In this document: piece after piece, positions 1-50,888 of the stretch
Layout of the letters: each line of letters starts with the position of its first letter
How positions within the stretch are numbered: position 1 is the first letter of the stretch
Assembly (NCBI GenBank): GCA_015069015.1
Contig: SVJK01000011.1
Coordinates: 1 to 50,888, forward strand
From: Oscillospiraceae bacterium
GTDB lineage: Bacteria; Bacillota; Clostridia; UMGS1810
Reading direction: 5' to 3'
Length of the DNA: 50,888 nt
The notes under the pieces: model-generated
The model's database searches: none
Told to the model about the DNA's origin: nothing
Seen by the model: the letters and a program-made list of their open reading frames with translations, nothing else
Translations under genes and position numbers: made by a program

Positions 1-215
1 CAGAGGCAACAACCACCGAATTATCAAAAACAAAAAATCCACAAACATTTAAGGAAAATTTAGAGGTTGCTAAAAGTGGCGGAGAAGCAGCAGGTGTTGC
101 AAGAAAAGAAGTTGAGAGAAGAACAGGAAAATCAGTCATAACCTCAAAAAATGCAACCGAATTAAATCAGATAGTCACAGATTTAATTGAGGGTATTACA
201 GAAGACAAAGAATAG
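1..215 (+). CDS. C-terminal fragment of a BRO/DinD-like antirepressor-family protein (5' end outside window)
   Basis: An open frame enters from the left edge (first full codon at 3) and ends at TAG 213-215, giving the last 70 residues. The stretch reads L-E-V-A-K-S-G-G-E-A-A-G-V-A-R, then R-R-T-G-K-S-V-I-T-S-K-N-A. This resembles the C-terminal portion of phage antirepressor (BRO-N) and damage-inducible DinD-like proteins, where a 'GG..A..AR...E..TGK.V.....N' pattern is common. Such proteins act in phage lysogeny or DNA-damage responses. The catalytic or DNA-binding N-terminus is not visible, so the family call rests on a short tail and memory of the pattern. Downstream is a short GACAC/GTGTC hairpin (231-254). 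Confidence 0.45.
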   Translation, partial: EATTTELSKTKNPQTFKENLEVAKSGGEAAGVARKEVERRTGKSVITSKNATELNQIVTDLIEGITEDKE

Positions 216-571
216 TCTTCAATCATACGAGACACAAGAAAGTTTTTTCGTGTCAAGTCCATACAATTTAAAACATTAGTTTGCCGATAATAAATATTTA
301 CATATCGGGCAGGAAAATCTAATGTTCCTGCGGGTTTTAATGGATTTTGCTCAAAGAAAAAACAGTGAAAAATTTAATGGAAAAATAACGATTGCTTTCG
401 CAATCTACACCTCACCACCGCCTACGGCGGAGCCTCTCCTCGAGGAGAAGCCTTTGGAAGGTTTAGATGCAACCAATAAAAGTTTGGCATCTAATTATAA
501 AAAAGTTAAAAACCAGCATGAAAAACATTGATTTTTATATGTTGTTTGTGGTATACTAAAATGTGGTGATA
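216..571. other. Intergenic region with a run of short GC-rich hairpins
   Basis: No convincing gene. A series of small inverted repeats is visible: GACAC/GTGTC (231-254), GCAGGAA/TTCCTGC (309-331), GATTGC/GCAATC (390-405), CCGCC/GGCGG (418-430) and the 12-bp palindrome CTCCTCGAGGAG (436-447). The last three lie in a locally GC-rich block (about 385-460) inside AT-rich DNA. The right end carries the tcdA promoter. A 69-codon frame at 322-531 runs through the hairpins and has no family resemblance, so it is not called. Confidence 0.6.
528..557 (+). promoter_or_regulatory. Sigma-A promoter of the tcdA operon
   Basis: TTGATT (528-533), an 18-base spacer and TATACT (552-557). A start of transcription about 7 bases downstream (near 564) would leave only 8-11 bases before the tcdA ATG, so the message would be almost leaderless. 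This argues against the upstream GTG at 563. Confidence 0.6.
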
Positions 572-1288
572 ATGATGAGCGAACGGTTTTCAAGAACTGA
601 AATAATGCTTGGCGGTGACGCCCTGTCACGTCTTTCATCTTCCACCGTTGCCGTATTTGGCGTGGGAGGTGTCGGAGGGGCATCTGTTGAGGCTCTTGTG
701 CGTGCAGGTGTGGGGCATCTTGTTTTGGTTGATGCAGACACGGTATCCATAACAAATCTCAACCGTCAGATAATTGCCTTTTCATCAAATGTGGGAGATG
801 CAAAGGTTATGGCGGCAAAAAAAAGAGCAGAAGACATTAACCCTGAGATTAAAGTAGACGCCATGGAATGTTTCTTTGATTCATCCACAAAAGACAGTTT
901 CGACTTTTCATCATTTGATTATGTGATAGATGCTATAGATACGGTGAGTTCAAAAATCGAACTCATAAAATGTGCAAAAAAAGCAAACTCTCCCATAATT
1001 TCTGCAATGGGAGCGGGAAACAAACTCGATCCCACTCTTTTTAAGGTTTCAGACATTTCAAAAACAAAGGTCTGTCCCCTTGCAAGAGCGGTGAGAACAA
1101 GGCTAAAAAAAGAGGGAATATATTCTCTTAAATGTGTGTATTCAGAAGAAGAACCCTCATTGCCAAAGGGCGAAGAAGTAATTTCTGAAAACGGACATCC
1201 TCTCCCCGGCTCAGTGTCATTTGTACCGCCGGTTATGGGATATATCCTTGCAGGAGAGGTAATAAAAGATTTAATAAGGTCAATCTGA
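572..1288 (+). CDS. tcdA: tRNA threonylcarbamoyladenosine dehydratase TcdA (ThiF/E1-like)
   Basis: Cytoplasmic E1-like ATP-dependent enzyme that cyclises the N6-threonylcarbamoyl group of tRNA position 37 (t6A to ct6A). The 238-residue protein has the nucleotide-binding G-V-G-G-V-G loop at about residues 30-35, the aspartate of the L-V-D-A-D strand, and the family N-L-N-R-Q motif near residues 62-66. Length and C-terminus (P-V-M-G-Y-I-L-A-G-E-V-I) are normal for TcdA. In-frame starts are GTG 563, ATG 572 and ATG 575. The promoter position excludes 563, and GGTGAT at 565-570 suits 575 slightly better than 572. It is the first gene of an operon with nifS, nifU and apbE. Cysteine desulfurases feed the CsdE sulfur path that accompanies TcdA in enterobacteria, so the pairing makes sense. 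Confidence 0.9.
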   Translation: MMSERFSRTEIMLGGDALSRLSSSTVAVFGVGGVGGASVEALVRAGVGHLVLVDADTVSITNLNRQIIAFSSNVGDAKVMAAKKRAEDINPEIKVDAMECFFDSSTKDSFDFSSFDYVIDAIDTVSSKIELIKCAKKANSPIISAMGAGNKLDPTLFKVSDISKTKVCPLARAVRTRLKKEGIYSLKCVYSEEEPSLPKGEEVISENGHPLPGSVSFVPPVMGYILAGEVIKDLIRSI

Positions 1289-1330
1289 CATAAGATTTTT
1301 ACAAATATACAAAAAGAAGGTGCAGTTTTT

Positions 1331-2518
1331 ATGCAGGTATACGCAGACAATGCGGCTACAACCAAAATGTCAAAAAAAGCAATAGATGCAATGATTCCCT
1401 ATCTTGAGGGAGTTTATGCAAATCCGTCAAGTCTTCACACTCCCGGTCAGGAGGCAGCAGAGGCTTTGATGGATGCAAGAGAGAGAGTTGCAAAGTGTTT
1501 CGGATGCGAAGCAAGAGAAATATATTTCACATCAGGAGGCTCTGAGGCTGACAATCAGGGAATTCTCTCTGTGGCGAAAAAAGGCGAGAGACTCGGAAAA
1601 AAACATATTATTTCCACAGCCTTTGAACACCACGCAGTTCTTCATACTTTGAAAAAGTTAGAGAAACAGGGTTTTGAAATAACTCTTTTGGATGTTGGCG
1701 AAAAAGGACTTGTAACACCTGAGCAGGTGAAAGAGGCAATCCGTCCCGAAACCTGTCTTGTGACGGTTATGTATGCCAACAATGAAATCGGAACAATTCA
1801 GCCAATTTCCGGAATCGGAAAAGTTTGCCGTGAGGCAGGTGTTATTTTCCACACCGATGCAGTTCAGGCGGCAGGGCATTTGAAAATAGATGTTAATGAG
1901 CAAAACATTGATATGCTCAGCATTTCCGCTCACAAGTTCCACGGGCCAAAAGGCGTGGGCGCACTCTATGTGAAAAAGGGCATAGTCGTTCACAACCTCA
2001 TTGAGGGAGGCGCTCAGGAAAGAGGAAAAAGAGGCGGGACAGAAAATATAGCAGGAATTTGTTCAATGGCAACTGCCCTTGAAGATGCAATTGAGAATAT
2101 GGACAAAAACAATGAAAAGATTCTGAAAATGAGAAACAGACTCATGGACGGTCTTTCAAAAATCCCCCACAGCATCATTAACGGTGACAAAGAAATGAGA
2201 CTTTCATCAAATGTCAATATGTGCTTTGAGGGAATTGAGGGTGAATCACTTCTTCTCATGCTTGACATGGAGGGAATCTGTGCATCCTCAGGCTCTGCCT
2301 GCACATCAGGCTCACTTGATCCCAGCCACGTTCTCCTGTCAATCGGAAGACCTCACGAAATTGCTCACGGATCACTTCGTCTTTCTCTTTGTGAATATAA
2401 CACAGAGGAAGAAATTGATTATATGCTGGAAAAAATCCCCTATGTTGTGGGATATCTCAGAAATATGTCTCCCGTATGGAGAGATTTAGAGGAAGGAAAG
2501 AGAAATCATGTTATATAG
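1331..2518 (+). CDS. nifS: Cysteine desulfurase (NifS/IscS class)
   Basis: PLP enzyme that takes sulfur from L-cysteine as an enzyme persulfide for Fe-S cluster and thio-nucleoside synthesis. The 395-residue protein has the class-V aminotransferase fold signature: Y-A-D-N-A-A-T-T at the N-terminus, an A-F-E-H-H-A-V region, the PLP lysine Lys202 in S-A-H-K-F, and the active cysteine Cys324 in S-S-G-S-A-C-T-S-G. AGAAGGTG (1314-1321) is the ribosome binding site. It lies 42 bp after tcdA and overlaps nifU by 11 bp, so the desulfurase and its scaffold are translationally coupled. Full length; nothing unusual apart from a slightly longer C-terminal tail. Confidence 0.93.
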   Translation: MQVYADNAATTKMSKKAIDAMIPYLEGVYANPSSLHTPGQEAAEALMDARERVAKCFGCEAREIYFTSGGSEADNQGILSVAKKGERLGKKHIISTAFEHHAVLHTLKKLEKQGFEITLLDVGEKGLVTPEQVKEAIRPETCLVTVMYANNEIGTIQPISGIGKVCREAGVIFHTDAVQAAGHLKIDVNEQNIDMLSISAHKFHGPKGVGALYVKKGIVVHNLIEGGAQERGKRGGTENIAGICSMATALEDAIENMDKNNEKILKMRNRLMDGLSKIPHSIINGDKEMRLSSNVNMCFEGIEGESLLLMLDMEGICASSGSACTSGSLDPSHVLLSIGRPHEIAHGSLRLSLCEYNTEEEIDYMLEKIPYVVGYLRNMSPVWRDLEEGKRNHVI

Positions 2519-2936
2519 TGAAAAAGTTATGGACCATTTCAAAAACCCAAGAAACGTCGGTGTTATTGAAGATGCTGACGGTGTGGGCGAAGTTGGCAAT
2601 GTTAAATGCGGAGATATTATGAAGATATATCTCAAAATAGAAAATGATGTTATTGTTGATGTTAAATTCAACACTTTCGGTTGCGGAAGTGCAATAGCAT
2701 CAAGTTCTATGGCAACAGAAATGATTAAGGGTGCAAAGGTGTCGGAAGCGTTGGAACTCACCAACAAAGCAGTTGTTGAAGCCCTTGACGGTCTTCCCCC
2801 TGCAAAAGTGCATTGCTCGGTTTTAGCAGAAGAAGCGGTTAAAAAAGCAATCAAGGACTATTATGACAAAAACGGCATAGAATATGATCCCGATCTTTTC
2901 CCCGACTGCGGAAACTGTGAACATTGCCACGTTTGA
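2508..2936 (+). CDS. nifU: Fe-S cluster assembly scaffold NifU/IscU
   Basis: Scaffold on which the partner desulfurase builds [Fe-S] clusters. The 142-residue protein carries the three conserved cysteines of the U-type fold, Cys34 (V-K-C-G-D), Cys59 (F-G-C-G-S-A) and Cys103 (H-C-S-V-L-A). The aspartate that usually follows the first cysteine by two residues is present (Cys-Gly-Asp). After the domain there is a short tail with three more cysteines (134, 137, 140) and histidines, in a C-x-x-C-x-x-C-H pattern, often seen in clostridial NifU-like proteins. It overlaps the end of nifS by 11 bp, with apbE starting 4 bp after its stop. Confidence 0.93.
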   Translation: MLYSEKVMDHFKNPRNVGVIEDADGVGEVGNVKCGDIMKIYLKIENDVIVDVKFNTFGCGSAIASSSMATEMIKGAKVSEALELTNKAVVEALDGLPPAKVHCSVLAEEAVKKAIKDYYDKNGIEYDPDLFPDCGNCEHCHV

Positions 2937-2940
2937 TATT

Positions 2941-3897
2941 ATGAAAAAGATACTTTTAACTTTATATATTTTCTGTCTTGTCTTTTCTTTTGTAGGTTGC
3001 AGTGAGGAAAAGGTGTCTCGAACTGTTATGGTGATGGACACCGTTGCAACCATTGAATGTTACGGAGATAATGCAAAAGAGGCGTGCGACAAGGCAATTT
3101 CAGAAATTCAGAGAATTGAACTTTTGTTCAGTCCCTGGATTGAAACTTCTGAAATATATAAAATCAATAAAACCGCTCATCTTTCTCCCGTAAAAACAGA
3201 TCCTGAGGTTTTCAAAGTCCTCGAACGATGCATTGAAGTTTCCGAAATCACAGGCGGAGCCTTTGACATAACGTTAAAACCTCTGAAAGATGTATGGAAT
3301 ATGAAATCCGAAAGCCCGAAAGTTCCCTCAAAAGAGGAAATAGACGAAGCCCTTAGCATCTGCGGATATGAAAACCTTGTCCTGAAAGACGGCTGTGTCT
3401 CCTTTAAAAAAGAGGGAATGGCACTTGACCTTGGTGGGGCTGTGAAAGGCTATGCTGCCGACAGAGCGGCAGAAGTGATTAAAAAGGCGGGGGTTAAAAA
3501 CGCCCTCATTGACATTGGCGGAAATGTGTATGCCCTTGGAGAATCGCCCAAGAAAAGAGAGTGGAAAATTGGTCTTCAGCACCCCGCCAAAGACAGAGGG
3601 GAATATTTTGAGACAATAGAACTTTCAGACAAAACCTGTGTCACATCAGGCTCATATGAGAGATATTTTGAACAAGACGGAAAGGTCTATCATCACATAA
3701 TGGACCCAAAAACAGGCTACAGTGCAGATTCGGGTCTGGTCAGCGTGTCTGTCGTCGGAAAATCTTCCTTTGAAGCAGATATGGCAAGCACTGCCGCATT
3801 TGTTATGGGACAAGAAAAGTTTTTGGAAGTCAAAGACGATTTTGATATAGAAACCTTTATTGCAGTTGATAAGACAAACAACTGGAAAAGGTATTAA
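2941..3897 (+). CDS. apbE: FAD:protein FMN transferase (ApbE family lipoprotein)
   Basis: Exported Mg2+-dependent enzyme that attaches FMN to a threonine of target flavoproteins, such as Rnf/Nqr subunits or FMN-binding domains. A lipoprotein signal peptide ends in F-V-G-C with the lipidated Cys20. Further features are M-D-T-V-A-T-I-E near the mature start, the flavin-binding stretch L-D-L-G-G-A-V-K-G-Y-A-A-D, V-T-S-G-S-Y-E-R-Y-F, H-I-M-D-P-K-T-G-Y, and a C-terminal A-D-M-A-S-T-A corresponding to the metal-binding D-A-L-S-T-A motif. The frame is open upstream from 2884, but ATG 2941 directly before the signal peptide, 4 bp after nifU, is the sensible start. At 318 residues it is slightly short for the family. 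No recognisable ApbE target is encoded in the window. Confidence 0.88.
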   Translation: MKKILLTLYIFCLVFSFVGCSEEKVSRTVMVMDTVATIECYGDNAKEACDKAISEIQRIELLFSPWIETSEIYKINKTAHLSPVKTDPEVFKVLERCIEVSEITGGAFDITLKPLKDVWNMKSESPKVPSKEEIDEALSICGYENLVLKDGCVSFKKEGMALDLGGAVKGYAADRAAEVIKKAGVKNALIDIGGNVYALGESPKKREWKIGLQHPAKDRGEYFETIELSDKTCVTSGSYERYFEQDGKVYHHIMDPKTGYSADSGLVSVSVVGKSSFEADMASTAAFVMGQEKFLEVKDDFDIETFIAVDKTNNWKRY

Positions 3898-3921
3898 ACC
3901 CTATAGAATAAAAGTGCATAT

Positions 3922-3968
3922 AAAACCCTCACCTTTTGCTATGAGAAATAGCAGGGGTGAGGGTTTTT
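3922..3968. terminator. Bidirectional intrinsic terminator between apbE and parB
   Basis: AAAACCCTCACC (3922-3933) pairs perfectly with GGTGAGGGTTTT (3956-3967). A second, inner stem GCTAT/ATAGC (3938-3942 with 3948-3952) sits in the loop. A-run on the left and T-run on the right let it stop transcription from both converging genes. Confidence 0.85.
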
Positions 3969-3984
3969 CGTTTGGATTATTTTA

Positions 3985-4860
3985 TCACAAAGCTTCTTGT
4001 TTTGGGATTTGAACTATATATTCCGTATAATCTTCAAAATCTCTTTCCACTGTTTTTGCTTCAATTCCGTTTTGTCTCATCACATCAACTGCATGACGAA
4101 TGGTGTTAACAAAAATTCTCACATCCTTAAAAATGCAGGATTTGTTTTCGGGATTTGGTTTTTCCGCTTCCTTTTTTGGCTGTGGCTCAGGGGTGAGCAT
4201 TTTTTCGATCATTTCATCGGTCTGGGCAACGTTTAAGTTTTCATCGGTAATTCTGAGAAGTGCTTTCAGTTGTTTTTCTTCAGTTTCAAGCCTTAAAATT
4301 GCCCTTGCGTGTCGCTCGGTGAGACCTGATTCTGTGATAATCTCTCTCACAACGGAGGGGAGTTTCAAAAGCCTCACTTTGTTGGCAACGGCAGACTGAC
4401 TCTTTCCTATTCTTTTTGCAAGTTCTTCCTGAGTGAAGCCGTGACGGTACAAAAGATTTCTGTAGGCTTCCGCCTCTTCCATAAAGGTCAGGTTTTCCCT
4501 TTGAATGTTTTCAATCAGAGCAACCACGGCACAGTCGTTGTCAGAAAGGTCTGCAACAATTGCAGGGACTCTTAAAAGTCCTGCCATGGAAGATGCCCGA
4601 AGTCTTCTTTCGCCTGCAATGAGTTCATAGGAATCGGCTGAAATTCTTCTCACGGTGATTGGCTGAATCACGCCATATTTTTTTATGGATTCCGAAAGTT
4701 CTTCTATTGCTTCTGAGTCAAATGTCCGTCTTGGCTGATATGGACTTTGACGGATAAAATGAATGGGAATCTGAATAACCGCCTTTTCTGTCTCTTTTGC
4801 TTTGAATTCCTCGGTGTAGGTTATGGGAAGTGCCGATTTGATTTTGGAAAGTATGTTCAC
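3985..4860 (-). CDS. ParB/Spo0J/Noc-family CTP-dependent DNA-binding protein
   Basis: The 291-residue protein has the ParB N-terminal CTPase/clamp domain: Y-Q-P-R-R (residues 41-45), G-V-I-Q-P-I near residue 63, the CTP-binding box G-E-R-R-L-R-A at 83-89 and E-N-I-Q-R at 117-121. A helix-turn-helix follows (about 143-166, F-T-Q-E-E-L-A-K-R-I-G-K-S), then a linker rich in Lys, Glu and Pro and a C-terminal dimer domain. Family members slide as clamps on DNA after loading at parS or NBS sites, for chromosome segregation (Spo0J) or nucleoid occlusion (Noc). The absence of an adjacent parA/soj and the N-terminal layout favour a Noc-like or solitary role, but this is inference. AGGAGG (complement of 4869-4874) sets the start. 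Confidence 0.85.
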   Translation of the reverse strand: MNILSKIKSALPITYTEEFKAKETEKAVIQIPIHFIRQSPYQPRRTFDSEAIEELSESIKKYGVIQPITVRRISADSYELIAGERRLRASSMAGLLRVPAIVADLSDNDCAVVALIENIQRENLTFMEEAEAYRNLLYRHGFTQEELAKRIGKSQSAVANKVRLLKLPSVVREIITESGLTERHARAILRLETEEKQLKALLRITDENLNVAQTDEMIEKMLTPEPQPKKEAEKPNPENKSCIFKDVRIFVNTIRHAVDVMRQNGIEAKTVERDFEDYTEYIVQIPKQEAL

Positions 4861-4909
4861 GTAATATTCCTCCTGTGTTTTATTTTCAATAACTATCTAC
4901 CTTATAAAA

Positions 4910-4939
4910 ATTATACCATTTTGCACCGTAAAAGTGAAA
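4910..4939 (-). promoter_or_regulatory. Promoter of the parB/noc gene
   Basis: Read on the minus strand: TTTCAC (4934-4939), an 18-base spacer and a consensus TATAAT (4910-4915), about 50 bases upstream of the start codon. The -35 is weak and the -10 strong. Confidence 0.5.
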
Positions 4940-5253
4940 CAAATTCCATCTATAAAAAAAGACATCAAAGGCAATTTCCCGTCCGAAAAAACCATTGCCC
5001 GTGGCATCTTTGGGAAGTTCATCACCTTTTCTGTCACAGATTGCGATATTTTTTTACTGTATAGGAATTTACTCTGGAATTTAGTTCGCGAGATAAGATG
5101 TATATCGAATTACGCTCGCGACTTGGGTGCAGGCTCAGCCTGCTTTTTTAAAACAGAGAAAAACAAAGGGGATTTAATAGAACAAACCATATTCATAAAC
5201 AAAATCCACTCGCAGTAGATATTTTCCTTAAATGTCTTGGAACAAATATTCCA
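4940..5253. other. Intergenic region with palindromes and a terminator-like hairpin
   Basis: No supported gene. A TTCGCGAG/CTCGCGA inverted repeat spans about 5085-5121. Next is GCAGGC/GCCTGC (5129-5143) followed by six T (5144-5149), which looks like an intrinsic terminator in the plus direction. A 94-codon frame (4934-5218) runs straight through these structures, lacks a ribosome binding site and resembles nothing I know, so I treat it as chance. Confidence 0.5.
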
Positions 5254-5282
5254 TTGAAAAGTGATTTTATGGGTGGTATAAT
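5254..5282 (+). promoter_or_regulatory. Sigma-A promoter of the murQ operon
   Basis: TTGAAA (5254-5259), a 17-base spacer and TATAAT (5277-5282). The predicted transcript would start near 5289 and have a leader of about 200 nt that contains several hairpins. Confidence 0.65.
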
Positions 5283-5443
5283 TGACACATACAGAATTTT
5301 ATAAATAAAATTCTCAAGAGCTAACGCTCTTATGTGCTCTTGCGAGCACTGTGTCAATTGACGGCGTCGCAAAAATGCCCTTGCGAGCAAGCATTTTTGC
5401 TCCTGGTAAAATGAATTTGTGACATCTAATTGTTCACAAATTC
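5280..5443. repeat. Cloverleaf of nested inverted repeats plus two further hairpins in the murQ leader
   Basis: An outer 10-bp stem AATTGACACA (5280-5289) pairs perfectly with TGTGTCAATT (5350-5359). It encloses three perfect hairpins: GAATTTTAT/ATAAAATTC (5294-5313), AAGAGC/GCTCTT (5316-5331) and GTGCTC/GAGCAC (5334-5349). Two further hairpins follow: GCAAAAATGC/GCATTTTTGC (5369-5400) and GAATTTGTGA/TCACAAATTC (5413-5443). The left arm of the outer stem overlaps the murQ -10 box, so the full cloverleaf would form in DNA or in read-through RNA but not in RNA started at this promoter. Confidence 0.8.
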
Positions 5444-5490
5444 AACAATATAAATTCCTGTCGGGACGAAAAAAGAAAAGAGGAAAAAAT

Positions 5491-6285
5491 ATGCTGACAG
5501 AACAAAGAAACCCAAGCACAATGAATATAGACAAAGCAAGCACGAGAGAAATGCTTGAAATGATACAAAGAGAAAATGTAAATGCAGTAAATGCTGTGGG
5601 AGAAGTTTTACCGTATATTGAAAAAGCAGTAGAAATAATTACAGAGGGTATGAAAAAAGGCGGAAGACTCATATACATAGGTGCAGGAACATCGGGCAGA
5701 CTCGGAGTGCTTGATGCGGTAGAGTGTCCGCCCACATTCGGTGTTGACCGTGAACTTGTAAGCGGAATAATTGCAGGTGGCGAAGATTGTATGTTCCGTG
5801 CGGCAGAGGGAGAAGAAGATGACGGCGATGCAGGGGTGAGAGATATCAAAGCAAAGAATCTGACACCTGCAGACACTGTTGTGGGGATTTCTGCATCGGG
5901 AAATGCATCATATGTAGCAGATGCTCTTTCCTATGCAAAAAAGGTTGGTTGCAAGACCATTTCGATAAGTGCAAATTACGGGTGCAGACTTGAGAAAGAG
6001 GCAGATGTGGCAATTGTTTGTGTGACAGGCCCTGAAGCGATTACGGGCTCAACAAGAATGAAAGCAGGTTCTGCCCAGAAAATGATTTTAAATATGCTCT
6101 CAACATGCACTATGATAAAAACAGGAAAAGTGCGTGAAAATCTGATGATTAATCTTCGTCCCACAAACATCAAACTCAAAGAACGTGTCATTTCAATTGT
6201 GTGCCAACTTTGTAAGTGTGACAGAGACATGGCAATTGAAAAACTTGAAGAGCACAACTGGGTTATAAGTGACGTTGTGGAATAA
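5491..6285 (+). CDS. murQ: N-acetylmuramic acid 6-phosphate etherase
   Basis: Cytoplasmic lyase that splits the D-lactyl ether of MurNAc-6-phosphate to give GlcNAc-6-phosphate, used in recycling cell wall or scavenging muropeptide sugars. The SIS sugar-isomerase domain is clear: G-A-G-T-S-G-R (residues 64-70), L-D-A-V-E-C-P-P-T-F with Glu78, and A-A-E-G-E-E-D with Glu109. These two glutamates have the same 31-residue spacing as the catalytic Glu83 and Glu114 of E. coli MurQ. G-S-T-R-M-K-A-G-S-A is also present. At 264 residues it is about 30 shorter than typical MurQ because the C-terminal helical domain is cut down. The frame is open from 5419, but ATG 5491 follows an AGAGGAAAA site. First gene of an operon with a kinase-like regulator. 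Confidence 0.9.
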   Translation: MLTEQRNPSTMNIDKASTREMLEMIQRENVNAVNAVGEVLPYIEKAVEIITEGMKKGGRLIYIGAGTSGRLGVLDAVECPPTFGVDRELVSGIIAGGEDCMFRAAEGEEDDGDAGVRDIKAKNLTPADTVVGISASGNASYVADALSYAKKVGCKTISISANYGCRLEKEADVAIVCVTGPEAITGSTRMKAGSAQKMILNMLSTCTMIKTGKVRENLMINLRPTNIKLKERVISIVCQLCKCDRDMAIEKLEEHNWVISDVVE

Positions 6286-6301
6286 TTAAAAGGAGACAGA
6301 A

Positions 6302-7459
6302 ATGGAGAACAAAACATTTTTTTCTCAAAACTTAAGATTTTTCAGAAAAAAAGCAGGTATGACTCAGAAAGAGTTTGCTTCAAAAATAGGATTTTCCGAC
6401 AAAGCCGTAAACAAATGGGAAAAAACAGGGACAATTCCGGGCATAAATACAATCCTTGACATATGCACCTGCCTCAGAATTTCCTTAAACGAACTTCTGC
6501 TGTTCAACACAAATGACGATTTCTATCTTGCCATAGACGGGGGAGGAACAAAAACCGAATTTGTTTTGTTTAATGAAACGGGAGAATTTTTTAAAAGGAT
6601 TACTCTTGGTGCATCAAATCCCAATGTGGTGGGCATGGAAAAAGTTTTTGATGTAATAGACGAGGGGATTGAGCGTCTGTATATAGATAAAGATAACGTG
6701 AGGGGCGTTTTTGCAGGGATTGCAGGATGCGGATTTGAAAAAAATTCTGTCAGGGTTGAAAATCATCTGAAAGAAATCCTGAAAAATGCCGTGATTTGTG
6801 TTGAAAGCGACATTATGAACGTAATTGGTTCTGTTCCCCATATAAAAAACTGCGCTGCAATAATCTGCGGCACGGGAAGTGTGGCATATGCTTATGAAAA
6901 TAGCGTTTTAACCAGAGTCGGAGGATGGGGATATCTTCTGGAACTTTCAGGAAGCGGATATGACATAGGCAGAGATGCGCTGATTGCCGCCATTTCCCAA
7001 AGGGACGGAATTGGAGAGGACACCATTTTAACAGAAGCGGTTGAAGAAAAACTCGGCTCGTCTGTGTGGGACAGCATAGACAAAATATATTCATCAAAAA
7101 CCGAATTCATTGCATCCTTTGCACCTCTTGTTTTTGAAGCCTGTGAAAAAGGAGACAGAGTTTCAAAAGGAATTCTTCAAAAAAATGCAAAGCATATGAG
7201 TGACCTTGTGGAAAAAGTGATGAAGAATCATGACTGCTCCGATACCCTTTTAATGTCGGGGGGACTATTGTCAAAGGATTCTGTCTATGCAAAAATGATA
7301 GAGGCAAATCTTGGAGAAGACAAACACGTCATAATTCCGGAAATTCCTCAGGTTTTCGGTGCCTGCATCAGATGCCTGAAACAATGCGGAAAAGATACGC
7401 AAATGATAGAAAAAGTTTTTGAATCGGAATTTAAGAACAGGAGAGATAACAATGAGTAG
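6302..7459 (+). CDS. Fusion of Cro/C1-type HTH to BadF/BadG-type sugar-kinase domain
   Basis: Residues 8-66 are an XRE helix-turn-helix (L-R-F-F-R-K-K-A-G-M-T-Q-K-E-F-A, then W-E-K-T-G-T-I-P). Residues 74-375 are an ASKHA/BadF-type domain, the family of N-acetylglucosamine kinases and of the clostridial MurNAc/GlcNAc kinase MurK: phosphate-1 loop D-G-G-G-T-K-T (79-85), S-N-P-N-V-V-G, an E-S-D-I aspartate position, C-G-T-G-S and G-G-W-G. The usual G-D-E-G-S-G reads E-L-S-G-S-G, so catalysis may be reduced or lost. It lies 16 bp after murQ with an AAAGGAGA site and overlaps the next gene by 8 bp. The likely role is a sugar-sensing regulator, or a regulator-kinase, for amino-sugar use, analogous to NagC/Mlc but built on BadF rather than ROK. 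The function is inferred. Confidence 0.85.
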   Translation: MENKTFFSQNLRFFRKKAGMTQKEFASKIGFSDKAVNKWEKTGTIPGINTILDICTCLRISLNELLLFNTNDDFYLAIDGGGTKTEFVLFNETGEFFKRITLGASNPNVVGMEKVFDVIDEGIERLYIDKDNVRGVFAGIAGCGFEKNSVRVENHLKEILKNAVICVESDIMNVIGSVPHIKNCAAIICGTGSVAYAYENSVLTRVGGWGYLLELSGSGYDIGRDALIAAISQRDGIGEDTILTEAVEEKLGSSVWDSIDKIYSSKTEFIASFAPLVFEACEKGDRVSKGILQKNAKHMSDLVEKVMKNHDCSDTLLMSGGLLSKDSVYAKMIEANLGEDKHVIIPEIPQVFGACIRCLKQCGKDTQMIEKVFESEFKNRRDNNE

Positions 7460-8273
7460 TATCAAAGTGAAAGACAAGTTTTGGCTTTTTGCAAGCCCTG
7501 CCCACGATGATGACATTTTCCTCTTAAACAGAGGATGCGACGAAAGATTTGCAAAACGTTCAAGAATCACTCCTGCAGAGGGAGCATTTATGCTTGACAT
7601 TCCAAATGTCATCATGGTTTCATCTCAAGGACGTCCCGTTCCTTTTTCGGAAGATGCCTACGGATATATGGAAAGTTTCTGCAATCTGAAAAATGTTATG
7701 TGGAGCATCACAGGTTCCACAGGCTTCAGAACAGGAAATGAAGAAGAATTCATCTGTGAACTTTCCAAAAAATACCCCAATATTATGGGAGCATTTTTAG
7801 ACGACCTTATGGGCTACGGTGGAACTGACAAAGGTGAAAAATTCTATATGGACGAAATCGCAAAAATGAAAGAGAAACTCTCAAACGCATCAAAACCCAT
7901 TGAACTGTGGTCAACTTGCTACACAAAATCAGTTCATAAATATTCAAAAGAAATGTATAAAGACATTGACGGCATCACCGTATGGAATATGCAAACAAAC
8001 GAAATCCCCGACATGGACAAGGACTTCTCAAGATATGAAGACCTTTTGCCCGACACCCGAAAAATGCTCGGACTCTATATCTACGACTACGATCAAGATA
8101 AATCCGTAACCCTTGAAAACATGCAATTTCAATGTGAAACCGGCCTCAAATGGATGAGGGAAGGCAGAATTGAAGGCATGATTTTCCTTACCAACTGCGT
8201 TATGGGAATCGGACTGAAATCTGAATACTGGCTCAGGGGATGGATAAAGAAAGTCGGAAATGAAAATCTCTGA
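7452..8273 (+). CDS. Uncharacterised protein, copy 1 of a three-member family
   Basis: 273 residues, no signal peptide or membrane segment, so cytoplasmic. I do not recognise the family. It shares long blocks with the proteins at 48522 and 49389: F-A-S-x-x-H-D-D-D near residue 13, S-R-I-T-P-A-E-G-A-F-M-L, Y-P-N-(I/L)-x-G-x-F-x-D-D, (S/A)-T-C-Y, a G-(L/I)-Y-x-Y-x-Y strand, and near the end E-G-R-I then I-F-L-T-N-C-x-M-G-I. Alternating strands ending in acidic pairs suggest a TIM-barrel hydrolase- or isomerase-like fold, but this is a guess. The start is ATG 7452, with AGGAGA at 7439-7444, overlapping the stop of the HTH-kinase gene; the longer frame from 7419 has no such site. Its place after murQ suggests sugar metabolism. 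Confidence 0.8.
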   Translation: MSSIKVKDKFWLFASPAHDDDIFLLNRGCDERFAKRSRITPAEGAFMLDIPNVIMVSSQGRPVPFSEDAYGYMESFCNLKNVMWSITGSTGFRTGNEEEFICELSKKYPNIMGAFLDDLMGYGGTDKGEKFYMDEIAKMKEKLSNASKPIELWSTCYTKSVHKYSKEMYKDIDGITVWNMQTNEIPDMDKDFSRYEDLLPDTRKMLGLYIYDYDQDKSVTLENMQFQCETGLKWMREGRIEGMIFLTNCVMGIGLKSEYWLRGWIKKVGNENL

Positions 8274-8720
8274 TGAGATGTAAAAAAAGTTCATAATTGC
8301 CAAACCATAGCCGTCGGAAAGCTATCCTCAGGCGCTCCTTTGTACGCCTTCGCCTTTACCATGCCATAGGGTGACAGTAGTTATCTGAACCTGCCTGAAA
8401 AATAGTATTTTTGGCACCTTTTGGCTTGTCATCCTCGAAAGGCGTCAGCCTTACTTCGTCTTCCGCACCAAAACTCATCCTAAAATACATAATTTTTCAG
8501 GTCATAGAATTTTTAGCGATAAGATTTTGGGTTGAACGAGGCAAAAACGCAATTAATCCTGACGGATTAATGAGTATTTTAACGAAGTTCAGGCGAAAAT
8601 CTTCCGCTACAAAATCAGGTCCAGATGACTTCTGTCACCCTCGGCATTCGGTTTGACAATTCTGACTCTTTTTTTCCTATCTCATGGTATAAGATGATTT
8701 TACACAGGGAGGGTATACGA
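8274..8720. other. Structured intergenic region without a gene
   Basis: About 450 bp with no supported gene. Two long-range inverted repeats are visible. CCTGAAAAAT + GTATTTT (8394-8411) faces AAAATAC + ATTTTTCAGG (8482-8501). AAGATTTT...TTGAAC (8521-8535) faces GTTCAGGCGAAAATCTT (8587-8603) and encloses an ATTAATCC/GGATTAAT hairpin (8552-8571). It looks like a non-coding repeat element, not a decayed gene. AGGGAGGG (8706-8713) at its right end is the ribosome binding site of the next gene. Confidence 0.55.
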
Positions 8721-10469
8721 ATGCATAAAATTGTAGAAAACGGCATAAGTCAATATCACATTGTAGGCTCGCAGATTTCAAAAGAATGTGAAAGATTTGC
8801 ATCGTCCGAGCTTCAGAAATATATTTATGAAAGCACAAACACCCTTGTTCCCTATTTTTCCGACAAGTGCGAAAAAAGGGGAAAGGAGATAATTATTGAC
8901 GTTAAAACCCGTGACGCAAAAAAGCATTGCACAAAAGAAGAACTTGAAAGACTCGGCGAAGAAGGGTTTCTCATAAAATCCGTAGGCGATGATATTTTGA
9001 TTACGGGCAACACTCCCAAAGGAACTTTGTATGGTGTGTATGGTTTTTTGGAAAAATTTCTCGGCTTTCGTGCCTTTACAAAAGATGTTGAAAAAATTAA
9101 CCACACAGAAAGTCTTTTAGTTCCCGAACTCAACCTTTTTGAAACTCCTGATTTTGAATACAGGGACGCATATTTCCGCTTTGCCTTTGACGGAGGCTTC
9201 AGTTCCAAAAACAGACTCAATTCAACCCTTGCAGACCTCTCTGATGCAGAGGGGGGAAGATTCAAATTCTACAATTTTCACCACTCCTTTGATGATCTTG
9301 TTCCGAGAAGTGAATATTTTGAAACTCATCCCGAATATTTTTCCATGATAGACGGAAAAAGAAAAGCAACACAACTTTGCCTTTCAAACCCTCATGTGTT
9401 GGAAATTGCCACAAAAAAAGTTTTTCAATGGATTGAAGAAAACCCAAACTGCAGAATTTTTTCCGTTGCCCAAAACGATGAAGTGACAGACAATCCAAGA
9501 TTTTGTGAGTGCGGGGAGTGCAGAAAAATTGATGAATATGAAGGTGCGCCGTCGGGAAGCATAATTAATTTTGTCAACAAAATTGCCGAAAGAGTAGAAA
9601 AGGTGTATCCCGATGTTCTGATTCACACTTTTGCCTTCACCTATTCAAGATTTGCACCAAAACACATAAAACCACGCAAAAATGTCATTGTTCGACTTTG
9701 CAACATTGAATGTGAGTGGGGCAAACCCTTTTCGGAAGATAGCGAAAAATCCCCATCGGATAAATGCAGTGAGTTTATTCACAACATAAAAGACTGGACA
9801 AAAATATCAGACCGTGTGTATATCTGGGATTATGCGGTGAACTTTTCAAACTATCTTCAGATATTCCCCAATTTCTATCAGATGGCGCAAAACATCAGAC
9901 TCTACAAAAAACTTGGTGTAGGAGGAGTTTTGGAGCAGGGTAATTTTTCATATGGCGGCGGTGCGGCACTTGACGACCTGAAATCCTATCTCATCTCAAA
10001 ACTTTTATGGAACTCACGCCTTGATGAGGATGAGATTATAGATGAATTTTTAGACGGTGTGTACGGAAAGGGAGCACCCTATATAAAAGAATACATTCTT
10101 CTCTGGACAAATGCTGTGTCAGACAAAAAAATGACTCTCTATGATTATCCCGATGCCGAATATATAACAGACGAACTCATAGAAAAATCCGACAAACTTT
10201 TCTCTCTTGCAGAGGAAAGGGAGACGGGAGATGTTTTAAAGAGAATTCAAAGAGAGCATTTATCTGTGGAGTATATGAAAACCGTCAGAATAAAAGATGA
10301 TGAAAAGAGAATTAAAGCCGTTGATGACTTTGCACAAAAAGTAAAAAGTTTTAAAATTACCGAGATAATGGAAAGACTAAACCTCTACGATTCCTTCGAG
10401 TTTATGAAAAGAGGAATTTTTACAAGGAACAGAGAAGGTTTTTATGTTCTTTATTATATTGTGCGGTAG
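8721..10469 (+). CDS. DUF4838 domain protein, alpha-glucuronidase/GH20-like
   Basis: 582 residues, no signal peptide. Residues 1-135 resemble the small alpha/beta domain that precedes the catalytic barrel in GH67 alpha-glucuronidases and GH20 hexosaminidases (I-T-G-N-T-P-K-G-T-L-Y-G-V-Y-G-F-L-E followed by L-G-F-R-A-F). Residues from about 150 match the DUF4838 pattern: a barrel-like segment with S-V-A-Q-N-D-E, the cysteine cluster F-C-E-C-G-E-C and R-L-C-N-I-E-C-E-W. A glycosidase acting inside the cell on imported oligosaccharides is plausible, but no activity can be assigned. The frame is open from 8625; ATG 8721 has AGGGAGGG seven bases upstream. It is followed 17 bp later by another GH20-like gene, so the two form an operon. 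Confidence 0.8.
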   Translation: MHKIVENGISQYHIVGSQISKECERFASSELQKYIYESTNTLVPYFSDKCEKRGKEIIIDVKTRDAKKHCTKEELERLGEEGFLIKSVGDDILITGNTPKGTLYGVYGFLEKFLGFRAFTKDVEKINHTESLLVPELNLFETPDFEYRDAYFRFAFDGGFSSKNRLNSTLADLSDAEGGRFKFYNFHHSFDDLVPRSEYFETHPEYFSMIDGKRKATQLCLSNPHVLEIATKKVFQWIEENPNCRIFSVAQNDEVTDNPRFCECGECRKIDEYEGAPSGSIINFVNKIAERVEKVYPDVLIHTFAFTYSRFAPKHIKPRKNVIVRLCNIECEWGKPFSEDSEKSPSDKCSEFIHNIKDWTKISDRVYIWDYAVNFSNYLQIFPNFYQMAQNIRLYKKLGVGGVLEQGNFSYGGGAALDDLKSYLISKLLWNSRLDEDEIIDEFLDGVYGKGAPYIKEYILLWTNAVSDKKMTLYDYPDAEYITDELIEKSDKLFSLAEERETGDVLKRIQREHLSVEYMKTVRIKDDEKRIKAVDDFAQKVKSFKITEIMERLNLYDSFEFMKRGIFTRNREGFYVLYYIVR

Positions 10470-10486
10470 AGAATCAGGAGAAAACT

Positions 10487-11929
10487 ATGGAAGATTACAA
10501 ATTTTTGCTCATATACGGAGAATTTTTAAATGAAGAAAAAAGAGCAGCAGAATTTCTGACGGAAAAGTTTTCAGAGTATCATGGCTATGCCTTGCCCCAA
10601 AAAAGCGCAAAAGAAGTTACAAAGGACGACCTTTCGGGCAATCATCTCATTATTTTGGGAACTTCCGTGACAAATTCTCTTTTAAAATCTCTTGAAGATG
10701 AAAAGGCGTACACTTCTCCGAAAGATGACCAAGGATACACAATCAAAATTTCTCAAAGTATATACAATGAAGAATTAAAAATGATAATCATATGTGGAAA
10801 AGACAGCCCCGGATGTATGTATGGAGCAGTTGAGTTTTCAGATTATGTCACATCATATCTTGACACCAAAGACCCTCTTCAGCGTTATCCCGAAAATGTA
10901 TTTTCAAAAGAACATCTTGAAAATTATGAAATAACCGATGCTCCATCATTGAAAAACAGAGGAATATGGACATGGGGACATGTTGTATATGACTATAAAA
11001 GATACATAAAAAACATGGCAAAACTGAAATTCAACACCCTTATTCTCTGGAATGACTGTCTGCCTGTCAACATAGGGGATGTTATAGACGAAGCTCACAG
11101 TTACGGCATAAAAATATACCTTGGCTATTCCTGGGGATGGAACGAAGCAAGACCTGAAAACGGCGGTCTTGATATTTCTGACGAAAGAATCCTTTCAGAC
11201 ATTCAAGAGGCAATTGTTGAAAACTATAAAAAAGATTTTCTTCATCTCCCCATTGACGGGATCTATTTTCAGTCTTTCACAGAAACAGAAAAATATGAAA
11301 TAAACGGAGTTGTGATTGCAAAGAGAGTTGTGGATTTTGTAAATGATACGGCAGACAGAATTCTTTCCATCTCGCCGGATCTTCTCCTTATGTTCGGCCT
11401 TCACGCAAGCAGCGTTTCAGAAAAGATGGAATATATAAGAAATACAGATAAAAGAATTATGATTGTATGGGAAGACCTTCCCTCATTTCCCTATTCCTAC
11501 ACTCCAAGGATGCTTTCAGGTTTTGATGAAACTGTTGAAAAGAGCAAAGAGATTGCATCTCTCCGTGAAAAAGATGAACTTTTCGGCGTTGTTACAAAAG
11601 GGCTTACCTGCCTTGACTGGGAAACTTTTTCCCATATGGATGGTGAATTTGCTATGGGAATGTCATCTGATGAATTTATAAAAGAAAGATTTCACCAAAA
11701 GGAAAAACTTTGGAAATATGTTGATGCATTCTGGGTAAAAAATGCATCATATGCCAAAGATGTTATAAAGCTTCTTGCCGCCTCAAACAAAAAGACTCTT
11801 GTCACAGGACTCATAGAAGACGGTGTGATTGAAGAAAAAATACCTTTGAGTGTCAGAATTTTTTCTGAACTCTTGTGGAATGCCAAAGAAGAGACAGATG
11901 AGATAATACTTAAAGCAATGTTGATATAA
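10487..11929 (+). CDS. GH20/GH84-like barrel protein (putative cytoplasmic glycosidase)
   Basis: 480 residues, no export signal. An N-terminal alpha/beta domain (about 1-145) ends in G-C-M-Y-G-A-V-E-F-S-D-Y, as in the accessory domain of hexosaminidases. A (beta/alpha)8-like region follows: S-L-K-N-R-G-I-W-T-W-G, L-K-F-N-T-L-I-L-W-N-D, A-H-S-Y-G-I-K-I-Y-L-G-Y-S-W-G-W-N, and P-I-D-G-I-Y-F-Q-S-F-T-E-T, whose E or T-E-T may hold catalytic acids. The strand order suits GH20-type substrate-assisted enzymes acting on N-acetylated sugars, but the canonical D-E pair of GH20 is not obvious, so the reaction is unknown. A CAGGAG site precedes ATG 10487. A weak TTGC/GCAA hairpin with a T-run (11944-11960) may end the two-gene operon. 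Confidence 0.7.
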   Translation: MEDYKFLLIYGEFLNEEKRAAEFLTEKFSEYHGYALPQKSAKEVTKDDLSGNHLIILGTSVTNSLLKSLEDEKAYTSPKDDQGYTIKISQSIYNEELKMIIICGKDSPGCMYGAVEFSDYVTSYLDTKDPLQRYPENVFSKEHLENYEITDAPSLKNRGIWTWGHVVYDYKRYIKNMAKLKFNTLILWNDCLPVNIGDVIDEAHSYGIKIYLGYSWGWNEARPENGGLDISDERILSDIQEAIVENYKKDFLHLPIDGIYFQSFTETEKYEINGVVIAKRVVDFVNDTADRILSISPDLLLMFGLHASSVSEKMEYIRNTDKRIMIVWEDLPSFPYSYTPRMLSGFDETVEKSKEIASLREKDELFGVVTKGLTCLDWETFSHMDGEFAMGMSSDEFIKERFHQKEKLWKYVDAFWVKNASYAKDVIKLLAASNKKTLVTGLIEDGVIEEKIPLSVRIFSELLWNAKEETDEIILKAMLI

Positions 11930-12012
11930 TGCAAGTCATTATATTGCCGTGCAAATTTTTTAAAAAAAAGCTGGAAAGAAAATTTTGCGTGGGTGTGATT
12001 TGCAAGTTCTTG

Positions 12013-12041
12013 TTGATATTTGAGTTTTTTCATAGTATAAT
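12013..12041 (+). promoter_or_regulatory. Sigma-A promoter of the lyxose-isomerase-like gene
   Basis: TTGATA (12013-12018), a 17-base spacer and TATAAT (12036-12041). Transcription from about 12048 excludes the GTG at 12045 and supports the start at 12075. Confidence 0.75.
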
Positions 12042-12074
12042 AAGGTGAGAAGAATGCATAAGAGAGGTGTTATT

Positions 12075-12611
12075 ATGAAAAGGAAAGATATAGAATCAAG
12101 AACCTTAACGGCATTGGAATTCTATGAAAAAGCGGCTATTGTTTTGAGTGAAAAAGAGAAGGGAAATATAGAAGTTTGTGATTTCGGACTGGATAATGTC
12201 GAGGAAATCGGACTTCAGATCCTGACCTACATAAACACAGAAAGAGTCTGTGCAAAAGAAATGGTATTAACTCCCGGTCAGACCTGTCCTGAACATATGC
12301 ATGTTGCGACAGACGGAAAAGAAGGCAAGGAAGAAACATTCAGATGCAGATACGGCAAGGTGTATCTTTATGTTTCCGGAAACGGAAAAAAAGAGGATAT
12401 TAAGGCAAAAGTCCCGCCAACAGATATCAGCGTGTTTACTGAAGTTATCCTGAATCCGGGGCAACAGTATACAATTATGCCCGAAACGTTGCATTGGTTT
12501 CAGGCAGGTGAGGACGGAGCTGTAGTTTCCGAGTTTTCAACGAAGAGCACCGATGAGACAGATGTATTTACAGATAAAAGAATTGTAAGAGAGACAAAGA
12601 TAGAGGATTAA
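12075..12611 (+). CDS. D-lyxose/D-mannose isomerase-like cupin
   Basis: 178-residue cupin of the D-lyxose ketol-isomerase family (B. subtilis YdaE type), which interconverts D-lyxose with D-xylulose and D-mannose with D-fructose in the cytoplasm. The metal site is intact: His74 and His76 in P-E-H-M-H, Glu87 in G-K-E-E-T-F, and His140 in P-E-T-L-H-W, with the family stretch F-R-C-R-Y-G-K-V-Y-L-Y-V. Spacing agrees with the known ligands (two His, a Glu 13 residues after the first, a final His). ATG 12075 has GAGGTG five bases upstream; ATG 12054 would lie almost at the transcript start. It is a single-gene unit and could serve the sugar-degradation genes on either side. Confidence 0.85.
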   Translation: MKRKDIESRTLTALEFYEKAAIVLSEKEKGNIEVCDFGLDNVEEIGLQILTYINTERVCAKEMVLTPGQTCPEHMHVATDGKEGKEETFRCRYGKVYLYVSGNGKKEDIKAKVPPTDISVFTEVILNPGQQYTIMPETLHWFQAGEDGAVVSEFSTKSTDETDVFTDKRIVRETKIED

Positions 12612-12683
12612 TTTAGATTCTTTGCTAAAATGAGATTGAATATATGTACATTTATTGTGCTTAAAACTTGGAGGATAAAAGAA

Positions 12684-13571
12684 ATGAAAAAGATGCTCAC
12701 GATGGTTCTTGTAATGCTTATTGTTGTGATGAGTTTGTGTGTATTCACATCTTGTAAAAATACAGACGAAGAGGAAAGTTCCAAAAAAAGCTTTTCAAGT
12801 CAGGACGTTTCAGAAAAAGAAGAATCGGAGAAAGACGTTTCAAAGAGAAAAAGTAAAAAAAGAAAAACTGAAAGCAAAACAGTTTCCAAAGAAAGGGCAG
12901 AAAAAGGGAACAGAGAAGAAAATCCGGTCCTGAAAGTTGCCACAAATGCAGAATTCCCTCCTTTTGAATATATGGAAAACGGAGAGATTGTCGGTGCAGA
13001 AATAGAAATGGCACAGTTGATTGCAGAAAAAATAGGGGCAGAATTAGAGTTTGTGAATATGGAGTTTGACTCTGTGGTTTCCGATGTGGTGTCAGGGAAG
13101 TGTGACATTGCCATTTCTGCCATTACGATAACTGATTACAGAAAAGAGATAGCGGAAGTCAGTGTACCCTATTATGTTGTATCACAGGCAATCATTGTTA
13201 TGGAAAACAGCGAAATTAAAGTTGCAGCTGACCTTAAAGGAAAAACAATTTCCTGCCAGGAAGGTACAGCAGGAGAACAGTTCATTTTAGATAACAAGTA
13301 TGACATTCAGTCATACAAAACAGGTGCAGATGCAATCGCAGCACTCACAGCAGGCAAAGTTGATGCAGTTGTAATTGACGAAGCAGTTGCAAGAGCACTT
13401 TCTGCTGAAAACCGGGGTACAAAAGTTCTTGATGAAATGATTATGACGGAAGAATATGGAGTTGTCGTTGGCAAAGGCAATAACAAACTGTTGCGCCAAA
13501 TCAATAAAGCAATTACGGAATTAAAACAAGAAGGCCGTCTTGATGAAATATTTAAAAAATACGGGCTTTAA
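12684..13571 (+). CDS. Polar amino-acid ABC transporter substrate-binding lipoprotein (copy 1, long charged linker)
   Basis: 295 residues. A lipoprotein signal ends in F-T-S-C (Cys24). Residues 25-80 are an unusual, low-complexity Ser/Lys/Glu linker with coiled-coil-like charge runs. From about 82 the family-3 (glutamine/cystine-type) binding protein begins: V-A-T-N-A-E-F-P-P-F-E-Y, E-N-G-E-I-V-G-A-E-I-E-M-A, K-C-D-I-A-I-S-A-I-T-I-T, and G-K-V-D-A-V-V-I-D-E. It probably captures a polar amino acid for the permease and ATPase encoded downstream. GGAGG at 12670-12674 precedes ATG 12684. Bases 13171-13433 are almost identical to the same segment of the next gene, while the flanks have diverged, which suggests gene conversion. 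A separate promoter precedes copy 2, so the two may be expressed differently. Confidence 0.9.
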   Translation: MKKMLTMVLVMLIVVMSLCVFTSCKNTDEEESSKKSFSSQDVSEKEESEKDVSKRKSKKRKTESKTVSKERAEKGNREENPVLKVATNAEFPPFEYMENGEIVGAEIEMAQLIAEKIGAELEFVNMEFDSVVSDVVSGKCDIAISAITITDYRKEIAEVSVPYYVVSQAIIVMENSEIKVAADLKGKTISCQEGTAGEQFILDNKYDIQSYKTGADAIAALTAGKVDAVVIDEAVARALSAENRGTKVLDEMIMTEEYGVVVGKGNNKLLRQINKAITELKQEGRLDEIFKKYGL

Positions 13572-13721
13572 TCGGATGAAACAAAAAGGATTGAGAATGA
13601 ATTATTCACAAATTAATGCATAAAAATCTGTGAATATACATAATTTTAACGGCAAAAGTGAACTTTGGGTGAATAAACATAGCAAAATTGCAAGAAAATA
13701 CGGCTTTTATGCATAATGATG

Positions 13722-13750
13722 TTGACACAGAAATAAAATTGTGATAAACT
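13722..13750 (+). promoter_or_regulatory. Promoter of the second binding protein and importer genes
   Basis: TTGACA (13722-13727), a 17-base spacer and TAAACT (13745-13750) preceded by TGA (extended -10). The leader contains a TCCCGT/ACGGGA hairpin (13768-13786). Upstream, ATTCACA/TGTGAAT arms (about 13605-13635) could be an operator or a weak terminator for copy 1. Confidence 0.6.
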
Positions 13751-13816
13751 ACCCTATACATAGAGAGTCCCGTAATGTTGACGGGAATAAAGATTAATTG
13801 TTTGGAGGAAGAAACA

Positions 13817-14629
13817 ATGAAAAAAATGGTAAAATTAGTATCAGTAATTCTTGCACTTGTGATGTGCGTAGGAGTTTTTGCATCATGTTCAAAGAAAGAC
13901 GATAATGTTCTCACAATGGCAACAAATGCGGAATTCCCCCCGTTTGAATATCTTGAAAACGGCGAAATGGTAGGCGCAGAAATCGACATGGCATATGCGA
14001 TTGCTGAAAAACTCGGCATGGAACTTGAAATTTCCAACATTGACTTTGATGCTGCTCTTGCAGGTCCTGCTACAGGCAAATATGATGTTGCAATTTCCGG
14101 TATTACTGCAAATGACGAGAGAAGAAAGAACATGAACTTCTCAGATCCTTATTATGTTGCATCACAGGCAATCATTGTTATGGAAAACAGCGAAATTAAA
14201 GTTGCAGCTGACCTTAAAGGAAAAACAATTTCCTGCCAGGAAGGAACAACAGGAGAACAGTTCATTTTAGATAACAAGTATGACATTCAGTCATACAAAA
14301 CAGGTGCAGATGCAATCGCAGCACTCACAGCAGGCAAAGTTGATGCAGTTGTAATTGACGATGCAGTTGCAAGAGCACTTTCTGCTGAAAACCAGGGTAC
14401 AAAAGTTCTTGAAGAACCCCTTACAAAGGAAGAATATGCAATTGCCCTCAAGCTTGGCAATGACGAGCTTACAGAAAAAATCAATAAAGCTCTTGCAGAA
14501 CTCAAAGCAGAAGGTAAACTTGTAGAAATCTTTTCAAAATACAACCTTCCCATGGATGGGGAAGTAGTTGTTGCAGAAGATGCCGAAGCTACATCAGATG
14601 CAGTTACATCAGCAGCTGAAGCAGAGTAA
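13817..14629 (+). CDS. Polar amino-acid ABC transporter substrate-binding lipoprotein (copy 2)
   Basis: 270 residues with a lipoprotein signal ending in F-A-S-C (Cys24) and a very short linker, then the same family-3 binding-protein fold as copy 1: T-N-A-E-F-P-P-F-E-Y, G-A-E-I-D-M-A-Y-A-I-A, I-S-G-I-T-A-N-D-E-R-R. The C-terminus carries an Ala/Glu-rich tail after K-Y-N-L that copy 1 lacks. ATG 13817 follows TTGGAGGAAG; the frame is open from 13775. As the gene directly before the permease and ATPase, with its own promoter, it is the likely main receptor of the importer. The ligand (glutamine, cystine, arginine or similar) cannot be told from sequence alone. Confidence 0.92.
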   Translation: MKKMVKLVSVILALVMCVGVFASCSKKDDNVLTMATNAEFPPFEYLENGEMVGAEIDMAYAIAEKLGMELEISNIDFDAALAGPATGKYDVAISGITANDERRKNMNFSDPYYVASQAIIVMENSEIKVAADLKGKTISCQEGTTGEQFILDNKYDIQSYKTGADAIAALTAGKVDAVVIDDAVARALSAENQGTKVLEEPLTKEEYAIALKLGNDELTEKINKALAELKAEGKLVEIFSKYNLPMDGEVVVAEDAEATSDAVTSAAEAE

Positions 14630-14647
14630 TTAAAATACACTGATTTT

Positions 14648-14669
14648 AAGCGGCGCGAAAGTGCCGCTT
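14648..14669 (+). terminator. Attenuator-like hairpin between binding protein and permease
   Basis: AAGCGGC (14648-14654) pairs with GCCGCTT (14663-14669), followed by AATTTGTTT. A hairpin with a poor T-tract at this place would let part of the transcripts continue. This is a common way to make more binding protein than permease. Confidence 0.6.
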
Positions 14670-14706
14670 AATTTGTTTAACATTGCCTGTGAAAGGAGAA
14701 AAAACA

Positions 14707-15402
14707 GTGGATTGGTTTAATAATTGGATTGACAAATTGCACGAAACCTTTATAGAGGGTGACAGATATATGACCCTTTTAGAAGGATTTGGCGAGACAC
14801 TAAAAATAACCTTCGGTGCACTTTTAATAGGTATAGTTATCGGAACTTTTGTTGCCATCGTAAAAGTGCTTTGCGAGGGAAATAAAAAACTTAAAATTTT
14901 TGATGTTCTTTGTAACATATATCTCACGGTAATCAGAGGAACACCCGTTGTTGTTCAGCTTCTCATTATGTTCTTTATTGTATTTGTTTCTGCAGAAGAC
15001 GGAACCATGGTTGCAACGCTTACCTTTGGTATAAATTCGGGAGCATATGTGGCAGAAACCATAAGATCGGGAATTCTTGCCATAGACAAAGGACAGACCG
15101 AAGCGGGACGTTCTCTCGGTTTTTCCGCAGGAAAAACCATGTGGCTTATTGTTCTTCCTCAGGCATTTAAAAATATACTCCCTGCAATCGGTAACGAAAT
15201 GATAGCACTTTTAAAGGAAACTTCTGTTGCGGGATATGTTGCGGTAGTTGACCTTACAAAAGCGGGAAATCAGATAAGAAATACTACATATGACCAGTTC
15301 AACCCCATAATATGTGTGGCGTTGGTATATCTTACAGTTGTACTTATAATGACAAGACTTCTGAATATGCTTGAAAGGAGACTGAGAAAGAGTGAACGGT
15401 AA
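14707..15402 (+). CDS. Polar amino-acid ABC transporter permease
   Basis: 231-residue inner-membrane subunit of the HisM/GlnP type with about five hydrophobic segments. The EAA coupling motif is visible as [11 protein letters not shown] then [11 protein letters not shown], where the ATPase docks, and R-G-T-P-V-V-V-Q is the usual family signature in the second membrane helix. The start is GTG 14707, eight bases after AAAGGAG (14692-14698). Its last 11 bases overlap the ATPase gene, so the two are translationally coupled. It forms the channel that moves the amino acid handed over by the binding proteins upstream. Confidence 0.92.
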
Positions 15403-16135
15403 TTATCTTATTGAGGTAAAAGGCCTCAGCAAAATATATAACGGTGGTAAAATTGTAGCTCTTGATAATGTCACAACAGGCATAGAAAAAGGTGAAGTTG
15501 TTGTTGTTATCGGACCCTCGGGAAGCGGAAAGTCAACACTTCTCAGAAGTCTTAACAGACTTGAAGATCCCGACGGCGGAGAAATTGTTTTTGAAGGAAC
15601 AAATATCCTTTCCAAAAAAACAGACATTAATAAAATGAGGGAAAAAATGGGAATGGTTTTCCAGCAGTTTAATCTTTTCCCTCATATGACAGTTTTGAAA
15701 AATATGACAATTGCTCCCATGAAGCTCCTCAAAATGTCAAAGGAAGAAGCCGAAAAAAATGCTATGAACCTTTTGGAAAGAGTAGGTCTTTCCGATAGGG
15801 CGGGCGCATATCCCTCACAGCTTTCCGGCGGACAAAAGCAAAGGGTTGCAATTGTGAGAGCATTAATGATGAATCCCGATGTTATGCTTTTTGATGAACC
15901 AACATCAGCTCTTGACCCTGAAATGGTCGGAGAAGTATTAGACGTTATGAAAAGCCTTGCCAAAGAAGGAATGACAATGGTTGTCGTAACTCACGAAATG
16001 GGATTTGCAAGAGAAGTTGCAGACAGAGTAATCTTTATGGCGGACGGTGCCATCGAAGAGGAAGGAACACCCGACGAGATTTTCACAAATCCTAAAGGAG
16101 AAAGAACTAAACAGTTTTTGCAGAGCATCCTATAA
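15392..16135 (+). CDS. glnQ: Polar amino-acid ABC transporter ATP-binding protein (GlnQ-like)
   Basis: 247-residue ATPase of the polar amino-acid importer. All motifs are intact: Walker [11 protein letters not shown]-loop Q-Q-F-N-L-F-P-H, signature L-S-G-G-Q-K-Q-R, Walker [14 protein letters not shown] and the switch histidine in V-V-V-T-H-E-M. It starts with GTG 15392 inside the permease gene, preceded by AGGAGA (15375-15380). It is the last gene of the importer unit. Only a weak AAAGAG/CTCTTT hairpin (16153-16168) follows, and the downstream fic gene has its own promoter. Confidence 0.93.
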
Positions 16136-16245
16136 AAAAATAATCCACGCCAAAAGAGACAGCTCTTTATATTATTAGCCGATAAGTTCTATGATAAATT
16201 CATCTGCCGATGTACTTTTGTATGGTTTTTGATGCAAAAAAAGAG

Positions 16246-16328
16246 TTGACTTTTAGTTGGAATGATGATATATTAAACCTATAATCTCAAAAAATGTACA
16301 GTTTTGAGATTATAGGTTGTATTTTTTT
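16246..16328 (+). promoter_or_regulatory. fic promoter with a perfect 17-bp inverted repeat and T-run
   Basis: TTGACT (16246-16251), a 17-base spacer and TATATT (16269-16274) form a promoter. Directly after it AACCTATAATCTCAAAA (16276-16292) is perfectly inverted at 16302-16318, and seven T follow (16322-16328). Depending on the true transcript start it is an operator or a leader terminator (attenuator) for fic. The rest of 16136-16406 shows nothing else I can support. Confidence 0.6.
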
Positions 16329-16406
16329 GAGTTCATCTAAAAATATTGTGGGAATTGATATTAAAATGGAATTTGTCATATAATAATAAATAGAGAGGTG
16401 AATCAT

Positions 16407-17612
16407 ATGGCATATAATTCTTTATATAAACTGTTTTACAAGGATTCATCAGGTTATGTCAAAGAGTATGAAAACAGGTTCAATAATGAAGAAAGCGTTA
16501 AACTGGATATTTTCATCGGTGAAAACCAGGCCTTTTTTTGTCCGGATACAGGAGTATACAAAAAACTCGTATCCATCGAAAAAATTGACAAAAAAATAAA
16601 TTATTTATATAGCAAACTGCCTAAAGTTGCAATAACACAGTTTGCTACGAGATGTTTGATAGATGAAATAGTTCTGACAAATAACATAGAGGGGGTTCAC
16701 AGTACAAGAAGAGAAATAAATGACATATTGAATAATATTCCTGATAATAAAAAGAAAAACCGATTTGTCGGACTGGTCAGAAAATATAAAATGCTTATTG
16801 AGAATGAGAACATAAAAATAACTGATTGCGAAGACATTAGGAGAATATATGATGACATTTTTTCAGAAGAAATAAAAAGTGATAATGATAGAAATCTTCC
16901 TGATGGTAAAATTTTCAGAAAAAACACTGTAAGTGTGGTTTCTTCTACGGAAAAAGAACTTCACAGCGGCTTGTATCCCGAAAAAAAGATAATCGACACC
17001 ATGGAAAGGGCGATAAAATTTCTAAATAATAGAAATGTGGAGGCAATATTCAGAATATCTATATTCCACTATCTGTTTGGATATATTCATCCTTTTTACG
17101 ATGGAAACGGACGAGTGAGTCGATTCATAAGCAGTTACCTTTTGTCGAAAAATTATAATAATCTTATCGCGTACAGAATTTCATATACAATAAAAGAAAA
17201 CATCAGTAAGTATTATGATGCTTTCAAAATATGCAATCACAAAAATAACAAAGGAGACCTGACTCCTTTTTTGGATATGTTTCTGGATATTGTGCAAACT
17301 TCTTTATCGCAACTTTTTGACGCACTTCAAGAAAGGGTGTGCGACCTTGAGTATTATAAAGATGTGATTGCCAAATTGCCCGGAGGAAACAAAGGGGAAA
17401 TATATGAAATGTATTGGTATCTTGTGCAAGCATCATTGTTTTCCGATTCCGGAATCAGTATTGATGACTTACAAAAGTGCATAAATGTCACCTATAACAC
17501 TCTAAATAGCAGGAAAAAACAAATCCCTGCAGATTTGATAATCGAAAATAAATACGAAAGAAAAAAATATTTTATGCTGAATCTGGAAAATGTAAAGAAA
17601 TACTTGAAGTAA
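16407..17612 (+). CDS. Fic-domain protein with N-terminal inhibitory helix (class II)
   Basis: 401-residue cytoplasmic protein of the Fic family, which mostly transfers AMP from ATP to a target side chain. The core motif H-P-F-Y-D-G-N-G-R starts at residue 228 and has every catalytic residue. Before it, T-N-N-I-E-G (91-96) matches the inhibitory (S/T)xxxE(G/N) helix that blocks ATP binding. Its N-terminal position makes this class II, self-inhibited without a separate antitoxin. Residues 1-90 match the usual Fic N-terminal domain, and the last 80 residues look like a winged-helix DNA-binding domain with a C-terminal basic helix. ATG 16407 has AGAGAGGTG six bases upstream. It stands alone between its own promoter and a strong terminator; the target is unknown. 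Confidence 0.9.
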   Translation: MAYNSLYKLFYKDSSGYVKEYENRFNNEESVKLDIFIGENQAFFCPDTGVYKKLVSIEKIDKKINYLYSKLPKVAITQFATRCLIDEIVLTNNIEGVHSTRREINDILNNIPDNKKKNRFVGLVRKYKMLIENENIKITDCEDIRRIYDDIFSEEIKSDNDRNLPDGKIFRKNTVSVVSSTEKELHSGLYPEKKIIDTMERAIKFLNNRNVEAIFRISIFHYLFGYIHPFYDGNGRVSRFISSYLLSKNYNNLIAYRISYTIKENISKYYDAFKICNHKNNKGDLTPFLDMFLDIVQTSLSQLFDALQERVCDLEYYKDVIAKLPGGNKGEIYEMYWYLVQASLFSDSGISIDDLQKCINVTYNTLNSRKKQIPADLIIENKYERKKYFMLNLENVKKYLK

Positions 17613-17616
17613 GACG

Positions 17617-17673
17617 AAAAAAGGGCGTTGCCTCAATTGAGTGAAAAATCACTTATTGAGACACGCCCTTTTT
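17617..17673 (+). terminator. Intrinsic terminator after fic
   Basis: An A-run and AGGGCGT pair with ACGCCCTTTTT, with further inner stems CTCAAT/ATTGAG and AGTGA/TCACT. The last T-run leads straight into the hairpin array. Confidence 0.85.
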
Positions 17674-17813
17674 GTGATTCCCAAGGGAATCACAAAATGA
17701 AATGTGCCTGTGACACATGATATGCCTTTGGCATGATATAACAACTTCGCTGTAATTATATGAATTCCTGCGGAATTCATTATGGAAAAAACTTGCCACT
17801 GGCAAGTATTTCC
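17674..17813. repeat. Hairpin array, left half (linkers of GAT/GAA type)
   Basis: Consecutive small hairpins: GTGATTCCC/GGGAATCAC (17674-17693), an imperfect ATGTG/CACAT, ATGCC/GGCAT, an imperfect TATAA/TTATA with loop, ATGAATTCC/GGAATTCAT, and ACTTGCC/GGCAAGT (17791-17807) inside GGAAA/TTTCC. Neighbouring hairpins are joined by CAT-GAT-AT(G). The framework is the reverse complement of the linkers in the array at 18367-18451. No coding potential. Confidence 0.8.
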
Positions 17814-17841
17814 TAATTTTTTCACAAAATTAAAATTGTCA

Positions 17842-17870
17842 TTGATAAAAAGGTATTTATGTGATATAAT
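17842..17870 (+). promoter_or_regulatory. Strong promoter of a structured RNA
   Basis: TTGATA (17842-17847), a 17-base spacer and TATAAT (17865-17870), with TGA before the -10 (extended -10). The predicted start, G17877, is exactly the first paired base of the RNA described next. Confidence 0.8.
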
Positions 17871-17876
17871 AGTCAT

Positions 17877-18080
17877 GCCAAATATAGCTTAATAAAAAAT
17901 AAGTAGGAGTATTTTATTTTTAGGAATAATATATTCTCTGTTTGCTACACTAATTTTGAGTTTGTAAAAAATGCAGATTCCAATAATTGGTGTAGTATTA
18001 TAAATCCTACAACTTAAGCTATGTTTGGCGACTGGCGGAGTTTGCGTTTTTATGCGTCTGCTTCGGCGGGCGCATTTTTT
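17877..18080 (+). ncRNA. Rod-shaped structured RNA with UUCG-capped terminator (unidentified)
   Basis: Predicted transcript of about 204 nt. The 5' end GCCAAATATAGCTTAA (17877-17892) pairs with TTAAGCTATGTTTGGC (18014-18029), 16 bp with one G-U. Inside are GTAGGA/TCCTAC (17903-17908 with 18005-18010) and CTACACTAATT/AATTGGTGTAG (17945-17955 with 17985-17995). A small GAATA/TATTC hairpin (17924-17936) lies on the 5' side of an asymmetric internal bubble. A terminator TGCGTCTGC-TTCG-GCGGGCGCA plus six T follows (18052-18080). A rod closed by its two ends with a central bubble recalls 6S RNA, but I see no decisive 6S sequence signature. It could instead be a regulatory leader for the 68-codon gene that starts 18 bases later. 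Confidence 0.7.
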
Positions 18081-18097
18081 AATTTGGAGGCAAATCT

Positions 18098-18304
18098 ATG
18101 GAAGAATATATAAGACGATATTGTGAAAAAAATAGAACTTTGTATGAGCTTGATATAAACGATTGTGCACTGATTATTGTAAATGATCTTATGAATTATG
18201 AAGTCCCAGATGAAAAAATTATATCTCTTCTTTCATCATATTTTGTTCCGCTTAAACAAGAGGCGGGTATTTTAAAGAAAAAATATGGAAAAGGCGAAAA
18301 ATAG
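18098..18304 (+). CDS. Small protein of 68 residues, unrecognised
   Basis: GGAGG (18086-18090) lies seven bases before ATG 18098, and an intrinsic terminator follows the stop, so this looks like a real small gene. The protein has no signal peptide or membrane segment. It begins M-E-E-Y-I-R-R-Y-C-E-K, has a mixed helical middle (D-C-A-L-I-I-V-N-D-L-M-N-Y-E-V) and ends in a basic helix (L-K-K-K-Y-G-K-G-E-K). I do not recognise a family. It sits between the terminator of the structured RNA and the right half of the hairpin array, inside the cassette 17674-18451, so its production may depend on read-through of the RNA's terminator. Confidence 0.6.
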   Translation: MEEYIRRYCEKNRTLYELDINDCALIIVNDLMNYEVPDEKIISLLSSYFVPLKQEAGILKKKYGKGEK

Positions 18305-18328
18305 ATTGTTTAAAACTTGTATGTTATA

Positions 18329-18361
18329 AAAAAAGCCCGGCACCAGTGGTGCGGGCTTTTT
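18329..18361 (+). terminator. Intrinsic terminator after the 68-codon gene
   Basis: AAAAGCCCGGCACC pairs with GGTGCGGGCTTTT around an AGT loop, with one bulged base. Flanking A and T runs make it usable from both sides, including for the minus-strand oxidoreductase gene. Confidence 0.85.
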
Positions 18362-18366
18362 CAATA

Positions 18367-18451
18367 ATGTCAGCTTTGCTGACATATCATGCTGCGAAGC
18401 AGTATTTCATGAAACTGGAGGTTTCATATCATGCGTCTTAAGACGCATTTC
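18367..18451. repeat. Hairpin array, right half (linkers of ATC/TTC type)
   Basis: Four hairpins: ATGTCAGC/GCTGACAT (18367-18385), ATGCTGC/GCAGTAT (18389-18405), ATGAAAC/GTTTCAT (18409-18427) and the 18-bp palindrome ATGCGTCTTAAGACGCAT (18431-18448). They are joined by ATC or TTC. The linkers are the reverse complement of the GAT/GAA linkers in the left half, so the halves behave as imperfect inverted repeats with different stems. Confidence 0.85.
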
Positions 18452-18465
18452 ATCTATATATGTAA

Positions 18466-19515
18466 TCAGTCAATTGCAACAAATACCTTTTCGTCAGAAG
18501 ATTTATATGCTGCTTCAACAATTTTCTGGTCATAGATTGCACTTTCAATTGAAACAGGAACATCAGTGCCGTTGATGATTGCATCACCGAACTGTTCAAC
18601 CTCTTTTGTATACATATTTCCAAGAGGAGTTCCTTCAAGTGAAAGGGGAACGATTTCATCTCTTGTCTGATTTGCATCATATTCAAGAGAATCGTCACTG
18701 ATTAAAATGTTAACTGTTCCGACTTCTGCCTGTGCAAGTGTGCCTGATGCAACAATTGAACCCTTTGTTCCATAGATTTCAAGTTTTGCAACAGATGCAG
18801 CATCGGGAATGTTGAAGTTTGAGTCAACAAATGCAGTAGAACCGTTGCACATTTTCATAACAAGAGCAGATGAGTCATCAACTTCATAGTTAAAGGTCTG
18901 TGTCTGATTGAAAGCAATAACTTCTTTTGCCTTAAGACCGCTTAAGTACTGCAAAAGGTCAATAACGTGAATACCCATATCAACCAAAGCACCGCCGCCT
19001 GACATTGCTTTTTTCTGTCTCCATGCACCTTCAATGTCGGGATACCAGCAGGTGAACTGACCTCTCATGGAAACGATGTCACCGATTTTGCCTTCGGCTA
19101 TAATTTCTTTTATTCTCTGATGATAGCCGTGGAATCTCATGAGGAATCCTATGCTGATTTTAACGCCGCACTCTTCACACACTTTTTTGATTTCCTCTGC
19201 ATCTTCAACTGTGAGAGCAACAGGCTTTTCCAAAAGGATATGCTTTTTAGCCTGTGCAGCTTTTATTGCCTGTTCTTTGTGGAAAAATACGGGGGATGCT
19301 ATGTATACTGCCTCAATTTCATCGAGAGCGAGAAGATCTTCATAGTTGTCAAAAGCATATTTTGCATCATATTTTTTTCTAACGTTTTCTGCAACTTCCG
19401 GATTTGCATCCATAACTGCAACAAGTTCAACATTTTGTGCAAGCATCATTCCGGGAATGGTTTTTCTGTCTGCGATACCGCCGCAACCGATAACGCCCCA
19501 TTTGATTTTTTTCAT
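18466..19515 (-). CDS. Gfo/Idh/MocA-family NAD(P)-dependent oxidoreductase
   Basis: 349-residue cytoplasmic sugar or inositol dehydrogenase-like protein. N-terminal Rossmann fold with G-V-I-G-C-G-G-I-A (residues 7-15), the E-K-P-V-A-L motif near residue 96 with the catalytic lysine, and the C-terminal domain motif G-G-G-A-L-V-D-M-G-I-H-V-I-D, which supplies the conserved Asp and His. AGGAGAA precedes the ATG. It is the only minus-strand gene between 4861 and 50262 and is bordered on both sides by hairpin arrays. The substrate cannot be read from sequence; nearby glycosidase and isomerase genes suggest a sugar. Confidence 0.9.
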   Translation of the reverse strand: MKKIKWGVIGCGGIADRKTIPGMMLAQNVELVAVMDANPEVAENVRKKYDAKYAFDNYEDLLALDEIEAVYIASPVFFHKEQAIKAAQAKKHILLEKPVALTVEDAEEIKKVCEECGVKISIGFLMRFHGYHQRIKEIIAEGKIGDIVSMRGQFTCWYPDIEGAWRQKKAMSGGGALVDMGIHVIDLLQYLSGLKAKEVIAFNQTQTFNYEVDDSSALVMKMCNGSTAFVDSNFNIPDAASVAKLEIYGTKGSIVASGTLAQAEVGTVNILISDDSLEYDANQTRDEIVPLSLEGTPLGNMYTKEVEQFGDAIINGTDVPVSIESAIYDQKIVEAAYKSSDEKVFVAID

Positions 19516-19563
19516 AACTTTTCTCCTTTAATATTTAAAAATTCTCCGTCTCTTTCGGAGGGT

Positions 19564-19593
19564 ATAATAGTCCTTTTTGTGTATTCGACACAA
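19564..19593 (-). promoter_or_regulatory. Promoter of the minus-strand oxidoreductase with palindromic -35 region
   Basis: On the minus strand: TTGTGT (19588-19593), an 18-base spacer and TATTAT (19564-19569). The -35 box is half of the inverted repeat TTGTGT-n5-ACACAA (19577-19593), a possible operator. Confidence 0.5.
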
Positions 19594-19652
19594 GAGTGCA
19601 AAAATCCTTTTTTGAATTTGAGAAATTGGAAAACGATGTAATTGGAGTTTAG

Positions 19653-19916
19653 CGGTGAGTTTGTTTTGCAAACTCACCGAATGAAATGTGCCTTTCGGCA
19701 CATGAAATGGCTTCGCCATGAAATGACAACGCAGTTGTCATGATATGAATTCCTTTGGAATTCATTAAAGTTAAAACTCGCCAAAGCGAGTTTTTTCCAT
19801 AATGTCTGCATTGCAGACATTTCATGCTGCGAAGCAGTATTTCATGAAACCGAAGGTTTCATTTCATGCACCATCAGGTGCATTTCATTCTCACTGATTG
19901 AAAATCAATCAGTGAG
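19653..19916. repeat. Complete 11-hairpin array with palindromic linker framework
   Basis: Eleven hairpins follow one another: CGGTGAGTTTG/CAAACTCACCG (19653-19679), ATGTGCC (19686-19703), ATGGC (19707-19719), ATGACAAC (19723-19741), ATGAATTCC (19745-19765), a central AAAACTCGC/GCGAGTTTT (19773-19794), then AATGTCTGC (19801-19821), ATGCTGC with one G-U (19824-19840), ATGAAACC (19844-19862), ATGCACC (19866-19883) and CTCACTGATTGA/TCAATCAGTGAG (19890-19916). In the left half hairpins are joined by CAT-GAA-ATG or CAT-GAT-ATG; in the right half by CAT-TTC-ATG. The linkers are thus mirror-complementary about the centre, while the stem sequences all differ. Confidence 0.9.
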
Positions 19917-19955
19917 TTAAACTTCAATTTATCAACAGAATTTCGAGGTGTATAT

Positions 19956-21278
19956 ATGTTTCAAAAATCCATAGTATATCAGATAATGTTTCGCAATTTC
20001 AATTCCGAAGGTACAATAAAAAGTGCCGAAAAACTTCTTCCGTTCATAAAAGAACTCGGAACAGATATTGTCTATATAACCCCCATATGGGAAGCAGATG
20101 ACGATGAAAACAGAGAATTCTGGAGTCCAAGGCAAATTAAAAGCGGACTTAATAATCCCAAAAACCCATACAGAATAAAAGACTACTATTCCATAGATTC
20201 AGAGTATGGAACAATGGAAGATTTAAAAAATTTTACAGATACTGCACATTCCCTTGGAATGAGAGTGATTTTTGACATTGTATATTTTCATTGCAGTCCA
20301 AAATCTGTGATGATGGATATGAAAAAAGAATATATCGTAAGAGATGAAAACGAAACTCCTATGACAGGCAGATGGTGTTTTCCTATGCTTAATTTTGACT
20401 CTGATGCTCTTCGTGAATATCTTTATGGGAATATGCTGTATTACATAAAAGAAATTGGAGCAGATGGCTTCAGATGTGATGCGAGCGACAGCATACCGCC
20501 TGATTTCTGGGAAGAAGCAATCAAGAGAGTAAGAAAAATCAAACCTGATGCTTTCTTTCTTCACGAGGGTGAAAGCGAAGGCTATATGGATAAGGGTTTT
20601 GATGCAAACTATGGTTTTGCATGGATGGAGACTATGCAGGCAGTTTTTGCAGGGCTCAAAACAACAAACGACCTTTATGAAGCGTGGAAAAAGACTTTTG
20701 ATGCAAATCCAAAAGGGACTCTTGTCACAAGAAGCCTTGACACTCACGATGTTGCAACAGACGGAATACCCATATCACAGGACACTGAGGAAAGAAAAAG
20801 CGTTCAGGAAGTTTTCGGTCCTGACGGTGTTGATGCTGCACTTGTGATGAATTATACCATTGACGGAATACCTTTCCTTTATAATGGCTATGAAATTGCA
20901 AACACCTCACCTCATTCTATGTATTCAAACCGATTCTATGGGAAAATGTGCACAGACTGGTCAAAACTTCAGACCAAAGAGGGGCAGGAAAGACTTGAAC
21001 TTGTAAAAAATCTGGCAAAACTTAAGCATGCGGAAAACGCTCTTGCATTTGGAGAGACTCTTTGGAACACTCAAAATGACGGAATTGTTTCATTCATTCG
21101 TAAGTACAACAATGAAGAAATTCATGTTATAGTAAATCTCACAGGTGCTGATTTTGAGATGACTCTTTCAAATTCAGAAACGATTCTTCTTTCAAACAAA
21201 TCTTTCACATCAGGGAACAATATAACAATATCTCATAAAGGTTATGTAGTGACAAAGAATACAATTTGGGACATCTAA
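19956..21278 (+). CDS. GH13 alpha-amylase-family enzyme, cytoplasmic, with variant motif I
   Basis: 440 residues, no signal peptide. The GH13 barrel motifs are recognisable: motif I D-I-V-Y-F-H (107-112, with F where Asn is normal), motif II G-F-R-C-D with the nucleophile Asp175, motif III L-H-E-G-E with the acid/base Glu204, and motif IV L-D-T-H-D with His264-Asp265. All three catalytic acids are present. The enzyme probably cleaves or rearranges an alpha-glucoside inside the cell; the phenylalanine substitution and the lack of a classical domain-C sequence make exact specificity unclear. GAGGTG (19945-19950) precedes ATG 19956. The whole hairpin array lies immediately upstream, and I see no clear promoter between array and gene. 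Confidence 0.85.
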   Translation: MFQKSIVYQIMFRNFNSEGTIKSAEKLLPFIKELGTDIVYITPIWEADDDENREFWSPRQIKSGLNNPKNPYRIKDYYSIDSEYGTMEDLKNFTDTAHSLGMRVIFDIVYFHCSPKSVMMDMKKEYIVRDENETPMTGRWCFPMLNFDSDALREYLYGNMLYYIKEIGADGFRCDASDSIPPDFWEEAIKRVRKIKPDAFFLHEGESEGYMDKGFDANYGFAWMETMQAVFAGLKTTNDLYEAWKKTFDANPKGTLVTRSLDTHDVATDGIPISQDTEERKSVQEVFGPDGVDAALVMNYTIDGIPFLYNGYEIANTSPHSMYSNRFYGKMCTDWSKLQTKEGQERLELVKNLAKLKHAENALAFGETLWNTQNDGIVSFIRKYNNEEIHVIVNLTGADFEMTLSNSETILLSNKSFTSGNNITISHKGYVVTKNTIWDI

Positions 21279-21315
21279 TAGCAGATTCGGACAAATTAAA
21301 AAGCCTAAAACGACA

Positions 21316-21344
21316 TTGAATGATAAACTCTTTTGTGATATTAT
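21316..21344 (+). promoter_or_regulatory. Promoter of the AraC-oxidoreductase unit
   Basis: TTGAAT (21316-21321), a 17-base spacer and TATTAT (21339-21344), with TGA ahead of the -10. It sits in the 152-bp gap after the GH13 gene. Confidence 0.6.
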
Positions 21345-21430
21345 CATAATATAAAAGGACTTATTGGGGATATAATAAACACATCGCACAAGCGAAATAA
21401 GATATATCGCTCCATATACGAGGTGCTGTT

Positions 21431-22300
21431 ATGAAAGAGTCATATAAAGAAAAAGTTTATGAATTTTCCAAAGTTTTGCAGTACAGTAACGAATGGGTTG
21501 GCAACATTCAGGTGGTTCAGATTGGTGAAACCTGTCTTGAAAGGGCGGCATGCATAGAAGAACACATTCAGACATGCAACGAAATCACCTATGTCATATC
21601 AGGCAAAGGCACTCTTATAACTAACAAAGAATCTGTTGAGTGTAATGCGGGAGATATTCAGATAATATCAAAAGGTGTGTCTCACAAACTCATAGCAGAC
21701 AAGGATAATCAGTTCAGATATATTCATTTTGCATTTAATTTTGATAACTATGAACCAAAGGTTCTTGCAGAGTTTTACGGTCAGTGTACAAACATTTTTA
21801 TTCGTGATTCAAGAACCATAAAGCATCTTTTGAATATGCTTGTTGATGAATATTATAAAGATTCGGGCTTCACAAACATTGTCCGTGACAACCTCATCCA
21901 ACTTGTTCTTGTTATGATATGGAGAAGAGTTCATGAAAATTCAGACTCAAGCCGCATCATACCCGCCACAGACACAATGGGAAATCTTGTTTATAACATA
22001 ATCAAATATGTTGACGAACACATTTCCGAAAAAGTCACTGTAGCTCAAATTTCAAAACATTTTTCCTATTCCGTGAGTTATATATCACACCTTTTTAAGA
22101 TAAAAACAGGTGTTCCCTTAAAAGAATATATAATAGCCGTAAGAATGAGTCATGCACGAGATCTTCTTTTGGAGGGAAAATCATCCCTTTCCGAAGTTGC
22201 CCATCTTGCAGGCTATGAAAGTATGCAGTCCTTTTGCAAAAGATTTAAACAACACACCGGCATAACTCCCGGTAGTATAAAAAGAAGAATAAAAGAATGA
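21431..22300 (+). CDS. AraC-family transcriptional regulator with cupin sensor domain
   Basis: 289 residues. Residues 15-110 form a cupin-like sugar-sensing domain (E-E-H-I-Q-T-C-N-E-I-T-Y-V-I-S-G-K-G, then C-N-A-G-D-I-Q-I-I-S-K-G-V-S-H). Residues 188-289 form the double helix-turn-helix of AraC/XylS: I-S-K-H-F-S-Y-S-V-S-Y-I-S-H-L-F-K and L-A-G-Y-E-S-M-Q-S-F-C-K-R-F-K-Q-H-T-G-I-T-P in order. Such proteins usually activate nearby sugar-utilisation promoters by binding direct repeats next to the -35 box. It is therefore a candidate for the direct-repeat element at 23476-23508 and 31981-32013. GAGGTG precedes ATG 21431, and the oxidoreductase at 22316 follows after 15 bp. Confidence 0.9.
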   Translation: MKESYKEKVYEFSKVLQYSNEWVGNIQVVQIGETCLERAACIEEHIQTCNEITYVISGKGTLITNKESVECNAGDIQIISKGVSHKLIADKDNQFRYIHFAFNFDNYEPKVLAEFYGQCTNIFIRDSRTIKHLLNMLVDEYYKDSGFTNIVRDNLIQLVLVMIWRRVHENSDSSRIIPATDTMGNLVYNIIKYVDEHISEKVTVAQISKHFSYSVSYISHLFKIKTGVPLKEYIIAVRMSHARDLLLEGKSSLSEVAHLAGYESMQSFCKRFKQHTGITPGSIKRRIKE

Positions 22301-22315
22301 AAACTGGAGGAAATT

Positions 22316-23152
22316 ATGAAAAAAATAGGCTTTATTGATTACTATCTTGATGAATGGCACGCAAATAACTATCCTGCATTTTTTGAAAATGTGGTAGGGG
22401 ATGAAATGAAAGTTTGCTATGCCTGGGCAAAAATTGATGCTCCAAATGGTATGACAAATAAGGAATGGTCAGAAAAGTATAATATTCCTCTTTTGAATAC
22501 AGTGGAGGAAGTTATTGAAAAGAGTGACTACATAATCGTTCTTTCACCTGACAACCCTGAAATGCATCTTGAACTCACAGACCTTCCTTTAAAATCAGGT
22601 AAGCCTGTGTATGTTGACAAAACTTTCGCACCCACACTCGCCGATGCAAGAAAAATCTTTGAAAATGCAGATAAACATGGAACACCTTGCTATTCAAGTT
22701 CTGCACTAAACTTTACACCCGAACTTAAAAATGTTAAAAAAGAGGGCATAACAAGAATCAACAGCGTGGGAAGCGGTAGATTTGAAATTTATGCAATCCA
22801 TCAGATCGAACAGATTGTAAACCTTATGGGACCTGATGCAAAAAGAGTAATGTATCTTGGAAAGTCCGATCATCCTGCAATGCTTATTGAATTTTTAAAC
22901 GGAAGAATTGCTCAGATAAATCACTTTATGGATCAGCCTTTCTCTATGTCCATAGGATATGAAGACGGCACAACTGCATCAATGAGAGTAGATTCTGACT
23001 TTTTCGGTGCATGCCTTTCTTCAATGGCAGAGTTTTTCAGAACATCCGAAATTCCTGTTCCACACTCCCAGACTCTTGCTGTAATTGCCATCATTGAAGC
23101 GGGCAACAAAGCAAGAAATAATCCTTATGAGTGGGTTGAAGTCGGGAATTGA
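22316..23152 (+). CDS. Divergent Gfo/Idh/MocA-like oxidoreductase
   Basis: 278 residues, shorter than the usual 320-380. The start M-K-K-I-G-F-I-D-Y-Y-L-D-E-W-H replaces the normal G-x-G-x-x-(A/G) loop, so dinucleotide binding may be altered or absent. The rest follows the family: I-I-V-L-S-P-D-N-P-E-M-H as the second strand region, and K-P-V-Y-V-D-K-T-F-A-P in place of the E-K-P motif, with the lysine present in D-K-T. Related divergent members are found in clostridial sugar-degradation loci, so a role in sugar processing is likely but the reaction is unknown. CTGGAGG precedes ATG 22316. It shares an operon with the AraC regulator. Confidence 0.75.
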   Translation: MKKIGFIDYYLDEWHANNYPAFFENVVGDEMKVCYAWAKIDAPNGMTNKEWSEKYNIPLLNTVEEVIEKSDYIIVLSPDNPEMHLELTDLPLKSGKPVYVDKTFAPTLADARKIFENADKHGTPCYSSSALNFTPELKNVKKEGITRINSVGSGRFEIYAIHQIEQIVNLMGPDAKRVMYLGKSDHPAMLIEFLNGRIAQINHFMDQPFSMSIGYEDGTTASMRVDSDFFGACLSSMAEFFRTSEIPVPHSQTLAVIAIIEAGNKARNNPYEWVEVGN

Positions 23153-23206
23153 TATAAGAGCGTTAAATTTAAGTCGAATTTTACAAAGAATTAATCCTTT
23201 TTTAAA

Positions 23207-23235
23207 TTGACATATTAAAAAAGTGATTATATAAT
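23207..23235 (+). promoter_or_regulatory. Perfect-consensus promoter P1 upstream of the first repeat-protein gene
   Basis: TTGACA (23207-23212), exactly 17 bases, TATAAT (23230-23235). It is the farthest upstream of three promoters in the 531-bp gap 23153-23683, which otherwise holds no gene. Confidence 0.7.
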
Positions 23236-23315
23236 GACTGTATAATCAATCGTAAATTATAAACAAAAATTTAGATGATTCAATGATTTTTTGTGATAAA
23301 TTATACTATTGTTCA

Positions 23316-23363
23316 TTGACATGGGCAATTTATGCACGTATAATATTATCATCAGATGATAAT
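23316..23363 (+). promoter_or_regulatory. Perfect-consensus promoter P2 with operator-like palindrome
   Basis: TTGACA (23316-23321), 17 bases, TATAAT (23339-23344). The 19-bp palindrome ATTATCATC-A-GATGATAAT (23345-23363) follows directly, over the expected transcript start, where a repressor would block initiation. A second inverted repeat, ATGTAAT/ATTACAT (23386-23408), lies just downstream. Confidence 0.7.
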
Positions 23364-23475
23364 GTGTAAAAAAATGATAGAAAACATGTAATAGAACGGA
23401 TATTACATATGTACAAACAGTGATATAATTATTTGGTGAATGTGCACATATTTTTTTGTCTTACATTTGCGAATT

Positions 23476-23539
23476 AGCAATATTGTGATAAAAAACAGCA
23501 ATAATGTGCGTTGAATTATTTTGAATAATGATATATAAT
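23476..23539 (+). promoter_or_regulatory. Promoter P3 with activator-type direct repeats (shared with 31981-32044)
   Basis: AGCAATATTGTG (23476-23487) and AGCAATAATGTG (23497-23508) are direct repeats 21 bp apart. TTGAAT (23511-23516), 17 bases and TATAAT (23534-23539) follow. Every distance is the same in the element before the SLH operon. The downstream leader contains an AAAACTTATGG/CCATAAGTTTT hairpin (23616-23646). Confidence 0.75.
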
Positions 23540-23683
23540 TTTCTATTATATAGTGACTTATGGATGTTACAAAATGATAAAATTAAACCTGTCAGTCTGA
23601 ATCTTTAGTATGAAAAAAACTTATGGGGATGCATGCCATAAGTTTTAATCATAAATAAAATTTAAAAAAGGAGTAGAAAAAGT

Positions 23684-26600
23684 ATGAAAAAGATTATTTC
23701 AATCTTGCTCGCAATGACACTTGTTGTTTCTTGTTTTGCTGTTATTCCTGTAATGGCGGAAGATGCAACTATCACAATTTCAACGGAAGCAACTACAGTT
23801 TTAAGTGGCTACAAAGTCAAAGTTTCCGCAACTGCTTCTGTTGAAGGGAAAATCAACTTTTACTGCAATGATGCACTTGTTGTGGCCAACAGTGCTGAGT
23901 CAGAAACGTATGTTACTGCACAGGCGGGTGTAAATACCGTTTATGCAGAGTTAGTAGATGATAACGGAAATGTTCTTGCAACATCCGCACCAGCTACATT
24001 TAATGCGTATTCCGACACATTTAAAACAGCTCTTCATAGAGATTGTTCAACAACAACTTTTCCAACACACAATAAACATGTTACTACAAGTACCGAATAT
24101 AAGGATTTTGGTGTTATCGGACACGAAAACGATAATACGACATTTGCATCAGATTCAAATCACCAGAATGTTCTCAAACTTTCTTCGGGGCTGAAAGGTG
24201 AATATGGTTGCTCAATAAATGTACTCACATATTATGGCGGTCGTAAGCCTAATGCAACAACTATGGCAAATGCAGGCAGACTTTATGCTCAGTCAATTGA
24301 TGTTTATCCCGAAAATATAAGCAAAAATGAAATATGTTTCAGAGCATACTATCCATCAAGTAACAAACGAGAGGATGTTTTGATTAATGCATTTAAGTTT
24401 GGTGCTGAAGAAATATCAGTAGCAACTAATCTTGCGGGAACAGCATTTGTTACTATTCCTTATGAACAGGATAATTGGTATACCGCAAAGGTTATATATG
24501 ATCCCATGGCAGGAAAGATTATGCTTGCCGTGAACGATGTTATATACTCTGTAATTGATGAAAGTGCAACTAATCGTGCACCCTTGGCTCTTAATAGTGA
24601 ACTTCAAAGTAATTACCTATATCTTGATATAATACTCTATGGTTCAGATGCAGAAGCAGCAAACGTTGTTTATCTTGATAATCATGATTTTACATACTCT
24701 GAACTTCCTGAAATTTCAGTTTCAACTGATGCAAATACAGTTGTAAGTGGTTACAAAGTTAAAGTTTCTGCAACAGCCTCTATTGATGGCAAAAAATACA
24801 ACTATTATTGTAATGATGCACTTGTTGTTAGCAACAGTACTGATTCAGAAGCGTATGTTACTGCTAAATCGGGTGTGAATACTGTTTATGCAGAACTCGT
24901 AGATGATAGTGGTGCTGTTTTGGCAACATCTGCACCAGCCACATTTAATGCATATTCTGATATCTTTGAAACAGTTCTTCACAGAGATGGTTCAGAATCA
25001 ACTTTTGCATTACACAATAAACATATTCCTACAAGTACCGAATATAAAGATTATGGTGTAATAGAATACGAAAATAATACAACCCAATTTGCGACAGATG
25101 CTAATCATCAGAATGTTCTCAAACTTTCTTCTGGCGTTGCTGGAACTGTGGGTAACTTAGTAAATGTAATCACATATTATGGTGGTCGTAAGCCTAATTC
25201 AGCAGCTATGGCAAATGCAAGCAGACTCTATACACAGTCGATTGACGTTTATCCTGAAAATATAACCGCAAACTCTTTCAGAATCAACTTCTACTATCCT
25301 TCAAGCCAGACAAGAGAAACTTCTTTTGCTAATGCGTTTGTATTTGGTGTAAACGAAATTTCCATAGCAACAGTACGTGGAGGAGCATCGAAAATCACTA
25401 TTCCATACGAACAGGATAGGTGGTATACTGCAACAGCCATATTTGATCCTATTGCAAAAAAGATTATGCTTGCAGTAAATGGTGTAATCTATTCTGTAAT
25501 TGATGAAAGTGCAAACGCACAAGCTCCTTTAGCTCTTAATAATGAACTTGCAAGCAATTACCTCTACTATGATTTAACCCTTTATGGATCAAATGCAGAA
25601 GCGGCAAATGTTGTATATCTTGATAACAACGATTTTGCAATCTCCTCTCTTCCTGAAATTTCTATTTCAACAAATACATCTACAGTTGTAAGCGGATATA
25701 AAGTTAAAGTAAATGCTGAACATAAACTTGTAACAGGTAAGATAAATTACTACTGCAATGGTGTTCTTGTAAAAGGCAACACAACTGATAAAGAAGCATA
25801 TGTTACTGCAGATGCTGGCGTAAATGAAGTATATGCCGAACTTCTTGATGAATATGGTACAGTTGTTGCTATTTCTGATGAAGTAACATTCAACGCATAT
25901 TCTGATGTTTTTGATAAGGTTGTATACAATCGGAGTGGTTCAACATCGGTTCTCAACAGACATGGAAAACACAATGGTGGCGTTGATGATCCATATGGTG
26001 TTAATGTGTGGGAAGATGATTCAACAACTTTCGCGCAAGATGAAAAACACGGTACTGTTCTTAAACTTGCATCATCTGTGGCAACCACAGATAAATCACC
26101 ATTGATAAACGTTTTATCTGTAAATCGTACTCACTCAGCTCTTGCATCAGCGCAGAGATTGTATTCAATGTCAATTGATGTATATCCCGAATCAGTGAAG
26201 GAAGGAGCTTTTTCTTTCGCTAATGCAGTTGCAACTAAAGGTTCAGCGGATAAATATATGTACTTCTTCAAAATTGCATCAGGAAAAATTCTTGTATCAA
26301 CAAATGGTAGCAATTTCACTGATTGTGTTGAAATTCCATGCGAAAAGAAATGGTATACATTGAAAGTTATACTTGATCCAATAGAAGAGAAATACATTGT
26401 TGCAGTTAATGATGTCATATACTCTATAGTTGACAAATTCGGAACTAATGATGCGCCTAAGGCTTCAAACACCGGAAATCTCTATTACGATATCACACTC
26501 AATGGTTCTAAAGATGCAGATAACCCGAATGTTGTATATGTAGATAACTTGGTTGTATCATATTCTACAATTCCAACCCACTCACCTGTTAAATATATAA

Positions 26601-26911
26601 ACGGCGGTAGTGTTGTAACAAACAGAGATCAAATTTCAAATGAAAACGATCTCAAAGTTAATTTTGTTTTAAACAAAGGTGAATTTGCAAATGTTACCTG
26701 CATAGCAACAGTTCTTGAAAATAACGGAGAACTTGTGTGTCTTGCAACACAGGATGTAACATTCACAGAAGAAAAAACTTCTGAAAACGTAAGTCTCACA
26801 CTTACAAATCTTCCTGATTCAATTGCAACAGGCGGATATACAGTTAATGTAATGCTTTGGGATAAAGTTACCCAGACACCAATCGTTACAAAGGTTGTAT
26901 TACCTAACTGA
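23684..26911 (+). CDS. Large secreted protein with three Ig-like/LamG-like repeats
   Basis: 1075 residues with a Sec signal peptide (M-K-K-I-I-S-I-L-L-A-M-T-L, cleavage after V-M-A). Three tandem units of about 315 residues start near residues 28, 341 and 656. Each has an Ig-like part (S-G-Y-K-V-K-V, then Y-C-N-(D/G)), an H-(N/G)-K-H motif in the link, and a jelly-roll (concanavalin/LamG-like) part with W-Y-T, N-D-V-I-Y-S-(V/I) and N-V-V-Y-(L/V)-D-N. The last 110 residues are a separate module ending G-G-Y-T-V-N-V-M-L-W-D that recurs in two other proteins here. No SLH, LPXTG or membrane anchor is seen. It probably binds polysaccharide; no catalytic motif is recognised. It is controlled by up to three promoters and closely related to the gene at 27421. 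Confidence 0.85.
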   Translation: MKKIISILLAMTLVVSCFAVIPVMAEDATITISTEATTVLSGYKVKVSATASVEGKINFYCNDALVVANSAESETYVTAQAGVNTVYAELVDDNGNVLATSAPATFNAYSDTFKTALHRDCSTTTFPTHNKHVTTSTEYKDFGVIGHENDNTTFASDSNHQNVLKLSSGLKGEYGCSINVLTYYGGRKPNATTMANAGRLYAQSIDVYPENISKNEICFRAYYPSSNKREDVLINAFKFGAEEISVATNLAGTAFVTIPYEQDNWYTAKVIYDPMAGKIMLAVNDVIYSVIDESATNRAPLALNSELQSNYLYLDIILYGSDAEAANVVYLDNHDFTYSELPEISVSTDANTVVSGYKVKVSATASIDGKKYNYYCNDALVVSNSTDSEAYVTAKSGVNTVYAELVDDSGAVLATSAPATFNAYSDIFETVLHRDGSESTFALHNKHIPTSTEYKDYGVIEYENNTTQFATDANHQNVLKLSSGVAGTVGNLVNVITYYGGRKPNSAAMANASRLYTQSIDVYPENITANSFRINFYYPSSQTRETSFANAFVFGVNEISIATVRGGASKITIPYEQDRWYTATAIFDPIAKKIMLAVNGVIYSVIDESANAQAPLALNNELASNYLYYDLTLYGSNAEAANVVYLDNNDFAISSLPEISISTNTSTVVSGYKVKVNAEHKLVTGKINYYCNGVLVKGNTTDKEAYVTADAGVNEVYAELLDEYGTVVAISDEVTFNAYSDVFDKVVYNRSGSTSVLNRHGKHNGGVDDPYGVNVWEDDSTTFAQDEKHGTVLKLASSVATTDKSPLINVLSVNRTHSALASAQRLYSMSIDVYPESVKEGAFSFANAVATKGSADKYMYFFKIASGKILVSTNGSNFTDCVEIPCEKKWYTLKVILDPIEEKYIVAVNDVIYSIVDKFGTNDAPKASNTGNLYYDITLNGSKDADNPNVVYVDNLVVSYSTIPTHSPVKYINGGSVVTNRDQISNENDLKVNFVLNKGEFANVTCIATVLENNGELVCLATQDVTFTEEKTSENVSLTLTNLPDSIATGGYTVNVMLWDKVTQTPIVTKVVLPN

Positions 26912-26954
26912 TAAATGTTAAATTATACGAATAACAAATTATGATTTAAACTAA

Positions 26955-26997
26955 CAAAAGCAGTCAGGACAGATTAGTTCTGTTTTGGCTGCTTTTC
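26955..26997 (+). terminator. Intrinsic terminator after the first repeat-protein gene
   Basis: AAAAGCAG pairs with CTGCTTTT around a long partly paired loop that includes GACAGA/TTCTGT-like arms. It separates the two repeat-protein genes into different transcripts. Confidence 0.7.
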
Positions 26998-27119
26998 TGT
27001 ATAAATCCTGAAAAGTTTCTGCTTTTATTATTGCATAAGTTCAGATATTTCATATGCATATTTGATAAAATTTGATATTTGTTGTAACAGATAATTGATA
27101 AATAGGGGAGTGAACAGAC

Positions 27120-27239
27120 ATGAAAAAAATGACTGCAATCGTTCTCACAATTATGTTTTTTGTTACCTGCATAAATATTAAAGTTTTGATTTTTTTGTGG
27201 AAACTAACGAATTCAAACAAAAATTATTGTGACATATAA
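27120..27239 (+). pseudogene. Signal-peptide stub of 39 codons, probable decayed secreted-protein gene
   Basis: ATG 27120 follows GGGGAG and encodes a good Sec or lipoprotein-type signal (M-K-K-M-T-A-I-V-L-T-I-M-F-F-V-T-C), then only 22 residues to TAA 27237-27239. The start and signal resemble those of the neighbouring secreted proteins, while no mature domain follows. It is either the remnant of a third family member or a real small lipoprotein. The rest of 26912-27420 holds the terminator, this stub, the operator-like palindrome, the promoter and a leader with a TTCTCTT/AAGAGAA hairpin. Confidence 0.45.
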
Positions 27240-27281
27240 CACAATAATTTTGTTGACACAGGTATGTCTTATGTATATAAT
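27220..27281 (+). promoter_or_regulatory. Perfect-consensus promoter with 12-bp inverted repeat upstream
   Basis: AAAATTATTGTG (27220-27231) is perfectly inverted at 27240-27251 (8-base spacer), ending one base before TTGACA (27253-27258). A 17-base spacer and TATAAT (27276-27281) follow. Each arm matches the AGCAATATTGTG repeat of the other element at nine of twelve positions. Confidence 0.75.
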
Positions 27282-27420
27282 GTATAATATATATAAGAAA
27301 GTAATCGTTTTGTAATTTGCTGATGAAATGATATGAATTCTCTTGAAATAAAGAGAAAACAGGATTTTTTGATGCGGATTCAAACGATAGCATTTTAAAT
27401 AAAAAAAGGAGTAGAGAAGT

Positions 27421-30400
27421 ATGAAAAAACTAATTTCAATCTTGCTTGCCATGACTCTCATCGTGTCATGCTTCACAGTTCCCGTACTTGCTGAAAATGA
27501 AGCAATTACGCTCGAACTTGTGCTTGGAGCAAATGATGCATCATGGTCAGCAACCACTATTCCCGGCACAATCATCAATACACTTTCAGCAGCTGAACTT
27601 GCCGAAGGTCAGGAAATAGCATATTTCCTTAATGATGAAGAAGTTGGAAGAGAATCAGAAGCCGGCACTTTCAATTTTGAAAGTGTTGCAGGCGCAAACA
27701 AATTCCAGGCAAAAATCATGGATGGTGAAACAGTTGTTGCATCATCAAATGTTGTAGAACTTAACTTTGTTCGTCTTACAAAAGGCGAAACACTCAAATC
27801 AAGTCCTCTTTCAAATGAAGATGAATTAAAAGCAACAATTACAAATGCAGCCACTTCTCTCGATGCAGGCTGGGCAAGATTTGATGCTGACCCCGCTGAC
27901 GAAGATGCAGGCACAGTTCTTCACATGAAAGAACCCTCAGCCGGTGCTGCAGCTGTTGGCCTTTCTCTCGATGGTTTTGTGGAAAATGATCCTAAACTCG
28001 ACACAGGTATGGTAAGGGTAGATTTTGAATTCTATCCTGTATCTTTTGCGGGAACAATGTATTCTGCATACATAGAATCAAACTGTGGATGTAACCACAC
28101 ACAGCAGGCATTCGCAGACTGGCCATCACCAAAGGCTAAAAACGTTACAAGAGAATATACATATCCCGAACGCCAATGGATTGATATGAGTCTTGTTGTT
28201 GACAACGAAAACAAAACTTATGACTTATATGCAGAAGGCGTTCAGATGATAACACAAAGACCCTTCTGTACAAATGCAGCTCACAACAATCAGAGAATAA
28301 CATCAATTCAGCTTCCTCGTCCCGGTTGGGCAGGTACTGTTAAGCTTACAGATGAAGAAGGCAACCCCTTATACGAACTCGATGATGAAGGAAATCCCAA
28401 ACTTGATGACAAGGGTAACCCCATTCAGTTGACAGAAAAACACAATGCTGAATTCTATCTCAAGAATGTTGAATACTATAAAGTTGAAGCAGCAAGAATA
28501 ACAGCATCAGTTCCCTCAACAGCTCTTGTTGGCGGAGAATTCATGGTTGTTGCAAGTGAAAAATTTGACCCCGATATGCAGTATGTATATGTGGTTGACG
28601 GTGTTGAATCCGAACCTACAGACAGTAATACATATGTTTGTCAGGATGTGAAAAAAGGCGAAACAACAGTTGTTGTAAAAGCAGTTATAGATGGCGAAGT
28701 TATTATGTCTACAGAGGAATTCGTTGTTGAAGGCAAAAGCGTTATCCTTTCATCAACTCATAGCTTCCCTTACAACGCGTTGAATATTGACCTCAATGTT
28801 GACGATAATGCAAATACAAGCTATGAAAAAAACCTTGCAGCATCTGAAAATCACGAAACAAGATATCAGGTTGCAGAAGGTGTGTTTGAAGACCGTGAAG
28901 GTGCTATTGAGTTCTATCTCAAAGATGCAGCATACAATCAGGCTTCATATCCTCAGGCATCAGGAAGATATTTCTTCACAAACAAAGAAGCACAGTATGT
29001 TTCTGTTTCTTATGATATCAACATTTCTAAACTTGCAAACTACCTTAACCTCCAGATAGATAACTATTATCAGGGTGGTGAAGGTTATCCTTCAGTCTTT
29101 GTATTTAATTCAGATGGTAAATTGGGTGTTGGTGTTGAAAAGTATGGCAGAATAACAACAACATACAATAAAGATCAGTGGTATAATGTTGAAATGATTA
29201 TCTCCAACCCTGATGAAATGGTATTCTTCCTCGTTGATGGAGTGGTAGTTTCAACAGTTTCAATCGACAAATTCAATTCAGGTAAAGCTCTTGTTCTTGA
29301 AGATATCCTCTCATCCAAAAATTTTGCAATGTTTATGATAGCAGGTCTTGGCGGAAAAGCAGGTGCAGACAAGGAAAGCCTTGTATATTTTGATAACTAT
29401 GAAATAAAACTCGGTCTTGCTCCAACTGTTGAAGTTGCAACTGTAGCAAATGGCAAAGGCGTTCCCGTAGGCTCAAAAGTTATGGTAACTGCAAATGCAA
29501 ATGTTGAAGACGTAACATATAACTATTATCTCAACGGTGAGTTATATGATGCAAATTCCGATGATGCAGTTTCGTATGCTCAGGCAGAAAAAGGCACAAA
29601 CACAGTATATGCAGAAATTCTCGACAAAACAGGTGATGTAATTGCAACATCCGAGCCTGTAGAGTTCGAAGGCTACAAAGACGAGTTTGTTGCAGCTGTT
29701 GAAAGAAGCGGTTCAATCTCAACCTTCAACAAGCACAACAAACACAACCCTGATTCGGCAGAATATAAAGACTTTGGTGCAGTCGATGCTGTAAACGATG
29801 CAGTGACCTTTGCAGATGGCGCACATGGCGAAGTTCTCAAACTTTCAGCAGCTCAGGCCGGTGAAAAAGGAAACGGCATAAACGTGCTCACAGCATATGT
29901 AAATCGTAGACCAAAAACTCTTATGGAAAAGGCAACAAAACTGTATGCACAGTCTGTTGACGTATATCCCGAATCAATTATTGCGGGTGCTCTCACATTT
30001 AGATTCTACAATCCTTCACTCACAACCCCTGAAAGATCTTATGCATGGTTCAAAATTGATACTGACTATATCTATATAGCTAAAAATGTTGGTGCAACAG
30101 AGTTTGTAAAAATTCCCTACACAGGTGATTGGTACACTCTCAAAGCTATCTACAATCCTGCAGAAAGCACCTACACACTCGCAGTCAATGATATTATATA
30201 TGCTGTAATCGTTGAAGAAGTAAATGCTCCTGCAGTATTTGCAAATGAAAACATTGACCAGAACTGCTTATATCTTGATATAACACTCAACGGTTCTCTT
30301 GTTGAAGGAGATCCCAATGTTGTATATATTGACAATCATGTTCTTTCATATTCAAGAGTTCCTTTCGTTGAAGTTTCAACCTTGGCTGAAAATAAAGGCA

Positions 30401-31644
30401 TACCTGCAGGTTCCAAAATTATGGTAAATGCAACTACAAATGTTTCTGACGCAAAATATAACTTCTACATCAATGGTAAGTTGTTTGAAGAAGCAAACAC
30501 AAGCGGCGAAGCATATGTAAAAGCTAATGCGGGTGTTAATATCGTATATGCTGAAATCATTGATGCAAACGGCGAAGTTGTTGCTGTTTCAGAAGATGTA
30601 ACTTTTGAAGGATTTATTGACGAATTTGTTAATGTGGCAGAAAGAAGCGGTTCAACTTCCACATTCCAGACACACAACAAGCACGTTCCCACAAGCACAG
30701 AATATAAAGATTATGGTGCTGTATCTTCCGAAAATGACGTAGAAACTTTCGCAGGTACAAAACACGGTGATGTTCTCAAACTTTCAGCAGCTCAGGCCGG
30801 TGAACAAGGAAACGGCATAAATGTTCTTACAGCATATGCAAACCGTAAGCCAAATGCTCTCATGGCAAATGCAGACAAGATGTATGCACAGTCTGTAGAT
30901 GTATATCCTGAATCAATTGTTGCAAATAATGTAAGCTTCAGATTCTACGCGCCATCACTTACAAATGCTGAAAGACACCTCAGCGGCTTCAAGGTTGATT
31001 CTGACTACATCTATGTTGCGAAAGATCTTGGTGCAACAGACTTTGTTAAAGTACCCTATACAAGCGACTGGTACACACTCAAGGTTATCTATGATCCTGC
31101 AAATTGCAGCTACTCTCTCCTTGTTGACGATGTTGTATATTCTATAATTGTAGATGAAGCAAATGCTCCTGCAGTGTTCAATGATCCTGAAAAGTTAGCA
31201 GGAAACTATCTCTATCTTGACGTGCTTCTCGGTGGTTCTCTTGTTGAAGGAAATCCCAATGTTGTATATATTGACAACCACGTTCTCTCATATTCGGCAT
31301 ACCCCGAAGTTCATTCGGAAATCAAATATCTCAACAAAGCTGACTACATCACAAACAAGAGCGAAATCTCAAGTGCATCAGATCTCATCGTTGAGTTCGT
31401 TGCAGTAAAAGGTGATTATGAAAACGTTCTTTGCGTGGCAACAATTGTTGATGCAAAAGGCAAACTTGCAAGTGTTGCAACACAGACAGTAGATTTCACG
31501 GAAGAGATTGAAGCAGAAGCTGTAACTCTTACTCTTGAAAATCTCCCTGAAGATCTTGCTACAGGTGATTATTCAGTAAACGTAATGCTTTGGGATGCCG
31601 AAACATTCAAACCTATTACTGCAAAAGCAGTAATGGCAGATTGA
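27421..31644 (+). CDS. Very large secreted protein with Ig-like/LamG-like repeats (paralogue of the 23684 gene)
   Basis: 1407 residues; signal peptide nearly the same as in the 23684 protein, cleaved near V-L-A-E. Residues 25-360 form a different N-terminal region with a jelly-roll-like segment and an insertion of acidic G-N-P repeats (about 318-340). An Ig-like domain and another jelly-roll domain follow (to about 665). Two repeats of the 23684 type (about 666-981 and 982-1297) each carry an H-N-K-H motif. The C-terminal module ends G-D-Y-S-V-N-V-M-L-W-D. The two repeats are closer to each other than to those of the neighbouring protein, which points to internal duplication. No surface anchor is visible. 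The ribosome binding site AAAAAAGGAGTAGA is shared with the 23684 gene. Probable carbohydrate-binding or matrix protein. Confidence 0.85.
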   Translation: MKKLISILLAMTLIVSCFTVPVLAENEAITLELVLGANDASWSATTIPGTIINTLSAAELAEGQEIAYFLNDEEVGRESEAGTFNFESVAGANKFQAKIMDGETVVASSNVVELNFVRLTKGETLKSSPLSNEDELKATITNAATSLDAGWARFDADPADEDAGTVLHMKEPSAGAAAVGLSLDGFVENDPKLDTGMVRVDFEFYPVSFAGTMYSAYIESNCGCNHTQQAFADWPSPKAKNVTREYTYPERQWIDMSLVVDNENKTYDLYAEGVQMITQRPFCTNAAHNNQRITSIQLPRPGWAGTVKLTDEEGNPLYELDDEGNPKLDDKGNPIQLTEKHNAEFYLKNVEYYKVEAARITASVPSTALVGGEFMVVASEKFDPDMQYVYVVDGVESEPTDSNTYVCQDVKKGETTVVVKAVIDGEVIMSTEEFVVEGKSVILSSTHSFPYNALNIDLNVDDNANTSYEKNLAASENHETRYQVAEGVFEDREGAIEFYLKDAAYNQASYPQASGRYFFTNKEAQYVSVSYDINISKLANYLNLQIDNYYQGGEGYPSVFVFNSDGKLGVGVEKYGRITTTYNKDQWYNVEMIISNPDEMVFFLVDGVVVSTVSIDKFNSGKALVLEDILSSKNFAMFMIAGLGGKAGADKESLVYFDNYEIKLGLAPTVEVATVANGKGVPVGSKVMVTANANVEDVTYNYYLNGELYDANSDDAVSYAQAEKGTNTVYAEILDKTGDVIATSEPVEFEGYKDEFVAAVERSGSISTFNKHNKHNPDSAEYKDFGAVDAVNDAVTFADGAHGEVLKLSAAQAGEKGNGINVLTAYVNRRPKTLMEKATKLYAQSVDVYPESIIAGALTFRFYNPSLTTPERSYAWFKIDTDYIYIAKNVGATEFVKIPYTGDWYTLKAIYNPAESTYTLAVNDIIYAVIVEEVNAPAVFANENIDQNCLYLDITLNGSLVEGDPNVVYIDNHVLSYSRVPFVEVSTLAENKGIPAGSKIMVNATTNVSDAKYNFYINGKLFEEANTSGEAYVKANAGVNIVYAEIIDANGEVVAVSEDVTFEGFIDEFVNVAERSGSTSTFQTHNKHVPTSTEYKDYGAVSSENDVETFAGTKHGDVLKLSAAQAGEQGNGINVLTAYANRKPNALMANADKMYAQSVDVYPESIVANNVSFRFYAPSLTNAERHLSGFKVDSDYIYVAKDLGATDFVKVPYTSDWYTLKVIYDPANCSYSLLVDDVVYSIIVDEANAPAVFNDPEKLAGNYLYLDVLLGGSLVEGNPNVVYIDNHVLSYSAYPEVHSEIKYLNKADYITNKSEISSASDLIVEFVAVKGDYENVLCVATIVDAKGKLASVATQTVDFTEEIEAEAVTLTLENLPEDLATGDYSVNVMLWDAETFKPITAKAVMAD

Positions 31645-31687
31645 TCCACATCTTGTCGGATTAAATATCGAAGATAGTAAATAAATT

Positions 31688-31725
31688 CACAGTCTGAAAG
31701 GCATAGTCTTTCAGACTGTGTTTTT
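31688..31725 (+). terminator. Strong intrinsic terminator after the second repeat-protein gene
   Basis: CACAGTCTGAAAG (31688-31700) pairs perfectly with CTTTCAGACTGTG (31708-31720), followed by five T. Confidence 0.92.
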
Positions 31726-31980
31726 GTGTTTGATAATAGAATTTAATTAAGTTGTTTTATATAACATTTAGATTGTTTTATAAATTGACATTATCCTTAT
31801 ATAATTATAAAATATTTTTAGGAAAATCAATGTTTATAATCAAAATCTTTTGCCAAAAGATGATGGTGAAATAATAGGCTGGTATGGCTGGATTTACAGG
31901 TGTATACAAATGGATAAATTGGACTGCTTTACCATATGTTTTTACAATACCTGACAATAACTGATTCATCGCGAAGAATT
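31726..31980. other. AT-rich spacer with an unanchored reading-frame remnant
   Basis: No supported gene. An open frame without a start codon (31811-31954) reads protein-like (L-L-P-K-D-D-G-E-I-I-G-W-Y-G-W) but is only 47 codons and matches nothing I recognise. It may be debris of a lost gene. TTGACA at 31785-31790 lacks a well-placed -10. Confidence 0.4.
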
Positions 31981-32044
31981 AGCAATATTGTGTTAATTTT
32001 AAGCAATATTTCTTATTGTTTTTTTCACGTTTTTGATATATAAT
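31981..32044 (+). promoter_or_regulatory. Promoter of the SLH/heparinase operon with activator-type direct repeats
   Basis: AGCAATATTGTG (31981-31992) and AGCAATATTTCT (32002-32013), 21 bp apart, then TTGTTT (32016-32021), 17 bases and TATAAT (32039-32044). The distances from first repeat to second repeat (21), to -35 (35) and to -10 (58) are identical to those at 23476-23539. The 185-nt leader that follows has a second possible promoter (TTTAAT 32164-32169, TATAAT 32187-32192). Confidence 0.8.
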
Positions 32045-32228
32045 GTTTACAGAACAAAATTTGAGTAACGGCTAAGCAGTTGCGTCAGTATCCGAACTCG
32101 CCCAAAACAAGTAAAATAGATAAAAACCAATAAAACGGACACATTTTTTGCAAATTATTCCGCTTTAATAAGTACCATAATTGATATATAATATTAACAT
32201 AACCAAAAAGGAAAAAGGAGAATTAACT

Positions 32229-33899
32229 ATGAAAAAAACACTTGCACTTGTACTCATCTTTATGCTCTGTTTTGGCGTTGTTGCCGGAGCTGAAATGAAC
32301 ATCGAGGTTGTTGATTTGTATGAAGATGTAGTAGAAATTTCCGGTGAAGCCGAGAAAGGCGAAATGGTTTATGTTTCGGTATTCAATCCGGGCTTTTCAT
32401 CACAGGATCTTCCTTTGAATGCGAATGATGCACTTATTTTCTACGACAGCATCGTTGCCGGAGAAGACGGATTTTCCCTTGATGCAAAACTCCATTCAAG
32501 AACAAATGCCGATGGCGGTATATATAAGATTATGGTGACAACAGAGTCAACTGTTGAAGAAAAGGATTTCAATTACTACTTCTACGGCAAAAAAATTCAG
32601 GCAATAAGAGATGTTAATGAATCTGATAATCTTTCAGAGATTGTAGATAACATTTACACAATATATAGCCTTGCCGATTCTGATGTCTATAAAACAACTG
32701 CCGGTGCAACAATTGCAGGTGTTCTCTCATCCTTGCCCGATATTGAAGAAGATGTTAACATTATGAATAATGTTCTTCGTACATCACTTTGTGTTGCCGC
32801 ATATAAAGACGGTAATGAAGTTCTCATAGAAGACGGAACGGTTATGTATGCAGATATGTTTAGTCCCGAAGAGGATATATATAATGATTACCTGACAAAT
32901 CTTTCATCAGGTGGTGTAGATTCTGTACACGAAAAACTTCTTGGCGCAGAATGTGAAAGCCTTGACGAAATAAAAGAAAAGTTTGAAGAATTCACTCTCT
33001 TAAATCTCATCTGCAACTATAAAGATGAAGGATATGGTCACGTTAAGACAGTTTTCTCCAAGTATGGTGAGATATTCGAAGAATATGGAATAGATACATC
33101 TGACGTTACAAAAGTTAAAGATAAAACTTCTGTATATAAAGCTCTTGCAAATTCCCATTGCGAATCCATGAGCGATCTTGCAGATGTATATGAAAAAGCA
33201 CTCAAAAAATCAACATCTTCCTCTGACAATGGCGGGGGCGGTGGCGGTGGTGGCGGAAGCTCAAGTGCTACCGATAAGTATCCCAATGTTGTTCCTCAGG
33301 TTTCAGACACTACTGCAGGTACGGGTTTTGTGGAAAATAACACTTTGCCTTTTGAAGATATTTCACAGGAGCATTGGGCAAGAGAATCAATTCTTAAACT
33401 TTACAAATCAAAAGTTATTTCAGGTAAATCCCGGACTTCATTTGCTCCTGATGATACTGTAACAAGAGAAGAATTTGCAAAGATGCTTGTTATTGCACTT
33501 TTTGGTGAATCAACTGACACAACAACACAATTTAGTGACGTAACCGGTTGGTCTGTTCCATATGTTGCAAAAGCATCAAAACTCGGCATAGTAACAGGTA
33601 TTGCCGAAGGCATTTTCTCACCCGGAGCTACAGTTACGAGAGAACAGGCTGCAACATTTGCTGCAAGAGCACTTAAGGCTAAAAACTTTACTTTTGAAAA
33701 AGAAGCAAAAACCTTCAATGATGATGAATCAATCAGCGAGTGGGCAAAAGAAGGTGTATCACTTCTTTCGTCAGAAGGCATTCTTGTTGGAAGAGAAAAC
33801 GGCGAATTCGATCCCCTTACCGGTGTTACAAGAGCAGAAGCGGCAAAAATTATATACGAAAGTCTGAAATTGATAGGAGGTGCAGATGTTGAAGCATAA
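32229..33899 (+). CDS. Secreted S-layer-homology (SLH) protein
   Basis: 556 residues. Signal peptide (M-K-K-T-L-A-L-V-L-I-F-M-L-C-F-G) cleaved near V-A-G-A. Residues 22-340 are a domain of unknown function, largely helical in its second half. A nine-glycine and serine linker (about 335-350) leads to three complete SLH motifs (about 380-550), recognisable by P-F-E-D-I, F-S-D-V and F-N-D-D starts and the T-R-E-E, T-R-E-Q and T-R-A-E boxes that bind pyruvylated cell-wall polymer. It should sit non-covalently on the cell wall and expose its N-terminal part. GAAAAAGGAG precedes ATG 32229. First gene of the nine-gene operon that runs to 50228. Confidence 0.9.
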   Translation: MKKTLALVLIFMLCFGVVAGAEMNIEVVDLYEDVVEISGEAEKGEMVYVSVFNPGFSSQDLPLNANDALIFYDSIVAGEDGFSLDAKLHSRTNADGGIYKIMVTTESTVEEKDFNYYFYGKKIQAIRDVNESDNLSEIVDNIYTIYSLADSDVYKTTAGATIAGVLSSLPDIEEDVNIMNNVLRTSLCVAAYKDGNEVLIEDGTVMYADMFSPEEDIYNDYLTNLSSGGVDSVHEKLLGAECESLDEIKEKFEEFTLLNLICNYKDEGYGHVKTVFSKYGEIFEEYGIDTSDVTKVKDKTSVYKALANSHCESMSDLADVYEKALKKSTSSSDNGGGGGGGGGSSSATDKYPNVVPQVSDTTAGTGFVENNTLPFEDISQEHWARESILKLYKSKVISGKSRTSFAPDDTVTREEFAKMLVIALFGESTDTTTQFSDVTGWSVPYVAKASKLGIVTGIAEGIFSPGATVTREQAATFAARALKAKNFTFEKEAKTFNDDESISEWAKEGVSLLSSEGILVGRENGEFDPLTGVTRAEAAKIIYESLKLIGGADVEA

Positions 33900-36528
33900 A
33901 ATATTATCACTTATAGTTGTTATGGTAATGATATTGTCAGCCATTCCTGCAAATATTTACGCTCAAAATTCCGAAGTTGCAAATTCAGATGATTTAAATT
34001 TTGCAATAGCATGCGGTATTTTTCCTGACGGAGTGGATAAGACATCTGTAATTACCAGAATTGAACTTGCAGAAATTTATACAAATATAATTTTGGGCAG
34101 TGACACAGAGGCAGAAGGGTCGGAAAGCGACAATTTCACAGATGTTGACTACGATATGTCATATTATGCCGACTTTGTTGCATCCATCGGTTTGATGGGA
34201 GGAGTAGGAAATGGTCTTTTTGCTCCCTATGACAATGTTACATATCAACAACTCATAAAGACAATTGTTTCATTCCTTGGTTATGATGTAAAGGCACAAA
34301 GTCTCGGGGGCTATCCCACAGGTTATATGGCTGTTGCCGCACAACTTGGTCTCAGCCTTTCTAATAAGGCTTCTGCAGATAGCTTTGTGACTTTTGAAGG
34401 AGTAGCCACACTATTCAAAATTGCGGCATCTTGCCCTTTATATGATGTGACAGGATATGGTGATGTTTCCAAATATCAGGAAATAACACAAATTAACTAC
34501 CTCGCAAAATATCTTGATATCAATTTTATATCAAACGTTGTTAATGCAAACTACATAGCAAATATATACAGCGATGACGAACTTAAATATAACGAGATAA
34601 TAGTTGGCACAGAAAAATATCTTTTTGATCCTGATGTCTATCCGTTGAATGATTTGCTCGGACACAAGGTGGATATCTATTACAAGGAAATAAACAATGT
34701 AAATCACATAGTCTATATGGAGGACAACAGATTCAACCGTGTGATAGAAATTGACGGGAAAGATGTTGATGTAAAAGATGATACTCTCATATATTATGAC
34801 GGATTCAAAGAAAAAGAAATACGTTTTTCTGATGATGTAAATATTCTTTACAACGGTGGTATATGCGAAAACTATAACAATGCCACATTTAATGCGTGGA
34901 ACAATACTTATCGTGATGGCGGTATCAAAGCCATAGATAATGATTATGACGATAAATATGATTATATTATGATTGATGCATATGATACCTATGTTGTTTC
35001 AAGTATCAAAGATGATATTATTCACACAAGTTACCGTGATGGATACATAATCAAAATAAATGATTATGAAGATGGCAAAAATGTTCTTTTCAGAAACCTT
35101 GATGGAAAGCCGATAAAAATGTCTGATGTTGAGGATGGCAGCGTCATTAGTGTTTCAAAAGACCTTAACGGAAGAATAACAAATATATTTGTTACAAATG
35201 ATATTTTTGTTTCTGAAGTTACATCTATTGAAATTCAGGACGGAAAATATTACTTTGGGTTTAAAGACAGAGTTTTTGAACCCTCTGAATCTTTGGCGCT
35301 CAATCCTCAACTTGAAAGAGTTGAAATTGGTCAGAGAATGAAACTTATGTTCAACAAAGACGGTCTTGTTTCAGACATAGAAGCACTCGGATATCATAGC
35401 AACAGCGTTGCAATGGTTGTTGATTCAAAAGTCGGAACAGGACTTGAAGCAGGCGAAAGTGCATATCTCAAACTTTTCACGTCAGAAGGTTCATTCATAG
35501 AGTGTCCTCTCACGTCAAAAGTAAATGTGACCTATGGCGGTGTTCAGAGCGTTGAAAAAGCATCTGACGTTCTTGCATTTCTTGGTACAAATGATGATGG
35601 AGAGGTTGTACGACAGCCAATATACTACAGATTAAACGAAAACAAAGAACTTAACTGGATTTCAATTTGCAATCCTGAATCAGGCTCAATTGATGGGTTG
35701 CATGAAATCGGAGTGACTTCAGGAGAATACCGTGGCGGTTCTACCATGAGTATCGCAGGAAAAGTTCTTACAAAAGGTGCAATATACTTTTGTGTTCCCT
35801 CCGAAGATGACAGGGATAGAGAAGAAATGTATGAAATCAAAACTCTTCCCGGCGGATATTCTGTTACCGTAACAGCTTACGGAGATACAAAAGACACAAA
35901 ACTTGCAACAGTTCTTGTTAAATATGATAATAATCCCGGATCAAGTATGAATAATGATACAAACATTTTCGTTATTGATTCCATAACAAAAGCAATAGAT
36001 TCATATGGTGATGAAAAACTCAAAGTACGTGGATTAATGAATAAACGCGAATGTGAATATTACGCAGATGAAGCGGTAATGAAAATTGCTCTCAATGGAA
36101 CTCTTCCCGAAAAGGGTGATATTGTCAGATTGAGTCTTGGTAAGGGCGATACAATCAGCGCTTGCGTTATGACATACGACAGATCAGAGAAACAACTGCA
36201 TGACACAACCGGATATGCTATTAGTGAAAATCCAAGTACATCATCCTATGCAAATCCATATAGAGTTTTGCTTGGTAAAATCATATATGCCAATGATGTG
36301 TTTATGACTTTGAGAATATATAATTCAAATGGTACATATACTGACGAATCATATCTCAAATCTGATTTTACATACTATAAATATGAAAAAGTCAGCGACT
36401 CAAAAGCAACAGTGTCTGTTGCATCTGCATCAGATTTCTATATGTTGCCGGATGGTGAAACTGATAATCGTGATGTATTCATTCATCTCAGATCCGGTGA
36501 TCCCAGATCCATTGTACTTTACAAATAA
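33886..36528 (+). CDS. Large secreted protein with N-terminal SLH-like repeats
   Basis: 880 residues. Signal peptide M-L-K-H-K-I-L-S-L-I-V-V-M-V-M-I-L, cleaved near I-Y-A-Q. Residues 30-185 hold two or three degenerate SLH repeats (A-I-A-C-G-I-F-P-D-G, I-T-R-I-E-L-A-E, F-V-A-S-I-G-L-M-G-G, L-F-A-P-Y-D-N-V-T). The remaining 700 residues look beta-rich, with many Asp/Lys-Tyr strands, and match no family I recognise. ATG 33886 is favoured by GGAGG five bases upstream and overlaps the preceding SLH gene by 14 bp, so the two are coupled. It may be a surface scaffold or adaptor holding the heparinase-type proteins encoded next; this is inference from order only. Confidence 0.82.
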   Translation: MLKHKILSLIVVMVMILSAIPANIYAQNSEVANSDDLNFAIACGIFPDGVDKTSVITRIELAEIYTNIILGSDTEAEGSESDNFTDVDYDMSYYADFVASIGLMGGVGNGLFAPYDNVTYQQLIKTIVSFLGYDVKAQSLGGYPTGYMAVAAQLGLSLSNKASADSFVTFEGVATLFKIAASCPLYDVTGYGDVSKYQEITQINYLAKYLDINFISNVVNANYIANIYSDDELKYNEIIVGTEKYLFDPDVYPLNDLLGHKVDIYYKEINNVNHIVYMEDNRFNRVIEIDGKDVDVKDDTLIYYDGFKEKEIRFSDDVNILYNGGICENYNNATFNAWNNTYRDGGIKAIDNDYDDKYDYIMIDAYDTYVVSSIKDDIIHTSYRDGYIIKINDYEDGKNVLFRNLDGKPIKMSDVEDGSVISVSKDLNGRITNIFVTNDIFVSEVTSIEIQDGKYYFGFKDRVFEPSESLALNPQLERVEIGQRMKLMFNKDGLVSDIEALGYHSNSVAMVVDSKVGTGLEAGESAYLKLFTSEGSFIECPLTSKVNVTYGGVQSVEKASDVLAFLGTNDDGEVVRQPIYYRLNENKELNWISICNPESGSIDGLHEIGVTSGEYRGGSTMSIAGKVLTKGAIYFCVPSEDDRDREEMYEIKTLPGGYSVTVTAYGDTKDTKLATVLVKYDNNPGSSMNNDTNIFVIDSITKAIDSYGDEKLKVRGLMNKRECEYYADEAVMKIALNGTLPEKGDIVRLSLGKGDTISACVMTYDRSEKQLHDTTGYAISENPSTSSYANPYRVLLGKIIYANDVFMTLRIYNSNGTYTDESYLKSDFTYYKYEKVSDSKATVSVASASDFYMLPDGETDNRDVFIHLRSGDPRSIVLYK

Positions 36529-36545
36529 TGAGGGAGGATAATAAA

Positions 36546-39500
36546 ATGAAAAAAATTATAGCTTTAGTTCTTTCAATTTTCTTGGTTTTCGCATCCATAC
36601 CTTCATTTGCTTATGACATTAAGTATTATCAGACTGTATCAAATAATGACCTCAATCTTCCTCTTGATGAAAAAACAACAGTTATGAACGGAAGTATTGC
36701 AATTGAAGCAGAAGATATGGATTTTGGTGAAGATGCCAAAATAGTTGAAGACGAATCAGCATCAGGCGGGAAAGGTCTCAAACCCTCCGGTGTCAATTTT
36801 ACAAATGACCACACAAAGATTTTAAAACCAACAATGGAGCTTAAAATCAATGTTCCTGAAAGCGAATATGGAAACTATACTCTTTGGGTGAGAATTAAAT
36901 GTATTAACACATCCGCGTATTCATATTTTGAAAGTTTCAGAGGTTATCAGGGTGTAACAGAAGGATATGCTTCACGTTTCTTCTCTGTTAATCCGGATTA
37001 CTTCTGGCAGCAGGTAGGCTCAGGAGCTGTCAGAAACAACCAGTTTGTATATTCAATCAAATACAGAGACGTTGGATTTATACTTGACAAATTCGTTCTT
37101 ACAGATGATTCATCTTTCGTTCCATCCGGCAAAGATGACCTTCCGTTCTCAATGTCAGGTGTTCAGACAGACGGCGGCATCTATCCAAAACCTGAAATCG
37201 CACCACCTGCGGGTGAACATCCCAGAGTTCTTATCACAAAAGATAAGATTCCTCAACTCAAAGAAAATATTAAACATCCTCTTTTGAAGAACATATATAG
37301 TCAGGTTGCAGAAAATGCAAATAAAATTCTTGATTGCAGACTTCCTTCAAAGAAAAATAATTTCCCCATATCTCTCGGATTTGATGTTCAGTCAAGAGCG
37401 TTTATGTATCTGATTGGTGAGGTAGACAAGGAACACGCAAAACAGACTGTAAGATATATGCTCGACCTCTATGAAACAATGGAGTGGGACAGATCCGTTG
37501 GTGATATAACAAGAACAATCGGTACAGCAGTAGCCCTTTCAGGTATTGTATACGACTGGTGCTATGATGTTTTAACACCTGAAGATAAAGAAAAACTCAT
37601 CGGATATATGCTTTCCACATCTGCACTCATGGAAATCGGATATCCAACTACAACAAGAGAAACATTTGCCGGTCACGGTGGTGAAGGTGATGCTTTCTAT
37701 TTCCAACTTGCAGCAGCAATTGCAATTTATGATGAAAATCAGAGTATGTACAATAACGTTGCAGGTATGCTTTTTGAACATGCTTTTGAAACAAGAGAAT
37801 ATTTCAACAAGAGTATGAACCATCCTGCAGGTAGTGCATACGGTCCCACAAGATATGCTTGGGAAGCCCTTTGTCAGATAGTCTTTGACCGTATGGGTTA
37901 TCCCGGAGTTATGGGAAATGATTTCGGAAAAACATCACTCAGATGGATTCACGACCGTCTCCCCAATGGTTTCTGGTCAGAAGACGGCGACTCATATCTT
38001 TACTGGTCACCTGAATCAGGACCATACTATCACTCAAATGATTATCCCATAATGCTCTATGATGCATATTTTGGAAATGAATATGCACAAGGTGAATATA
38101 TCAAACAGCTTTCACTCAAAAGTTACAAAGCAGGAAAATCTCTCTATGATAATGGTATAATAACGCTTCTTGTTTTTGATCCCAATAAGCCATATGCATA
38201 TCCCGATGATGAAGGTAAAGTAAGACCACTTTCATACGCAACAAAATATCCTCTCACAGCAGTGTTTGCGAGAACTTCATGGCGTTCGGGAGTCAACGGT
38301 GAAACCGCAGTTGTATTTATGAATGGTCAGGAAAAACTTGTTGGTGACCATGACCATGATCATTCTGATATAGGTCACTTCTCAATCTACTATAAAGGCA
38401 CTCTTACAGCCCAGGGTGGAACCTATCAGGGTGAAACAGGCGGATGGGGTAATAATCACTACTTTAACTACTACAGACGTTCCGTTTCACACAACTGTAT
38501 CACTGTGTATGATCCTTCCGAAGTATATTATGTAGGATATAACAAGAAGACATATGCGAACGATGGCGGTCAGAAGATTGAAAAGAATTCAGATTTCCTT
38601 CCTGAATTCCTTGAGCATCCCGATGAAGCAAAAACCGAAGGCCTCTACATCGGACCAAATGAACAGACTCCGGAGTTTACATATCTGAAGACAAATCTTA
38701 CAGGTGCATATTCAGAAAAATTGACAAACTATACACGTTCAATGGTATCCCTTAACCTCTTCAACACAGACTATCCTCTTGCTTTTATTGTCTGGGATGA
38801 TGTTTCATCTACAGATCCGTCATTCAAAAAGACTTGGAACATTCAGGCAATCTCCGAACCTCAGGTCAAAGGCAATACAACCATTATAGGACGTGATCAA
38901 TACGACCATTCAGGTAAACTTGTTGTGAAAACCCTTCTTCCCAAATCTGCTGATTTGGTAAAGGTGGGTGGAGCAGGAAAAGACAGTTATGTTGATGGTC
39001 AGAACTATCCCAATGCAGACAAAGCAGCAATGGATAATGAACAGTCACAGTGGAGAGTTGAAATATCACCGAAACGTAGTGCAAAAGACGACAAGTTCCT
39101 TCATGCTATGTATGTTACAGATTCCAAAAAGAATCTTCCTGAACTTCCTATGATTCAAGAATCAATGGGTTCATTTGAAGGCGTAACAGTTATGGACAGA
39201 ACCGTTCTTTTCTCAAGAAACAAAAACGGAGTGAATACAATTTTCACACTCAACGTAAGAGATAATGGCTATGAGAAGATGTCAGTTCTTGTAACGGACC
39301 TTGAAGTCGGCAAATGGCAGATTGCAGGTGCAACTGAAACTTTGGTTGCTGAAGTAACAGAAGAAACAAATGCTCTTTATGCAAAACTCAAACCCGGAAC
39401 ATACACAGTTTCAAAAGTAAATGATGATACTGCCGTTACACCTGTTGAATCTGAATTTGATTCAAGAACATTAAGACTCGGTGATTATAGCATTTACCAG

Positions 39501-40277
39501 CCAACAGGTGCTGACTTCATGTATAACTATGAGCCCACAATCATAAGAGATGGGGTTCCCTACATTTCAGAAACAGATCTCAGAGCATGGGATTCAAATG
39601 TAACTGTTAGCGGCAACACAATCACTCTCACAAGAGGAGACAATACTCTTACAATGACACTTGGCTCTGTCAATGCAACAAAGAATGGAGCACCATATAC
39701 ATTAGGTGGTGCACCATTTATCGCCGACAACGGTATTGTTTATGTGAGTGTTATGAATGTTGTTGATTTGTGCAAATATAATCTTGTATATGATTCTCTT
39801 GCAAGACTTCTCAAAATTTCAGAAATCCGTACACTGGCTGACCTTGATAAACTGGGCGGACTTGAAAGTCTTGGCGTTCAGATTGATTCATCAAAGATTA
39901 TTACTCCCGTAACATTCTTCTCATCGTCAGATGACGGCAACGTTGCAGATAATCTCTTTGACTATAACACAACAACGAGATGGTCTGCAAACGGAGCGGG
40001 TGAATTCCTTGTTCTGGATTATGGCTCTGTTCGTGATTTTGACAAATTCCTGATGGGCTTCCTTGAAGGTGATTTGAGAAGCACAGCATTTGACATTTTG
40101 ATTTCAACAGATGGTGAAAATTACACCAAAGTACATTCATATAAGAGTAGCGGTAAAACACTCAACCTTGAAGAGTTCAAAGCTGACTTTTCAGCTCGTT
40201 ATATTAAGATGGTATTCTATGGAAACACCCTTAATACATGGAACTCAGTCAACGAAATTATAACTGTTAAGAAATAA
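36546..40277 (+). CDS. Secreted heparinase II/III-family polysaccharide lyase with CBM, stalk and F5/8 C domains
   Basis: 1243 residues. Signal peptide to S-F-A. Order of domains: CBM35/6-like module (about 45-190, I-E-A-E-D-M), helical toroid (about 220-560, H-P-R-V-L-I-T-K-D-K then W-C-Y-D), and the heparinase II/III beta-sandwich. This has the metal/catalytic stretch H604-x-H606-x-D608 and H649-N in S-V-S-H-N-C. A copper-amine-oxidase N-terminal-like stalk (about 990-1105) and a discoidin/F5-8C module (about 1118-1243, T-T-R-W-S-A-N-G) follow. The family cleaves acidic polysaccharides such as heparan, alginate or other uronates by elimination; the true substrate is unknown. GGGAGGA precedes ATG 36546, 18 bp after the previous gene. 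All motifs seem intact, in contrast to the paralogue at 41713. Confidence 0.88.
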   Translation: MKKIIALVLSIFLVFASIPSFAYDIKYYQTVSNNDLNLPLDEKTTVMNGSIAIEAEDMDFGEDAKIVEDESASGGKGLKPSGVNFTNDHTKILKPTMELKINVPESEYGNYTLWVRIKCINTSAYSYFESFRGYQGVTEGYASRFFSVNPDYFWQQVGSGAVRNNQFVYSIKYRDVGFILDKFVLTDDSSFVPSGKDDLPFSMSGVQTDGGIYPKPEIAPPAGEHPRVLITKDKIPQLKENIKHPLLKNIYSQVAENANKILDCRLPSKKNNFPISLGFDVQSRAFMYLIGEVDKEHAKQTVRYMLDLYETMEWDRSVGDITRTIGTAVALSGIVYDWCYDVLTPEDKEKLIGYMLSTSALMEIGYPTTTRETFAGHGGEGDAFYFQLAAAIAIYDENQSMYNNVAGMLFEHAFETREYFNKSMNHPAGSAYGPTRYAWEALCQIVFDRMGYPGVMGNDFGKTSLRWIHDRLPNGFWSEDGDSYLYWSPESGPYYHSNDYPIMLYDAYFGNEYAQGEYIKQLSLKSYKAGKSLYDNGIITLLVFDPNKPYAYPDDEGKVRPLSYATKYPLTAVFARTSWRSGVNGETAVVFMNGQEKLVGDHDHDHSDIGHFSIYYKGTLTAQGGTYQGETGGWGNNHYFNYYRRSVSHNCITVYDPSEVYYVGYNKKTYANDGGQKIEKNSDFLPEFLEHPDEAKTEGLYIGPNEQTPEFTYLKTNLTGAYSEKLTNYTRSMVSLNLFNTDYPLAFIVWDDVSSTDPSFKKTWNIQAISEPQVKGNTTIIGRDQYDHSGKLVVKTLLPKSADLVKVGGAGKDSYVDGQNYPNADKAAMDNEQSQWRVEISPKRSAKDDKFLHAMYVTDSKKNLPELPMIQESMGSFEGVTVMDRTVLFSRNKNGVNTIFTLNVRDNGYEKMSVLVTDLEVGKWQIAGATETLVAEVTEETNALYAKLKPGTYTVSKVNDDTAVTPVESEFDSRTLRLGDYSIYQPTGADFMYNYEPTIIRDGVPYISETDLRAWDSNVTVSGNTITLTRGDNTLTMTLGSVNATKNGAPYTLGGAPFIADNGIVYVSVMNVVDLCKYNLVYDSLARLLKISEIRTLADLDKLGGLESLGVQIDSSKIITPVTFFSSSDDGNVADNLFDYNTTTRWSANGAGEFLVLDYGSVRDFDKFLMGFLEGDLRSTAFDILISTDGENYTKVHSYKSSGKTLNLEEFKADFSARYIKMVFYGNTLNTWNSVNEIITVKK

Positions 40278-40291
40278 GGAGGGGGAATACG

Positions 40292-41680
40292 ATGTTAAAT
40301 ATTGAAAAGAATATGTGGAAGTTATCTTCAGTTCTTATCACAATCTCAATTCTTGCAACTATGTTTTCCGTATCAGTTTCGGCAGAAATCACTTCTCCCG
40401 GCGATGACTACACCATAACAAGTGTAATTTCGGATGTTGATTTTGAATCAGGCGAAATAAATCCTGCAGATTTCCTCAGCTATGCCTATTCTACCAAAGG
40501 TGGTTATGGTATATCGGTTGTAACTGACCCGGATACCGGAAGCAAGGTTATGAAAAATGTTATTACTTCGGAGACAATTACATATAACGGTGCTCCGGTA
40601 ACCATTTCTCAGGGGACATGGCAGATTAACTATCCTTCCAAAAATCTAAAGGATGAGGATATTAAAGGACATCTCATTTTTGAGTTTGATTATAAAGTAG
40701 AAGATTTCAACTATAATATACGTGCTATGTATGTAGGATCTGCAACAGTTGGAAAAGACATATATTGTGTTGGTCCAACCATAGATTCAGGAACAGGAAA
40801 AATCTTGAAAATTGGTGGAGGAAACACAGGAAAGACAATGTCAAAAAATCAATGGTATAAATTCAAATTTGATTTTGATGTTGCGGAAAATACTGTAGAT
40901 TTCTACGTTGATGATGAACTTTTGCAGGAAAATCATGCGCTTTCCCCGGATTTTGACGGATTCACATATTTCAACCTTCCCAGATGTATGGGTATAACTA
41001 CAGGTAAGACCAGTACAACGTATATAGATAACTGTAAGTTATACACAGTGACAACAAAATATGATGTTTCAGTTTCAAAAGATGATAATGGTGAAATATC
41101 TGATGATCTCAATAACTTCCCACTTTCCGGTGGTTCTTTGAAATTTGAGTTTTCAGAAAAAATGTGCGACATTACAAAAGAAATGTTCACCTTTACTGCA
41201 AGCGGAGTAAACAAGCCTTTCGATTTTAATTATAATGCTGAAGATAAAACAGTTATCATAACTCCGTCAGAGCCTTTCAGAGGCAGGGAAGAGTGCAAAG
41301 TTTCATTTGACGGAATTTTGACAGAAGCAGGCGGAGAAAACAAAGGTGAAAATTTTGTTGAGTTTAATGTTACTCCACCTGACTATGGAATCAAAGATGT
41401 TAATCTCCCAACTCTCACTGCCGGAGAAGATGCAACAGTTCAGGTTACGGTAAACAACAGAACTGCAACCGACAGAAGCGAAATGGTTTTGGTTGGCATC
41501 TACAACGGAAACAAACTTTTATCAGTTGGTGCATCATCTGTGACCAATCTTTTGGGCGAAGAGAAAACTTTTGACGTTACGCTTTCCGTTCATCCGGATT
41601 ATGTTGAACAAGAGTGTAACATCAGAGTATATCTTGTTAAACCCGGAACTCTATACGGATATGATTCCGTTAAATATTAA
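40292..41680 (+). CDS. Secreted protein with LamG-like and Ig-like domains
   Basis: 462 residues. Signal peptide after a charged N-terminus (M-L-N-I-E-K-N-M-W-K-L, cleavage near V-S-A-E). Residues 45-255 resemble a concanavalin-like jelly roll (F-D-Y-K-V-E-D-F, N-Q-W-Y-K-F-K-F-D-F-D, Y-I-D-N-C). Residues 260-365 resemble a bacterial Ig-like domain of the Big_5 type (S-G-G-S-L-K-F-E-F-S-E-K-M). The last 95 resemble a CARDB-type domain (A-G-E-D-A-T-V-Q-V-T-V-N-N-R). No catalytic motif or anchor is seen. GGAGGGGG precedes ATG 40292, 14 bp after the lyase gene. Probably an accessory binding protein of the same degradation system. Confidence 0.8.
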   Translation: MLNIEKNMWKLSSVLITISILATMFSVSVSAEITSPGDDYTITSVISDVDFESGEINPADFLSYAYSTKGGYGISVVTDPDTGSKVMKNVITSETITYNGAPVTISQGTWQINYPSKNLKDEDIKGHLIFEFDYKVEDFNYNIRAMYVGSATVGKDIYCVGPTIDSGTGKILKIGGGNTGKTMSKNQWYKFKFDFDVAENTVDFYVDDELLQENHALSPDFDGFTYFNLPRCMGITTGKTSTTYIDNCKLYTVTTKYDVSVSKDDNGEISDDLNNFPLSGGSLKFEFSEKMCDITKEMFTFTASGVNKPFDFNYNAEDKTVIITPSEPFRGREECKVSFDGILTEAGGENKGENFVEFNVTPPDYGIKDVNLPTLTAGEDATVQVTVNNRTATDRSEMVLVGIYNGNKLLSVGASSVTNLLGEEKTFDVTLSVHPDYVEQECNIRVYLVKPGTLYGYDSVKY

Positions 41681-41712
41681 TTGACAGATTTTAATCAAAG
41701 GAGCATAAGTTA

Positions 41713-44700
41713 ATGTTTAAATTGCCAACGATTAAAACCTTAATATCTGCATTTATGATGCTTACAATAAGCACTGCCTCATTTGGCAGTGCTTATGCTG
41801 CAAGTAAAACATATAATTTTTCAACCTCAGATTCAACAGTTATTTTTGAAGCAGAGGATATGGTACTTGGAAAAGATGCAAGCATAATATCAGGATCAAC
41901 AGCTTCAGGCGGCAAAAGTGTTAAGGTTACAGCAACAACTAAAAATGATTCGGCAGATAATATCAAAAACCCCACATTGTATGCAGACATAAACGTTGAT
42001 AAAGCCGGAAAATATTCTCTTTATGCAAGAGTAAAATGCCCGGGTGTTAACAATAATGAAGTGTTCTATAAGCACTCCAACAACACTTCATATTCTACGT
42101 TCACATTTAATTACGGTACAAATTATACATGGGTTAAAATTTTTGATGTTACAACTGTATCAGGCATATTTTCAATTTCATTTAAATACAAAGAAATTAA
42201 TCTTGAGTTTGATAAATTTGTGTTTACATCAAAAGAAGGTTTTTCACCAACAGGGGCCTATGACGTTCCTACAGGAGAGAAAAAACTGATATATAACTCT
42301 CCCGAAATCAAACCAATTGAAGGACATCCCCGTCTTTTTGCAACAAAAGATGATATTGAAAAAATAAAGGCCAACACACAGAGCGAAGAACTTAAAACAC
42401 TTTATGCCACATTGAGATCATACGCAGATAGTAAGAAATCATATTATGTTCTTTCCGATACAATCTCTTCAGGTTGCAACTTCTCAGGCCATGTAACAAA
42501 CAGACTTCAGGCAAGAGCATTTATGAGTCTTATCGGGGAGGCTACTTCCGAATATAACAGACAGACTATTGATTGGATGAAATCTGTGTATGCAACTGTT
42601 AAGTGGGATCCGTCATTTCAGGATATAACACGTACAATGGGTGAACTTATACTAACCGGAGCACTTGTGTACGACTGGTGTTATGATGATATGACAAGTG
42701 CAGATAAAGAGTTTTTCATTGCACATTTCAAAAAGGTTTCCTACACAAAGGAAATTGGATATCCACCCACCAAAACATATGCATTTGCAGGTCACGGTGG
42801 AGAAAGAGAACTTTTTTGTGATCTTCTCTCTGCAGGTGTTGCCTGCTATGATGAAGACCCTGAAATATGGGAACTTGCTGCCGGAAGATTCTTTGATGAA
42901 TATCAGAGTCGTATTGAATTTAACAAAACGGGCTCTCATCCTGTTGGAAGTTCATACGGTCAGGTAAGATATATGTGGGAACTTTGTGCTGCAACTATTT
43001 TTGATTCAATGGGATATGAAAATATTATGGGTGAAGACATTGGCAAGGTTGTCTACAGATACATATATCACAGGCTTCCTAACGGTCTTTGGATAAAAGA
43101 TAATGATGACTATACCTATAGTTCCAATTCTGCAACCGGTTTCAATTATAGCATGAACTATGGTAATTTTTACAATCTTGCTGCTCATCTTTCAAGGGAT
43201 GAATATGTCAGAGGCGAGTGGCTAAAACTTTTCTCAATTAACAGTTATTCTTATATAACTCACTACATGTGGACAATGATTTTCAGCCATCCTGAAGATG
43301 AAATAAAATCTCTTGAGGAATTACCTCTTACATACGCATCATCATATCCCTTAACAGGTGTTACAGCAAGAACAGGGTGGCAGGCAGGACTTGATTCAGA
43401 TACTTCTGTTATTTACATGAAAGCAGAAGAAAAGAATACAACCGATACGTCCTTTGCTGATCTTGGAAACTTTATGATTTATTATAAGGGTAACCTTGCG
43501 ATAAACGGGGGAAGTTACTCCTATGCCAATACCGGTGGCGGTTGGGGTGGATCTCATGCCAGAAACTATGCAAAGAGAACCATTTCTAAAAACTGTATGA
43601 CCGTTTACGATCCCAACGAAGTGTTTAATACATTTTATGGGCAAAAGCAGAATACTCCGTTGGCAAATGACGGCGGACAGTTTACGTTTACTCCACTTGT
43701 CAAAACTTCTGATGAATATTTCCAAACACCCGATCTCGCAAGAACTGACGGATTATATGTAGGTCCAAACGAAAATACACCTGTATTTTCATATGTAAAA
43801 ACCGACCTTACAAATGCATATTCGGATAAAATTACCAAATACTCCCGTTCAATGGTTGCAATCAATTTCTTTGATGAGGATATACCTCAAGGATTTATAT
43901 GCTTTGATAATATGGAAACCAAAGCGGCAAATCTTAAAAAGAAATGGCTTTTGCAGTCCATAAACGAGCCTGTTGTAACAGGAAATGAAACTGTTATTAA
44001 GAGAACGGAAAAAGGATATAATGGAAAACTTACCGTGAATACACTTTTGCCTGCGTCTGATAATTATGTAATTGAAAAAGTCGGCGGCGAAGGATATGAC
44101 AGTTGGGTTGACGGGAAGAATTATCCCAATCCCGATCCGTCAGGAGTTGATTCTGAACAGGGTGGATGGAGAATTGAACTTTCCACAAAAACTGATGCAA
44201 CTCACGATGTATTCCTTAATGCTATGTATGTTTCGGATGCAGATTCAGAAGTATCTATCACTCCTATATACGAAGAAACCGACAGTTTCTATGGTGTAAC
44301 AATGAAAAATAACTCTGTATATTTTTCAAAGGAATATAACACCGATAAATCTGACAGTTTCACAATCACTGTAAGAGACAATGGATATGAAACAGTTAAT
44401 GTGCTCGTAACTGACGTTGCAAACGGAAAATGGAATGTTTCAGGCACGAATATCGTAACTGAGGTTTCCGGCAACGAAAATGCACTGTGTGTATCGATTG
44501 CTCCCGGAACATATACATTCTCAAAAACCGATCTTGAAGTTAGTGAGCAAACATTTGAGGAAGTTTCAAGAAATGAAATAGGAGATTTTAACATTTATAA
44601 TGTTAAAACAAAACTTTTTGTTTATCACGAAGATGAAACCAAACTCATCGACGGTGTTCCATATGTTCCGGTAAGATGTGTTTTTGAAAGACTTGGAGCA

Positions 44701-44922
44701 ACTGTTACATGGGCAGATGGGAAGGTGACCATTGCTTCTTCAAAAACGGCAGTGATAACACCCGGAAGCAAAACCTACACGTTAAACGGTAAATCATCAA
44801 CACTCAAATATTCACCAATCAACATTGATAGTGTTACATATGTTTATCCTAAAGACTTTGACGAAGTTTTAGGTGTAACATTTTCATATGACAGTTTAGC
44901 AAGAATATTGAAGGTGAGTTAG
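41713..44922 (+). CDS. Secreted heparinase II/III-like protein lacking the catalytic histidines
   Basis: 1069 residues, colinear with the 36546 protein over most of its length. Signal peptide to A-Y-A-A, CBM35/6-like module with F-E-A-E-D-M, helical toroid with H-P-R-L-F-A-T-K-D-D and W-C-Y-D, heparinase II/III beta-sandwich, and a C-terminal copper-amine-oxidase-like stalk with V-P-Y-V-P-V-R-C-V-F-E-R-L-G-A. It lacks the F5/8 C module. The H-x-H-x-D of the paralogue reads T579-S-F581-A-D583, and the H-N of S-V-S-H-N-C reads K626-N. The metal and catalytic histidines are therefore missing, while the fold-defining residues around them are kept. It may be a binding pseudoenzyme or use a different mechanism. 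The operon position and AGGAGC site are normal. Confidence 0.85.
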   Translation: MFKLPTIKTLISAFMMLTISTASFGSAYAASKTYNFSTSDSTVIFEAEDMVLGKDASIISGSTASGGKSVKVTATTKNDSADNIKNPTLYADINVDKAGKYSLYARVKCPGVNNNEVFYKHSNNTSYSTFTFNYGTNYTWVKIFDVTTVSGIFSISFKYKEINLEFDKFVFTSKEGFSPTGAYDVPTGEKKLIYNSPEIKPIEGHPRLFATKDDIEKIKANTQSEELKTLYATLRSYADSKKSYYVLSDTISSGCNFSGHVTNRLQARAFMSLIGEATSEYNRQTIDWMKSVYATVKWDPSFQDITRTMGELILTGALVYDWCYDDMTSADKEFFIAHFKKVSYTKEIGYPPTKTYAFAGHGGERELFCDLLSAGVACYDEDPEIWELAAGRFFDEYQSRIEFNKTGSHPVGSSYGQVRYMWELCAATIFDSMGYENIMGEDIGKVVYRYIYHRLPNGLWIKDNDDYTYSSNSATGFNYSMNYGNFYNLAAHLSRDEYVRGEWLKLFSINSYSYITHYMWTMIFSHPEDEIKSLEELPLTYASSYPLTGVTARTGWQAGLDSDTSVIYMKAEEKNTTDTSFADLGNFMIYYKGNLAINGGSYSYANTGGGWGGSHARNYAKRTISKNCMTVYDPNEVFNTFYGQKQNTPLANDGGQFTFTPLVKTSDEYFQTPDLARTDGLYVGPNENTPVFSYVKTDLTNAYSDKITKYSRSMVAINFFDEDIPQGFICFDNMETKAANLKKKWLLQSINEPVVTGNETVIKRTEKGYNGKLTVNTLLPASDNYVIEKVGGEGYDSWVDGKNYPNPDPSGVDSEQGGWRIELSTKTDATHDVFLNAMYVSDADSEVSITPIYEETDSFYGVTMKNNSVYFSKEYNTDKSDSFTITVRDNGYETVNVLVTDVANGKWNVSGTNIVTEVSGNENALCVSIAPGTYTFSKTDLEVSEQTFEEVSRNEIGDFNIYNVKTKLFVYHEDETKLIDGVPYVPVRCVFERLGATVTWADGKVTIASSKTAVITPGSKTYTLNGKSSTLKYSPINIDSVTYVYPKDFDEVLGVTFSYDSLARILKVS

Positions 44923-44932
44923 GTGAATGACG

Positions 44933-47572
44933 ATGAAAAAATTATTGTTTTTTAGTATAATATTTATTTTTATATTTCTCTTTGGAATCGGCGCATTCGC
45001 TGTTTCCGAGGGAGACTACATTGTTGTTGGCGAATATAACGGTTCACCACTTTTATGGAGATGCGTGAGCGTATCTGATGAAGGTGTTTATGTTATAAGC
45101 GACAAAGTTCTGATGACACGTTCTTTTAGTTCAGACGGTAATAATCATTGGGAAACATCCGACATCAGAGCCTATCTTAACGGTGAGTTCTATGAAAACT
45201 GTCTGAAAAATGAAAGTCAGCATATATTATCCGCAAATGTTAAAACAATTTCTGCAACTGATGATAATAGCACTCAACATATATACAACAATAACTATAC
45301 ATCTTCAATTCAAAATGCTGCAGATGCATATACAGTTGCCACAACAGATAAAGTTTTTCTGCCATCACTGACAGAAATTCAGCCTCTATACACTAATATA
45401 GAAGGCTTCGGTCCTGACTTTTATATGGGAAAAGATGGCGGTGGCAACTATCTTGACTATTATCTCCGCGACGCGTTGAGTTTTGCGGGTACAAGACATG
45501 TAAGATGTGTTTCTTCTCAGATGGACATATATTATTCCACTTCAACCAAGACTTACTATGACAGACTAATCAGGTTTGCAAGTGCAGATAATGGAGATAT
45601 AGGCATAAGACCGGCTATTCTCCTTTCAAATGAAGCACCTTTTATAAATGGAGATGGAACACAGTCTGATCCATATGAAGTACCCGGCGGAGTGTATTGC
45701 GAAATTACGCTTGAAAAATATGTTGGAAATCAAGGTGATTACTACGTTCCTGATATTTCATACGCTTTGTCAGAAGAAGGACAGTATATAAAATATTACT
45801 GCAACAACCGGGAATATGCAATTGACGAATCTTGTTGTCTTGGATATGGCGAAAACTATCTGTATGCAGTAATATATGACATTAACGGAAACAAAGTTTA
45901 TGTTTCTGAAACGGAATGTCTCTATGGAGTATTCAAAGACCCGGGAACAACTCTTCTTTTTGATGATTTTGAATCCGGCAATCCATACTACGATCAGTTC
46001 CCAAACGGACATGGTGTTGTTGAGGGAGATAGCATTGGAATTGAAACTTTAGTTGATGGTAACAATGTTTTGAAGTTTGATGCTCATTCGGCAAGTACAT
46101 TTATGAACTCCAGAACCTTCAACAACTACAGAGACACATTGATTTTTGAAACCAATTTTATGCTTTGTGACTGGAATTTCTCTTCAAGGGCTGTGTTATA
46201 CATCAGTGCATATAAGGGAGCAAAAAAGCAATGGCTTACCCCTGTAACTGTCAGATCATCTGATAAAGCAATGCTGTTTGATGTCGGCGACACAAATGTC
46301 GTTGTTAAATCAGGTGTAGAACTTAACACATGGTATAAAATATCAATTGTTTATGATGTTCCGGCAAATAAATCAACGTTCTATCTCAATGATGAGCCTC
46401 TTATTTATAATGCTGATACAGCATATGAATTTGATTACATTTCATATCTCAACATTGCGTATTCCACACCAGACGTGAATTCTGTGATGTATTTTGATGA
46501 TATCGGTGTATATCATTCAAGGCAGGACATGTCCGGAACAAGATTCGGCGAGCCATACTACACAGTAAAAAACATAAAGACATATGATTTCTCAACTTCA
46601 AATACATCTTTCTCTTTTGCTTATGCAAACACGGAAAATACATATGCTGAAACTATAGAACTAACTGATGATCACGGAAAGGTTGCTCATATTAAGACAT
46701 CAAACAATGATTCTAAGGCATGGATATCATCACCCGGCAGAAATGTTTTTTCAAATGCACCTCAATCATCCTTCGGTGCAATGGTGTTTGAATTTGAATT
46801 TAATGTTCTTGAAAATGGTGGCACCAACACACTTCTTGGTGCAATCAGTTACAGAAACCCGGCAAATAAGGAAATAACCTGGCAAGTATTGAATTTCAAC
46901 AATGATGGCAATCTCTACATTGCAAAGGATATAGACTATGGTGCCAACGATATACATTCAAGTGTTTTAGTCAAAGAATTCAAAAAGAACAAATGGCATA
47001 AAGTCAGATATGTGATAGACACCGAAAAATTGCTTATATACATATACTTTGACGGAAAACTATATTCAGAGGTTGACTGCGGAAGAAGCAGATATACTGG
47101 AGATAAAAGCAAATTATTCTCAACGGAATACTCACGAAAGAGTTGCTATCTTGAAATTCAGGCAATGGCTCCCGGTGCAGGACGTGTAAATGAGATATAT
47201 GTTGATAACATTTCACACAAATATACTTCATCACCCATAGTCTATAACCTTGAATATATTAATAATTTAGAGGTTATTGTTAAACGTAGTGAAATCACAG
47301 GTACAGATTCACTAAATGTTACTTTCGATGCGGTAAGAGGCGATGAATCCAATGTAATTTGTGTAGCATCAGTTCTTGAAAATAATGGAGAACTTGTATG
47401 TGTTGCCACTAAAAATCTGACATTCTCAGGATCTGACTCTGTGAAAGAGGTGGAACTTGAACTTAGCAATCTTCCCATCGGTATTGCACAGGGCGGATAT
47501 ACAGTTAATGTCATGGTTTGGAATGCGGATAATCAGAAGCCTTTAGTAAGTAAAATTGTATTACCTGATTGA
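44933..47572 (+). CDS. Secreted protein with N-terminal DUF6273 and two LamG-like domains
   Basis: 879 residues from ATG 44933, six bases after AGGTGA; the in-frame ATG 44927 abuts that site and is less likely. Signal peptide M-K-K-L-L-F-F-S-I-I-F-I-F-I-F cleaved near A-F-A. Residues 20-250 resemble DUF6273 (W-R-C-V-S-V-S-D-E-G-V-Y-V-I-S-D-K, N-H-W-E-T-S-D-I-R-A-Y-L-N, I-R-P-A-I). An Ig-like stretch follows (about 250-320), then two jelly-roll domains (about 335-535 and 545-765) with N-T-W-Y-K and N-K-W-H-K. A C-terminal module (about 770-879) ends Q-G-G-Y-T-V-N-V-M-V-W-N, as in the 23684 and 27421 proteins. No catalytic residues are recognised. A role in carbohydrate binding or surface display is likely. 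Confidence 0.82.
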   Translation: MKKLLFFSIIFIFIFLFGIGAFAVSEGDYIVVGEYNGSPLLWRCVSVSDEGVYVISDKVLMTRSFSSDGNNHWETSDIRAYLNGEFYENCLKNESQHILSANVKTISATDDNSTQHIYNNNYTSSIQNAADAYTVATTDKVFLPSLTEIQPLYTNIEGFGPDFYMGKDGGGNYLDYYLRDALSFAGTRHVRCVSSQMDIYYSTSTKTYYDRLIRFASADNGDIGIRPAILLSNEAPFINGDGTQSDPYEVPGGVYCEITLEKYVGNQGDYYVPDISYALSEEGQYIKYYCNNREYAIDESCCLGYGENYLYAVIYDINGNKVYVSETECLYGVFKDPGTTLLFDDFESGNPYYDQFPNGHGVVEGDSIGIETLVDGNNVLKFDAHSASTFMNSRTFNNYRDTLIFETNFMLCDWNFSSRAVLYISAYKGAKKQWLTPVTVRSSDKAMLFDVGDTNVVVKSGVELNTWYKISIVYDVPANKSTFYLNDEPLIYNADTAYEFDYISYLNIAYSTPDVNSVMYFDDIGVYHSRQDMSGTRFGEPYYTVKNIKTYDFSTSNTSFSFAYANTENTYAETIELTDDHGKVAHIKTSNNDSKAWISSPGRNVFSNAPQSSFGAMVFEFEFNVLENGGTNTLLGAISYRNPANKEITWQVLNFNNDGNLYIAKDIDYGANDIHSSVLVKEFKKNKWHKVRYVIDTEKLLIYIYFDGKLYSEVDCGRSRYTGDKSKLFSTEYSRKSCYLEIQAMAPGAGRVNEIYVDNISHKYTSSPIVYNLEYINNLEVIVKRSEITGTDSLNVTFDAVRGDESNVICVASVLENNGELVCVATKNLTFSGSDSVKEVELELSNLPIGIAQGGYTVNVMVWNADNQKPLVSKIVLPD

Positions 47573-47604
47573 TAATTTAACTTTATACACATAGGAGGCA
47601 ATTT

Positions 47605-48507
47605 ATGAGCGTAAATTATGAAAAACAATATGCCAATCTTCATATGCATTCAACACATTCTGACGGAGAATATACTCCGTCAGAACTTGTGGCAATTGCA
47701 AAAGAAGAAGGTTACAAAGCACTTGCACTTACCGATCACGACACGGTAAGCGGAGTTCCGGAATTTCTCGATGCATGCAAAAAAGAAGGTATTGAGTGTG
47801 TGTCCGGAGTTGAATTTACTTGTCAGGGACTTGGTGAAGATTTTCATCTGACTGCACTTGATTTTGATATTAATAATAGAGATATTATAGATTATTGTCT
47901 TAAAATGGGCGAAAGAGAAACATATCGCACAAAAAGGCTTTTTGATAAGGCGTTGGAAAGAGGCACAATTAAAGATGTAACCTGGGAAGAAGTTGAAGAG
48001 GCTAACCCCGGTGTTGTATGGCTTTGTGTTGACCACGTATTCAGAACACATGTAAAAAAAGGTCTTCTCACTATGTTTGACTATCGCAACTTTTATGATA
48101 CAAACTTTGGACATGGTCCGGATAATCAGTTTGTATATGCAGAGATGCCGCACAGATACTACACACCACAGGAACTTTGCGATATGGTAAATGCAGCAGG
48201 CGGTATAACAGTTCTTGCACACGGTCACAATCAACTTCATTGCATACCGGAACTTGTGAAAATGGGACTTAAAGGTCTTGAAGTGTGGCATGACCTTATG
48301 ACACCTGAAGAAAGAGATGAGGCTGTCAGACTTGCAAAAGAATATAACCTATATATTTCAGGCGGAACAGATCACGGCGGAAAACTCGGTGGTCTTGACA
48401 GGTTTGATCCTGAAGGCAAGATTTATGGTAAATATAATCACTTGCCTTTGATGTTTGGCGCATCAGAGGAAAATTTCAAAGCAATAAAAAACAGAATTTA
48501 TGGTTAA
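47605..48507 (+). CDS. PHP-domain metal-dependent phosphoesterase
   Basis: 300 residues, cytoplasmic. All PHP metal-site motifs are visible: L-H-M-H-S-T-H-S-D-G at residues 12-21, A-L-T-D-H-D-T, G-V-E-F-T-C, a middle histidine in F-H-L-T-A-L, V-L-A-H-G-H and G-G-T-D-H-G-G. Family members (RNase AM/YciV and histidinol-phosphatase relatives) are di- or tri-metal phosphoesterases acting on nucleotides or sugar phosphates. In this operon a phosphosugar substrate is possible but not shown. AGGAGG precedes ATG 47605, 32 bp after the secreted-protein gene and 14 bp before the first of two unknown-family genes. Confidence 0.88.
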   Translation: MSVNYEKQYANLHMHSTHSDGEYTPSELVAIAKEEGYKALALTDHDTVSGVPEFLDACKKEGIECVSGVEFTCQGLGEDFHLTALDFDINNRDIIDYCLKMGERETYRTKRLFDKALERGTIKDVTWEEVEEANPGVVWLCVDHVFRTHVKKGLLTMFDYRNFYDTNFGHGPDNQFVYAEMPHRYYTPQELCDMVNAAGGITVLAHGHNQLHCIPELVKMGLKGLEVWHDLMTPEERDEAVRLAKEYNLYISGGTDHGGKLGGLDRFDPEGKIYGKYNHLPLMFGASEENFKAIKNRIYG

Positions 48508-48521
48508 CAAGGAGGATTACA

Positions 48522-49352
48522 ATGGAAAAAGTTACAGTAAGAGATAAATTATGGCTGTTTGCAAGTCGTCCCCATGACGATGATCCATATTTCGGAAGAA
48601 CTCATGAGGGAACAATCGTGGGATGTGACTGGTCAAGAATTACACCTGCAGAGGGTGCATTTATGCTTGGCACACCAAATCTTATGATGATAATATCAGA
48701 CGGTATTCCCGTTCCTTATTCAAAAGATGCCAAAGGATATCTTGAAAGTTTCTGCAGACTTAAAAAAGTTCTCTGGAGTTGTACGGGTTCTGCCGGATTC
48801 AGACTTGGCATTGAAGAGGATTTCATTTGTGATATGAAAGAAAAATATCCAAATCTTATGGGCGGATTTTTTGATGATTTCTCATGGGATCCCAAATGTA
48901 CTGAAAAGAGAACTCCGCAGCAAGTAAAAGAACTTTTTGCAAATGCAAGAGAAAAGTTTGATAAAGTTTCAAAAGATATGGAAATCTGGGCAACTTGCTA
49001 TGTTGAAGAACTTGAAAGTTACCCGGTGGATACATTTGATGATGTTGATGTTCTGACAATCTGGAGTATGCATAACGGCTCAAAAGAACGTTATGAAAAT
49101 AACTTCAAGAAATATGAAGATGCGTTCCCGAACAAGAAAAAAGCCATGGGAATATATATGTATGACTATGTGAACAGAGATTTTATTGACCTTGATAATT
49201 TTAAAATGCAATGTGAAACAAGTCTCAAATGGCTCAAAGAGGGAAGAATTGACGGAATAATCTTTTTGACCAACTGTACAATGGGCATAAAACTTGAAAC
49301 AGAAAAGTGGCTCAGAAACTGGATTGACGAAGTTGGTGAAGACATTCTTTAA
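48522..49352 (+). CDS. Uncharacterised protein, copy 2 of the three-member family
   Basis: 276 residues, cytoplasmic. By eye about two thirds identical to the next gene's product and clearly related to the 7452 protein. Conserved blocks: F-A-S-R-P-H-D-D-D, S-R-I-T-P-A-E-G-A-F-M-L, G-I-P-V-P-Y-S, L-E-S-F-C-R-L-K, G-G-F-F-D-D-F, A-T-C-Y, L-T-I-W, A-M-G-I-Y-M-Y-D-Y and I-F-L-T-N-C-T-M-G-I. The repeated 'strand then acidic residue' pattern and absence of nucleotide-binding motifs suggest an (alpha/beta) barrel enzyme. I cannot name a family. AAGGAGGAT precedes ATG 48522. Tandem duplication with the following gene is evident. Confidence 0.82.
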   Translation: MEKVTVRDKLWLFASRPHDDDPYFGRTHEGTIVGCDWSRITPAEGAFMLGTPNLMMIISDGIPVPYSKDAKGYLESFCRLKKVLWSCTGSAGFRLGIEEDFICDMKEKYPNLMGGFFDDFSWDPKCTEKRTPQQVKELFANAREKFDKVSKDMEIWATCYVEELESYPVDTFDDVDVLTIWSMHNGSKERYENNFKKYEDAFPNKKKAMGIYMYDYVNRDFIDLDNFKMQCETSLKWLKEGRIDGIIFLTNCTMGIKLETEKWLRNWIDEVGEDIL

Positions 49353-49388
49353 TTTCTTCAGAAATTTTTGAACTATAAGGAGGATAAA

Positions 49389-50228
49389 ATGAGTAATATA
49401 AAAGTTAGAGATAAATTCTGGATTTTTGCAAGCAAATCCCACGATGACGATCCATATTTCGGACAGTCCAAAGACGGTATTCTCACAGGATGCGAATGGT
49501 CAAGAATTACGCCTGCAGAAGGTGCGTTTATGCTGGGAACACCAAATCTTATGATGATAGTTTCTGATGGAATCCCCGTTCCTTATTCAAGAGATGCAAT
49601 CGGTTATCTTGAAAGTTTTTGCCGTTTAAAAAGAGTATTGTGGAGTTGCACAGGTTCAGGCGGATTCAGAAACGGAAACGAAGAAGAGTTCATCTGTGAT
49701 ATGGCAGATGAATACCCAAACCTCATTGGTGGATTTTTTGATGATGTTACCTGGGATCACAGACATCAGCGTAGAAGAACACCGGCTGAATGTAAGGAAC
49801 TTTTTGATAATGCAAGAAAGACTTTTGACAAAGCAGGAAAACCAATGGAAATATGGTCAACCTGTTATTCATCTCAGTTTGATTTATACCCTAAAGATAC
49901 TTTTGAAAATGTGGATGTTATGACCATATGGGGAATGAGCAGAACTTCTAAAGAAAACTATCTCAATGATTTTAAAAGGTATGAAGATGTTTACCCCGAA
50001 AAGAAAAAAGCAATAGGAATATATCTTTATCACTATATGGAAAGAAAAGCATGGAATCTTGATATATTCAAAATGGAATGTGAAACTGCCTTGGAACTTT
50101 TAAAAGAAGGCAGAATTGATGAAATCATATTCCTCACCAATTGCACAATGGGAATCGGTCTTGAAACAGAATACTGGCTCCGCAACTGGATTGATGAAGT
50201 TGGCGACGAAATTCTTGAAGTTAAATAA
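49389..50228 (+). CDS. Uncharacterised protein, copy 3 of the three-member family
   Basis: 279 residues, cytoplasmic, tandem duplicate of the preceding gene. The same blocks are kept: F-A-S-K-S-H-D-D-D-P-Y-F-G, S-R-I-T-P-A-E-G-A-F-M-L-G-T, L-I-G-G-F-F-D-D, S-T-C-Y, M-T-I-W and I-F-L-T-N-C-T-M-G-I-G-L-E-T-E. One difference is that the D-Y of the G-I-Y-x-Y-D-Y strand becomes H-Y, so the copies may differ in substrate. The frame is open from 49368; ATG 49389 has AAGGAGG seven bases upstream. It is the last gene of the 18-kb operon, followed within 13 bp by a strong terminator. Confidence 0.82.
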   Translation: MSNIKVRDKFWIFASKSHDDDPYFGQSKDGILTGCEWSRITPAEGAFMLGTPNLMMIVSDGIPVPYSRDAIGYLESFCRLKRVLWSCTGSGGFRNGNEEEFICDMADEYPNLIGGFFDDVTWDHRHQRRRTPAECKELFDNARKTFDKAGKPMEIWSTCYSSQFDLYPKDTFENVDVMTIWGMSRTSKENYLNDFKRYEDVYPEKKKAIGIYLYHYMERKAWNLDIFKMECETALELLKEGRIDEIIFLTNCTMGIGLETEYWLRNWIDEVGDEILEVK

Positions 50229-50240
50229 TTCTTATTTCTA

Positions 50241-50290
50241 AAAAAATACGACTCAAAAAATGCTATTGCATTTCCTGAGTCGTATTTTTT
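50241..50290. terminator. Bidirectional terminator ending the 18-kb operon
   Basis: AAAAAATACGACTCA (50241-50255) pairs perfectly over 15 bp with TGAGTCGTATTTTTT (50276-50290). It lies between two converging genes and overlaps the last codons of the AraC gene. Confidence 0.93.
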
Positions 50291-50888
50291 CTGTACTGCA
50301 CAGGTGACATACCTGTAATTTTTTTAAATGTGTTTGAAAAATAATATGGAGAGCAGTATTTCAATCTGTTTGAAATATTATAAACGGGAATATCTGTATC
50401 TGAAAGAAGTCTTTTTGCTTCTTCTATTTTATAGAGATTATACTGTTGTATAATTGAATTATTAGAGTATTTTTTAAATATGTTAAAAAGATACGTTTTG
50501 CTGTAATTCAATTTGTCACATAGGTAATCTATGGTAAAATCCGAATAGATACTGTCATTTAAAATTCCAAGAATCTTTTTGTAAATTGCTTTATCAAAAT
50601 CTTCCTTTGAATCATATGAAACATCGCCATATTTGCTTTCTATGTACTGAATTATTTTTATGATAAAAATCTCAAGATAATTTTTGTATAACTGTTGGTT
50701 TCCTGTGGGAATGCCGTCTGCCGGCTTCATATTTACGTATTTTCTGTGACTGTCAAATACAGAGTTATCAATGTATGTGTTGTGAGCAATGGAAATTATT
50801 TTGTTTAAAAGGTTAGTGAGTTCTTCGTTTAATTTCATTTTCAGGTTATCAAAAAGATACATTATCTTGCTGTCTGCCTTAAAAGATA
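50263..50888 (-). CDS. AraC-family transcriptional regulator (N-terminus beyond window)
   Basis: At least 208 C-terminal residues; the frame stays open to the right edge, so an ATG at 50862 is probably internal. Residues near the end form the double helix-turn-helix: F-T-I-D-Y-L-C-D-K-L-N-Y-S-K-T-Y-L-F-N-I-F-K, then Y-N-I-S-N-R-L-K-Y-C-S-P-Y-Y-F-S-N-T-F-K-K-I-T-G-M-S-P. The upstream part (K-A-D-S-K and a helical linker) suits the sensor-to-DNA-binding link of AraC regulators. Being beside the nine-gene operon, it is a second candidate activator of the direct-repeat promoters at 23476 and 31981. The stop codon lies inside the shared terminator. Confidence 0.85.
   Translation of the reverse strand, partial: SFKADSKIMYLFDNLKMKLNEELTNLLNKIISIAHNTYIDNSVFDSHRKYVNMKPADGIPTGNQQLYKNYLEIFIIKIIQYIESKYGDVSYDSKEDFDKAIYKKILGILNDSIYSDFTIDYLCDKLNYSKTYLFNIFKKYSNNSIIQQYNLYKIEEAKRLLSDTDIPVYNISNRLKYCSPYYFSNTFKKITGMSPVQYRKNTTQEMQ

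Follow-up and report, generated by a model that had tools for sequence, protein, structure and literature searches.

Features of the locus

The window (the whole stretch of DNA analysed; 50,888 nucleotides, contig SVJK01000011.1 of an Oscillospiraceae bacterium) contains, between two half-arrays of hairpins, a promoter, a structured RNA, a terminator, a 68-codon open reading frame and a second terminator (Table 1). These elements, the flanking arrays included, had been named and placed by the initial annotation, and all were recovered; the folds exceed chance (z against dinucleotide shuffles: left arm −6.4; right arm −5.9; leader RNA −8.0; uninterrupted array at 19,653–19,916, −14.8). No tRNA or tmRNA was found in the window.

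Table 1: Features of the locus and of the related arrays (positions in the window; L numbers denote loci).
Feature	Position	Strand	Remarks
Left half-array	17,674–17,813	+	H1–H5 and central-type hairpin (17,784–17,813); GAA/GAT linkers; degenerate Gut-1-type repeat; no terminal inverted repeat
Promoter	17,842–17,870	+	−35 TTGATA, 17,842–17,847; extended −10 TGTGATATAAT, 17,860–17,870 (TATAAT, 17,865–17,870)
Attenuator leader RNA (probable), 204 nt	17,877–18,080	+	R1 model match 17,952–18,080, 109 bits
P1 closing stem, 5' strand	17,877–17,892	+	pairs with 18,014–18,029
Apical strand AAAAATGCAGATTCC	17,967–17,981	+	local pairing in apical hairpin 17,958–17,980, or long-range with 18,037–18,051
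P1 closing stem, 3' strand	18,014–18,029	+	pairs with 17,877–17,892
Antiterminator	18,035–18,067	+	GCGGAG.. with ..CTTCGGC of terminator 5' arm and loop
Long-range helix, 3' strand GGAGTTTGCGTTTTT	18,037–18,051	+	5' half doubles as antiterminator 5' strand
Intrinsic terminator, leader end	18,052–18,080	+	17 nt ahead of start codon
Ribosome-binding site GGAGG	18,086–18,090	+	
68-codon gene	18,098–18,304	+	three-helix protein; small family
Terminator of 68-codon gene	18,328–18,362	+	
Right half-array	18,367–18,455	−	H6–H9 (4 hairpins), ATC/TTC linkers; RF01706 match 18,379–18,455, minus strand
Intact reference array	19,639–19,931		TIR-like ends taattggagtttag / ttaaacttcaattta; H1–H5, central hairpin, H6–H10; Gut-1 match 19,814–19,890
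PF05635-side arrays with flipping linkers	L003, L004, L012, L018, L030, L040, L196, L197, L199, L201, L204, L205, L206, L209, L210, L211		

The promoter is conserved together with the RNA family (consensus of 75 members: TTGA.AAa, ca. 17 nt, TgTG.TATAAT); promoter, leader and terminator together take up less than 300 bp. Judged from the spacing, the 17 nt between the T-run and the start codon are too short for a promoter, and expression of the gene would therefore have to come by read-through. The 204-nt RNA and the 68-codon gene form one ordinary transcription unit and are not cargo of the arrays.

Paralogues of the 68-aa protein were found in this genus only; RNA of the same kind lies directly upstream of all paralogues read, except one truncated copy (L084). 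The protein has no relative among Pfam families, NCBIfam families or PDB entries, a fold search with the predicted model gave nothing at E 0.001, and a scan with the single protein found no relative. In L084 and L086 (G000 C46) the paralogue is apparently broken by an insertion and most of the leader RNA is gone; tandem copies of the leader RNA precede one gene in L143 (G000 C80), and RNA and gene together are duplicated in tandem in L141 (G000 C59).

Elsewhere in the window, two solute-binding proteins (12,630–13,571 and 13,775–14,629) are nearly identical over ca. 90 residues and different in the rest, which suggests gene conversion or a recent partial duplication.

Leader RNA: structure and covariation

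Three structures are backed by covariation. One is a long closing rod, another the long-range helix AAAAAUGC:GCGUUUUU, and the third the antiterminator/terminator pair. The sequence of the rod (P1) varies widely and its pairing is kept; a strand's own partner beats 98.6% of foreign partners. In the long-range helix the apical strand AAAAAUGC... pairs with ...GCRUUUUU directly before the terminator. Over 80 distinct sequences, 97.8% of the cells of long-range helix and terminator were paired (slid structures: 33–62%), and 177 cells carried double changes vs 38 in shuffles, figures to be read with the alignment in mind, which was fitted to the model and favours the model's own structure.

In the most frequent members the antiterminator is short, at 5–7 bp, and the convincing cases come mainly from deviant members. 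When all partners were swapped against all, foreign partners were as good in a fraction of 0.35–0.37; this comparison is weak because most members share the consensus, and the informative version is the one restricted to deviant members, in which the own partner beat both consensus combinations in 22 of 32. Compensated pairs include CAGAGUCAC:GUGGCUCUG (L127), UCAGAGC:GCUCUGA (L112) and AUAUGAGCU:AGUUCAUAU (L146). The antiterminator takes up sequence that also belongs to the terminator arm and to the long-range helix; since strands are shared, the structures exclude one another.

Leader RNA: distribution and downstream genes

A covariance model (R1) was built from 13 RNAs upstream of 68-aa paralogues. 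Within the order it had matches in 15 of the 16 genomes, with as many as 15 copies in one genome, and within the class Clostridia in 94 of 391 sampled genomes; in a phylum-wide sample of 399 genomes only the window's own genome matched. The exact motif was found in at least 119 named Clostridia contigs; the 80 matches listed comprise Clostridia MAGs and the isolate Pumilibacter intestinalis. A homologue lies on contig NZ_CALPCH010000010 of P. intestinalis CLA-AA-M10. There were 0 matches in viral contigs, and a phage origin of the RNA family was rejected on this ground. Sequence is conserved in at least 54 genera at the 5' end (GCCAAAC), in the loop UAAAAAUGC and at the 3' side (GGCGAC..GGAG).

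No family of Rfam 15 (4227 families, gathering score) covers the leader RNA at the window locus or at 20 other loci of the family, and in an E-value scan of the locus with Rfam the only leader matches were of chance level. Literature searches (Gut-1, PF05635 with repeats, DUF6809, the RNA) that stopped before the supplements of the 2021 survey of RNAs in the human microbiome (PMC8040213) yielded nothing beyond the 2010 description of Gut-1 and reviews of a general kind. Judged by its sequence matches, the RNA is a real, specific and widespread family of gut Clostridia.

Of 71 exact-motif loci, 64 have a following gene in the orientation of the RNA, vs 42 of 65 for the preceding gene. The distance from terminator to start codon is typically 16–30 nt (median 26 nt; lower quartile 19 nt), too small a spacing to hold a separate promoter for the downstream gene. 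The products of these genes are diverse, often a lipoprotein, a BspA-like or another envelope protein, with dozens of unrelated genes in other genera; an N-terminal hydrophobic signal was seen in 27 of 57 downstream proteins and a lipobox, by a crude rule, in 16 of 57. Domains named were BspA-type LRR, VWA, CHAP, Big_2, Band 7, zinc ribbons, AMP-binding, MazE/AbrB-like and DUF6809. A minority of RNA hits are without an intact gene downstream.

Probable attenuation and alternative identities of the RNA

A leader with a terminator directly before a same-strand gene was found, and with it a covarying, mutually exclusive antiterminator. RNA and 68-codon gene quite probably constitute one transcription unit under a cis-acting transcription attenuator, and the arrays a separate repeat family. 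The initial annotation had offered "regulatory module" as one of its readings, a term that fits the RNA and gene.

The proposed course is as follows. Transcription from the promoter (17,842–17,870) would yield the leader (17,877–18,080) in either of two exclusive folds. One is OFF: long-range pairing of the apical strand AAAAAUGCAGAUUCC (17,967–17,981) with GGAGUUUGCGUUUUU (18,037–18,051) would block the antiterminator; the terminator (18,052–18,080) would then form, and transcription would end 17 nt ahead of the gene. The other is ON: the apical strand would be kept in its local hairpin, GGAG would pair with CUUC of the terminator arm, and polymerase would read into the gene. We infer the default state, and likewise the tipping of the balance by a ligand, a protein or the state of the cell. 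In many uncultured Clostridia of the gut, envelope proteins and small proteins would be under the control of this leader family.

The RNA might instead act in trans, as a small RNA with its end at the terminator and the gene merely next to it; its own promoter and terminator, the stable fold and the several hits lacking an intact following gene agree with this. We regard it as unlikely, since the gene that follows shares its strand in the proportion given above, usually with its start codon 16–30 nt beyond the T-run, and a covarying antiterminator would be useless to a stand-alone small RNA.

A type III toxin–antitoxin system, in which the RNA would be the antitoxin to the 68-aa protein, is scarcely credible and was rejected, as the RNA is not tied to a single protein. 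The order of promoter, pseudoknot-capable RNA, terminator and small gene resembles that of ToxIN; the RNA, however, also precedes dozens of unrelated genes and contains no tandem repeat units, and the 68-aa three-helix model has no family match of the ToxN/CptN/TenpN kind. A further candidate, 6S RNA (RF00013), which is likewise rod-like, ca. 200 nt long and present in the same bacteria, was rejected as well: its covariance model matched neither at the RNA nor elsewhere in the window, and true 6S genes are located elsewhere in relatives.

Within the attenuator reading, the leader may be a riboswitch, in which a small ligand held by the rod and the apical loop would set the long-range helix; we put this a little short of an even chance. 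The conserved 5' end, loop and 3' motif in at least 54 genera, the riboswitch-like expression platform and the many copies over diverse genes, as with second-messenger switches, point to it. On the other side, most of the rod is conserved as pairing and not as sequence, so that an aptamer pocket is not evident, the downstream genes give no clue to a ligand, and a signal at the level of a protein or of the polymerase fits equally well. In the wider sense, the chances seem evenly balanced that the family is an orphan riboswitch or signal-responsive attenuator class, not described before. In that case it would be portable, promoter (with the extended −10) and switch forming one cassette, and a single signal would act through it on surface lipoproteins, on BspA-like proteins and on many small proteins of uncultured Clostridia of the gut.

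Hairpin arrays

Both arms belong to Gut-1-type hairpin repeats (Rfam RF01706), of which the source genome holds ca. 10 or more copies (intact size ca. 300 bp) and 18 matches to the Rfam covariance model. The right arm (50.4 bits) and the 19.6-kb array (58.9 bits) score above the curated family cut-off of 50 bits; the left arm is a sub-threshold match (30.6 bits at 17,682–17,744). Stems begin with ATG and end with CAT; they are joined by GAA/GAT in the left arm and by the reverse complement, TTC/ATC, in the right arm, and left and right stems differ, as the initial annotation had observed. Its assignment of the locus to the same repeat family as the array at 19,653–19,916 also holds: both are of Gut-1 type and share the hairpin order, which was fixed across the family in the Gut-1 matches of the genome that were read (H1–H5, a central A/T-flanked hairpin, H6–H10). 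Because left and right linkers are reverse complements, those across the centre of the intact array 19,653–19,916 can pair, and an alternative single branched fold is possible.

Intact copies (the 19.6-kb array, L034, L035, L037) end in the TIR-like taaattggagttta. At 17,674 and 18,455 terminal inverted repeats are absent, so that this copy lacks a MITE-like feature; its stem variants resemble those of the older copies L038 and L039. Half copies broken off near the central hairpin occur elsewhere too (L036, L043). In L031 and L039 the arrays adjoin gene 3' ends, and the stop codon of the gene apparently lies within the first hairpin. In L045 (850–1100) a copy is broken between H7 and H8 by ca. 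90 bp of another repeat, which is also present near L050 and L036.

Origin of the cassette

The initial annotation had read the locus as an array with a cargo in its middle. One part of this stands: the arms are complementary halves (H1–H5 and the central hairpin on one side, H6–H9 on the other), and a split copy is plausible. The other part does not, for RNA and gene are an independent unit that also occurs outside arrays. Most likely, the meeting of the two families broke an old array copy in the middle, a reading favoured over two half copies and drawn solely from the complementarity of the halves.

In the alternative, half arrays of independent origin lie on either side of the unit, each behind one of the two converging genes (a Fic gene and an oxidoreductase gene). 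L036 and L043 are likewise broken off near the central hairpin, and each arm reads GAA/GAT on the strand of its upstream gene; against it, the halves complement each other exactly, and no hairpin is missing or doubled where they meet. This alternative carries real weight and yet falls clearly short of an even chance.

A single mobile array element carrying RNA and gene as its cargo, i.e. the non-autonomous mobile or recombining unit with array ends that had been suggested, is very improbable. The arms are indeed complementary halves of one repeat type in opposed orientations, and the interruption of L045 by an insertion indicates that arrays can serve as landing sites. Against this, no central cargo was present in any other array locus read; the pair of RNA and 68-aa gene occurs outside arrays at least 7 times in the genus, and the RNA stands before dozens of unrelated genes; the 17,674 copy is without the terminal inverted repeats of intact copies; and other arrays near R1 RNAs adjoin and do not surround them. 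RNA units elsewhere are without arrays, except for a few beside one (L034/L146, L036/L144, L118). In L036/L144 and L034/L146 the R1 RNAs of the source genome lie ca. 220–430 bp from Gut-1 arrays.

The same site with and without cargo was looked for in relatives. In two sister species (87% identity) the flanks of the orthologues of the oxidoreductase gene contained neither array nor unit; no empty site was found there, the gene adjoining the array having other neighbours and rearranged flanks. Under the check set by the initial annotation, array and cargo do come apart, but as independent families and not as occupied and vacant forms of a single element. A chance meeting of two families of intergenic elements suffices to account for the cassette; a weak but true association of array and unit is possible.

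Arrays beyond the locus

In ten genomes 32 genes of PF05635 (23S_rRNA_IVP) scored above the family cut-off, and a Gut-1 match was located within 300 bp of 10 of them, always on the 5' side; arrays with other linkers (gctaaat, cttcat, catcat, tgaat, gatat) were found at 12 of 17 further PF05635 genes. The density of hairpins was 3.5 per 230 bp upstream of PF05635 genes vs 1.4 downstream and 0.8 in shuffles. Each of the linker words (tgaaat, gctaaat, cttcat, catcat, tgaat, gatat) flips to its reverse complement in mid-array, and these arrays stand directly 5' of the PF05635 genes, which encode four-helix bundles. The arrays of the window look like this PF05635-associated class minus the gene.

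In related genomes many Gut-1 arrays start at a terminator hairpin right behind a tRNA gene (L001, L002, L003, L018, L019, L020, L029), as if terminators or tRNA 3' ends were targets of array insertion.

Comparison with known systems

Terminator-type riboswitches and attenuators are familiar in Clostridia, e.g. the c-di-GMP and preQ1 classes. The leader family shares with them the promoter, the structured leader, the choice between antiterminator and terminator, the adjoining gene and a regulon rich in surface proteins; it differs in matching none of the 4227 Rfam families and in its long, sequence-variable rod. A putative switch present in ca. one quarter of the sampled Clostridia genomes, in up to 15 copies each and without an Rfam entry, points to a signalling regulon of the gut microbiome of which no description was found in the literature searched. 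With ToxIN the locus has in common the sequence of RNA, terminator and small protein, and it departs from that system in the many unrelated genes behind the RNA and in the lack of repeats and of a ToxN-like protein.

Like MITEs and REP/BIME sequences, the arrays are repeats that are palindromic, non-coding and dispersed; some have TIR-like ends, and several lie at the ends of contigs. Unlike those elements, they consist of ten different stems with conserved trinucleotide joins and a flip of orientation at the centre; no transposase was seen with them, and related arrays accompany a PF05635 gene.

Gut-1 stands in the records as a probable noncoding RNA, with environmental sequence from the gut as its only known source (Weinberg et al. 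2010, PMC2864571); its type in Rfam (noncoding RNA) is a prediction. Its three hairpins with UGAAAU linkers correspond to a slice of the arrays described here; the difference is that they are here part of a DNA repeat with palindromic linkers, ca. ten hairpins and TIR-like ends, and that related arrays stand 5' of PF05635 genes. This suggests that Gut-1, hitherto taken for a noncoding RNA, represents one segment of a DNA repeat made up of hairpins in array, and that this class would thereby be linked to PF05635, the protein family of the unexplained 23S rRNA intervening sequences.
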